DNA of 64,000 nt. Origin: Phoenix dactylifera (lineage: Eukaryota; Streptophyta; Magnoliopsida; Arecales; Arecaceae). Position numbers and translations under genes: made by a program. The stretch is taken from the NCBI RefSeq assembly GCF_009389715.1, contig NC_052394.1:23614399-23678398 (forward strand). The letters run 5' to 3'. Below, piece after piece: positions 1-64,000 of the stretch (position 1 is the stretch's first letter; the number at the start of each line of letters is the position of its first letter). A model generated the notes under the pieces. The model had not been told where the DNA came from. It did not search any database and was given only the letters and a program-made list of their open reading frames with translations.

Positions 1-435
1 ACACAAGCAATTAACATCTTTTATATATTGGCAAATGAAAGCAGATTTTCGATTACCATACTCAAGAGCATTGGCAAATGAAAGCAGAGTCAAAACCGGA
101 CAAGTAATCAACATCTTCCTCTTCTATTATATGTAACCATTCTCTCCTCTGACATTTTGCTCTCGTTACTTCATTATTTGTTTTCTTTGAACAAGCCCAT
201 GGCTCTAATTAACTTCTGTGATGTCAATTTGTAATGTTTGTGTATGATCATGCTGATTTTGCCCAACAATTGCACCATTCCAAAGTTCCTAGTCAAGTGC
301 AATTCACAGAGGTCACCATATCCTATTGAGACTAGCTATTATGGAAGGCATTTGCATGGCTTTGCTTGATGCTTCAAGTACCAACTCTTCAGAAGTTATT
401 TACAAGGCCAGAAAACCAAAATTGAGATGCCAAAA

Positions 436-804
436 TCACAAAGATTTCCAGGGACGGCAGTCGAGTTTGGTGCAGGTGGATTCCCAGGCGCTCCTGCACT
501 CCCCTCCCACTCCGTCGCAGCACCGGCAGAGGAGGCCCAGCGACTCCAGCACCTTGACATGCCCTGAACCACGCCATGATTGAAAGACTCATTAGACTTT
601 CATACCCATCCCTTCAAATACACATAATTAGACGGACACAGCATAAACAGGTAAAATTCTTCAGTAACTTTCAGAGAAGCTCTTACTCTCTTGTTTCCCC
701 GAGGGCAGCGGCAGTGGCCTGGCTTCTGCAAACCCGGAGAGGTGAAGATATTGGATTGAAACCAGGAGCAGCAGGAAGAAGAAGGGAGCCCTTCGTGATT
801 CCAT
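436..804 (-). CDS. small secreted cysteine-rich peptide, two exons
   Basis: Exons 804-687 and 563-436 (minus strand) join to 81 residues plus stop. Exon 1 starts at ATG 804 and encodes a basic start (MESRR), a hydrophobic core FFFLLLLVS and a likely signal cleavage near residues 26-29 (AEA/R). The donor GTAAGA follows 687, and the acceptor TTCAG precedes 563 in matching phase. Exon 2 encodes a compact domain with six cysteines spaced C-x1-C-C-x6-C-x7-C-x4-C, containing CRCCDGVGGEC and ending CRPWKSL. A TATA box lies just upstream (843-849), giving a short leader. The layout is that of a secreted plant cysteine-rich peptide acting in the apoplast as a signal or defence molecule; that role is inference. 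The spacing does not fit EPF, LTP, defensin or GASA patterns as I know them. The gene model is fairly sure, the function unknown. Confidence 0.72.
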
Positions 805-842
805 GTCTATTTTTCTTGGCCAGAGGATTGCAACTTGGAAGG

Positions 843-849
843 CTTTATA
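843..849 (-). promoter_or_regulatory. TATA box of the cysteine-rich peptide gene
   Basis: On the minus strand this reads TATAAAG, about 40 bases before the ATG at 804. With the usual 25-30 base spacing, transcription would start near 815-820 and leave a leader of only 10-20 bases. Confidence 0.5.
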
Positions 850-3800
850 CACTAGACGTGGACTCCATCTAGGTCTTGGTCCTCTTGGAGTTATTCTAAT
901 TTCTGCACGATGTGAAATGATATCCGTATAAAATCTCAAGAAATTCGCAACCATCCTCCTTTTCCATGAACCGAGTCACCAACTTTATGGGTCTTTTCTA
1001 GATCGATGAGACAGAGGAGAGACAGCTCGCAAGGGAAGGATATCATTGGTCGTTTGATTGCTTAATGATGAAAACATGTTCCTGTCCCTTCTGAACTAAG
1101 TGGGGTCCTGTGGGGCTTCCGGAAGGGGTCCAGCCGGCGTTGCACGCGTCTACGCTTCTTTTAGGTCTCCCCCGTGAAGCAATGGGACCCACGCTCGTGG
1201 ACCAGGGCCGGGCCAGCTGTAATTGCAGGGAAATTTCCTGGTGCCTGTCGCTTGTGATTCGGTCCATTTCAGGGGGCGTATGGAAGGGTAGAGCTCAGCT
1301 GAGTCTTGGCCGGCAGCAAACAGCCTCCTTGTCCTTGGTGATATAATGTTCGACGAAACTAAAGTGGGGCCCACCGAACTTGTGAGTGTAAGTAGGACAC
1401 GTCGGCGTGGAGGGCTGGTTGCTGTTCTTGTTGTTTTAGGAGATTGCCTATTTATCAGCTTATATTTTGGGTTGGTTCAGGCTGACGTTGACTGCGCTGG
1501 ATGATCCATTCTTGCGTGAGCGTAGGTAGGGTGATAAGACCAAGTTTAATGTTGCATTATATAGGGTTTTTTTTTTCATAAATATCCTACTAAAAATTTA
1601 AACTTGCATAAATATTCTCTTAAATTGTATATTTATTTTTTATTCTCATAATATACTATTCTTCTTGTACCATCATATCTATATTCTTCTTGTTAATGTT
1701 ATAGTATAGATTTCGGTTTATGACCATCATCTTCTCATGAGCACAGCCGAAACACTAATATAGATTTACTCTCTACCAAGGCCATCCAAGGTCAGGTCAA
1801 CTGTTGCTTATCATAAATTTTAGTAATGAAATATCCCTTGAGTCTTAACTTTTACTCATTATATATAATCCATAATATTCTTCATTGTGAACTTCTTGGA
1901 TTGCTTCTTGAAGTTATGAATGCTGAAACAGCTAGGAATTGCAAAGTATATCTTCTTTTCTTATGTGATGACTTTGTTTTGGTTCAATCTTTAGCAATAG
2001 TTTAACAATAGAGAGTAGTTCATTCATTTGTTTATTGGACGAGTATAATTCACAGAAGGAAGCACCTAGCAACTCATGAGAAAGAGCCGTGGAATAGAAT
2101 AACCGGTTCAAATGAGGGCTAATGACCTAATGAGCTGTTGCTCTGTTAACTTATATATGTCCAAGAAAAGATCATTTATTGATTGGATCGGCGAGGATAA
2201 TTTCTAGGAAGAGTCATTGATAAGATAAATGACGGTTGCACTGGAGGCTATTGACCTAATAATCCATTTTGAATCCGGCTGATCCAAGGCCTTGTAATCT
2301 GACCAACGAATAGGAATCAAAGCCAGATTTGGTCAAGTTTGTCCTTCAATATAATTTGTTGTTGTCTTGCATTCTTAAATTTAAATCTATTGACCAAGTG
2401 CAACAAAATTACTATTTAAAATAGGGAGTAGAGATATTATGCAGGCGTCCACATGATAATAGCGGGTTTGTTAAGGATTTAGGTAACAGTCTTTTTTTTG
2501 GGTATTAATTATGGAGAGATTAGATAAGTCAAGAAAAAAGATTTAAAAGATTCCGGTTGATACTTTTATTTGTTTCAACTAATGCGGCATGAAGAAGAGT
2601 CCTTAACATGGGTATTGAAAATCTTAATAGCTGGTTTTTGCTTTTTAGATTAATATCAATTATTTTTCCTTTTTTGGAAATGATAACAATTAGGATTTTT
2701 AATTGAGTTATTAGGAAGAGTCCCGATTAATCTTTTTTTTTTTTTTTTTGAATTGGTATGCTGATTAAGATTCTTTGGTTTGTTTCAAGTGATGCCTAAG
2801 AGGAAGAGCCTTTACTGTGCGGATTTTTTTTTTTTTTTTGAGCAAATTGGTGGATTTTTTTTACTGATGTAGATGTAGGCTATTTTTTGACGTTGATTAG
2901 GATCTTAACTGATCTTAATTTAGAAGAGTCCAGATCAGTCAAGAAAAAGTATTCTTTGAATTGATGCCGATTAAAATTTTTATTTTCAATTGATGCCTAT
3001 TAAAAGTTAATCTATAAGTGTTATGATAAACTCGTGATCCAGAATTTTAGATTAATGTGGCTCCTCTAATGATGTGATATTGTCAATTTTCTCTAATTTT
3101 GTAGTAGATTTTCTCAAATTCTGAAGGCAGGATTGATTTCTCTGTACATTTAATAGATATGTAGAAAGGTACGGATGTAACTTTATCTTATATATTATTT
3201 TTTCTCTAATGTACATTGACATGCAAGTTACTACTATAAAGAAATTATAGATCAAAAAGTAGATAAACGCAAGGAAATTTATATATAAATGAATAAGATA
3301 TTAGCACCAATTGAGATACTTTTTCCCGATCCAGCTTCAAATTTGAGTTTGGTTTATCCGTTCGACATCATGCCCTCTGTTTAATTATATTTAATTCTAT
3401 CAAATATTAGCATCTTCATTGGCTACACTACTTGTTTAATTATATTTAATTCCCTCTGTTTTATTTCTGTCACACATTAGCAATTCCTAATAATTTTGAA
3501 AGATAATAAAAAATCCTAATAATTCTAACACTAGTCATTTGTTGTGCATGATTATCCACGACGACTGTCAAGAAAATCCCCAATTTGATAGAAATTTTGG
3601 TCCTTTTGCAGCAAAATAATATGAAAAAAGTCAAAAAAGAAAATTATAGAAACACCTCCCCAAGTTTGAACTAGTTAAACTTAGATCCCAAAATTTTAAT
3701 AATTTTTGATTAGCCACCAAAACTTAATTTTTATTGCAATATGACAAAGAAGAATTGAAATACAGAATAATTTTCATGGCCCGAAAGCATGTGCAAGATT

Positions 3801-4530
3801 GCAATCCAATAGGTTTAAGTCTTTGCTACCATGGAAATTTGAGATCTCATTGTTTTAGATCTGACCATTAATTTAGGCATTGGGCTGCATCCCATTCTTA
3901 AGGATACTTGGCAGCTCAACAAAGTTAGTGTCTTAAAGCTTGTTCAACGAAGGTTGAAGGGAGATTTGGATTTTGGTGGAGGACATGTTACACATGGCTG
4001 CTGAGATTTCGGGAGGTTGCTTTCTTTTTTTTCTTCCTCTAGATTTCAATCTTCCCACAGTCGTACCCCACATAAGAAAAAAAAAATCTTGGTTGGTCAG
4101 AGTGCAGACTAATATTTTAATAAGCTAATTGCATGCCAAACATTAGCGACATGTTTATCTATAATGATGGATGTTGTAATACAAGTTCGTCCATTCAGAT
4201 TGTGCCACTTGGAGGAGAAAATCTTGGTTGCTTTATAGCTTCTTAAGACGTAGATGCAAGAGAATGAGATTATCTTCCCCATTAATTAGCAAAAGAAATA
4301 ATCGAATAGAGGAATTGAAATGTTTGCATCAAATCCTAGATTGGGCACTGCCCATCTTGCGACCAGCCATGAGGCTCAATCGCATGCGGCCCAGCCGCAT
4401 CTGGGCTGGGATTGGGCTAATAGCCTCGCGCCGAAGCAAGATTGGAGGAGCTGGAGACACGTTCCGGTTATACGTTACATTGGCGGCCACCGCCATGATA
4501 TGGATTGAGACCAAAATTTTTGGTGGGGAC
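850..4530. other. intergenic, AT-rich, no gene seen
   Basis: About 3.7 kb with no reading frame I can support. From 1,550 onwards it is strongly AT-rich with T-tracts (2,733-2,750; 2,827-2,840). Short recurring phrases such as 'attaggaagagtcc' and 'gaagagtcc' with 'gatgcc' appear between 2,570 and 2,960 and look like a decayed short repeat. A weak GC-richer patch at 4,340-4,500 may be old element DNA. Confidence 0.5.
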
Positions 4531-4930
4531 TTTTTTTTTTTTTTTTTTTTGGTACGTTGCTCACACTAATTTCATGTGAGTATTGCCATTAAAGTAAAAA
4601 AAAAAAAAAGATACAAGATGAATTTAAAAAAAATCTTCAAACTAGTGGGCGGCAAAATCCAATATGTAGCTATGTTTGTTTTTTTGTAGATATGCACAAT
4701 TTGAAAGACACCAAGTTTTTTTTTTTTTTGTACGTTGCCCATACTAATCTTGCGTGAGTATTGCTATTAGAGTTAAAAGAAAAGATACAACTCAAAAATG
4801 AAGAAATAGATACAAGACAAATCTAGAAAAAATCTTCAAAATAGTGGGCGGCAAAGGAGACGATCCAATCAGTAGCTTTATTCGTCTTTTTGTTAATATG
4901 CGCAGTCTGAAACTGAAAGGCACCACACAT
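4531..4930 (-). mobile_element. two tandem LINE 3' ends with RNase H remnants
   Basis: Two related units lie head to tail on the minus strand, about 4,710-4,551 and 4,930-4,731, each ending in its own poly(A), seen as T-runs on the plus strand at 4,531-4,550 and 4,714-4,727. Both carry TGTGAG/GCGTGAG-type 3' UTR text ending in gcaacgtac before the tail. Translating the right unit gives HINKKTNKATDWIVSFAAH, which resembles the C-terminal RNase H segment of plant L1-type LINEs (pattern H-x-x-R-x-x-N-x-x-A-D-W). The left unit keeps the same text with a frameshift. Both are 5'-truncated and dead. Confidence 0.6.
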
Positions 4931-7490
4931 TTTTAATAACCTTCTGATATTCTCTAAAAATGGGTGGTCAGTCTTTCTCAGCTTTTTACTGATAGAGACA
5001 TCAGAGCTGTTCGTTTAGACGATCGAGCCATGAGAGCCACTCGCTCGCGCCTGCACTAGAGGATGACATCATTATCGCTACGAGAGGATCCTGAGCTACC
5101 GAATGGAGTTAAGCCTAGATCGGGTCCATTCGAGTTTGCGTTATGTTTCTTTTATTGCCTTATTAGTTGTTTTTGTTTGAATCAATTTGGTTGTGTTTCT
5201 ATTATTTTGAAGTTGATTTGGTTGTTGAGTCAAGTGATTGGATCAATTGATCAATGTAAGACCTAATTATAAAGGTCCGATTTTGGGTGTGATCAATTGG
5301 TTTAATACTTAATGTTAGTAAAGTTTAATTTAGTATGTAATCAATTAAGGGCCCAAATTTAGTTAGTTGTTAATTGTTTGATTTGGTCAATTCATGATGT
5401 AAGGCCTATATAAGGTCATCCCACTTATAAATTAGGGTAATTGAATGATCGGATAAAAAATTTTAGCTTTCTTTTTGATTTTTTTTTATTCTTTTTTTTT
5501 TGTCCCTATAATTTTTTTTTTTTTCTCTCTCTCTCTCTCTTTTTTCCTTGCAGTGGTCCGCCATCATTTACGTAGAAGCCGAATCCGCTCAATTTTCTTA
5601 GATGGGTCTGTCGGCATTTGTCTTGTTCTCGCTCTCATGGTATAATTGATACGATCAAATCAAATCGCCATCCTAATTGATATCTGCTCGAGGAATCCAT
5701 CGATTTGGCTCGAGGTATGGACAGCCGGCACACCAATCAAAATGGCCCTTCAAGCGGACGAGGGGCTCTCCATCCCCCGCTCCTTTTGGATAATTGGATG
5801 GAAGTCCACGTCACACCCCGTGGTGGCCTCAGGCTGCAATCGCCATATCTGTCAGTCCCCATTGGACTCGGGACAGCGAAATGACATAAACCGGCGAACC
5901 TCTTGGACCCATTTATTAAATAGGTCAGATTTAGGTTTAAACCTATTTAATTTATTTTAATATTTTAATAATTAGTTTAGATCATGATACAATCCATTTA
6001 ATTCATTTAAATAATATATCTAAATCTACTTATTATTTAACTCAAGGCCTATAATTTTGATATTGAATACCACATCAATATTTTATCGGTACGAAAATAG
6101 CTCTTTAACTATTTTTTTCGATTTTTTTATTTCGATACGTCTCGATACAAGTCGGCACGCTTCGGTACAGACTAATACATACCTCAATATACCTCGGTAC
6201 GGATTGGTACCGGATGTATACCAACTTAAAGTGAAGTTTCATATTGATTTTCTTCCGGACGGTACGATACGCCTCGTAACGGACGATGCATGATGGTACA
6301 ATAGACCGAGGTTTAACCCAACTCGCGTAACTTGTTTAACCTATTAAAAAATAACTTAGTATGTTTAACTCATTTAATCCAACTATATATATAATAAAAA
6401 ATTTATGCGGAACGGGTGGAGTTATCCGTTTAATAAACAAGTAGAGTTTAAATTTATTTTTTTTAAGTCATTTAATAAATATGATGAATTTTTGATCCAA
6501 CCACTATTGAATCCGCTGATATATCCTGCATCTGGGGGATATCAAATCTTCCTAAAGGAGCAACCCCAAAGCTCCGAATCACACATTGGAATACCAAGAT
6601 TCTGTGCGGTCCTGAATGGGTAGTGCATCTTTAGACGGCAAATAAAGTCTAGAGATGAGATAAGGATGATATCCAAATGACAAAAAGTAAACACGCTTCC
6701 GTCGAGCCACAAAGTGAAGTGATCTGGGAAAACCTCCATCAGAAAATGGTATACGCCGTCACCATCTCGGATAAATGTATTGGGTCCCACTAACGGCCTC
6801 GCGCCGATGGTGGGTCCATACGGCGTATCTTTCGGGTGAAGGAGCAAATTGTAGCCTAGTATCGTGTTATCCTAGATGCGATATGAAGCATAACTGATTT
6901 AGTTGGCGAGGATATTTGTTACTTTGAAGCCAAGGATCTGATGCGAAGCCGAAGGCAACGTCCTGGACTCGTGTGGTTCACGATAAGAGGAAAAAAGTAT
7001 GGTCCACGAAAGAATAAAAAAATATCTTATGTCTGCTTGAAGTTTTTTTTTAAAAAAATAAAAAAAATAGTTTTTTTATGAAAATAAGATTTTTATATTT
7101 TATGAAAAAAAATCTATGTAGAATATATGAAAATTATATTCCTATGGGCTGAAAATTGGAATGGTTTTCTTTCCAGAATACTCTTAAGGGCATAATAGGT
7201 AATTTTTACAATTAAGAGAGTAGATGCTCAACCAAACATAAGTCATTTTGAAAGTGTACCATTTTTCTATGGTTAACCAAATGTGCAAAAATTATTTTTC
7301 CATATATCATATATCAGATACCAGTTTTTGAAAAAAAATATTTCAGTAAGAAAAATTCTTCCTGCAAACCAAATAAGTCCTAAGTGACAAAAAGAGTAAC
7401 CTCTAGAAAATTTAAATAAGTATGCACAGCTTAAGAATTCAAATTCAAATATAGTTTGGAAATACAACTGATGTGAGTAATATTGAACAT
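4931..7490. other. intergenic, repeat-rich, possible LTR fragment
   Basis: No gene is supported. Around 5,250-5,560 the plus strand looks like a decayed LTR: it has TGTAAGACC, then a TATA-type box in 'ggcctatataaggtc' near 5,407-5,420, then a CT-rich leader at 5,521-5,540. No matching partner or coding domain is visible. A degenerate CGGTAC-rich tract covers 6,085-6,300. An imperfect foldback lies at 6,751-6,828. The rest (6,850-7,490) is AT-rich and featureless. Confidence 0.4.
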
Positions 7491-7499
7491 CTTGACCTC

Positions 7500-8100
7500 A
7501 GCTTGAACCGACCGACCCTCTTTACTTCGGTCTCAACCAAGATAAATAATCTTGGTGAAAACTGAGGTACCACTCTGCTCGAGCTAAAAAAGATTAGCAG
7601 TTATGACGACACTGTAGCTAATACATGATCGATGTAATTGTCGTCGTATGCTGCTCCCGCGGGACGGTTACCACATCGTTAATGTGCAACCGATCATTAC
7701 CATACAATTAAAGCACGCCACGTCAAATCAAATAACAAATTTGTATTCTACCTTATATAAAGAGGCAGGGTGGAGATCTTTAGGTAAAGTCATTTTGAGA
7801 CTCCTTTCTATACAAATTTTTTTTTTCTTCCACACTGTTACTCTAGTATTCTATCTTAAACATCAAAGAGCCCTCCGCCAAGAACTTTTTGGCAAGTAGA
7901 CTTCTTGCAGATTGGCCTCGGCAAAGCGATCAATTTTTACTCATTTCAGTCTCATCCAACTTTACTTCTCTTCGATTCCACGCAAAACAGCAACCATTCG
8001 AGATCATTTGTATCTCCTGACATCAAAAGGGATGAGATTGCGTTTCTTTAATTTCAAGCTATTCGCTTTTGGTAAAGACCTATTTACTCTTCTTTGAAAG
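7500..8100 (+). mobile_element. LTR fragment, plus orientation, Gypsy-related
   Basis: The core 7,677-7,970 is homologous to the reverse complement of 11,594-11,880. Both contain 'attaaagc/tatgccacg-c/taaatcaaataac', a TATA box (ttatataaagaggcagg here, atatataaaggg there), a CTACTTTCTAT-like stretch and the shared segment 'ttcagtctcatc'. The TATA at 7,754-7,760 marks the U3/R boundary. The limits outside the aligned core are estimates. Its orientation is opposite to the gag-protease element on its right, so it is a separate insertion or the product of an inversion. Confidence 0.6.
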
Positions 8101-8589
8101 CAATGCGAGGTCGAGGTTGTCATTGCCAAATTCATTACCAGAATTTTTGTAGTTCACATGACATCAATCAATTCCCATTTTTCATTGTCCATGCTACACC
8201 GCAAAAGGTACCAACTTCAGGGTTCATGAACTAGCGGCAAGGATTCATGGATGACATTCTAGCACAACAAATTGTGGTTAAAAAGAAGTGCCCTGTGATA
8301 ACAACCTCACTGCCATAGAAAAATGAAGTAGCCAACCCTGTTACTCGTAGACACAAAATCCCGACGCCTTCATAACCGCACAATTCCAATGGTACATATC
8401 GCCGCTCAAAATCTGATCTGATACGTGGATGAGCTGATGGGCGATATTGCTCTACTCGATGGGGCTAGAGAAGCATGTGGGATATAATTTGCAACCAAAG
8501 AAAATGATCCGGAGGTAATCGAAACTTGTTTGGCCGGAAACCCTCCAATGCTTAACTCAGGCAACGTTTCAAAAGTAAACATGAGAGAT

Positions 8590-9230
8590 TGGAGAATGAG
8601 AGAATGACATCCAAATATTTTTATACTTGGGAGATCCCCGTGCCTGGTGTTTATATAGAAGAGGATATTGATCTATGCAGTAAGGATCGCGTGATTTGCG
8701 GACTGACAATTGAGCTTTTTTTTATCCGCTGATTGGAGTAGTTAAAATATTTCTTTTCAGGTGCTCAAAGATTGGACACTTTTCTTATTCGCTGATATGG
8801 TCGGCTACGATATTTCTTTTCGAGCATATTAAAATTGTACCGAGCTATAATCGATCATATTGATTATCTTGAGATTTGGTTGGTTATTGATTCCACGAAA
8901 TATATGCCAGTCGTCCGGTCGATGCACTGAAATGTTGAGAAAGATTTTAGGAATGACGAATTCAAACTACATGGGCCCATAAAAATAAACGTGCAACATA
9001 TCCACTCTGCCTTGAGAAGGGATTGGGATTTGCTCCTCGAATGACAGACACCAATCCAATTGGCATTGAGATACATATGGATCTTAACATCACCCAACAC
9101 TTGAGTGCCAAGTACCATATTATGAGTAGTGTCTCGCATCGGTTGGCACGCGGCGATCCTAGTAGGTGCGGTCGGCAATTGACCTCTTTTGAATGAGGTC
9201 ACTTGGGTCGTTATTGCTCCTCAAGCTCTC
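8590..9230 (-). mobile_element. possible LTR of a second family, minus orientation
   Basis: Read on the minus strand, a TATA box (CTATATAAACACC, near 8,650-8,662) is followed by a pyrimidine-rich stretch like an LTR leader, and the upstream side carries repeated 'aaagaaatatcg' and 'gcgaataagaaaagtg' phrases. No partner LTR or coding domain was found in the window. The region from 8,100 to 8,590 contains nothing I can name. Confidence 0.3.
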
Positions 9231-9419
9231 CTTTTGGAAGCCATATGATTCTTGTCTTGCACACTTTCATTTTATTTATCTATTTCTATTGTTGCCCCAA
9301 AATTCTGAACCAAGGCTGGGATGATGCTTGGCTCGCCTTGAGGTTGGTGAGAACCGAGCTAAATAAGGTCGGATGAGACCGATGAGAGAAAGATATGGCC
9401 GTATTCGAGGCTAATATTG

Positions 9420-10031
9420 AGTCACCTCGGATTTCTCCTATGCTATTTCTTGTAGGGAATCACACGAGCAAATGGTAGATAGATACCACAACTCGGAAAG
9501 CATTGAGACCAGATCGGCCCAAGATTGCATTGTAAGCTGAGGGGATTCAAACTACCAAGAAATTTAACCTCGCACTGTTGTTGCTAGGCACTTGTCCCAT
9601 GGTAACCAGTAAATTAATCACCCCTTCCACGGAGACAGAATCACCTAAGAAACCGACTAGAGGTGTATTGACTTTATACAACCGCTCGGTAGATGCTTTC
9701 ATTCGTTGGAATACATCATAAAATAACACGTCAGTCGAACTTCCATTACCAACTAGAATTCTCTTTACATCATATTTTTTGGTTGTAAGAGAAATAACCA
9801 CTGCATCATTATGAGGAGTCTATACTCCTCCCAGGTCGGCGTCAAAGAAAGAAATAACATCTCTCGTGTGCTGTCTCTTCGGAGTAGCTTCAGCCTTCTG
9901 ACAACCGCGAGAGTACCGTCAGCAATCGTGTTGATAACTCCTACTGTCGGATGGTTGTCGATCAGCTCTGAAGGTGGCTGATCCGAGGCAAACTTTTTTC
10001 GACCACACCGAGTATGCACGTATCGATCCAA
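9420..10031 (-). pseudogene. retrotransposon protease-region fragment
   Basis: Text typical of the Gypsy aspartic-protease region: KKYDVKRILVGNGSSTDVLF (the D-S-G active site normally found in DNGSSAD is altered to GNGSS), TPLVGFLGDSVSVEGVI and PSAYNAILGR. A frameshift lies between the block starting at 10,031 and the one starting at 9,801. The changed catalytic aspartate, the frameshift and the abrupt loss of everything downstream show a dead copy. Confidence 0.75.
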
Positions 10032-10336
10032 CCATCCACATCGGATGAGTGCTTCAATTTCGTCCTTGAGTTGGATACACTCCTCGGTATCATATCCGTG
10101 ATCTCAATGAAAACATCAATACTTCTTATCTCTTTTATTCATCGATGCCTTCATTCGATACGGAGGCCGTAGGTAGCCTCAGCCTTCAATCTCCATGAGG
10201 ATCTGAGTCCTTAGTGTAGTGAGAGGAGTATATCTCTCAAACTTTCAAGGAGGACGATTGGGCCGGCGTGGACTCTTTTCGTCATGGGTGAAATACTTCT
10301 CAACGCACCCCGATCTTCATGTCTCCTTTTGCATCC

Positions 10337-10870
10337 TCAGTTGGGTCTTCCACTAGCCGACTCACAATGTGAGGCCATGGCTTCCTCTACATTAGCATAC
10401 TTTTCAGCATATGCCAATATCTCGGCAAAGTCTACAGAAAAGTACTTTTCCAAAGAAAAGAGGAAATGAGACGGTGTTAAATCGCCTATCATTGCTGATA
10501 TCGCGACCGATTGATCTAGATCGCAGACTTCCAATGTCACCGTATTAAAATAATTGACGTAATCTTTGAGGGACCCTCTTTTCCTCTGCTTGACATTGAG
10601 CAACGCATCAGAACCATGACACTAACTTCGACTGGAGATAAAGTGCATAGTAAAAAGATGTCCGAGCTGCTCGAAAGAATGAATCAATCCGAGCTGAAGC
10701 CTTGAAAACCAAAATCGAGCCGCTATGCGAAGAGTAGCAGAAAAAGATTTGCAAAGCACGGTATCAGTAGCACCATACAACATCATGAGAGTTCTGAAGC
10801 TCTCTAAATGATCCAAACGATCCGAGGTGCCATCGTATGGCTCTACCTGAGGTATTTTGAACTAAGGTGG
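10337..10870 (-). pseudogene. retrotransposon gag fragment
   Basis: Two blocks in one frame (10,816-10,622 and 10,603-10,337) are split by a stop codon. Recognisable text of the plant retrotransposon gag domain: DHLESFRTLMMLYGATD, FSATLRIAARFWFSRL, FEQLGHLF, then GSLKDYVNYFNTVTLEV, FLFSLEKYF and AEILAYAEKYANVEEA. This domain would form the virus-like particle core. The in-frame stop near 10,620 falls in the usual FVSSRR region. Decayed and non-functional. Confidence 0.8.
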
Positions 10871-12130
10871 GATCGATTGCTCCACGATCTTCTAAGAAAG
10901 AGAGGTTTCTTAGAGAATTTGAGTTCATTATTTAACCTTAAAGTCTGCCCCTTAAGGGCCTGAATTTGACGGCTCATCTCCTCAATTTTTTTTTTATTGA
11001 GGTCGGCTTCTCACTGAGGTAGGGGCTCCATATGACGAGGAGATTAGAGACTTGAAGTAGAATTTTTGTCGGAATAGGGGCTTAGAATACGTCACTCTCC
11101 ATCCCGACGAGAACTCCTTAGTCAAGTATGTCGACTTTGGTGAGATCGCTCTGTACTTTGATGTCAAGAATGGTGGCTAACTTGGCGTGTATGGCGCGTT
11201 GGTTATGGGGAGCGGCGGTTAGGCTGAACAGGTTCTAGTTGGATTGGTTCCAGATATGTTGTTATTTGTTGTTAGCCCTGAACTGCCCCAGTTAAGGCCT
11301 GCACCTGTTGTACGAACAGATTAAATTACTCAACGTTCATAGGTGCAGTGGATTGTATTGGCGGGCATGTTTCGAACTCTACAGTGAATCTTGTGAGGAC
11401 AAAGCTCGGTGCTATAAGGCATGGATGCTCCGCGATTTCTTCGTGATCTCATATTGATGATTTTTCCCCTTTTTTAGTGTGGGTACTATAATACGCTTTT
11501 TTTTAGCACCAATCTAGAGCTACGAAATTCTGAACCGAGGTCGGGACGGTGCTCAGCTCGCCTTGAGGTCGGTAAGAACCGAGCTGAATGAAGTCAGATG
11601 AGACTGAAGTGAGGAAGATTTGGTCGCCTTCGAGGCCAACCTGCAAGAAATCCACCTACCAAAAAATTTTTGGTTGAAAATCCTTTGATAGTTAAGTTAG
11701 AATAGTAGAGTAATAATATAGAAGAAAAAACTTCATAGAAAGTAGTCTCTAAAAATGAGTTTACCCAAGGATCCCTAAGCCATCCCTTTATATATGGTAG
11801 CATACTGATCTGTTATTTGATTTAGCGTGGCATACTTTAATTACAAGGTAACGGTTCGTTGTACGTTAACAATATGGAAACCAACCTACATGAGCACGCA
11901 GCGGTAATTATGCCGATCGCGCATTGATTGTAGTATTACCCTAACTAATACGGAGAATAAGAATCTCGGTCTAATCCAAAGTAAAGATATTAAATATTTC
12001 TCCCATCACCTATATTAACCAAAGTTTGAACAAGCCGTAATCCGATAAGTTCTGCGGGGGAGAACGGTTCCTGCTGAGAACTACCTTGGAAAAGTAGATA
12101 AAGTAGATACAGAAGTCGAGAAACTCCCAG

Positions 12131-12705
12131 TTGGATACGTCGACCGAATTTCTACATTTTGACTGGCCGGTATCCACTGCATATCAAATCAAACGTGCGA
12201 GTAATTAAAACTCGACTACTGCGTAAACGAGACGAGACGACCCGGAGATGGACATCAGCATGGGCGGTGGTGGGCTCGGAGATGAAGAGGTTTGGGGTTG
12301 GCCTCGGACCGACCAAGCTAGAAAAAAAAATGAAAAGATCTACCCACGTTACGTATCTTAAAAATATTAACAAATCACAATAAGATATAGAAAAAAAATG
12401 AAAAGCGAGAAATCGGACGAATATGGGAGTGAGATTTGGGGATGAATCTTGGACGAAAATAGGAGTAAAAAAGTAGACGAAAAAGCAACAGTATGGGAAA
12501 GGAGGGATCTTAAAAGGGCCGTGGAGGCGCCGACACGAAACAAAGAGAAGGGTCGCCGGTCCCTTATTTCCTTCTTATCCTCTCCCTTCGCGGGTTTCAG
12601 GCGCTCACTGCGTCGCAATTAGTGCTGGGTTCTGGGTTTGGTGATAGAGAAATACCCTGGGTTGAGGTAGTTTTGTTTCTTGGGATACCAAGAGGAAAGC
12701 AAAGG
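12131..12705. other. upstream region of the 12,706 gene
   Basis: No independent gene is seen. The last 200 bases become GC-richer (12,510-12,610), as expected for a plant promoter and 5' UTR. No clear TATA box is evident. An ATG-free leader cannot be guaranteed. Confidence 0.4.
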
Positions 12706-14552
12706 ATGGAGGGCAAGAAACCCACCGCTTCGTCTTCTTCTTCTTCTTCGAGAATTGCCGATGATCTTTTCGGCCGGAAGGAGGCCGCGGCTTCCTCTGC
12801 TTCCTCCTCATCCGCATCCTCTGGCTACTTCAGCAGCGTCTTCCCTCCTGCCTCATCGGTAACTTCTTCTGCTGCTTTGTTAGTGTTGATCGTGATCGAT
12901 TCTGATCGAAACAAACGAGAGAAGTTATCGTGATCCGTCCCGAGGTTTTGGTTTTATGTTCTTGTTGCACGACTTCTACCTCATTGGTGTTGTCGGAATT
13001 TCCACTCAAGTTATTACTGGGATGCGGCTTTTAGGTTTGCGAGGTTTTGGGGCTTATTCGTGTCGTGTGCATGGCTTAGTTGTGCATTTTTCTTTTCGGT
13101 TTGGGGTTTTATAAATTTATGTTGTTTGCTGTTTATACTTGATGGATTTTTTGATTTTGTCATTTGAAAGTTGCGGATTGTTAGGTTGGATCTGCTTGTT
13201 GGGTTTTGTGATTCTTCATGGGAATGATATGGTTCTGTACTTTGTAGTTAGGATTGAATTCGAGCTGACACTTTCTATGCCTCACATATAGATCTTGCAT
13301 GTATTCTATCTTTGATTGGTAGTGTACGATAGGCTGCTGCTCGTGTTTTTGGGGCTTTGTAACGGTGGCTTCATGCTTCAGGCTCTGATCGTTCTCTGTT
13401 TTATGATGTTAGGTCGTGGGAAAGGATTCGGCTCATTCCGACTTGTACTGGACGTTGGACAAGCAAAGAACTGAGGGTCGGATAGGGAATGCTCAGAGCT
13501 CAAGAGCAGGTTCTTGAATATTCTCTTCTTGACGTCACTGTTCAAATTCAACGCTCTTTGTTTCTTTCTGTTTCATGTCTTATATGTCATGTAGAAGACA
13601 CCTGCTTCAAAGATTGTCATTCCTCGATGCTTGAATACCAATAACCTATGAGAGGCCACCACTTGTTGATGGGTTCCAAAGTCATACTTGAAGATTGTAA
13701 TGCATGCCTGAATTCATTTATTTGTGAAGTGGAATTCTGATAACACAAGATTAGGGCTTGTGGAGTAAAGGACCAAAAATCTCTTTTTGTTAGGCCATGG
13801 CATATCCATTTCTTGTGCTTCAATATATTCTTGAAGCTCGATGTTGGGAGAAGTGATAGAATGATATAATGCTGAACTAACTAATAAAGCATCTGCGATT
13901 CTACTTAACCAATACATGTCGGTCTGTTTCTTGTGGATTTGATTGCAACTATAGGTTCTGTTAGATCCAGTATTACATATTATTTCTAGACTATTGTTAA
14001 TGACAAACTCTGCTATAAAGTTACACCTGCAGATGATAAATGTCAAGGCCGCCCAAGCAAAAGCCACAACACAAGCAACAAAGATGGGAAATCAGCCTAT
14101 CCTATTGAATCAACTGAATCGTCCTATTTCGGCTCTTCTATTCATTATGGTGGCAGAGAATTTTATAGCAGCTCTCCATCCATGCAGAGTTCTGGAGCTT
14201 ATAATAATGTAAGTGAAAACTAACATTTATAAGGTAACAAATTACGAGATGTAATTAAAAGTATTTATGCTTGATTGTGTGATTGAATTTTATATTTTTT
14301 TGGTACTTTGGGAAGATGAAATCCAATTCTATAACATGCATCATTTTGTATTTCTTTGTGTTCTAAACTCGTGCAGTATAAAAACAATGGTGAAGATGAT
14401 TTGGGTGATTCAAATGTTGCTACTAGAGGTGATTGGTGGCAAGGTACAATACCAGTCTAAAAATTTTGGGTAAATAGCATGTATTGAGGAGACAAACAGT
14501 TCTCTAACTTATCCATTTTTTTCTTACTTTGCCAGGTTCACTTTACTATTGA
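12706..14552 (+). CDS. plant-specific protein, MEGKK...WWQGSLYY family
   Basis: Five exons, 12,706-12,858, 13,413-13,509, 14,033-14,208, 14,377-14,443 and 14,536-14,552, give 169 residues. All junctions are GT-AG and the phases match. The protein starts MEGKK, has a serine-rich stretch, then the conserved block DLFGRK, SGYFSSVFPPASSVVGKDS, a polar disordered middle, SSIHYGGREFYSS, and the ending GDWWQGSLYY. From memory, this start, the F-PP-S-V-G motif and the WWQGSLYY end define an angiosperm family of small, disordered, functionally uncharacterised proteins. The last exon is only 17 bases and is supported by the family ending. There is no signal peptide or membrane segment. Family assignment is strong; the biochemical role is unknown. 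Confidence 0.88.
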
Positions 14553-17500
14553 GGATATTATCTAGACCAGCATGCTCTCCATTTAGGTAGGAAGAGGGTA
14601 CTTTGAAGCTGAGTTCAGTATTAATTTCATGCATATATCACTTTCAATTATTATTGTAGTTCTAAAAGCTTGTCATCCTTATTTTCTTCTGAAGTAATTA
14701 TATAAATATGGCCATGTACACATCATGCCAGCTTGAATAATTTGTTGGCCAAAGGGTTTTGATAAGATATTACATGTTATCATTGCTGTATTGCAAACAT
14801 TTTTTGCTTGTATGTTTCTCAAAGGTTGGTTGACAGATTTAACTGCTTTAGTTTGTGTTCTATACTTTGTTTGTTGATGCAACCTCACAATCGATAAATT
14901 TTGCAAAATTAGCATTTAATATATTTTTGTTTTTCTTGACATAAATCTGCTAACAGCGATTTTATCATCATTAATATCATTCAGATCTGTATAACTTTAG
15001 GCTTTATCGATGAAGATACTTCTTTAAATTTTTTCAATTGCAAGACTGCCGTAATTCTTATTTGTTGTGTGATACTGCATGCTCATAGCAACCCAAATGG
15101 AAATGATTTGATTTATGACTCATTACCTTGATTAGATTTGGTCTCCTGACGTTAAAAATTCTTCATGTGTTGTTAATTTGTATTTGCATGAAAAATTTAC
15201 TAATCTGCTGTGCCTTTTTTTCTGTTATGAAGATATTTGATTTTTCTCCTTATACTACAGGTATAGACATTGATACAGTAATCTTTCAACACATTCTAAT
15301 TTCTAACTACTTTCATCCATGAGCTGTAACCCTTACTTTTTCCTAAATACCATAGTTTGAAGAATACAAATTGGGTTTCATTTGTTCTAAGATGGTGATT
15401 TTATGACTGAAAATTCAAGCTTGATATCAGGCATAGCATGCTATATGAAGAGAGACACAGTGAAAGATGATTGAGGTGGTGATTAGCAGTTCTAATTCGA
15501 CTTTTCTTTTGCTTCTGTTTCATCTGAAATCATGTTTGGCTCATTTAACAGGAAGCCATTGACAACTAGCTTTTTGAAAATTTCACCATATTCTGGAGCT
15601 TGTCAGCTTTTTCATCATGGTTGTATTATTACTGGATTTCCTACATTGTTGATACAGAGATATATGATTCCTAGCTGTGCCATTTATATTTACTATTTCC
15701 ATTTTGATTTACTGCGCTTAGGTTGTAATTTGTGATCTTTCTATAATCCCAAATATCATCTCCTCCTTAAACAATTTAATAGTGATTTCTGGTCTCTTGG
15801 TATTCCCTATGTAGCCATCTCATGACAGTTACCTCAACTCGTCTATTTCAATACATCACTTCTATTAAACTTTCTACTAGTAATTTTCTATAAATTTACA
15901 GTTTCAGATGATTTGTTACTTCTAGATTACTTCTTTTTTCTGTCTAGATTACTTCTGTTTCTTGTTTTTCTTAACACAATCGTTCAGAATTTTCAATGCA
16001 CATTATCTTGTATCTCACCCTAATTCTTCGATTCTCATCTCAACACTTTCAATTTTCTCTTGAACCATGAAGATTAGCGTCAATTCATCAACAAGCCTCC
16101 TCCTTCTATATGGAATCCATCACAACTGGATCCTGTCCATGTTAAACTCCGGTACCTAGTATTGTTGTCTCTTCTCTCCATCAAAATTCTCTTGGTCTCT
16201 TCTCCAATTGCAGACGGTAATAGAAACAGGAAATCTCCACCTTTTAAAGGGGTGATTATGATTGATGGAGCATATGGCTATAACATCTACCTTCATACAT
16301 TCCTTGTTAATGCTATATTCAGATATTCTAAGATAATCAATTGTAACCTATACTTGCTAGTTTTCTGGCAAGCACGACTTGATTCCCATGCCCCTCAAGT
16401 ATCAAGCAATAACAAATTAGCTGTTAATGTGTGGTTTGCAAGTCTTTTATAAGAAAATATTCTGAATAATTCAAGCGACACATTCAAACAACTATTTGTA
16501 GATTTTGTAGATTTAGAATAAGAATAGTCATTGTAGACCTATTAACTTAAATTGCAGATATCTTACTACTTTATAGGTTCATTTTAGTGCATTTTCCTTT
16601 TGATGAACTCGTTGCTATGCTATTGTTGTTGTTTTGGGCAGTATTGTTGGAGCAGGATGGCATTTTCTTCTCTTCTTCTTTTTTTGTTCATTACCATAAC
16701 TAGTGCTTCAGCAGCCATATTACCTCTCTCTCTTGTGCTTGCTTGCTCTCTATGTGAATATTCAAGTGATTGATTATTTATACATGACCAATAATACATC
16801 CGTAACTCTTATCAACATCGATCTGCTAGTAAGCACATTATAGATTCACTCCATGCTTATGCTTGCAATGCTAAAGCTTTAACTAGTATGAGCAGGTTGG
16901 GTCTCAGCTCTCTGACTCTTGCTGGTCATCCCTATTATTCTATTGAATCCTCCAGATTATGTTCTATAGTTTGGTACTAGGTAGTTGATAATCAATTTTC
17001 ACTTCTTGAACTTAAGAAAGAAATATTTGCTGTTAACTGTAACTGCTGGATGACCATTTCCCCCCAAAACAGTGTAAAATCCCACAATACGGTGTATTTA
17101 TTTTCTCGGGGAAAAAAATATGGAGCGCTTTCATTGCTAATGAACATACCACATCCCAAACTTGTTCTAATAGTTTAGGTGGCTTCGAACGCACCAAAGA
17201 ATTTCATTCTCTCATGAACAGCACTTGTTTTTAGTTCAATATCTTGTCATGTTTAACATGGTATAGGTGATAAAGATGGTCCTGTGAAAGGAGGTTGTCG
17301 TGCGCAACAGTGCAAGTTCGGCCAGCGCACCTCTATTTATCAAACAGCCTAACACGATCATACTATGGGGTAATAAAGCTAAGTGAGGAGATGCTTTAGT
17401 GGTTAGCGTCAAACATGAGAGGCGTAGATTCGAGCATAAAAGCAAGAGAAAAGGCATATGTTGAAGATTTTTAGGAGATGAAATTTCTCATGATGTCGTC

Positions 17501-19627
17501 CCCTTAAAAGTTGCATATAATTAGCCATCATTTAGGCATACAATTCATGTACAGAACGCGGACTTTACACTAGACAGTGAACAGAATCTCTTTCGGCCAT
17601 CATATTGCTCCATAAATTCGACAGTAGTATCTGAAAAATAGATAATTGAGCTCCTATAATCAACATTTATGTGAAATTATAAATTTTGCACAAAAAGGTC
17701 CTTGGTGGTGTCCCTGGTGTATAAGTTAGTGGAGTGTCTGTAAGTTACATGTATTTATTGTAACCAATTCTTGAATACGTGTAGCCTTCTTTTTCTTCTG
17801 TTTTTTTTTCTTTTCCTAGACAACTGCATTTCCTGTGCATTTCCTTTTTTTTTTCCAACTTTTTTTTTTGGTAAGCTTTTCTAATCTTCAGAGATCACAT
17901 ACCTTGCTAACAGGTATTTCAGGAAGCTGTTAAAGATAGCTGCTATGTCGTCCAACTAGTGGTGAAACTTGTATTTGGTTTTGTTACTAGAAGCATCAGC
18001 TTTGACGAACCAAACAATCAGTTTTTTTTTTCACTGTTTATATCTTAGGGTGGAAAGTTGCAAAGACTGTTCATACTTAATGAAGCAGCAGACCTGAAAC
18101 CTGGATAGGTTTTCTTGTTTTGGACTTTGTCTTGTCAGTAAACTATACTAGGCCTTCATCCCTCCAGCTTCAATTGTAACGAGGATGAATGGCCACTTAA
18201 TTATGTATGCTTTTAATATATAATTATATAATATTAAGTAGTTTCTATAAGTTTGTGTTGTATGGCCTATACAAAGAAAATTAGTCTAATTCAATGTGTC
18301 TATGAATCCGTTGCTTATAATGATTATGTCAGGTTTTTGTTGATTTAATTAAGAAGATGAAATATGTGTGCCTGTTTACCCTCAGCATGCCGGATCATCA
18401 GATTACAGCAAGCATCCTTTGTTCTTTAATCTATATATGAAGCCTTGCAGGACAATCTAGAGCTGTAGCAAGTCCTTGCTTTGTGGGATGGACGTCAAAC
18501 ATGTCTCTCGTGGATTCTACCTTGAGCTCGGCCTGCTGCATTTTATGGCTACGAAATTTATTGAAAAAAAAAAATCAGAGGAGAAGAGGAAGATGCAGTT
18601 TGGGGACGGAGGGGATACGTAAACGTCTTTTTTTTTTCATGGCTGCCTGCTTAATTTACTTATTTATGCAGTATTTTATGTTTCATACTTGTACATAGAA
18701 GTTTTCTTGTTTCTGTACAAAGGCTTGTTTTGTTCAAACATACCAGCAAGGGATGATGAAACACAACATTGCCATCGAAGTCAAGGGATCAGCCATAAAA
18801 ATTTTCTTTCAAGGATTAAACATAAAATGGCAATCAATCCGTGGGGCAGACATTGATTTCCCCAATGAAATAGCATTAGAGTGGTGCCGTGGACCTATTT
18901 CTATACTTTTGTGTGGTCGTAACATGTTTAATGTGCTGTGCTGCTAGGATCCCCTTTCAACTTTTAGACTCTACTGGGAAGTTATCCTGGACGATTCCAC
19001 CTTGAGGACATTACCTAAAAAAAAATGCAATCCTGAGAGGGTGAGGAGGATGTAAAATTGATGTTTTTTGTATCCACAGGCATCACAAACATATTATTTG
19101 AAACCCAAGATAGCTGCTAAGTTTGACGCTCCTCGTCGATTTAGAACGCCTTCAGATTTAGATGTTTCTAAAGCAGAATACGACGCACTAAAATTGTTTA
19201 AACTCAGCCGAAGGCAGTGAAAAATATAAAGAAAGCTGTGGTTTATAAAGCACGAGGAATCATTGACCTGTGGAAGTTTAGAACACATGTGAGAGTATAT
19301 TTGGATTGATCGTAATAAATTCTTGCGAATCATCTACTACGTATCAGGTAGGTGATCACCAAACTCATCACTTGAAACAGAACTTAGATGCATTTATTTC
19401 ATAACACGATGATAAAATTGAACAACTTCATCACCAGAACAAGAGCCAAGACTACTCTCGAGTCTCAACACAGCAAGCAACCATTTATTTACTATGTCCA
19501 TACACCAAGTCTGACACCATATGGCATTTTCAACATCATATTTATGCCAACAGGAGCTACAGCATCATAGGCATTACTCCAGAAGCTACTAGTAGCGGTC
19601 GCCAGTCTTCCTTCAACCCTCTGTTCT
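14553..19627. other. about 5 kb intergenic, 3' flank of the 12,706 gene
   Basis: AT-rich with T-tracts (17,800-17,870; 18,020-18,030) and no reading frame with coding character. The first few hundred bases must hold the 3' UTR of the upstream gene. Text around 18,380-18,560 has exon-like composition and a CAG near 18,450, but I cannot build a frame from it. 17,380-17,450 has a weak tRNA-like A-box/B-box look (see rejected items). Confidence 0.4.
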
Positions 19628-20084
19628 TCAAGGCACGGTATACGCTGCAGGCAAACGTAAGACAGATCGTTTTGAGGAGAACGTGAAACGAATCTGATGG
19701 GAGAAAAGCAGAGAAAATAAAACATTACAGTACTCAAAACTCACCACCACATTTGTATCCCACAGGGCGATCTGCCAGGTTGCACCGCTTGGGAATTGTG
19801 ATTGCTACTTCAGGCTTGACTCCGGCACTCTTTGCAGTATCCGACAGCATAACAGCACAGAGGCAACTTGGGTTCTGGCCTAGCTTCTGCACCTCTGCAC
19901 AGCACGTACTCGAAACCTGGGCCTCGGCATCTTGTGATGCTGATGCACACGGAGCCATCCGAAAGGCCATTCTGTTCACAGGAACCTTCCCACATTCCCC
20001 AGCTCCATTGGCCCTCTCCAACCCAGCGATACTGGCAACCACAAGCAATCCAAGAATGCAGAGGTACTTCATTGCAACTTCCAT
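19628..20084 (-). CDS. eight-cysteine lipid-transfer protein (copy 1)
   Basis: Exons 20,084-19,745 and 19,644-19,628 give 118 residues. The signal peptide spans about residues 1-28 (hydrophobic YLCILGLLVVASIAG, ending ANGA). Mature cysteines are at 31, 46, 61-62, 74, 76, 101 and 112: the eight-cysteine helix-bundle motif of the LTP/2S-albumin superfamily, with CLC and IPKRC signatures. Reading through the donor would end GGEF; splicing the 17-base second exon gives the family-type tail YKCGAYTVP, so I prefer the spliced form. The start at 20,084 was chosen because an upstream ATG-like codon lies at or before the expected transcription start; a TATA box is at 20,126-20,133. Likely role: extracellular binding or shuttling of lipids. 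Not a classical type 1 or 2 LTP by spacing. Close paralogue at 23,431-23,889. Confidence 0.9.
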
Positions 20085-20125
20085 CTCTCGCTCTTCAATG
20101 CACAAAAACATGATCGACAATGGGG

Positions 20126-20133
20126 TATTTATA
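20126..20133 (-). promoter_or_regulatory. TATA box of LTP copy 1
   Basis: The minus strand reads TATAAATA, about 42 bases before the start codon. The blocks 'agatgactgccat' (20,171-20,183) and 'ccttaatgga' (20,200-20,209) are also found at matching distance in the copy 2 promoter (23,977-23,989 and 24,011-24,020). Confidence 0.65.
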
Positions 20134-20281
20134 ACTAGATGAGCTCCTAGAAGACATTATCCAAAACACTAGATGACTGCCATCTCACAGCGCATATAAC
20201 CTTAATGGAGGCAGCACCATATCAACTACAGTTTGTTTATTGTAGCACTAACTACCGCCCATCCAAATGGATTGAGCAATA

Positions 20282-21763
20282 TCACCTCCATCGGTCCCGT
20301 GGAAGTGGGTATTTGCAGTAATCATTATTATCTTTTACTTCAGCGCCTTTAGAGATGCACAGGAAGAGCCTCTCATAAGCTGCCGCCATCTTTGCCGCAG
20401 TAAATAGCTGCAGTGCTCTGTTTCTCGCAACCTCACCTTTCTTCGCGAGCACCCCTCTTCCATCTCCCAGAATTCTGTGCAAGGACTTCTTGAGTGAATC
20501 GACCGTCGGCAAAAACGTGTAGCCGATCTCTGGCCCCACGATCAGAGAGCCTGTGATGCTGGCAAACCGTGTGCCCATCACGGATACACCTGAAAGCATC
20601 GCTTCGATAAAGGTATGGTCCAGCCCCTGCGCTCTGAGCGTCGGATTAATGAAGACATCGAGCGAGTTGTAGAAGCTGGCCAATTGTTTCTGCTCCAAAG
20701 GACCCAGAACAAGTAAATTTGGTCCAAGCTCCCTGTATCTATTACCCCATGGTCCGTCTCCAGCAACCAGGACGTAGACGTTTCTTTGGAAGCTCGCATT
20801 CTCCATGAAGACCTGCTTCAGTGCTTCAAACATCAATGGATGGCCTTTATCCTTCACCAACCTCCCCGCCAGTCCTACTACTAGAGTCGCGCTGTCGGGG
20901 ACCCCGACCTTCCTCCGGAACTCCCTACCGCTTGCTGCATCCGGTTTGTAGGTTTCTTCATCGACACCATTTACAATTATGTGAACTCGTTCTTCTGGAA
21001 TCATATATATTCTCTTGAGGACATCTCCGACATGATCGCTCGTAGCTACATGGTGGGCATAGTCGCGGAAGAACTTGACTTCATCAACCACCTTGGCGAC
21101 TCTTTCTGTAAATACGGAGGGACGAGGCTCTTGCGGACCACGGAGGAGATCTTGGACGATGTCGGAATGTATGGTTTCGTAGGCTATACCATGCCAGGAA
21201 ACAGCAAGATGGCTGAGATTACGGGCACGGCCGTGCAAGAGGCCGACGCTTTCGGTATGGATCATGTCGAAGGGTTTCCCCGTGGTATTCTGGACGCGGA
21301 ATCGCTCCCATGCCAGAGCCTGGTTGAGGTAACCGGCGGGACTTGGCGGGGTCGCGTGGAATTTTATCTTGGCATCGGGGTAGTCTGGAAAGGCGGAGCT
21401 TGATGAGGTTGTGAAGACATGGATCTCATGGCCTCTTCGGGCGAGGGCGAGATGGAGGGTGAGAGCGTGTCGTTCCAGGCCTCCGGCAAGACTCCGACGC
21501 GGCCATCGCTTCACGAAGAGAGCTATCTTGAGGAGCCTGGGTGGCGGACCGGGAGAGAAGGAGAGGTGGTTCCATGCAGAAGGGTAGGCAAGGAGATCAA
21601 AAGTTTGGTTCTGCTTTGGTAGCGCGATGGCAGATTCAGTTTTACAGGGAGCAAAGCACCGAGACCAATATACGAAAGACATGGGCGTTAGTGCGGAAAA
21701 TACGAAGAGGAAGCAGCAGAGCTGGTAGAAATTGGAGGAGAAGGTGGGATGATCCTTTGCCAT
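20282..21763 (-). CDS. GT4-type glycosyltransferase, single exon
   Basis: An uninterrupted 493-codon frame starts at ATG 21,763. Residues about 13-33 form one hydrophobic segment after a short N-terminus, giving type II membrane topology and probably a Golgi location. The rest is a GT-B fold retaining-transferase pattern: AGGLERHALTLHLALARRGH at 93-112 (glycine-rich nucleotide-side loop), NGVDEETY at 265-272, GLAGRLVKDKGH at 298-308 and the acidic EX7E-like region HTFIEAMLSGVSVMGT at 383-398. This matches the plant GT4 group of Arabidopsis At1g75420/At1g19710 type, about 480-490 residues, so it looks full length. Donor and acceptor sugars are unknown. Its 3' end lies only 198 bases from the LTP copy 1 start, so its 3' UTR overlaps that promoter. 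The long plus-strand frames within it are shadows. Confidence 0.9.
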   Translation of the reverse strand: MAKDHPTFSSNFYQLCCFLFVFSALTPMSFVYWSRCFAPCKTESAIALPKQNQTFDLLAYPSAWNHLSFSPGPPPRLLKIALFVKRWPRRSLAGGLERHALTLHLALARRGHEIHVFTTSSSSAFPDYPDAKIKFHATPPSPAGYLNQALAWERFRVQNTTGKPFDMIHTESVGLLHGRARNLSHLAVSWHGIAYETIHSDIVQDLLRGPQEPRPSVFTERVAKVVDEVKFFRDYAHHVATSDHVGDVLKRIYMIPEERVHIIVNGVDEETYKPDAASGREFRRKVGVPDSATLVVGLAGRLVKDKGHPLMFEALKQVFMENASFQRNVYVLVAGDGPWGNRYRELGPNLLVLGPLEQKQLASFYNSLDVFINPTLRAQGLDHTFIEAMLSGVSVMGTRFASITGSLIVGPEIGYTFLPTVDSLKKSLHRILGDGRGVLAKKGEVARNRALQLFTAAKMAAAYERLFLCISKGAEVKDNNDYCKYPLPRDRWR

Positions 21764-23430
21764 GGTTGAGCGCTAGCTACAAAGGGAAGGGAAGGGGAGG
21801 GGAGGGGAGGGACCGAATGAGGAAACAAACTTGGAGATGAATGAGATCTCAAATGAAAGAAAAAGGAGTCGATCTTAGTTACAAGACCCAAGACTAAATA
21901 CGGGGTATGCTATTTGACTTGTGGAATCATCCGCATGTGCATAGTGCTGGCTTTTAGGCAGATTTAGGTTCGAAACCATCATAAGCAACCTCTTTGTTAA
22001 ATTTCCTTCGAGGTTTTACGGTCAAGATCGTGTTTTACATTTTTTTTCCTTTCTTTTTCTTGTTTTGAGCGGAGTTGTCCCCACTGCCCATTGACCTCAT
22101 TGGTGCTTCCAATGCTTCCAAACCATGAACAAACATACACCAGGTAATTAAATAAAAATACAGAAAATTGTATCACACCTCCAAATTGAAAAGAGAACTA
22201 ATAATAGTATTTGGTTCCTTGGTAACTGCAAATGGGTCGGGTTGACCCATGACCCGACCCGACCCATATAGATCTGATCCGATCCGAATTTTAGGACCCA
22301 CGGGGCTGAGCCGGATCCTAAATTTGAACCTGTTTTATTTTTCGGATCGGAATTAGGTCAATCCAATCTTGACCTGATTCGTTTTGACCCGAACCTGAAT
22401 TGTCCCTTTAGATATGTAAAACCACATGCCGCAGCCGCAGTCCTGTAGCCGGCAAGGGATGAAGTTACTTTTGTAATGCAAGAAGATGACACCATCTTAG
22501 TCTTCTTAATATCCTGCTTCAGAAAAACAGGGATGGTGATGCCCGTAATCTTCGTTTAATTTTAAAAGCCATATGCATAGCGCCAAATGCCTACTAAATG
22601 TTCCAAAGTGATGGCCGACCACTTCACTGGAGGCAATCTATTATATAACTTGAGATTAAATTAAGGCCATGAGACGGTGGTGGCTAATCTACCCAACAAT
22701 TACTCCCTCATGCAAGCCTGAATCAGAAGACAAATGTGGAAGGAACAAGAGAGCCTTCACATAGTTCCATTTTTTTTTTTCCAAACGAAGGTTACATTTA
22801 TGGGGGAAAGAAAAATCAAAACCAAAACTCGAGGGAAAATTAGTGGTACGTTCGGTGAAACTAAGTGAAGAGAACCCTAGCAATGTTGGGTGGCTCGAAG
22901 CGGTCAAAACCAGGAACGATTTACAAGTGTGCACATAAAGTAACATTAATCGGAAATTTGTCTTCATTTTCTGTGAAAGGAAATGTGGTTCCAGGTAAGT
23001 ATATCCCTCATGACCTACTCTCTTTGAAATGTTCGACAGACTGCTCGCAATATTTGATGGTTTGAGTTTCAGTTTGATGTGAGTTGGACTTGTATCAGGG
23101 AACAAATTGTTAAAGTGGATTACTTTCCTTTTCGTTCCTCCGGCAGAAAGTGATCGAGCTGCATTTGACATACTAAACTGCACCAAAAGTGCAGCCAAAA
23201 TCATGCATAAAAATTTGCAGCTTCATTCAGCACATCAATAACTTATTTATTTATTAGATTTATTAGGATATACATGCTTCATAGTTCACACACTGCCAGC
23301 AGCATATTACAACTACTCCACCATCATATACTCCAAGATGAGCTCAAAACATCATATCCAGCAAACTGGCAGCTAGAAACACTTCCACTATTCTTCCACA
23401 GTGATCCGTTTTTCCTCAACTTCTCGATGC
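21764..23430. other. intergenic between GT4 and LTP copy 2
   Basis: 21,764-21,900 is the probable GT4 leader (CT-rich on the coding strand). 22,228-22,400 is a degenerate tract built on GACCCG and GGATCCGA words. The rest, including 22,689-23,204, shows no coding character despite a long minus-strand open frame. The last part should be the 3' UTR of LTP copy 2. Confidence 0.45.
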
Positions 23431-23889
23431 TTAAGGCAAGGTATAACCTGCAAGCAAAGGTTGGTTTCTTTCAGGAAAACCACAAAGAATTTGATGGAAA
23501 GAAGCAAAAAAAATGTATAGAAGGAGCATCATGAGAACACCCAACCTACCTCCACATTTGTAACCCACAGGGCGGTGTGCAAGTCTGCACCGTTTGGGGA
23601 TCGTCATTGCTATCGCCGGCTTGACCCCAGCTCTCTTTGCAGTGTTTGAGAGCATCACAGCACAGAGGCATCTTGGGTTCTTGCCCAGCTTCTGCACCAC
23701 CAAGCAGCATTGAGCTGAAACCGGGGCGCGAGCATCATGCGATGCCGACGCACAGGGAGCCATCCTCAGAGCCATCTTATCCGCAGGAACCCTCCCACAT
23801 TCCCCAGCTCCATCAACACTCTCCAATCCTACCGCCCCTGCAAGCAGAAACAATCCAAGAAGGCAGAGATACTTCCTTGAGGCCTCCAT
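23431..23889 (-). CDS. eight-cysteine lipid-transfer protein (copy 2)
   Basis: Exons 23,889-23,550 (340 bases) and 23,447-23,431 (17 bases) give 118 residues, the same exon lengths and cysteine positions as copy 1 (31, 46, 61-62, 74, 76, 101, 112). Signal peptide about 1-28. The tail is YKCGGYTLP after splicing. The most conserved block is CLCAVMLS-TAK-AGVKP-IA-TIPKRC. The 102-base intron is a multiple of three and has no in-frame stop, so unspliced RNA would encode 152 residues with an extra hydrophobic insert. Likely role as for copy 1, an extracellular lipid carrier. TATA at 23,934-23,942. The two copies differ by a moderate number of substitutions, so the duplication is not recent. Confidence 0.9.
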   Translation of the reverse strand: MEASRKYLCLLGLFLLAGAVGLESVDGAGECGRVPADKMALRMAPCASASHDARAPVSAQCCLVVQKLGKNPRCLCAVMLSNTAKRAGVKPAIAMTIPKRCRLAHRPVGYKCGGRLGVLMMLLLYIFFASFHQILCGFPERNQPLLAGYTLP

Positions 23890-23933
23890 CTCTCACTAAT
23901 ACTTTGCACAAACCGTGCCTGTTTGCTTGGGTA

Positions 23934-23942
23934 TTATATATA
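23934..23942 (-). promoter_or_regulatory. TATA box of LTP copy 2
   Basis: The minus strand reads TATATATAA, 45-53 bases before the ATG. It sits at the same relative place as in copy 1, with the two shared upstream blocks further out. Confidence 0.6.
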
Positions 23943-24030
23943 CTGATGAACTCCCGGAGTCATCAATCGTCGTGATAGATGACTGCCATGCCACCTCATA
24001 AGCCATACAGCCTTAATGGACTCGGCACTA

Positions 24031-24356
24031 CGAGGTCACGTACCCCATTCCCATTGCTGTAATTATTGTTATCCTCCACTTTTCAGCTCCTTTAAGCTTC
24101 TGCTTCTTGTAGACATGCCATCTGGGTGGCAGCAAATATATATATATAATATATCTGCTTCTTGAACTCCTTTTCCTTTGTTGCAGCACTATCTCTCAAC
24201 AGAATGGTTGAGCGAGGTCACCTACTCCATTCCCATTGTTGTAATTATTGTTGTCCTCCACTTTTCAGCTTCTTTAAGCTTCTGCTTCTTGTAGACATGC
24301 CATCTGTGTGGCAGCAAATATATATATTATATATCTGCTTCTTGAACTCCTTTTCC
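24031..24356. repeat. tandem 182-bp repeat, two units
   Basis: Units 24,031-24,176 and 24,213-24,356 share 'cgaggtcac', 'tccattcccattg', 'gtcctccacttttcagct', 'tctgcttcttgtagacatg' and 'ctgcttcttgaactcctttt', with an AT dinucleotide stretch of variable length in each. The offset is 182 bases and identity is above about 90% by eye. The array lies just beyond the conserved promoter blocks of LTP copy 2. Confidence 0.85.
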
Positions 24357-24966
24357 ATGTCCATAAATCCTCTATATGGACTTCTTTTTAAGTGAACCAG
24401 TTGCCAGTAAAAAAACAAAGTATAGACTTAAGGTATTATGCAAGAAACTTTAAGGTAGTAAAGAGTGAAAGTAGGCTCGTTAAGATAAAAGTCTATTAAT
24501 TTCATCATCAAGCTATCTCGCATCTGAATGCCCCCAAAAAAAGCTTCAGATAATTGAACCACCAGCACTGTAAAACAAATCCAAGACACTGACAATTTCC
24601 AACGTAACGTAAATTTTATATAAAATGCGACACACGTACAGCTGCAAAAGATACAATTCCTATTAATAAAAAAAAAAATCAAGCAAATACTATTGGAAAC
24701 TGTTACAAAAACCTTGTGATGTGTAAATAATAACACTGCTCATCAATCACTACAAGAACAGCACACCAGATGCTGAGCTAGCTTAGTGGAATACGAAATT
24801 GTCAGGATAGCATTTGTTTTTGCAACCCTCGTGAGAACCATCATCATAATCTTCTTTTTCACAAGATCACCTCGAATCTTATGGCAAGTCAACGACCTAA
24901 TTAATTAATATAGCGAGGTCCTGCCGGCTTTCCGAGTCCCTATTGTTTTGTGAAAGAGAAGCTCGC

Positions 24967-27942
24967 TCAGGCTTCTAGACTGACGCCTGAAATCGGTGCT
25001 GATACCTCAGCTCTGCTGCTAGTCTCTTTTCCCTTCACCTCAACTCCGAGATAATTTGTCAGAACTTTCTTCACGCCATATCCACGAGTATGAGACTTTC
25101 TGCTGATCAATGGAGACCTCTCTCCCAGCACTGGACTCATTGAAGGTGTGGGCAAGAAGCTTGGTGTGGCATAAGCAGTCGCATATGGAGTGCCTGAGAC
25201 GGGCACCAAGCATGGAACTGGGACTTTCTTGTGAGAAGCGACACCAACTGCGTGAATCGATGACGAATACTGGTCCGAATGTTTGGTCAAGTCATCAGCA
25301 CAAAGCAGGTCATCAATGCGAGCAACAATGTTGTACGCGAGGCTCTCCAAGACTCTGGAATAGCTTTCCAGAATGGATTTTCCAAAATCCTGAAAGTTGG
25401 ATCATCGCAAAAGCCATTCACAATCCGAAAGGTCTTCATGCAAGCATAAACCGCGTTCAAAGCAAGGGAGGAAGACAAACCTTGTTGAATTGGATTTTGC
25501 TCATATCCAAGGTTGTTTGTGTCAGACCAGGGAACCTCTGCTTCAAACATAGCAAGAGGCACTTGGCTCTATCAGCGAGCAACTCTCTTTTCTCAGCATC
25601 CGTAATGATATCCTTGACCATACCCCATGATGATCTAGTGTTGGTTCGATTTGTATTATTCGTAGATTTGGCAAACGTTCTCCGACGCCATACATAAATT
25701 GATGCCTCGACGTGATTGGCAATCTCTAGAGCTTGGTGCTCGGAGGATAAATCAAGGCAATCGAGAAGGCATTCAGGGGAAAATTGATCCGAAGTGATAT
25801 AGCGATATATCACATCGCCTAGGCATGCTCTTCCATTCTGCGGACCAAGAACAAACGAATAACAAACATCAGGGTTCATGACATGTAGAAAGCTATACAA
25901 ATATTCAAAATGAAGGGAGACGTTATGCCACAATACTATGATCATACAAGTAGAAAAGATATATCCATTCGCTGTTGCTGTAAATCGACGGCGGCAATGG
26001 AGCTCAATTCTGATCATTATTTATTGAGAGTAGGCCTTGCTTTAGAAGTACGAGAGATAAGCAGCATATACCTTTGGAAGGGACTCGAGATACGACTCAG
26101 GAACCTCCATTTCAACCAAAGCATTGCTGTTGATAGCCATTGCAGCCTTCAAGATTTGGTTTGCGCACTCACGTTTGTGCTGCAATTGCTTTCTCGTCTT
26201 CTCATGGAGACCGCCAGGAGGTAAACGAGGCACAGGCAGCCACCACTTCTCTTCTTGACGACGAAGAGTTCCACGGAAAGAGGCCGACCCATCAGACTCG
26301 TTTGCAAGCACTCCTTGATCGGCATACCAAAACTCTGTATCACTAAAGCTGTCCAATATTTCCTGCGAAGAGTAAATTCTCGATAAGAATCATGACCCTC
26401 ACTCGAGTTTAGATTAAGAATCAGGAAGCAGCATCGAGTCTCACAAGAAGCATATTGTCTAGTTTGCGCAGTGCTGGAAGATTGGCATATAGGTCAGATC
26501 GTTGTCTGCAAGTCATGACCTGAAATAAAAATCAAGAACCATGCACCGTTTATGCATCTATTCAAGACTAGTGAGTTATAACAAAACAACTGAGAACACC
26601 TCCAAGGAACCAACCAGGCATTGACTTCGATATAAACATATGTATACATGTACGCACATACGCACACAGATGAAATTTTTTTGTAACAGTTAGATTTGAT
26701 TGACATGATGAATAATTGAGAACAGTGAGCGAGCATTCCAGTGAGAGTCAACCCAACCCACCTAAGAAACAGACTCATGCGTGGTGAAGTAACAGATGCA
26801 ACAGATAGCCAAATGCATGGATGCAAAGGCAATTTTAATCCCTACAGAGCTTCGGGAACAGTAATCACCTCCAGCTTGCTTCCGTCAGGAAATGTTTGCC
26901 AAGTGGGTACCAGTTCGACTATGTGATCGCTAACACAGAGAAGCCACTCCATTTCTCTTCGCCACATTGACTTCTTCTCGGGAGGTAAAGGCTCCAACCT
27001 CCAAAGCTGCCCAAAGAGAGTGGCTGTAATAGGACAGAAGGTGCAGGAACGTTTTAGTTGAGGCTCATAGAATTTATTTCAGCAAACAAAATTTTAGTTA
27101 TAAACGAATGAACCAAAAAAACCAGGGAACTATCAAAACTTACCACAGAGATTAGTTATAGCATTCGAAATGGCCAATGCGGTGCAGACCCCTTTCCCAG
27201 AGCCTGACATGTCTTCTCCAAGCAACAACTTGGCAAACCTCTCCTTCATCATCTCGATATCTACTGGAATACAGAAGATAACCCCAAAACATAACTCTTC
27301 ATTCAGCCAAACCAGTACGGTTGAGGACATGCACATTTACCATGATAGCGCAGTCCATATTGACACCAATAATACATAAAACATACATAAATGACAACAA
27401 TAATACATAAACGAGATTTACAAACTGTTGATTGAGGACCGAAACCAAACATAAAACAAAATTTCTTTTTTAAAAAAAAAATTGATGACAAAGCCATGTG
27501 AGGGCAAAGAAAAAGATCATAAAAAAAAAAAAAAAAAATCTAAGTTAGTGGCATTCATCTATTTGATCGGTATTACTATTTGTTACAAAGAGATAATGAA
27601 GGGGGAAAGGAAAACATGCATGAAAGAAGATTCAATACCTGAAATGTTGGGCTTCAGCTTATCCATTCCACTATTTTCCTCACGACTTTTCTCCACATTG
27701 CCTATTATTTCAGAGGTTTTGCGGTTCTGCATTGGCCAACCCAACGATGCCGAATGCTTCTTGGATGATTCCTCGGAACTGCTAAGGCCTCGTGACTCTT
27801 CACTGGACGAAGTCTCAGAGCTCGAACTACTCCCATGGCACTCATCTTCCGCCGAGTCGCTAAAGGACTCGCCCTCTCCCCCAATATCTTCCGACCCATG
27901 ACCATGATCGCCAACACCACCCTTCTCCTTTCCATCATCCAT
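24967..27942 (-). CDS. ROPGEF: RopGEF, PRONE-domain guanine nucleotide exchange factor
   Basis: Seven exons: 27,942-27,639; 27,263-27,144; 27,023-26,869; 26,519-26,445; 26,362-26,072; 25,837-25,481; 25,389-24,967. They give 574 residues with matching phases. Residues 1-101 are an acidic, serine-rich variable region ([14 protein letters not shown]). The PRONE domain runs from about 102 to 470: [107 protein letters not shown] and [20 protein letters not shown]. The remaining 104 residues are a variable tail of the kind that regulates these proteins by autoinhibition and receptor-kinase binding. PRONE proteins activate plant ROP GTPases at the plasma membrane in polar growth. ATG 27,942 is the first ATG in the frame; the frame is open upstream to a GTG at 27,993. 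The subfamily number cannot be assigned. Confidence 0.95.
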
Positions 27943-30900
27943 TCTGAGCACCACCTTTTCCCTCAAATAGAGAGAAGCTACCCGGTGCCGCACTCGTCCC
28001 TTAATCGGAGCAATCTAGTAGAGAGCCAGAAGCCGAAAAAGGGAAAGAGGGATGAGGTTGGAGGCTCCGCAGGTGGCTAACGAAAGACAGTAGTGCTTCT
28101 TGGGGTCCTCTGGTTGGTGAAAGCGGGGTCTCTCCATTAGATTAAGGCGATCATTTCCGAAGGAGAAAACAAGGGGGCAGGGAGAAGGGCTTGTGGGGGC
28201 TTCCTCATATATTTTTCTAAGGGAGGTTGAGGATGGCCATGATTGCAGGCGCTTGCTTGCTCGCTCGCTCGCTCGCCCGCTCTAACACTTGAACTATCTT
28301 CAGGGGAAATGGAGTGGCGGTGAAGCTCTCCTTAGTCCTTTGTTTTTTTTGAAATTCTACTCTAACGGCTATTAAATGGTGAGGCTATCAAGGGAAGTTC
28401 ACGGCAATGGAATGCGTCTTTCCATTTTTTTATCCCCTCTTCCCATCTCTCCTCTCTTTCTTTCTCTATTTAACGGCTTCCTCCTTTTTATCCCTGCTTT
28501 TCAGGAAGGGGAGGGAAAGAGACGAAGCCCAGTTTCAAAATTAAAATAGGGATGGTAAAGTTTTGAAGAAGGATGGTAGGAAGAGTACCCACCCGTTAGA
28601 GTGAGATCATGCATGGTAGAGCCGTTGGCTTGTGAGAAAAGCGTCAAAGGTGCGACCCCACCACCTTTCCATGGCACCCAAATCCACGCTACGTTGATGA
28701 GCAGCAGTCCCTGTCCTCATGCCGTCCCCACATCTTAGCAATGGTGCGAGCAACGATCTCTAATTATCAACAATATGTTCTCATGATGGAATAATGTAAA
28801 CAATTACAACAAGGATAGATATTGCGTAGAGAAACTGCATCATCTTGTTATAAAATCTACTATGAGGCTACTTTTGACTAGCACCATTAATGCAGACATT
28901 ATTCTCCAACTGTTTGTTTTTAAAATTTCAAAACACAATACGTTTGCGTTTAATCACATGTTGGCATTTCAATGAGGAAATGGAAAGAACATGTTGCTTG
29001 ATTTGCTTAAGGTTATTTATCTATGCACATTTTGCCACTTGACAAAATTTTTAGTCGTTCGATTGATTCTAGGCTCGATGGGGCATCTTCAAAATCTGCA
29101 ACTATTGGAATATGAGAGGTACATTTATTGGAATAATTCTTCATATGGTATCACTAATAAATATAATCATTTCCAAAATATGTGAAAAAGGAAAACACTA
29201 AAGCATTCCTCCATTTATCTCCTATCATATTTTTTTTAAGGGTGTGCTCTCCCAGTTAAACTTCAGATGAAAGTCTCTTTAGAATGGATGCCGGGCTCCA
29301 ACTTCAAAGCCACACGTCCGTACTATCTCAGAACACCCACCTTTTGAGAGCTGAACTGGTTCTATCTGGCGGTTTTGGGTTTTCAAACAGAGCAATAATT
29401 CAGCCTCCTAGGCTTCCAAAATGGACAACGCTAATTCCTGTTCAACAAAAAGAGAGCCATGCAAATGGTCTGTTTCTCCAGGAGTTATTTTATGGGTCTC
29501 TAAGATATTTCTTAAACATATATTAGTTGTAATCAACTCTAATGGTTGGAAAAGGCAGGAACAATGAGCAATTAGGGCCTTATGGTTGGGGAGAAATCGA
29601 GAAATCAGTTGAGCTGTCACAAATCAGCAAATAAATTATCTTCGCTTTGAATAGGCCTTTGCAGTCTTCCCTATGTACAATCCCCCTCAAGAAAGCATAG
29701 ATTTAATGATGCCAGTGGTTGCAACCTCCGACTGATTAGCACCAGTAGAGTGGAGTCCTTGAGACCGGTTAGTAGTACGTCGCTGCTGCGATAGTGGTTA
29801 GCAGGACAAAAGGCTGGAATGGTTGGAACAAAATTTGAAGGACCAAGGGTTGTTCCTCACCAGGCCCACCAACTTCTTCTAGCCGTTACCTAGCCTGAAA
29901 GAACGGACCTTTTTTTTTTTTTTTTTCGACATTCAAAATGCTGCTTTTGAACGTTAGGGTGGTCACAAGCTTGCCAGACTTTCTTTATCTTTGTCATTTG
30001 AAAACTAAGATTAAGAAAATAAGAAATCTCACTGACCATGGTAACCCCTCCTAAACTCCTAGTTGGGTTGACTTGCAAAACCTCATCATCATGTGGAGAC
30101 TACCTTTATTTTAAAGAAGATTGACGTGACGGTCGATTTCTCTGTGACAGGCATTAGTTAAATCTTCTCCTCTCCTAAACCTTCATTTTTATGGTACATA
30201 AGTGAAGAGACTCCTTCATCTATCAGCTTCCTATGCTATTGAGCATTCTGAAAAGATTTTTTGAACACACCAGAAATTCCTTCTTCATAAGTATGCCAGA
30301 TTATTGCTCTTGATTCTACTAGCTGCACTTATATTAGAGTAGGATAAACAACCAGGTTTAAAACTTAGAACCAATAGTAGATCGCGTGGCAGCAATAAAC
30401 TTCTATTTCTTCTCTCTACATCGCCAAATCCCGGATGATTTGATCCCCTTGGGGACCAAGTGGTATGACCTTGATAGGTGAAATAGAAGAACATGAAAAG
30501 TGCCAACCAGGCCATTTCATCCTCCATCAGGACCATAAGTTTGATGAGGCACAGCATGACAAAGTGGGGCACCGGACATAACCAAACCATCGTCCAAGTG
30601 ATCTACTTGATATGGAAGCTGACATAGAAAGAAACGTTATGGACCCCACGAACCCAAAGTTGGGAGAATTGGATTGGACCGCCCATTGACTGCAGCACAT
30701 GGTGGTGCTTCTTTCGATGGTTGCAGCTTTCATTATGTAAGCATAAAAAACTAATAATAGTGAAAAGGTATCCTTATGGAGGACGGCAGGAAATCTACTA
30801 TTCATGGCAGTAATTAATACCTGCTCATCAAGGATGAAACTACCTTCTTGGATGAGCAAAATTTCAGTGGGTGCAAAGTTACATAGAGCAAATTTGATAC

Positions 30901-33075
30901 TTAGAGAAAAGGGACCATTTTTCATTATAGTCTGAGTCACAAACACTACTCCAAAAAAATTTTCATCAGGCCCTAATATTCGTGCAAATCATACAATTTC
31001 AAATGAGAGGAGGAATTCCCAACAGTTTGCTCAACGAGAAGGAAATATAGAATGCCAGTAATGATGGTGAAGTGACGGCAACAAACCTGTGGGAGTAATG
31101 GTGCGTCGTCTGTGCGCCAAAGAAAAATGCAATGAGTGTTCGGTGCACCGAGACACTTCTCCAAAGTCATCAAGTATCCTACCACTGATGTAAGGATATT
31201 TAAAAGCACTATATATTGAAATCATATTTATCTTGTAAGAATCCCCACCTCACCTTAAAAAAACTAATCAAAAAGAGAAGGGAGAACATGAATCTAAAAA
31301 AACGAATGAAATATCAGCCATCCAGAAATTATGGAAATAGTTGCACAAACTTCAATTCAAGAAAGAGACGTATTACTGAATGCGCGCAAGAATGGACATT
31401 GCATAGAGACACGAGTGCCCTGTTTGTCGGTGCCAGAGAAGATTGAGATCGTAGAAGAGCGCAGGGAAGACGATTCAGTCTTTGGATTGGAATAGGGACA
31501 AAATATTTTTTCTACCTCTGGGGTTCAAAAATTGAAATAAATCGAGCCATCTCCCTCCTGCCAGGCTAAACGTTATATCGACGTGGGTTATTTGGTCACC
31601 GGTTCTCCATCGTACCGACCCATGAAAAATATGAACGTACCCGAATTAAGATAAACCAAGACTCGAGCTGAGAATGACATCGGACAGCGTCATTCCCAGG
31701 TCGAGATCGACCAACCGTTGAGAACCAAACGGATCGGCAGCCAAAAGCAATCACACGAGGAATCTGCACGCACCGGGAAGGATAGGGGAGCCACCAAGCG
31801 AATCGACGCCAAACTTCTCTCAAAAAACACTGACCACCAAGAAAGTAGCAACATCACTGAGACTTGATTTATTGTTTGGGAACTTGGCCTCATCCATCTG
31901 CAACACTAAGTTTGAGTGCCAATTTTCATTTGCTACAAGTTGGTGCCTATTCGCCTCCTTGCCATGGGAAAAATGAAATTGGGAGCCCATAAAATCTAAT
32001 AGGGATTTGAATCTGCAAGAAGCTAGACTCCAAAATGAAAATATAAGTGAGTAACTCTCATTTCAACTATTTAGTTAGAAAAATCCTATTTTCATTTCAA
32101 TTTAAAAAAAAAAGAGAATATCTCAATCTTCCTAAATTAAATTTCTACTCTCCCATAGTATTTCACTTCCACTCCAATCTTGATTCTCATCGTAAACCAA
32201 AGACATCAAAGCATGTAGCATTCCAATTCGTATTCTAATCTCCATTCGGATCAGTAGCCAAACCAAGCACCCCCTAAGATCTTTCTATGTTGGGCAACCT
32301 CGATAACTCCTTGCAATTGACCAGATGCACAAACTTGTGATTTGCAACGCAAAAGAAATGTTGCAAATCTTTTGATTTTTTTTGTTAGGTATTGTCCCAA
32401 ACCAGAAGACAAGATATACATCTGTTGGAGGCATGACTCCATTACTTATCTTTAATTGCTTAGACTTAACGTGCTCAACTGGCTTCTGAAAATTTTGATC
32501 ATCCAACGCCGACTACAGGAAACTTATGAATCAAAGAGTCACCTAATAGAAACCACAAAACACACTCAGAAATGACTTTAAATATAATCTGAAACTAGAA
32601 AAAATACAAAATTAGTTATCCACTCCATGTCTCGTGATCGCAAAAGTATTGCTAAACAATAGACAGGAAAAATATCGAGTGTGCCAGCTACATAGCATTT
32701 TGTCACAGTAATAAAAAACAATGGTGATATGTGGCTCTTTCTTCCAAGTTGCGTGTATACAACAACACAAATTATTCCAGATCAGATATGTAGTTCAAAC
32801 TGAAAGTAATTTAAAAAGAAAAGATGAGAGATTTATGAGATATGCTAAACAACTAAAAGATGCACATCATCTACACATCACTCAATTTATTCTGACAATT
32901 CGCACACAGTTCAAAACGTATTGTATATAGAAGGTGCAACTTGCTTCAACAAGAGCAAGTTAATTAACTACTTTCAAATTATTTCAAGTCCATTACTAGA
33001 CTCCTCTCTCCCAGCACAAGGAATCTTCACACCTTGAAAATTTTGGCACTTGATTTTATCTTTCCAGGAAGTCTG
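27943..33075. other. RopGEF upstream region and long intergenic stretch
   Basis: 27,943-28,300 is the likely RopGEF leader and promoter, with a GCTC tetranucleotide repeat at 28,251-28,282 and CT-rich runs near 28,440-28,500. From 28,740 to 33,000 I see no convincing gene. A minus-strand stretch at 32,513-32,400 (ALDDQNFQKPVEHVKSKQLK) follows a CTGTAG acceptor and has some exon character but no partner. T-tract at 29,911-29,926. Confidence 0.4.
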
Positions 33076-34361
33076 TCAAGGTTTGAAGTCTGGATCCTTG
33101 ACAATGGTCACAGGGCATGATACATTTGACAACACATAGCTCGTCACACTGCCCAACAAAATCCTGCAGATATATACAAAGAAAAAGGAAAAGGATAATC
33201 AGATTACATGAAATACTAATTTTGTTCGGCTTGATATCAAAAGCAAATAGATATCTTCATGCAACAAAAAGTTTGCCATCCAAACTTGAGGAGTCAGAAT
33301 TTGAGACATCCTATTGGATTTACCAGTTTAGAATGATCTCCTGGTGTTTCAATTGAAGTAATCAGAGGTTGCTTCCAAGGATTACACAAATTTTTCAAAT
33401 AATGCATTTCATGAGAGACAGTGATATTAAGCTCGAGAATATAAAAGGTACTACAAGAGAGAATTTCTCACAATTCCTGGTATATTGTGGACATAAGCAA
33501 CACCATCCAGCTTGTGGACAATCAGGAAATGAAACCAGTATAACTAATTCATCTGATTCTGGATGGAGCTTGATACAGAGTAATCCACCTTGATGTTGGA
33601 GCTAGAAACAATATACATGCCACACTTCTGATGTCACTTTTGAAACATCCACCTAAATTGTTGATACTTTTTTTTCTTCCTTTCATCCAACTATGATTTG
33701 AAGCACATATTGCTCAACAAATGTATTTTACATGTGACGTGTTTCATAATTGAGATACCATGTCTTTGGAGCAAAACAATTGGACAGTCAACTGATTTAG
33801 GTTTATCAACTAAAAAGAACTCAGCTGATTTGGCATGTCATGCGGAATTTTATTTTTGTTCCCTTCTCCAACTGTTCAGTGCAGCTGAAGTTGGGAGGAA
33901 AAAGACCGAACTTGTTAAGGCCAAACCATCTTGACATTAATAATAGAGGTAATAAACCATTGTTTCAGTCATTTGCACCAGCACCACCATTGAACCTGAT
34001 GAAACACAGAGCTGTGTAACCTGGGGCTGCAGCAATGGGTTCAAAAGACATTTGGCACGTGTTGCAGCCTTACTTGATTACAGATTTGAGTTGGAGAGTG
34101 TCTAGATAAAGTCTAATTTTGAATCAACACCCAAAAACAACTTGATTCTTGTTCCCTAATTTTGCATTTAGTTATTGACTGAAACACTAGTTTCAACTTC
34201 ATACCATGGTCTAAGAAAACAACAATGAGATGGTTTTGCAAGAACCATGAATCAGCCATTTTATTTAGAGTGTGGGTCCCTGAGCCCCTGCGTCCACACA
34301 AGACAAAGCATTCATAGGTTTTGGTTTGGACTCGGTCCGATCATATATCACGTCTAAAATC

Positions 34362-34392
<31 letters not shown>

Positions 34393-35398
34393 TCCCATCA
34401 GTCCCCCCGTCCAAAGTTACACAGCCGGTAGAAGGACAGATCTAATCGTCCGACTGCGACGTGTGAGATCAGCCCATGGATCATTGGTTATCTAATGGCT
34501 GAGCCCCTTTGACATAAAACAACCAGCCATCCTCGAAGCTTGATATTAAGTTGAGAAACGATGGTCAACGTTGGGCCGACAAGATAAAAATTCGGATCCA
34601 TACAAGATAAAAAAATAGATCTCGAAACTACTTCGATACTATATGCAATAACTATAGCCACGAACATACCAATTTATTTATTTGCAACGCATTTATTGGG
34701 ATCAGATCAGGATTCGGATAGCGTATATGATACATGCAGGGAACATTGCATACCTTAGGAGCCGGCTAAGACCTCTGCTGCCCATGACCAGCGAGTCCAG
34801 CTTGAGATCTTCCTCGGCTTGGCACAGCTTCTCCCTTGCATCTCCCCGGTACAACTTCGCCACGATCGTTGCCTGATGTTGTCAAAAAAAATTTTGTTCC
34901 AAAAAGAGGGAAAAGCGAATCAAATCAAAAGTATTACTAGTATTATTTTTCCCCCTTCTACCATACAAGGGTGGAAATGTAAGCAAGAGGGAAATTAAAA
35001 GGAGACCTGCTTCTGTCGGGAAGCAGTGTCGAGCATGTCGAGGACCTCGATGTCGACTTCCAGATCGTAGTTCTTCATCACCTCCGGTTGCCTGAACTCC
35101 GTCAGAGGAATAAGAGCTAACAACCATACACAAACAAAAGATCGATTAAAAGCACGCACATATATATATATATATATATATATGGAAAACGAAAGCTGGA
35201 ATTGAAAAGAAAAGGGAACACACGGGAAGCGGATTGGGACCAGAGGGCGTGCTTGGCCTCGTCGCCCTTGGGGTGCATGACATGGAGGACGATGAGGGTG
35301 TCGCCTTCGTCGAGGAGGTTGTCGATGGCCCACCCCAGCGCCCTCTTGCTGCTCTTCGAGAAGTCCAGCGCCACCCCGATCTTCCGATCTCCTCCCAT
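33076..35398 (-). CDS. universal stress protein (UspA) family protein
   Basis: Exons 35,398-35,224, 35,116-35,007, 34,872-34,754 and 33,163-33,076 give 163 residues; all junctions are GT-AG and the phases match. The N-terminus is [20 protein letters not shown], then [20 protein letters not shown]; exon 2 adds PLIPLTEF...[16 protein letters not shown]; exon 3 [15 protein letters not shown]...[10 protein letters not shown]; exon 4 [21 protein letters not shown]. The ATP-binding motif G-x2-G-x9-G-S is complete at residues 126-140, so this is the nucleotide-binding UspA branch. Length is usual for single-domain plant USPs, cytosolic proteins linked to drought, hypoxia or hormone stress. A longer frame upstream to 35,434 begins with TTG, so ATG 35,398 is the start. 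The last intron is long (about 1.6 kb). Confidence 0.93.
34365..34392. repeat. (GA)n microsatellite
   Basis: Fourteen AG/GA dinucleotides inside the long third intron of the USP gene. A shorter (TA)n run lies at 35,160-35,183 in the first intron. Confidence 0.9.
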
Positions 35399-35450
35399 CT
35401 CTCCCTCTCGCGCTCTTCGTTCCCTGGATGGCAAGCAGCAAAAGGAAAGC

Positions 35451-35550
35451 TCTCTCTCTCTCTCTCTCTCCCTTCTTAGGTAGTAATGATGTGAGCGGGA
35501 GCATCATTACTATTTAAGAAATCGCGAGAAAGGGAGTGCGTGTCACGTGG
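35451..35550 (-). promoter_or_regulatory. USP core promoter: TATA, hairpin, G-box
   Basis: On the gene strand, in order: CACGTGG-type G-box/ABRE core (plus-strand 35,544-35,550), TATA-like TTAAATA (35,517-35,511), a perfect 11-base inverted repeat TAGTAATGATG / CATCATTACTA with a 10-base loop (35,481-35,512), then a (GA)n stretch in the leader (35,472-35,451). The G-box suits ABA or stress control, which fits the family. Confidence 0.55.
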
Positions 35551-36669
35551 ATGGTGTGAAAAGATGGACGGCTGAGATGATGCACTCATGCCGTAGTACT
35601 TAATTACACCGACGAACCACTAGACCGCGAGATCAGAGGGATTATAGAAGAACGGTTCGGATTTTTCTGTTTAATTTAATAAGAGTGACCCAGGAAGAGC
35701 TCGGCCCTGGTTTGGGGGCCACGGCCCATGGATTTGAACCAGGAAGTTTCCTCGCCCATTCCCCTGTCAACGTCAACCATTCCACGTCATAATGTTATTA
35801 ATGCACTTAAGTTTTAACGGGATAAGAATTAGATGGCCTTGGCTTCTACATCCGGCATCCGATGACACGCGGCGACAAAGCAATTATGCATTTTTAAATT
35901 GTTCGGTCCGTGTCGGATTTTTTTTGTTTTGTATGCAGTGGGCTAGCCCAGCAAGGAGCAAATTACAGCCTGGTATGCCTCAAAGGCTATGTAGAGAACG
36001 GTTGGTTTCAAACTTGGCCTCTACCATTTGATTAACAAGGAGGCCAGATTTTGACAATGGGTGGGATTGCTGCATCCAGTTTGTGACAATTATTCTCCTA
36101 GTTTTGACTCCATCTTGCATTAAATATCAATCTACCATGCTGCTTCATACAACAACTCTAACTATATCACTGATCATTTTCGCTATGTTATTTCTCTTTC
36201 TCGGATATATGCAATAGACGTATAATAAGAGAACTATCCAATATTTATTACTACCAAAATATAGATGATAGATACTGGAGTCATATATTATCATAGAAAA
36301 TACAAGGAACTACTTAATCAAAGAAGAATCCACTTTGTAATCGTTTTTTTCAGCCCTATCCACATTTGACCCCTATCGGATCAAATAGCCCCTCGTACAT
36401 GTAACAATGTAGTTTCTCAATGCAATAGTTGGACCATATATGGTGCCAAAATCGAGGTCATCACGGCGAGGCATGGGAGGCTGTTGAGAAAAGGGGCGGC
36501 GATGATGGAAAAATTGAGATGGGGGCAGCAAAGAAGAGGAAAATGGGGTTGAAGGTAAGGTGTAGCCTAAGCGAGGGTCATAGAAGAGTGCCGGTGCTCG
36601 TGAAGGTGCTATAGCGGTGGAACTAGGGTAGAGGGAAGCCGATAGTGTTCTCGTAGCTTGGAGGAAGGC
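35551..36669. other. intergenic, no gene seen
   Basis: The distal USP promoter followed by about 900 bases without coding or repeat signals that I can name. G-rich text at 36,470-36,650 is open in one frame but shows no family resemblance. Confidence 0.4.
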
Positions 36670-36672
36670 TAA

Positions 36673-38301
36673 GGTTCTGTTTGGGGGAGCTTTTGGAGGG
36701 CCAAAAACTACTTTCTAGCTCTTCAAAAGTACTTTTAGCTAAAAAATGGTGTTTGGTAAATTTTTCGAAAAGTTGTTTCAGCTTTTGCGGGAATCTGAAA
36801 ACAGCTTTTGGAGGGAAGCTCCAATTTGAAGCTTTCCGAAAATGCTGTTTTCAGCTTTTTCGGAAAGTTATATTTTTGACCAAAATACCTCCATTTAAAA
36901 AAAAAAAATCCTAAAAAACTCTCTCTCACCGTCTCTTCCTCTCCCACCCAACCCCACTCCCTCTCCCCCGCCCCCATGGTAGGGAGGTGCCGAAGAAGAG
37001 GAAGACGGGTAGTTTTCCCTTTCCTGCGGTCGCCGACGGCCATGATGTCCCCGTCACGGAAAGGAGCGGTGCCGAAGAAGAAGGAGGTCCCACGGTGGGG
37101 AGGGGCTGAAGAACAGAAAGAAGAAGGGGGCGCCCTCCCCCTTCCTGCGGCCGCCGGCGGTCACGACCCGCCCCCTCCCGGGTCCACCACGGACCGGCCC
37201 CTTTCCGGCGCTGTCGGCCTTGCGGGAGGAGAGCACTTCCCAGGGGGCCAGCCGCGGCCGCCGAGACTGTCGCGGGCGCCGCTGGCCATAGCCCGGCCCC
37301 CTCCCGCAGCCGTGGCAGCCTGGCCCCCTTCCGGCGCCGCCGGCCACGCGGGAGGAGAAGAAAGGAGAACGGGGGGAGGAAGGAAGGAGAAGAAGAGAAG
37401 AAAAAAAGAAAAGAAAAAGAAAAGCAAAAAAAAAGAAGAAAAGGAAAGAAAAAAAAGAGAAGAAAAGAAATTTTTAAAAAAAGAATAAATAAATAAATAT
37501 TTATATAAATGAATGAATGAATGAATAAGATAATAAATAAATATATTTCAACATTATTAATTATTTACACTAATAATTATAATATTTTATAACTTTATTA
37601 TTGTATTATACTATAAATATAATATTATATTATATTATATCATAATACATTAATATGTTATGTTATATTATGAGAAATTAATTTATACTAATAATTATAT
37701 TATTTTATATCTTTATTATTGTATAATACTATAAATATTATATTATATTATATTATATCATAATACATTAATATGTTATTTTAAATAATTTAATATTATG
37801 TTATATTAAGGAAAATTGATTTATACTAATAATTATACTATTTTTTATCTTTATTATTGCATTATACTATAAATATAATATATATTACATTATATCATAA
37901 TACATTAATATGTTATATTAAATAATTTAATATTATATAATATTATGGAAAATTAATTTACTCTAATAATTATATTACTATTATGTTACGCTATGCAATA
38001 TCATATTACTATATTATAATAATATTATTTTACATTACAGTAATATTATACTATATCGTATATTATGTATTAATATATGTTATGTTTTATTATGCTCTGT
38101 TGTATAATACTATGCAATGTCCTTTATGGTAAATTTGTCATACAAAAGTACTTTCTTAGTTTATTTACCAAACACATGTTAAAGTGCCACAACACTTTAA
38201 AAATGTAGTTACCAAACAGCAAATAGATTTTTATAAAAGCTCTACTTCAGACAGCTCTACTTCCAACAGCTCTACTACCAACAGCTCCCCCAAACAGGGT
38301 C
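36673..38301. mobile_element. PIF/Harbinger-like TIR element, copy A (1,629 bp)
   Basis: The ends are inverted: GGTTCTGTTTGGGGGAGCT on the left, and the right end read backwards gives GACCCTGTTTGGGGGAGCT. Each is flanked by TAA (36,670-36,672 and 38,302-38,304), the three-base TWA duplication typical of PIF/Harbinger and Tourist elements. Subterminal text is also inverted (aaaagctctacttc... against ...ctagctcttcaaaagtac). The interior has no transposase: a GC-rich block (about 36,940-37,370), a purine-only block (37,370-37,480) and an AT-rich tandem array. It is therefore non-autonomous. Open frames in the GC-rich block are compositional. Confidence 0.8.
37556..37990. repeat. AT-rich tandem array inside TIR element A
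   Basis: Just over three units of about 120-137 bases, each opening with 'actaataattat', then 'ctttattattg', 'tactataaatat', 'atcataatacattaatatgtta' split by small indels. Unit starts are near 37,568, 37,686, 37,825 and 37,960 (partial). Element B at 57,500-57,700 carries related single-copy text. Confidence 0.75.
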
Positions 38302-38677
38302 TAAGCTTGAAGGAGTTGAAAGGGAAGGACACTAAAAAAAAAAAGAGCAATAACGATGTATACATGCCGACGCTAGATAGAAGAATCCATAATTTTAGCT
38401 TCGGCACCAACATTTGCTGACGTTTTTAAGTTGCATTGGTAGAAAACGATACTAAGACGATGCTTTTAATTTTAGCTTGGCATTGAAAGAAAACCATAAG
38501 ATGACGCTTTTAGGCATCGTTGGAGGTCCTTAAAAAAAAAAAAGAAAAAGCATCGACGATGCTTCGAAGGCCAACAAAGGGAGTCAGAATCCCCACAATG
38601 CTCAACTAGTTTCGTTATATAAAAAAAAAAATCCCATTTCCAGCGAGTACACTTTCAGATTTTTTTTTTTTTTTTTG

Positions 38678-39100
38678 AAAGGCAGTTTGGAATGCCACCA
38701 AGGTGGTAGCCCAGTTGGAACGGGGCGTTTGCTTTCAACCAAGTGGTTCCAGGTTCGAAACGCGCGGGCGTCGATTAAATTTGGGGACCGAATGCTCCAC
38801 GCCTGGACACGGGGTCTGGAAGTGCTACTGGTCGGCTGGTAGCCTGGGTGGTGCCAGGTGTGACGTACTCACATGGAGGGTCGAGTCGGGTAACCGAGCC
38901 GTCTCATGGGTGGGAAGGGTATAGTAAAATAGGTCGGCGTGCCCAACACACGATCCGGTTTGCCCGCATCGAACATTCTCCTGGCGGGGTGGAGGGCCCA
39001 GTGGAGGCCGCTACGCGGGGGTGGGCTTGTCCCTTCCTCCCCCCTTCCCCTCTTGTTTTAGCAAAAAAAAAAAAAAAAAAAAAAAAAGGCAGTTTGGAAT
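38678..39100 (+). mobile_element. tRNA-derived SINE with intact target-site duplication
   Basis: The body covers 38,694-39,062, followed by a poly(A) of about 25 (39,063-39,087). A perfect 16-base direct repeat AAAGGCAGTTTGGAAT flanks it (38,678-38,693 and 39,085-39,100). The 5' part carries a polymerase III A box (TAGCCCAGTTGG, 38,707-38,718) and B box (GGTTCGAAAC, 38,752-38,761) with normal tRNA spacing, so the head is tRNA-derived. The tail region is GC-rich and unrelated to tRNA. It contains open frames but no gene. The perfect duplication points to a young insertion. Confidence 0.9.
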
Positions 39101-39465
39101 CGGCTTCTGCGTTCGATAAATAAGGTTCACATGAATCGGTGGGTAGTGCGCACGGCTATGTGGCGTCTACATTGCGGGGAATTTTTTTTTTATATTTGCT
39201 TGCTACTAGCATGTAGGGGTGTACCATTCGGATGAAAGAACGGTTCATCTTCGTTCGCATGAATTTATTGGTAAATCATATATATATATATATATTGCTT
39301 TGGGATATGTGCGGACTGATGAATAATTGCGCTTTCAGTGCTTTGAGGCTTTGTGGGCGTGATCCACAAAGAAGATCAATCGTTCATTCATGCGAAAGAT
39401 ACAACCCGAATAATAGTGCAGTTCAGCTGATTAGAATCGTTCTGTGCAGCTTTTGAACCAGTTTC

Positions 39466-39915
39466 GTGATCTCGTGTATGTGGATTCTGCTGGCTGCGTT
39501 GTGTCAAGTTAGCTGGAGAGAAAAAAAGCCGCATAGAGCCTTGGTCATCCTCTCGCCGTCACGGTCGTGGAAGGCTGGAAGTCCCTCCTCCGACGCTGTC
39601 GGTCTGTCGTCAAACTCACCGACGTCGCGGCTGCGGCGGCGGGGACGCCATCGGAGGCTTCTCCACACTCCGTCCTCCTTTACCCTCCCGTCGATTCCAA
39701 ATCCCACCCGCGTGCAACCAAGCCCTAGCTCCCCCTCCCACGCGGCTTCCCTCGGGATTGCGAGGGCGTCTGGTGGCGGCCAAGGTTCCGCCGGAGACGG
39801 ACGGGGATCACGTATAGAATCGAGGGCTTTTCCTGGCTGCTTTGGGGATCGTGCGGCGTTGAAGGAGGAGATGTTGGGAGAGCTGGTGGCAGAGGAGGAG
39901 ATCAAGGAATTGGTA
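39466..39915 (+). other. GC-rich block, possible 5' exon of an unknown gene
   Basis: A GC-rich island in AT-rich DNA with an open plus frame, containing ATG 39,870 (MLGELVAEEEIKEL) followed by a GTAAAA donor-like site near 39,915. Composition matches a monocot first exon. Other frames are also open, including minus, so the frame is uncertain. It may belong with the exon chain at 43,234-44,286. Confidence 0.3.
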
Positions 39916-39992
39916 AAAAAACAAGTTTTATTGAAGACCAGGAGACCGTTGAATATCGGTTCGCATCGAGGCTTTTAATGTTCTCTTTTGCG

Positions 39993-40013
39993 CCCCCCCC
40001 CCCCCCCCCCCCC
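39993..40013. repeat. poly(C) tract, 21 bases
   Basis: An uninterrupted run of 21 C, unusual among the A/T homopolymers of the rest of the window. Shorter C runs occur at 50,611-50,620 and 50,777-50,788. Confidence 0.95.
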
Positions 40014-41183
40014 TGATAACATTTTATTTTTCTATGGTTAGTGTACTATTTCCGCTTTCTGCGTCTCTTAAGCATTTGGATTGGCTGGGTCGTTTAGCTG
40101 CAACAAATGAAACCTCCCTTGTATTGAATTTTGTTACATGCAAGAGAGAATTTTGTTACTTATTGCTTGTATGACTCCATGAGAGTTCAGTTCACTACTC
40201 GGTTCTATCTTCAGTGGCGGCTCCGCTTGTTCTCTGCGGGCATGATGTAGCCGACAAACATGAGATAGGTTAATTAATTAGTTAATAGCTCATGCCTCTT
40301 TAATTTTGTTTTGATTCAATTTTTAGCTTCTGATGTTTCATTTGCCATCTTTCAATTGGTCTCTTGCTTTTGGATTTAAGGCATTGATGGTTTGTTTTAG
40401 GTATTTTCTCGTCTGCATGTAATGCAATCATCTGTAGAATAAATCCTTTAGTTATGTAAAGATAGTGTCGTGGACTACCTATATTTCCATGATCTCAATT
40501 TTGCCCGGATGCGAGTGTCTTTCTAAGGTACATATATCGTTATGCAAGAGAAAATAGAGGACCAGGGAGCAGATATGGACTTGAAAGATTCCAATATGAT
40601 CCCTCCCCCCCTCCCCACTTTTCCAACCAAGGTACATGGAGAAATTTTTTAACCAATGCCAGACCCCATGCCTCCATTTCTGCCAATGGATCAACCAAAA
40701 AGCCACATTGGGGCTTTTTTTGTTTCTTAAGAAAAGAAACCTCTGTGATTATTTATTTGTTAGAAGAATCCTTTTGATTGACTTGAGTGGAATTTAATAA
40801 GGAAAGGTAGAAGTTCCACAACCAAGGAGGAGGCCTGCCCATTCAGGAAATCACATAAGAATTCTTGCTTCTAAACTGATTGACTGGTTATGTGGTATCT
40901 TCTGCCTCATTGCTGACAAGCAATTGAGCTTGATTGGGGGAACGTAGAGGAAGGAGGCCTCTTCTCTTTAGTTGATTCAGTTCCCATCCACTGTTATCCT
41001 CATGCTGCACACTTGAGTTTCCTTTTTGATGTCCGACTTTGTTGTTCATTTACCTGTTAGCTAATTTTGCTTTTCAATACCTCGTCACGATGATCGTGAG
41101 CTTTTAGATTCCCCATATGCGGCAGCTATTCAGTCAGGACCATGGTGTCACTTATGTTTTAATGGTTTTGATGACTTTACAGG

Positions 41184-41345
41184 ATCTTGAGAAGCTTTGC
41201 TGCCCGGCAAGTTGCTTTTAAATATATACCAACTAGTCCAAGATTATCGACATATCTAATTTGTTAGCATTCAGCATCTTGAGAAGCTTTGCTGCATGAC
41301 AAGGTGTTTTTAAATATATACCAACTATTCTAGGATTATCGATCT
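41184..41345. repeat. 92-bp tandem duplication
   Basis: 'atcttgagaagctttgctgc' at 41,184 and 41,276 is followed in both by 'ttttaaatatataccaact' and 'attatcga'. The period is 92 bases and there are two diverged units. Each unit is preceded by an AG dinucleotide in a T-rich context, so a duplicated exon edge is possible. Confidence 0.75.
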
Positions 41346-43233
41346 GTTATACATCTTGCTCCAAATGATGTTCTTACAGGTTAGTTAATTTCAACATTCA
41401 TATGCTGCCCCAAAGCAAACCCATGGGAAGTTAAAAAAGGAATTGTAGGTTTTATACAGTACATGCTTTTATCTGCTTTTGTGAATTCTAGGTTTTGCAT
41501 GGTCTTTCTGCTTGTCAGGCTTCCAACAGTGTTATCTATTACTCATCTGCATCTGCAGATGATGACGACTTCTCATCCATGGCACAAAAGTACATTTGCT
41601 AAAGGAACCCTTTTATTTATGTGCACTGACACTTACAGTTAGAACTTAATGGAGTTCTTGTGCTCCAGAAAAAGTAGGAAATCAAGAGGATGTATAGCTG
41701 AGAGAGCGAATCCCTGATTCTGGTTTTATTAGATGCATTAATTCTGATTTCAGTGGTTCTACCTTATAACCATGTGCAGCTATTCTGATCGCTTCCTCCT
41801 GTTGGGACTGATTTTATAGATTGCGGGTTAATTTCTCAAATTCAATTCCAAAAATAACTCTAATCATATTACTTTATTAAAGATTTAAAAGTATTTTGGT
41901 AATAATTCTAATTAGATTTTTCTTTTAAAAGTCTTAAATTATGTTAGACTTCTACAAAATAAGAAATTCTAATGTTGCTGAGCTGAAAATATTTGTATAA
42001 TAACCCTAATTAGATTTCTTTCTTAAGAGACATAAGCCATGCTAGATTTCTACAGAATAAAGGATTCTAGCATTGCCGGACTTTGTGAATAGGAAAAGGA
42101 GATCCACTCATGCTAACTTCTAGATAATCACAGGAGAAAATCCGATTTAACAAAGAATAAATTAGAAACTCTAAAAAGATACCTTAAAATATCTGGACTG
42201 AAGAACTTTTAAGGTAGAAGATTTTCGGTTGCAAAGATTTTTTTTTTTTTTAATTTACATTAGAATTTTGAGGTGTAATATCCTTATTGTTTTCTTTGAA
42301 AACTTAGATTGAGGTGCACTATTTATGATTAAAAATGGTTGGGAAGCCACTGGGTCGGAATACAAGCAGAAATATGGGAAGAGCATCCTCTGAAGGTGGC
42401 AATCAATATATTTGCAAAAGTCTGATTAATAATAGAAGGTAATGGATGCCCATATCATCATATCATTGCATCATGTTGAAGTTCATGATGACCATCAGCT
42501 ATCTACAGCATCTATTGATGCTTGGTAATGCAGGAACAGGTTTCCCTGTGTCATTTTTTAACTCCCCACAGTTTCTGGTGATGGCAAGCTTTTTCTTTCG
42601 AAATGTTTAATGTCAGAATCATGGTCGAGTGTAAGAAGCTGATGCTGTCAGAATGTTTGATGTCAGGATCATGATAGAGTGCCTCAAGTTATTCATAAAT
42701 GAATCGTTCTCCTTCAATTAAGCCGCTTAGAGATGTCACCTCTAAAGCTTCTCATTCCGTTTTGGACTTCACTGCAAAATGAGGTTTGTCCCCTCAGAAG
42801 GTTGAATTTAGATTGTCATTGGCAATAGTCGTTGGCAATAACGCTTTCCATGGAGTGGATTTTAGTATGTCCCATCATACAATTCTATGCATGAGTTTGG
42901 AAAAATATTTAGCATTGAGTAGTTTTATTTCATATCATATTGCTTGATCCCTTCAGAATTTATGGCTCCAGTTTCTCTTGTCATTTACAAATTAAACATA
43001 TACATTTCTTGTTTGTTCTTTCAAATCAAACAGTATCGAACTGCTTCATTCTATCTATAGATCATTTACTATTCAATCAAATTGAATTATGAGCTTTATA
43101 TGTGGCACTCTCTTGTAATAATTTGTAAATCCCTACTTTTCTTCATTTCTTCCTTGCAACTCATGGTGCTGATTACTTTTTCTTATGCACAATCATTCAA
43201 TATTTTATCTAATTGAATGAATTGTTTTATCAG

Positions 43234-44286
43234 GGCACAATGTTGTAGTATGTGGCGATGATGAAATTAGAGATCCTGCCAGTTCTAGGTGTTCTGATAT
43301 AACTTTCATTTTTTGTACAAAATTTAAAAGAATTTAGCATAATGTCATGCACACACATAACACTATGGAGAAGTATACTAGTAATGCTATATTACCCTTA
43401 ATTTGCTGCTCAGATATCGGATTTATTTGCAATCTATCAAAGCTTCTAATCGTGTGAGTATTGACTAGTGGGCTGGTAACTGTGACACATGCTGCTCTTT
43501 GGAAGCATCAGAAATAATTTATGGTTATTACTTGGATTCAGTCTTGGTGTATTTGTATGCCTATAAGTTTTCATCATGCACAACCATAATATCATTATCT
43601 ATGTTCAGAACGAGTTGTTAAAGCAAGTGAAAGCTGCGAATCGGATAGAAAAGCTTGCAATGACACCAAATGCTGCCCTTAATAGAAATGATTGGCAAAC
43701 AAGGATCCACAAAGCCGAACCCAGTTGGTGAGGACAAGCCTTTCTAATGGTGGGTTTGGTTAGTTTCAAATCGGCTATGATAGTTCACATCTTAGAAGTT
43801 CGTTTTGCATATCTATTTTCAAGATGGCCTATATATCTTGCTATCAAGAAATTTAGACATTTACTCGAGACTCGAATGCATGCTTAAATTCTCTGCTGTG
43901 GAATAATATTTATTATCCCCAAAAGAATACAGCAGGTTTTACATAGGTTTTCTGATATTCTATGCCGCTTTATATATAGCGGCTTTTTTTATTGGTGTTG
44001 TGATTCTCAGCTGATTAACCTGTTGGAGGACGGACTCAACAGGAATTCCACTTTTCGTGTTATTATCATTGGATTATTTTCTTTTTGAGTACATAGATAT
44101 ATGTATTTGGAACGTTGCGCTGCAAGTTGATTCATGCTTTGGCTTGTATTCTCAAGTGCAGGTTCTTTTGAGCTGGAAAGATATGCAAACAGTTTCTGCG
44201 TCAACTACTGTTGCAGCAATTATGCGTTGCATTATGGTCATTCTTTGAAGGATCAGTTGAGTTGCTTTCAATTCTTTGCATTATGA
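43234..44286 (+). CDS. candidate exon chain of an unrecognised gene
   Basis: Four consecutive exon-like blocks join in phase with GT-AG borders: 43,234-43,288, 43,414-43,453, 43,609-43,727 and 44,157-44,286. They read, in pieces, HNVVVCGDDEIRDPASS, RYRIYLQSIKASNR, NELLKQVKAANRIEKLAM, TPNAALNRNDWQTRIHKAEP, then CAGSFELERYANSFCVNYCC, SNYALHYGHSLKDQ and a stop. The donor after 43,453 (GTGAGT) and the one after 43,727 (GTGAGG) are strong; the acceptor before 44,157 (CTCAAG) is weaker, and without it the chain stops at EPSW. Residue composition is protein-like, but I recognise no family. Upstream exons should lie between 39.5 and 43.2 kb; 41,520-41,585 (ASNSVIYYSSASADDDDFSS) is one candidate. It could be a real gene or a decayed one. 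Confidence 0.4.
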
Positions 44287-47200
44287 GCTGCCTTTTTTTT
44301 TTAAAAAAAAAAAAATGAGAAGGATACATACGCTTCTTATTAATTGTTTATAACAATTTTTTATAAGAATAACAAATATATGAAATGCAAAAGGAAGAAA
44401 AAGAAGTTAATCTGAAGCTGGAAATTAATATTTTTTTTATTTTTCTCAGTTTGCTGCATATGTCTTGAGGGAGGTAGTCGATCGCTTTCCCTCAAAAGTG
44501 TGACCCGTTGTTAGTTTGGTTAGGCCAACTGCAGTTGGAAAAAAATGGCTGTGGCTGATGTCAAGATCCTTGACTTGCACTCGCATTCTGCCGGCATTAG
44601 GTATCTCAGCTAGGTCTTGCCAACCTCCAGCTTGTTTTATAATAATATGGATCCATCAACATGACAGCCAACCATATAACAATTTGATTCATGTCACAAC
44701 TTCCAGAGAGTAGGAATGTGAGGGCAGCTCATGGTGAATTAGTTTCATACCCAATCCAACTTCCATGAACAGATGGTTAATGATCTCAATCAAAAGTTGA
44801 GATTCAACAACCACCACCTTAGATAATAAGGTGCCAATTGAATTGGATGCCTCGTGAGTCCATTTAGTACATTATATAGGACAGCGGCATTATGAGCATA
44901 GCGTAGATTTGAGAGTGGTGAAAGAGAGATTGCATGTTGATAAACTAATGGAAGCTGGAGTTAATAAGAGTGAAGCCAGGGCTATGGAGCATGGTCAAAG
45001 GATTCAGAGATTCTCGGGGCCCTCGACAACGAATAGCCCCCTCCACCAGTATGTATGGTCATGGGCGCAGCAAATTTGAATCCGGAATCTTTCCCGTGAT
45101 TCAATGCGACATGTCCTCCACCCAATCCTCGCCAGACTTCGTGCACCGTCCCTCCATCACTCCCCACCTAATAAAAACCGCACCCTCACCACTTTTGAGG
45201 CCTTTGGGTCTATGAAAGCAAATACTTTACTGGTTTTTGTTTACGAGCAAGTTGCTGTAAGCTTTTTTTTTAAGATGACGACCGAGTCCTCTCTGGATTT
45301 TGATTAGCGTGCGTAGTATTGAAGGCACGGTATACATGGAAAGTTCGGCTTGTCCTTGACCTTTCTCTGGTGGCGGAGAATGGCGATGGGAATCCTCTAG
45401 GTTGAGACTTTGGAAGGTTGGTCCGTGTGCATGTATTCTTCCAGGATACGACGGCCAACCATCTTCTCTCTTTTTCTTTTTATGAGGGATTTCTCGTCAG
45501 GACAACGGGAGAGAGGTGGAAGCTCGTAGGCATGTCTTCAGACACGCGATTACGGAATGGCATGTGATCTGCGAGGAAGACGTGAAGCTTCTAAGTGGAC
45601 ATGGGGAGCACCAGTGCTCCGATTGGAAAATTTATGTATGCGAATCTTGAGTTCAAAAATAACTACTTGTCTTGACTTCTTGAATCCGTGCATACAAGCA
45701 GCACTATATTGTACAAAGAAAACAATGCCACGCTGCACAATTTTTGTTTTTGACCAAAATCTCCTAAGGTGTGAGAATTACACCTGAGAATACAGAACCA
45801 TGCTCGACGGTTATCATTAGAACAATAACAACTATCGAGATAGCTTTATATGCCATACATGGCATATCATTATTGATAGTCGTGCTCTGTATCTAGCGGC
45901 GGATGATCCTTGTTTGCCGAATTAGTGTTGTATTGGATGAGAAATAGAATAATAGATATAACAATTTGATATAATACATTGGGCATCAAAAGAGTCACGC
46001 TCGTGCTGGTGTAAAGAGTAAGTTACAATGTGTTATGTTAGACATTGTTTTGCATGATTACATGTTTTTAGGTTGAGAGAGAGTAAGGACCCACGCAATG
46101 GATCACAAATATACAGTATCTACAATTAACATACATCAGAATAAAAATCGATGCATCTCTTTAATTAATAGCGCTTCTGTTTTTTTCTTTTTTTTGTAGT
46201 GATAATTATCGAGATTCTCTTGTTATTGTCATCAAAATCCGTCACCATCTGTCGGAAGTGAAATCATCCACCATCAAAATAAGAATATAAGATCCTTATT
46301 TAGTGCCTCTCAACCATGCATGTCTGTATATCTCTTTAAAACTTTTAAGATCAATGATCTATAATTTTTCATGTAAAAAATAAAAAAAATAGATAAAAGT
46401 AGATCAATGGTTCATGTTTGTATATGGTAGAAACTATTTGTGTTGTGATAGAAGCAATACATCACAAATTTTTTAACTATATTAGGTCCAGCACCACTCC
46501 GGTGCACCAGCAAATTGCTTTACATATATCGTGTATTGACTTCGTGTATTAGAACGTGATGGGTGCAGCAGATCCTCACAATCCAAGTCAAAAATTGTCA
46601 CGCATTTGTCTCAAAACATGCTTGCAGAATTTAATCATAAAATTAATCCTAATGATTTGTACAATTGGGCCTGTCAAAGAATGATAAGTCCACGTAGAGG
46701 GTGACTCCAAATCCTTCCGGAAGATGTTGTTTGGTAAGTTAAAAATCTCGAAACAAAGACTGGTTCACATAATTGAATTCCTTCTCTTCATGAAGTAGCG
46801 AAACTGAGCCAGAAGGCCCAGAACTGTACAAGATTAACTGCCACGTAAGTATTTCTCTAGGTCTTAATTTTAAGTCCAGGTCATCATCTTCAATCACGAT
46901 AAAAAAGAAAAAGAAAAAAAATCGCGTTAGCAGCGTATTCCATGTGCCCACCATTGCTTTCCACATATAAAGATTAAAGCTCGAGGATTGTGGTTGATGC
47001 CAATCAAGTCAGTTGTCTTTTAATCATGAACCAGCCTTACACGAGCAATCACTAGTCGTCCTACACCGTCATTAAGTGGAACATTCCACGCCACAAGCCG
47101 TCATTATACTTGTTCATTAAGGCATCCAGGACTTTTCTTATCCCACACCGCTTCCATCGAAATATTCTACTGTCCAATAAAATCAAATTACAGTGGAAGC

Positions 47201-49230
47201 AAAAAGGTTTTCTGTCAGTGAGAAACCTTGCAGACACTACCGCATGACTCATAAGATATATACAACTTTAATTCTCGACTACATAAAAGGAGAAAAAGTA
47301 AAAGGCTTCACACTGGATGTCGTTAACTGAATTGCAGGTTTCCAGCATGCTCTGAGGATGAACTTGACAACGACCTCGAGATATGGTGTATTTTGAGTTT
47401 CTTAAATATATTCGTATTAAAATTATATAACTCATCCATTTCATGCAATAAATAAATAAACCCGATGATATTATAATTTGTTAAACTTAAATTTTATGTT
47501 ATTTAATGTAGGCACCTTGCAAGTTGCAACCATGGTGAGATAAAAACGGAAATCAAGTAGGGCCCATGAAATCCAGAAAAATTTAAGGCCATATAAGGTG
47601 GTGGGCAGAGCAACCGACCCTACTTTTGTGGTGGCTTCTTCTTTCTTATCCCGTGGGCAATTGCTTGCACGCTATAAAAAAATCTTAAAAAAAAAAAAGA
47701 AGAAAAGGAAGGATGAAGGCCAAGAATGGTGGTGTGCTGCAAGCTTAATAAGAGTCTCTCAAAAAGGTCAAAGCTCAATACCATCAAGGGAAGAAACCAT
47801 CAGTAACACGTATCTCCATGCATCACCTGACCCCATCCTAAAGTGGAGCCCGGAGTCCGGCCTTTTTGATATAACACGGGCCCCTGAACTCGCCATAATC
47901 AGAGGAAGACGCAGAAGCCGGCTGCTGCCGGTGTCAGCAGGGGTCGAAGAGGCGGTGCGCGATCAGAAAACATTGGAGTGGAAATATAATTGCGATCCGG
48001 AGGTCCCATCTATTGTTTCGAGGCCATTCCGTGCATCGCAACTAAAAACCGTCTGTAGAATAAGGAATCTCTGATTTGACGTGGCACCTCTTATATGGCC
48101 GAGCCCATCATTTTTAACTTGCTCCGCCGGTCTACCAGCATACGCCATGATTAGATGTAATGGCGACCAGAGTATGTGGCTCAGTCCTCCCATCAACTTC
48201 GTCATCGATAACTGTGACCGCCCAGTTCCATGTGATCCGTCTTTAAGATTAGGCCTGTTCGAGATCCAATGCCCACCAACTCCAAGCCCTTCAATTAATG
48301 ATCCTTTTGTACATGCGAGGGGATTTGACGGCCCCGTGGCCGCATGATGATGATGATGCTGCGATGCGAAAACAATTCACGGCAAATGGCATCGCTCTCT
48401 TTGTCCTTATCCACTTGGCCGCTGCAATAATTGCTACGTACACAGCTATCTACCACTCCCCGCCCCAAATCTGGCGCCTAATTTTTTTAACTTTTAAATT
48501 TCAGGATGCCAGAGCGAGTTTAGGCACCAAAACCGCGCCCAAAAGCACTAGGCTCCAGTCCTCGTAGGTTCGCGTTGGAAATAGTTTAAATCTCTTTCCG
48601 CTAAAATAAGTCAAGCGAGCTTGTGGCCCCGCGGCCCCCTTTCCATCTGATCTGGGGAACGCAACACCCCCGTCCGGTGCAGGGGGGGACTGTGGTCCAT
48701 CGCCCGAAGGGGTCCCTCCCACGGCGGGAAATTCAAAAGCTCCGGCTACGGTAAAGCCCAAATCAGTGGCTTTGGCCTTTTATATTTTTTAAATTGGAAA
48801 TTTCAAATTATTTTGCTTTTCGAATTTTAAAAATGGGAACTAAAATAATAGGCAACAGGAATAGGAGCGCCTCGAAGCTATGCACGGCCGAAGGCAGAGC
48901 AGAGAGCTCTTCTCCTTCGTTTACTTTTTAATTCATTCTTTAAATCTATGAATATTTTTTATTACTATATATTTTTATTCCTTCCATTGGCTTCCCGCCT
49001 TTTCTTTATCAGTTTATCCCACTTCGGCCCGTGCTGTCCTCCTCGGCAGGTAAGCAGGTCGCGTCGCCCCACACCCTGCGCACCTTTTTCTATTTCCTAT
49101 TTATTTTATTTTATCGCGTATGGGTTATAATTATGAAATGCCTTCTTGATTTTTGGCGGGATGGATGATTCAACCGGATTTAATGGGACGGAGTGGCGTC
49201 CGGGAGACTGGGGCGACAGCTGCCGTTTTG
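44287..49230. other. about 4.9 kb intergenic, no gene seen
   Basis: Nothing with coding character. 47,640-48,760 is GC-richer with several overlapping open frames on both strands, none resembling a family. 48,880-49,060 has a leader-like composition with AG/GTAAGC at 49,048-49,054, possibly an untranslated exon edge. Confidence 0.35.
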
Positions 49231-49694
49231 CCGACAGAAAGCGACCGTCGTCGAAGCGGACGGAGGAAGGTGGACGTTCCTGTTTCTTAAAGAAGAACGA
49301 CCAGCTAGCGGTCGATTGGGACTCCGGCGTCCGGTTCCCCGGCGGCGCTGCCAAGGCCGGCAGATTTATTTTTTTTTGCCTTTTTAAAAGAAGAACGGCG
49401 AGCTAGAAGGCGAACGTGGCAACTTCTCCACAACCGCCACGTCACCACCGCCATGGATTCAGCCGACAGAAAGCGACCGTCGTCGAAGCGGACGGAGGAA
49501 GGTGGACGTTCCTGTTTCTTAAAGAAGAACGACCAGCTAGCGGTCGATTGGGACTCCGGCGTCCGGTTCCCCGGCGGCGCTGCCAAGGCCGGCAGATTTA
49601 TTTTTTTTTGCCTTTTTAAAAGAAGAACGGCGAGCTAGAAGGCGAACGTGGCAACTTCTCCACAACCGCCACGTCACCACCGCCATGGATTCAG
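49231..49694. repeat. perfect 232-bp tandem duplication
   Basis: Units 49,231-49,462 and 49,463-49,694 appear identical base for base, from 'ccgacagaaagcg' to 'gccatggattcag'. Each contains an internal near-repeat of 'ttaaagaagaacg' and 'ttaaaagaagaacgg'. The GC-rich open frames inside are duplicated with it and are not supported as genes. Confidence 0.95.
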
Positions 49695-50684
49695 ATTTCG
49701 ATTTTCGAGAAGGAGGGCCGCGGTGATTTCACCGGGGGTCGATTGGGTGAGATTTTGTGGATGACCGTTGCAACGGAACGGGGCCTTCCGGTAACCTAGG
49801 ATTCTGGTGGGTATGGTACTGTGCTAAGTAAATAGAGTAGAGTGGTGGTGAGACATGTCCACCTGTCATGCACGACATTCCGTACTGGACTGGCGGTTTC
49901 AGATCTTTTTGGCGCCGGAAACCGGATTCTAATTTCCACTCTACACGTCAATGACGTGTTTGGGCCTTTTTACGAGAACAAATAATAATAGCCTCTTTTA
50001 TTTTTTTTCCCTACGACGGGAATATTATATTTTGTGATTTATTTTCCTGTCCCAGTTTGTTGAGCTAACCGCTGATTAATGAATTAATTAGAGAAGGATG
50101 GATGGTAGTTTAAGCAACCGGAGAAGAAAATACTCAAATAGACAAGCCAGTGACATCTTTTGTCGTTGGCTTGTTAATGTTTCTGGTGTTTCCGGACACT
50201 GACCGCTTATCAAAATTCAAAATCTTTTATTAGTAACTGAAATTATTTCATGTTTTTTATTGCAAATTATATCATTCTAGAGTTGGATACAGTGGAAAGA
50301 CGATCTCCTCCTTGCCATCACAAGCTATGACGCTAAAGAACAAAGGACGGATACGTCAAGTTGCCGACGCGTATATAATTATTTAGAAATAAGAATTAAC
50401 AAAGGGAAGAAGGTAGCGTTGCGTGGTAACGCGACGGATGGCGGATAGCGGAGGGACTGGAAATAGATGCTAGGGTTTCGCTTTTCCGCCTTACCCTTTT
50501 TTAATTTTTTGGTTTCTTTACCCATAATAAGTCGCCATATTCTCTTTAAAACCGGGAAGACTTAACCTACCGCTCAACTTCCTACCGTCGATCGACATTC
50601 CCTCCTGTGTCCCCCCCCCCCTTCTCTCTCATCTCGGTTCCACCGGAAAGAGAAATCTTCTCGCTTTCTTTGCTCCTCCTCCTC

Positions 50685-50726
<42 letters not shown>

Positions 50727-50961
50727 CTCCCTCCTTTGTTAAGGGGCCCCAGCGAGTGGAAACCAGAGCAGCAACCCCCCCCCCCCCTCCCTCCCTCCCT
50801 CCATCCCTCCCAAGTGTGGGCTATTATTATTTCTTCTGCAACCAGCAAAATCCCAACTGGAGTAATGTCTACCCTCTCCTTTTTCTCCTATTTTTAGCAT
50901 CTTCCCCTCGACCACCTCCACACCCGGACCTACACCTACTGGTTCTCTTCTGTTCCCCGAA
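49695..50961. other. upstream region of the 50,962 gene
   Basis: Promoter and 5' UTR. There is a TTTAAAA box near 50,545, then a pyrimidine-rich leader with a (CTC)n/(CT)n tract at 50,668-50,723 and poly(C) runs. The region 49,700-50,520 shows no gene. Confidence 0.4.
50689..50723. repeat. (CT)n microsatellite in the leader
   Basis: About 17 CT dinucleotides directly after a CTC trinucleotide run, about 240 bases before the start codon at 50,962. CT-rich leaders are common in plant genes; length variation here could affect expression. Confidence 0.9.
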
Positions 50962-52609
50962 ATGGCGAAAAATCTGGAGGACCCGGAGTTCTGGCTTCCA
51001 TCCGACTTCCTCTGCGACGATTTCTTCGTCGATGGAGGAGAGAAGAGGAGGAGCGAGGCGCAAGCAGCCGGGGTGGGCGATGTTTGCTTTTCCGGCGAGC
51101 TGCCATACGGGTTTGGTTCCAATCCGCCATCGCCGGTGGACTCTGTGACCGGAACCGAAAGCGATGAGGATGACTATATGGCTGGGCTCGCGCAAAAGAT
51201 GGCTCACTGCTTTCTCCAGGACGGCGACAAGGTGTCCTCTGCTCTTCCTTGTGGTGACAACGTCAAGGTATTCTTTCTCAACTTTCATCTTTTGAGGGTT
51301 CTTGGTCGTTGCGTTAGGTGTTACTGTTATTTGGTGTACTGATCTGTGGGGTTTCTTGTGAGAAGATGCGGATGATGACCGGTTCTCCTCAGTCGACTCT
51401 GAGCGCGTGGTCCGCTTCCGGCAAGGGGAGCCCGAACGGGCCTTCGCTGGTTTCCTCACCGTTGTCGTCACCGATGGAGCAGCACAAGGAAGATCCATGG
51501 GATGTGCTGTACGAAGCCGCAGGGCAGGTGATGCGGCTGAGGTTAAACGAACAGAACGTTTACGCCCGCGGCCTCCTCGGGCCGTCGAGGAAGCCTTTTC
51601 CCGCCCCTTCCCAGAACCCCCAAAAAGCCGGCTGTTATAACTCTCCAGTGCTCACCAAGCAGCAGTTGCAGGCGGCTCAGGTAGATCCGTCTGTCCTTAC
51701 TTAAAATATATGGTTGTTCATCATGTTTTCACTCTCTAATCTTTGTGTGTTTTTTTCTGCAGTTTTATCATTTGAAGCAGCAGCAATTAATGAAGCAACA
51801 GCTTTCAGCCGCATGGGGGAGGCAGGGCAGAGCGAGGGTCGTCGGAGGTGGCGGCGGCGGCGGTTATGGAGGAGAGGGGCGGTGCGGCGGCCGGCCACTT
51901 GGTCTGCCACTTCCTCTCCAGAAGCAGCAGCAGCCGCAGCAACACCAACAAGGGTCTGGGATGAGAGCTGTCTTCCTCACCGGACCTGGTGCCAGAAGGG
52001 AGTCTACTGGTACCGGTGTCTTCCTCCCCCGGAGGGTCGGAACTCCAACCGAGTCTCTCAAGAAGCCAGGTAATCATCCTAGCATTCCCCTTGTTTAAAT
52101 GGAATTTGGGTATAATTGTCATTTAAGAAAATCACTAGCTGCTAGTTTTCCAGATCTTGTGATTATTATGCTCGGAGGTTACCCAAACGGAATCATGTTT
52201 TTTAGTATATCAGTTATGTCATTTTCTTCTATCATTACGCGAGGTTTTAGCCTACCGGCATGGTTTCATTCGTCTCTTTTTTTGTTTGGGTAATTATCAG
52301 CTTGTTCGACCGTGCTTCTGCCGGCTAGAGTCGTTCAGGCTCTTAACTTGATCCCGGAGGAATTGGGAGCCCAGCAACGATATCCTGGCGGCTTTGTTCT
52401 TGACCACGGCAAGCCCCCGTTTTCTCTCCTTAAATTTTCTTTCAGATCCCGTTTCGCCTGACTTTTGTTAACTTGTGTATGTTTTGGTAACAGATTCCCT
52501 GGTTGGCCGGAGCAACAATGCTCTATCCCACCCAAAGCGGAACCTCCATCCTCAGCCAGCTGCCGTTCCAAGCCATGACATTCTCCTACCCCCGGAGTGG
52601 ACTTACTAA
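50962..52609 (+). CDS. plant-specific protein, DPEFWLPS...PPEWTY family
   Basis: Exons 50,962-51,267, 51,366-51,680, 51,763-52,069, 52,301-52,408 and 52,494-52,609 give 383 residues. Landmarks: acidic start EDPEFWLPSDFLCDDFF; DSVTGTESDEDDYMAGLAQK; GSPQSTLSAW; EDPWDVLYEAAGQVMRLRLNEQ; a Q-rich stretch (KQQQLMKQQLSAAWGRQG) and a glycine run; the conserved C-terminal block TVLLPARVVQALNLIPEELG, YPGGFVLDHDSLVGRSNNAL, ending HDILLPPEWTY. From memory this is an angiosperm family of unknown function related to Arabidopsis At3g54000/At5g59050-type proteins; there is no enzyme fold, signal peptide or membrane segment, and it is probably nuclear or cytosolic. The fourth intron uses a GC donor, and the exon 2 acceptor is an ambiguous GAGAAG pair. 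The plus shadow frames at 51,407 and 51,714 are not genes. Confidence 0.9.
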
Positions 52610-55600
52610 CTCCTCGTCACTGACATCTCTTGTCGCTTTTACGGGTAGCAAGTAGTCTCTCAGCAGTTTTAGGTTAGGATTTCAACTTCATATTGGAGGA
52701 AACTGGAAAAAAACAGCAGTAGAAATGGTAGGTGATATTTGTCGTGTAGATCTAGACTTGTGTCATTTTGGATTTTGGGAAGGAGGAAGTGCTTGGATGG
52801 ACGAGATCGCTTGATGATTTGCTCGGGTGCCGGGGAATAGACGGATCGCGGGAAGGTCGAAATAAGTCCAGCAGTTTTTTGTTGTTTGGGAAGAAAAATT
52901 ATGAAGTGGGTACCTATATCGAATAAGATAATTTCTTCTATGTTTACTCGCCGAGCCCACCTATTACTCTCTCTTGCAGCCTTTTGACTTGCAAAGAAAG
53001 ACCAAGCATTTAGGCTTGGGTAATAATAATCAGTGTTTGGGTGGTTTCCTGAAGTATATTTTCTCTCCTGTAATTTTTGTTTGAGGGATGGGAGTTATTA
53101 GGACATATGATCAAGATAGAATGTTATCTTGGCGACGATCTGTAAGTGCGTTATCGCTCTATAATGTATTAAGGAATATGGCTTAATGGTAAGTTTTATT
53201 TCTTATTGGGCTTGTGGTTTTTTTGTTCCTTTGTGGTTGTCCATTTTCCTCCATGTCGTGCTGTGTTGTTTTGGATTTTGCTCAAGTCTCCGGCTCTTTT
53301 GGGTTGATGATACTCGGTGACCGGTCAGCTACCCGAACTGGAATCTGTCTGTAATGTAGCGCCCGACAGGCTCTGTTCTTGTGTTGTGCTGAGGCTATCT
53401 TATATCATTTTCACTTTCTTGAAATTTGAATTTGAATCAATTTTTGGACTTTGGTGGGAGAATATGATGGCAAGTTTGGTCGGTAAGACAAAGTGGTACA
53501 TTGTAGAGTCTTATTTTTGGGAGCTTCTATTTTTTGTTATTAAAGTTGTATAAAATATTTATTTTATTTTTGCTAAAGAGAGAGATTATCATGGGAAAAA
53601 AGTATTCCAAATTTTAGTCGGTGAACTAAATATATAGTTTTTTTATTAAAAGAATTAATCCAACAAGAGTTATTTTTTCGTTATTTTTTATTTTTTTCAG
53701 ACGGTTTTTTTTCCTCGGCGGGCTATTCTCCACTTTCTGAACTTCTCTGGGGCGGTTGGTCCTCTCATGTGACCATCATAGGTCCATAGTACTTTTAGAT
53801 AATTATCCAGGTGGTTTTCGATATGCGTCTCTGTGATCTGCCGTTGCCGATCCCTCCATCACCTCTTGTGGCTGTGTTTTTTCTGGCCACGTCAGCCTCA
53901 TTATTGTGCCGGTTCTTGTCCTCCGTTTGCTAATTTGCTTGAGGTCGAAGAAACAGCAGGTTGTAGGGTTTGCCCCGTCGATGGTTGCCATGATGGTCTT
54001 GGTGTTGTAGGGTGTGAAGTAGATCGGGAGGAAGAGTCCTCCAGCTTGTTGATGACCACATCCCCGACCATATAGGTCCCACGAAGGGCGTCAATATCGA
54101 TGGTATTTGATGCGGTAGGAGATGGGCTTGATGATGTAGTATGATTGGATTTGTCCAACGCAAAACTGATGTGTTCTGCGTAGTCAAATAAGAACTATCT
54201 CAATCTGTTTTTAAGACCTGAGCAGATTAGAAACACCATTCTTTGAGAGCTCACATTGGCACAGGATGTGCCAGATGGAGTCTTATAGCTCAGTTAGATA
54301 ATCATTCAGCTCGACATCCATCTTTAATCGACTTAGAGCCCTCTCGTATTGGGCGGTCTGTCATGCTGAGAATTAAAGATTAGTATAGTGGCCCTAAGAG
54401 GTTTCATCATATTCTTAGACGGTTATGATGCAATTTTGAAGAGTTACTGTGCGACCCTCATAGGCTCAGAATCACGAAACGATGATGACAATGATGTTAC
54501 ACTAACAAGCAGGACTTCCATTCGTTTTTTTTTCTCTCACACCATTACCAAATTTTTTTATCTTTTCTGACTTGAGGCTTGGCTACAGCCAACTTCGATG
54601 GGCTCTTAATTTGTTGCTATTTTGCAAGTTGATGGAAGCGATCCATATCAGCACTTCGAAGGTCTTCAACAATAGTATTCTTTTATGTGAGGATGGACCA
54701 AGGATGGTGCGGATTTAGACATTAGCAAGAGCGGTCGGCCATCCAAGTCAGGGCGGGACGATGGATGGCGGCGGTTGGCGGTGGTAGTGGACACAGCCAT
54801 GTAGTTGAGGTTGGTGATGCCAAGCCCGAGCGCCGTAAGGATGATGGCAATGATGGAAATAGCGGTGATGTGAAGTCCGATTTTCGATGAGCTTGGGGGA
54901 TGCTTTTGGCTAGAAAAGAGCAAACCCGAAAGAGATGCCAATGCCCGTGACAACGGTAAGGGAGATGGGAGAGAGAACATCACAACAATGACGAGGGTGA
55001 ATGTGTTGCTGCGGTGGATTTTTTTTTTTTAAAAAGTTTTTTTTAATATTATTATAGATCGTAAAGCTTTCAGTAGAACTTTTACTTTTAAAGTTTTTAA
55101 TTAAAAAAAGTTTGTAATAAAAGGTTATTTACTATTTAGTAACTATATTTTTTCAAATACTATTGAAACTTGATATCTATTTGATAATGATAACTAAACT
55201 AAGAAAATATTTTTGATTAGATATTTATTATAAAGATTATTATATAGTTTTGGCAATTGCTCTAACTATATCTGCTATCAAAAATTGTTATAATAAAATA
55301 TTTTTAGTTTATAATTTTTAATATTTTATGTTAAAAATATAATAAATAAAAAACGTATATATTTATTCTGAAAAATATTATAATAATATAAGAGTCCAAT
55401 TTTTTTAATTAAATATTGTGAGCTTTGGAAGAGTAAAAAAAAAAATTTATGATTTTTTAAAAAGTATTTTTTAGCTGACCAAAATCAATGCGAAACGAAG
55501 TCCAATTTTTCTTCACGTCCGACCTTGTTATACCACAAAGTACTTTGGTCCTTTCATAAATGTTGTTAATGGCGTATACGACAGACGACTCACGACTGGG

Positions 55601-56440
55601 AGGATAACATTGACTCAAATTAAAACTCGTTTAATTAAAACTTTTGATGAAGAAAGGACGTATGGATCAGTCTTGGAAAGTTGAAGCGTCAAATTGCAAT
55701 TCGCACCCCATTTCCCTTTGTTCTTCCCGACCTTTTTTTAAAGTTGGGTCGAGGAGTGGTTGCTTGCGCAGCAGCCGCGGTACGTGCCGCTCCCTTTTTA
55801 TTTTTGCGTACATTCTTTTTGCTTTTGGGTCCTGCGGCACTGCGGTGCGTGACTTGCTTTCCCTGCTCGAACCGGTCAAATCTCTCCTTTGAAAGTGTTC
55901 CGGATAAAGACCACCGAAAGTTATTAAATATTATTGATCATTTTTGCCGAAAAAATCTGTCAGTGATCGTGGTGGCATCGAGCAGGGGAGAAGACTTCCA
56001 GTAGAAGCAGGGTAGTTTGATGGGGGGAAGCAAAGTAGCTTTGTTTTGTGGCGGACTGCACGTTCTTCCTCCTCTGGGGTGTCGTGAGCTCATAAAAATG
56101 GGCAGTCCAGTGTTTCGATATCCGTGAAGAAATATGGAAACCTCAGATGGCCCTACCATGTGCGTGACACGCTGTTGTTGCTGCCGAGTAAATTACCAGA
56201 GGTTGCCATGGTCATGTGATGGTTGTCTGTGGGCCATTTGATCGAACACATCTCGCGCGCCGATGTGTTGCCTGATATTGGACCGGTAGGTGGCGCGGTG
56301 GATTGTCGACTTCTCAAAGACTTCTGGTTGCGGGATGGGCCTCTAGTTTGGTGGCTGCCCAAGAGCCCTACATGCTTCCCAAGCATATTTGCTATCGTTA
56401 TATAGCATAATTCTAGCATACTTGGTCTCTCTTTTGATAC
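52610..56440. other. about 3.8 kb intergenic, no gene supported
   Basis: 52,610-53,200 should contain the 3' UTR of the upstream gene. 53,800-54,990 is GC-richer with minus-strand open frames (MDKSNHTTSSSPSPTASNT and others) that look like degraded element or captured coding text but match no domain. 55,020-55,480 is very AT-rich. 55,640-56,420 has no coding signal. Confidence 0.35.
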
Positions 56441-56700
56441 TTTTTTTTTTTTCTTTTTTACTACAACGGCTGCTCATACGACTTTAATGTGGATGCAGCC
56501 AGCAGAATCAAGAGAAAAAAAGTGATAAAGCGGTGGAGGAGAGATCCTGTGATGCGTTCATAAAATTTTTTCGAAATGTTGGGCAACAAAGGAGACGATC
56601 TAGTGAGCAACTCTATTCACTTTACGGCATACATGTACGGCCTGAAAGACATTACAATTTTTTGCGATGTAGCAGATGTCTCAAAGCAGATTTCACCCTC
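56440..56700 (-). mobile_element. LINE 3' end with RNase H remnant
   Basis: On the minus strand, text equivalent to the 4.5-4.9 kb LINE ends: HVCRKVNRVAH, a stop, then IVSFVAQHFEKIL. This matches the RNase H ending seen at 4,800-4,925 (HINKKTNKATDWIVSFAAHYF). The 3' end runs into an A-rich tail, seen as T/C-rich plus-strand sequence at 56,441-56,460. It is 5'-truncated and has stop codons. Confidence 0.5.
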
Positions 56701-57177
56701 CCTTTAATAGCCATATTTGCTATTGTGCTTGTTCTACACGCCAACAGTGCGTTTTTCATATTTTATGGTTCAAGGGCTCAAACTTGAGAGGTCAGCAAAC
56801 TACCACTCAAAGACCGGCTCGGGGTTTGCATGTACTCCACGCTCGCCCAACGCCAGGCCCTGCCTGTAAGCTATTGGTTATCCCAGCATTATTGCTATTA
56901 ATTATTATGGAATGGCTGTCCAACGACGGCCATGATATCGATCACTTCCGCAACCATACGTGCTCCGTCCTACCTAGACCCCCGAAGTCTTTCGGACAAG
57001 TTTGAATCTGAATATAAACCCGGCGGACCAAACCGAGCAGGAAATATAAGCCTACTATGTTAAACGGACTGGACTTGGATTTTGATTGCAATTTTCAGCC
57101 CAAGACCAGCCCGGCCAAAATTTTAGTGTATATGTATGGCGTAGCCGTCGCCCGGTTTAAAGTTTAAACCAAACTAA

Positions 57178-57945
57178 GGTCCTATTTGGCAAAGCTTTTG
57201 GAGGGTCAGAAAATACTAACTCTCCAAAACCACTTTTGGATGGAATATGGTATTTGGTAAAAAAAACCGGAAAACCGTTTTAGCTTTGCTAGAAAGCTAA
57301 AATAGTTTCTCAGGAGTAGCTTCTTCAGAAAAGCACTTTTAGCATGCATGAGAAAGCTATTTTCATTTATAAAAATTTTTCTTTTTAGACCAAAATACCC
57401 ATGATAAAATATTATAATTATAAAAATATTTTTTTATATTATAGAAATCTACAGAAGTCCCAACAAAGAAAATAAAGAACCCTAAATATCCTTTAATATA
57501 TAATAATAATTACAATATTTTCTATATTCATATTATATTATACTATAAATATAATATTATAATACATTATATTATAATACGTTGATATGTTGTATTATAT
57601 AATATCAAATTATGTTATATTATTAGCTATCGTATACAATATTGCATTACTATATTATAATAATATAATATTATATTACAGTAATATCATACTATATCAT
57701 ATATTTATATATTAATATATATTATATTTTATTATGCTATATTGTATAATACTATGCAGTGTTCTTTATTGTCATTTTGTTATATTCAAAGTATTTTTTT
57801 ATTTTGTTTACCAAACACACATTAAAGTTTTACGGTATTTTAGAAATGTAGTGATCAAACATCAAAAGCCTTTTTGTAAAAGCTCTATTTTAAAAAGCTT
57901 TACTTTTGAAAGTTCTACAGCCAACAGTTTCTGTCAAACTGAGCC
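57178..57945. mobile_element. PIF/Harbinger-like TIR element, copy B (768 bp)
   Basis: The left end GGTCCTATTTGGCAAAGCTTTTGG and the inverted right end GGCTCAGTTTGACAGAAACTGTTGG match copy A at 36,673-38,301, with the same subterminal 'agcttttggagggtc' and the 'ccaaaca-acattaaagt' block near the right end, plus AT-rich middle text. The flanks are TAA and TAG, a mutated three-base duplication. It lacks the GC-rich block and tandem array of copy A and is more diverged. Non-autonomous. Confidence 0.7.
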
Positions 57946-58549
57946 TAGATATCCGAATCAATTGAGTAATAAGCCGGCTAAGATTGGTGGCCCTCGCTCC
58001 GCCACTTATGCTAGTTTTAGGAGCAGCCGAGCTCCTCTCATCCCCTCCTCTTCGAGGATCGAGTTCTCCGGTCGGTTGCCAGCTGCAAGCAGAACCTCCT
58101 CAACCTCTCCCACCTCCCAAGTCTTGATTTGTTCCATCTCTTTTACCCACCCAAAGCTTTCCCTTGTATCTCTCTTTCATGCGGTGCCTGTGTCTCTCTC
58201 GACTAAACTAGCGGGCGCTACATGATGTTCCAATCATTCGCTACGAGATTATTAACTAGCGGCGCGGAGAGATTTTAATGGGCTGGTCCTAGGGCCTGCT
58301 GGGCCAATGGGCCTGTAAAGAAATCATTGAGCCGGCGCTCCGGCATTCCAAACGTCCCACCAAGGCCCCACCGCGGTTTCCCTAAATTTGTACGTTCATC
58401 GAGATTCAAGAATACCGACCCATTGGAATCGCCGTCGGGGAGAGGTCTTCGGGGACCGGACGACTGAAAGGACTAGGGTTTTCAACTGCTACCTTCGTTC
58501 TTGAGAATTTGGGATTTCTGGTCGAAATTTCGCCAGAGAAAGAGGCGAC
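57946..58549 (+). promoter_or_regulatory. PAS1 upstream region with site II elements
   Basis: Three TGGGCY motifs, TGGGCT at 58,279-58,284 and TGGGCC at 58,300-58,305 and 58,308-58,313, cluster about 240-270 bases before the start codon. Such site II motifs mark constitutive or proliferation-linked plant promoters. No clear TATA box is seen. The leader is about 58,430-58,549. Confidence 0.5.
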
Positions 58550-61500
58550 ATGGCCGTGGACGAAGCCGAGGATCAGCGAGAATTCGTACCAAAGAAGAAG
58601 AAATCCGAGGAAGCTGAGAAGAGGTACACCCTCCCATGCTACATCCTCGAAACTGTAGACTTAATGGAGCTTGTGTTCATCTTCTTCCAGTTCTTGTTAC
58701 ATACGATAGGCCCAGCCACGTTTCTTGGGATCCGAATTTATTTCTTGGTAGAAAGATTGGGGCTGTTTGCTTACGGGACTTGATCGCTCAGTATTTCTCG
58801 CGTTGTTTTCAAGAAAATATGGTTATCCATTGTTTTGTTTCTTTTTTTTGAATTTTTAAAGGGAAGCTGCTGTTCAATTTCTTTGGAGCTCGGCTTTTCT
58901 ATTTACGTAGCAGCCGGAAATCTTTTTTGTTATGGTTGTCGTGAAGCAACAATTTTCATTTATGAGCGTCAAATTCTTGAAGTAACTGATTGCCACTCGC
59001 TTCTGCTCTTTAGGAGAAAGAAAATTACTCCTGGAAGTTTGATGAAAGCAATTATCAGATCGGGAGAGGGTTCAGCGAAGCCTGAAGATGGAGATCGGGT
59101 AGAATCTAATTCTTATCCACTTGTTACTACAATAATGCGTTTACGCAATATAATTTTATTGATCTTCTTGAGAACCAGTCTGCTTTGATCTTAGATAATG
59201 ATGAAATTATGCTTTGATCTTTGTTTTCCAGCGGACAGTTCACATTTTCTGCTTCAGTTGTTTGTTTATTTATATTTTACTCGGTAGAGCTTGTTTGCAA
59301 AGTTTATCGCTTCACCTTGTGACCTCTTACATTGCCGTTTACAATATCATAAGCATAACAATAATAATAATAATAATTATGTGGCTGTTATAGGTTGTCT
59401 GGACGTGCTTTTCGTATGACTTCATCATAATTGGCTAATGTTTTGCCTTCTCTAAGTCGACTTAACAAAATGCTTAGACATCCCTCTTGATTTTTTATGC
59501 AGGTCATATACCATTGCACTATTCGAACATTAGATGGTGTTATCATTAACTCTACAAGATCAGAACATGGGGGTAAGCTTGCATTTATGTCACTGAGTCT
59601 CATATAATCATAATATTGAAAGAGTTGGACTGCACACTTTATATGAACTCCTTGAAAGGACTTAATGTTTCGGAATTAATGGTAGAATATCTAAATTCGA
59701 GATCCAGACTGTTGAACATGATTTATGCTAGAAAAAATATCTAGAAATCAAAATTCAGATATTTTGGTTGTCTCTAACATAATCATCAAGTAGGTGTCAA
59801 AATGGATAATTTCAGTAGCATGATACTGTATTTTATCGTATTCTAATCATCAAAACATTAGTGACTTTAAGTCTACCATGCATAGACCGTGATCTTGGAT
59901 TTTCAATTTATGTCTCCTATCATGTATGTACCACACAAGTGTAACTGATACCATTTATTTTTGTACTGATTTGATACCTAGATTATAGAATGTTAAAAAT
60001 ATATAAATTTTGGTTTCTAAGCATTTTTTCATCTTCAAAGGTTTGGATCTTTAATTTGAATTCTCTTTTATTGATTTTATAATCGTTAACTCCTCCATTT
60101 ACAAAGGAGTTAATGTAAAGTATGTAGTCCATCTTCTATTGAAGTATTTCTTTCATCTTGCTTTCCTCAAAAAAAGTGTGTTTATATTTTAATTTGCACT
60201 ATGCCTTAAGTCGCTCCAAGCTTAATGAGAAAGAGTATTTGAATGCTTGGTCATCATCTTCCAATGTGGAACCTTCTATTTCTTACACAAATTTTGACTT
60301 GAAAAAGAGCTGACACTCTTTTTCTTTTTAATAATCTTGTTAAATACATCCTGTTTCTTGATTTTTTTGGTGCATATTTAGAAGCAGTATCCAAATTATT
60401 TGTATTGAACCTATTTGACATGCTTAATGTTGTTAATCTTCAGGCACAATAACACATTAACCAATTACTTGACTTATGAAATCTGGATCTGCCTTGCTTA
60501 GACTAGACATCTGGTGGCAAATGATGTAGTTTTTGGTTAGTGTTGTCATGATGAAGATACATTTCATCAGAAATTTGTAAAAAGACAAAATCATTTTTGT
60601 GCAATAAGATTTTGATGCTCACCCTTGAGAAACAAATCCTGGTGTTTGTTGCTATGCCTTTGTTTCTGTACCTACTTTGGCGAAGACCCATTAATATTAT
60701 AGCTAAAATAACTTTGAGCCATTCAATGCGTGCTTACATATGTTTGTTTATAAATTATTCTATATTTACCTTAATGAGGACTTATTAATAATAAAGTATG
60801 GAAATGATTTTTAGGCCTCTAAACGCATGTTTACCTCTGTTGATTCTCAGTAACACACACACACACTACACAAATAGTAGTGCCTATGATTTTTGACCGC
60901 CACTCAATGCAGGTAAAATTTCGAGATTATTGACATTTATACAACATGTTGACACATCGAGCATGATTTTTCTTTAGAATGCTTTTGCAGAGAGTGTTAC
61001 ATTTTTTTTTTATTACATAACATACAGTCCTTGCCTCTAGCATTTGATGCGTATCTTCTTTTTCCTAGAAAAGGGTAATGACAGATTTCTTTGGCTAACT
61101 ATTTGATGTAATAGGTAAGGGCAGTCCTATCAGACATATCCTGGGGAAGAGCAAGATGATTCTAGGACTTTCTGAAGGCATTCCCACTATGCTGAAGGGC
61201 GAAGTGGCAATGGTATTTTTCTTTAAGCTGTCTAAACTATTTCGTAAATGTATGTGAAGCATAACTGCTTATGTGGGTTGCAAAGGTGTAATCAAGGATA
61301 ACATCGTAGTCTTTAATGATTAAGTTGTTTCTCTATAAAAAATGAATTTTGGTAAGTGCCATACATAAGCTGTACTATATTAAGTAATTTCTTTGTGACT
61401 CTTTGGGTCTTCCATTTTGAAGATTGATGAAGTATTCATTTTCTACTCTTGTAATATGTCCTAAGCAACATAACTTGTTTAAATATAACACTTCTATTAA

Positions 61501-62781
61501 ATCATCTAAGGAAAGCAAGAGCTTTACCTGGTGTGTTGTAATGGCCCGATGGGCAGCTGTCACGAAGCAAGTGTGTGTTTACATGGTGGAGATAGGATCA
61601 AGACTTTGAGAGTAAGTATTAGTTCAGATTATGGTAATTTCACAAATTCTTATTTATTTGGCACACGCATCTCAACAAATTAATTGTTCCCAAATCTTGT
61701 ATTTTGCTTAGTTTATTCAAGAACAAAGGTTTGATTGTAGTTTATCCTGCATGTTACTTGATGCAGAGGCTTCATATAACAATTGAATCATTCTGCTATT
61801 AATAACTAAACAACAAGTTGTCCTCATAAAGTGAAATTTTATTTGCAAATGTTTAGGATGTGCTGTCATTCTTTCTGGTCGAAATTTTTCTTTTCCTTTT
61901 CACTCCAATAGTCTTTATTTTCAGTTCAAGATGAAACCTGAGTTACACTATGCTGAGGATGATTGTCCAGTTCCAGCTCCAGAGGCCTTCCCTAAAGATG
62001 ATGAACTTCATTTTGAGATTGAGATGCTAGATTTCTTCAAAATCAAGGTAATAATGATTTGGGATCTGGTTAAATGGAAATTTTCTTTTTATTTGTAATT
62101 CTCTCAAGATTCGCGAGATTTAATGCAGGTGTATTCCATTTCTTTTCATAAGCAATTTTCACTTGTTTGTCAGTTTTTACCACTACATATATTTATACAT
62201 AACATTGCTCTTTTAATACCAATATAAATGACTTCATATATCTCTTAAAGAACATCTTCATTTTCAGTGGCATTTTTTTTCAGAGTATTTTGCTTGCATT
62301 TGTTCCATTATTTTAATCTTTCTGAACTTGGTCCATACCTCTCTTTCCACTCGAGTCACTTTGAGCAAATCATGGATTCCTGGCACATTGTTTTTGTGGT
62401 TATTTTATTGATTGTATCTGAGTTTCTTGAAGCCAGCGACTTGCTAGCATCTTTCTTTTTCTTTAAGAAACTCAAAAGATCACTTTTCTTCTCTTTGTAG
62501 GTTATCAGTGAGGATTTGGGAGTCTTGAAGAAGGTACTAAATTTACATGCATTGTGTCTATTCATTTGTTAGGTGTAATTTTCCCGGTATCCACAGGTCC
62601 AATATATGCCTTACTTGACAAGACTATGCAGATCAATATTGCCAAAAACATGACCATAATGCATTTGCTTGATCTTTTGTTTTGGTTACATCACATGTTA
62701 CCATCTTTCTGTTTGTGGTCAGATAATTGATGAAGGACAAGGATGGGAATCTCCAAGAGAACCATATGAAGTGACAGCTAG
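58550..62781 (+). CDS. PAS1: PASTICCINO1-like FKBP immunophilin (5' part)
   Basis: Seven exons lie in the window: 58,550-58,623, 59,014-59,098, 59,503-59,572, 61,115-61,212, 61,925-62,047, 62,501-62,533 and 62,723-62,781 (phase 2 at the last end). They encode about 180 residues: MAVDEAEDQREFVPKKKKSE, RKKITPGSLMKAIIR, DGDRVIYHCTIRTLDGVIIN, STRSEHGGKGSPIRHILG, KSKMILGLSEGIPTMLKGEV, FKMKPELHYAEDDCP, KDDELHFEIEMLDFFKIK, VISEDLGVLKK and WESPREPYEV. This is closely the start of Arabidopsis PAS1/FKBP72 (635 residues), covering the first FKBP-type PPIase domain and the linker to the second. The remaining FKBP repeats, TPR and C-terminal anchor lie beyond the right edge. PAS1 acts at the ER as a scaffold of very-long-chain fatty-acid elongation and in control of cell division. 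Confidence 0.96.
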
Positions 62782-64000
62782 GTGAATGTCTTTTCTTTGT
62801 GCATAGGCTAAATTTTTACAACTTATCTGGTGAATGCTTTAAATTTAACGTGAATTATCTTTATGATGCATACATGGCATGTTTTCCTTTGGCCTACTAT
62901 AATTGTGGCTGGCTCCACCAGGGCCTGCAATTATTAGGTCTTTGAATGCATAAGCAGTCCATATTGTTGTTAAATTGATTATTTTTGGCAAACAAGTTAT
63001 GATTACTAGTCAGCATTCAGTGTTGGTATCAAGCACTGGCTCAATTGTAATAGTGAACATAGAACTTAAAAATAACATACATATTATTAAGAGCACTATG
63101 TAGTAACAGATGAGCAAATGCTTGTTGTGCAAACTAGCTGGCTTTTCAAACTTCTAGTTAAGGGCTTCCTATTTGGAATGCTCATTGACCAAGTTGTCCT
63201 TGTTGAGGAGTCATACTTGCAATGGCCCTGCTGTCACCTGATGTTGTATTGATGCCACCACTCATTGTACCACCAGTTTTGGCCTCCATATTGTAGCTGT
63301 AATGTTTAACTGCAAATTTCTCCCATTAATGATGGCTACCTTGCCAAAGCTATCTGTTGTTTCAAAGGTTGAAAATGAGTCGAATATTATCCAAGTGCAT
63401 CCGTTTCCATATTCGGATTCGGATAGGAATGTTTAAGTCCGTCCGATCAGATCCGGATCTAGATTCGGATACCCAGTCGTGAATTTGGATATGGAATCAG
63501 ATGCAGACTTTGAAAAATTTTCGGATCTGGATTCAGACATCTGGGAAAAAATTACCTAAAATACTGCTATATGAGGAAATAAACCATTGTCAAGTTAGGC
63601 ACCAACCAACTAGCCACTTAGACAACATTCATTGTTGCTTTGTATTGAAATTTTATTATACTTCTTTAAATCTTGTTCACATTATAAAAATAACATTTTC
63701 TGTATGTTATGTATTTATTCTTTTTATAAAAAATCAATCCTTTTCACTATGGTGAAAAATGAAATATTTCAATATTTCCCTTATGATCATTTCAAATCTT
63801 TGTTGTTTAAAATATCTAAAAATATCGATACATATAACATATTCTTACATCTAGACATAATTTTTTTACAAGTTCTTTATAAAGTAGATAATTCTTGATA
63901 TTTTTTATATTGCATATTTTTATTTTAAAAATTAATTTTTAATATATTTTTAATACAAGTCCAATTGGATCAATGAACTCAGCTCTTGTCTGGGTCAGTA
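62782..64000 (+). other. PAS1 intron 7, running off the window
   Basis: It begins with the GTGAAT donor after 62,781, and no acceptor-exon pair of PAS1 is found before 64,000, so the intron exceeds 1.2 kb. 63,395-63,545 is a degenerate tract of TCGGAT/ATCCGG words. After 63,640 the sequence is strongly AT-rich. Confidence 0.6.

Follow-up and report, generated by a model that had tools for sequence, protein, structure and literature searches.

Positions 436–804 of the window (the whole 64,000-nucleotide stretch of Phoenix dactylifera DNA analysed) likely contain a genuine plant nuclear gene, on the minus strand, for a small secreted cysteine-rich peptide that is probably an apoplastic ligand. 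The two-exon structure put forward in the original prediction is the best reading of both the sequence anatomy and the simulations described below, with splicing and secretion of the product both predicted. The gene model consists of three parts with putative signals at either side:

844–849, minus strand: TATA box, TATAAA, whose first base is 45 bases ahead of the ATG at 804
687–804, minus strand: exon 1, with the ATG, a signal-peptide-like hydrophobic N-terminus and the start of the linker; 118 nt, ending in phase 1
564–686, minus strand: predicted intron, 123 nt, GTAAGA...TTCAG, 38% GC
436–563, minus strand: exon 2, completing the Arg codon and continuing with HVKVLESLGLL, the six-cysteine domain, CRPWKSL and TGA
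396–401, minus strand: AAATAA, a possible polyadenylation-like signal (pattern match), its first base 35 bases beyond the end of the TGA

Direct reading of the minus strand confirms that the two exons join in phase between a GTAAGA donor and a TTCAG acceptor. Exon 1 translates as MESRRAPFFFLLLLVSIQYLHLSGFAEARPLPLPSGKQE plus one extra base, and exon 2 translates, after the split Arg codon, as HVKVLESLGLLCRCCDGVGGECRSAWESTCTKLDCRPWKSL followed by the stop. The joined product has 81 residues, ends in CRPWKSL and contains the six cysteines claimed for it (C-x1-C-C-x6-C-x7-C-x4-C), which span 24 residues from first to last and are preceded by a short, Pro-rich linker. The signal peptide is judged by hydropathy, which peaks at 2.72 over 11 residues in exon 1, and is probably cleaved after AEA, a candidate site picked by eye. 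Products of plant cysteine-rich peptide (CRP) genes carry a signal peptide, and the small size, hydrophobic N-terminus and even number of cysteines (six) seen in the sequence are those of the plant secreted cysteine-rich peptide class. Genes of this kind are numerous in plants, which makes the candidate plausible.

The intron contains CTAAT twice, and the branch-point-like A residues of these sites are 28 and 64 bases from its 3' end; together with the in-phase exons and the GTAAGA and TTCAG junctions, this supports the presence of a gene. Two features of the junctions weaken it: position –1 of the donor is A, where G is usual, and only 60% of the 20 bases ahead of the acceptor AG are pyrimidines. 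The intron length is a multiple of three (3 x 41 nt), which places the two exons in a single genomic frame; four in-frame stops separate them, and intron retention would therefore yield a short product without cysteines. There is no ATG between the last intron stop and the cysteines, in agreement with the claim that the exon 2 frame has no nearby start codon. The locus could alternatively be a pseudogene, a copy of a genuine cysteine-rich peptide gene that is silent or in decay, dead copies being frequent in plant peptide families, but this is quite improbable, as the exon models have no internal stop or frameshift and the intron has GT and AG at its ends.

Assignment of the start codon to position 804 is a judgement. 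The exon 1 frame is open upstream to an in-frame ATG at 954 (a 97-aa ORF), which is absent from the original prediction, and the start at 804 is preferred because of where the TATA box lies and how the N-terminus is shaped. The TATA box had been placed 40 bases upstream; TATAAA is present, with 39 bases between it and the ATG, a sensible distance that adds support for the gene. Because TATAAA occurs 92 times in the whole window (both strands), it is weak evidence when taken alone.

The window also contains a group of plant genes on the minus strand (20282–26017), comprising a GT4-type glycosyltransferase, a lipid-transfer protein and a PRONE stretch:

25460–26017, minus strand: PRONE (RopGEF-type) stretch, E 3.2e-47
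23434–23889, minus strand: lipid-transfer protein, LTP_2, E 1.8e-08
20285–21763, minus strand: GT4-type glycosyltransferase, 493-aa ORF, Glyco_transf_4, E 1.6e-17

This plant context (PRONE, LTP_2 and Glyco_transf_4 neighbours) is a further point in support of a gene at 436–804. Five of the eight ORFs scanned together with these genes match no family at E 0.01. A tblastn search of the window with the 81-aa product returns only the product itself and no second copy (remaining matches at E of at least 1.8), no Rfam families or tRNAs were found, and no repeat overlapping the gene is listed either in a scan of bases 1–3000 or by Tandem Repeats Finder.

Similar anatomy could arise by chance if an ORF resembling a signal peptide and an open stretch rich in cysteines, both random, happened to be joinable, with no gene involved. 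A search of the window required a hydrophobic N-terminus beginning with an ATG, a donor followed by an intron of 70–400 nt, an acceptor rich in pyrimidines and six or more cysteines inside 36 residues of the joined frame. At strict settings the candidate is the sole match, and it remains so with the cysteine minimum lowered to five or four. Windows simulated with an order-5 Markov model contain a six-cysteine match in 0/100 cases, a five-cysteine match in 2/100 and a four-cysteine match in 8/100. Block-wise order-2 windows, which preserve local composition, contain a match in 2/100 cases at strict settings, 7/100 at medium settings and 19/30 at loose settings (at least one locus in each of the 19; mean 1.17 loci over the 30), and the reversed window has none at any of the three settings. 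One strict match compared with 0/100 and 2/100 simulated windows makes chance unlikely and supports a gene, with the proviso that the simulation figures flatter the candidate somewhat because the settings were picked after the finding was seen. That block-wise simulations also produce such structures weakens the case for a gene and counts on the side of chance.

At loose settings three places in the real window match (four by 300-nt bins), the candidate among them; the other signal-peptide and six-cysteine structures that can be joined, found at loose settings only, are at 14336 (plus strand) and 20072–20111 (minus strand). Cysteine-rich open stretches are also present elsewhere: at least six cysteines occur in 0.53% of 8,989 stop-free 41-codon segments (overlapping and sampled every second codon, excluding the candidate and the three genes), spread over 11 strand/200-nt bins. 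These stretches favor a chance origin, and the exon 2 cysteines alone were rejected as proof of a gene on their account. Against chance stands the way in which the TATA box, the branch-point-like site and the phase all fit together.

Base composition likewise argues against chance and for a gene. The GC content is 0.55 in exon 1 and 0.63 in exon 2, compared with 0.38 in the intron, 0.42 in the upstream flank and 0.37 in the downstream flank. By codon position exon 2 has GC contents of 0.52, 0.57 and 0.79, a third-position excess that 1.2% of the 8,989 equally long open segments attain; that of exon 1 is reached by 21% of 9,755 segments. Codon scoring gave weak results: with 726 codons of the three window genes (the GT4, LTP and PRONE stretches) as the training set, the score is 10.6 for exon 2 (reached by 6.4% of the 8,989 segments and by 24.6% of 1,258 GC-matched segments) and 6.9 for exon 1 (reached by 12.3% of the 9,755 segments and by 17.7% of 2,976 GC-matched segments). 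Over the exon 2 region an antisense frame has a higher score (14.5) than the cysteine frame, which the six-frame table prints as 7.6 with the stop codon included at a cost of 3, and over the exon 1 region another minus frame ties at 6.9. The coding evidence for both exons is mixed; the weak codon scores and the higher antisense score weaken the case for the gene, and the latter is also a point in favor of chance.

The antisense score similarly favors the possibility that the real product is another ORF on the same DNA, either the minus-strand ORF read without splicing, starting at 804 or 954, or one of two on the plus strand:

576–872, plus strand: ORF of 98 aa
341–583, plus strand: ORF of 80 aa

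All of these ORFs exist, and over exon 2 the third position is GC-rich (0.81) in the frame of the 80-aa plus-strand ORF as well. However, four ORFs scanned at the locus have no Pfam match at E 1, and by eye none has a recognisable architecture except for the signal-peptide-like stretch of the unspliced ORF, such that a product of this kind is highly improbable. The spliced, two-exon peptide gene is the preferred reading.

Database searches do not assign the predicted peptide to a family. No Pfam-A model is matched at E 10 by the 81-aa product or by its C-terminal 42 aa, in a search in which divergent short members may be lost to the HMMER filters, and the 81-aa product has no match among PDB sequences at E 10. 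Pfam includes models for defensins, thionins, GASA, RALF, EPF and LTP, the LTP_2 model being the one matched by the neighbour in the window. The claim that the cysteine spacing fits no known family holds as far as these Pfam-A and PDB-sequence searches at E 10 extend, and the best reading of the sequence is that the candidate's family is probably absent from both libraries. An AlphaFold2 single-sequence model of exon 2 has three short strands at low confidence (pLDDT 68.7, pTM 0.37) and gives no Foldseek match against the PDB at E 10; because the model is of low confidence and the fold search is empty, no conclusion is drawn about the fold.

Comparison with described plant families points the same way. 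GASA peptides have 12 invariant cysteines, according to an excerpt of PMC10223810, and RALF peptides have four conserved cysteines, according to an excerpt of PMC10515272, whereas the candidate has six, which sets it apart from both. The same excerpt of PMC10515272 describes two tomato groups, CRP_6C I (C-x3-C-x5-C-x5-C-x2-C-xn-C, with the type assignment presumed) and CRP_6C II (C-x5-C-xn-C-x6-C-x4-6-C-x1-C), which resemble the candidate in being secreted, in having six conserved cysteines and in being distinct from known families, but their spacings, compared by eye, are unlike that of the candidate. Table 1 of a 2025 review, as excerpted, covers only the major Cys-rich families, including EPF/EPFL (PMC11756074); these are secreted Cys-rich signalling or defence peptides, as the candidate is predicted to be, although the candidate matches no Pfam-A model at E 10.

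Literature searches with motif and spacing strings revealed no plant peptide family with CCDG...PWK-like C-termini among the titles listed. The joined candidate pattern is absent from the results for spacing strings, which contain only the parts CX7CX4C (16 papers) or CXCCXnC (one paper) and which, by title, concern SHI/SRS transcription factors, proteases, RNA-binding proteins and similar. Literature on palms, banana and ginger has nothing on peptides among the matches listed. Some uncharacterised small secreted proteins of angiosperms may have similar CCDG...PWK-like C-termini. Pattern searches of GTDB prokaryote contigs (128 stretches) and IMG/VR (22 stretches) gave no confirmed relatives, both collections being plant-free according to their descriptions and uninformative on conservation.

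If the gene is read as proposed, exon 1 would supply a signal peptide that directs the product into the secretory pathway, and splicing would attach exon 2 to it. Removal of the signal peptide, probably at the A-E-A site, would leave the linker and the six-cysteine domain, the cysteines would close into three disulfides, and the mature peptide may act in the apoplast as an extracellular receptor ligand. Defence peptides that act on membranes are usually distinctly basic. The segment from HVK onward is nearly neutral, with 6 Lys/Arg and 5 Asp/Glu by count, and has one Trp in the loop between the fourth and fifth cysteines and a second in the Pro-Trp-Lys tail; the charge and the two Trp positions favor a ligand over a membrane-attacking defence peptide, and a ligand for a receptor is the more likely role as judged by charge and analogy. 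It is a more doubtful proposal that the candidate represents an unnamed plant family of disulfide ligands, defined by C-x1-C-C-x6-C-x7-C-x4-C and a Pro-Trp-Lys tail, that would be conserved in monocots or angiosperms and perceived by receptor kinases.

The architecture of the candidate is of a kind already known. One- and two-exon CRP genes (the Silverstein 2007 groups, SPADA) encode small cysteine-rich products, as the candidate would, and are documented as a plant class in an excerpt of the SPADA paper (PMC3924332), which supports the reading as a gene; it is the cysteine scaffold, not the architecture, that could be novel. The same excerpt reports that such small peptide genes are often missed by annotation, with manual inspection giving 77 novel CRPs in Medicago and only 3 in Arabidopsis (PMC3924332). 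Absence of the candidate from the ORF list is not equated with absence from annotation, an inference that was rejected. If expressed and conserved, the peptide would be an additional candidate signalling or defence peptide for a class that is under-counted by annotation, as the SPADA excerpt indicates (PMC3924332), and would have a cysteine scaffold unmatched in the Pfam-A and PDB-sequence searches.

Elsewhere in the window there are several tandem repeats. Satellite-like arrays, mostly AT-rich, are located at 37349–38066 (periods of 118 and 137 among others) and at 57523–57755 (TATAT-like units). Tandem Repeats Finder also identifies two tandem 232-bp copies at 49230–49694 that match at 100%, and these represent either a duplication of very recent origin or an artefact of the assembly.
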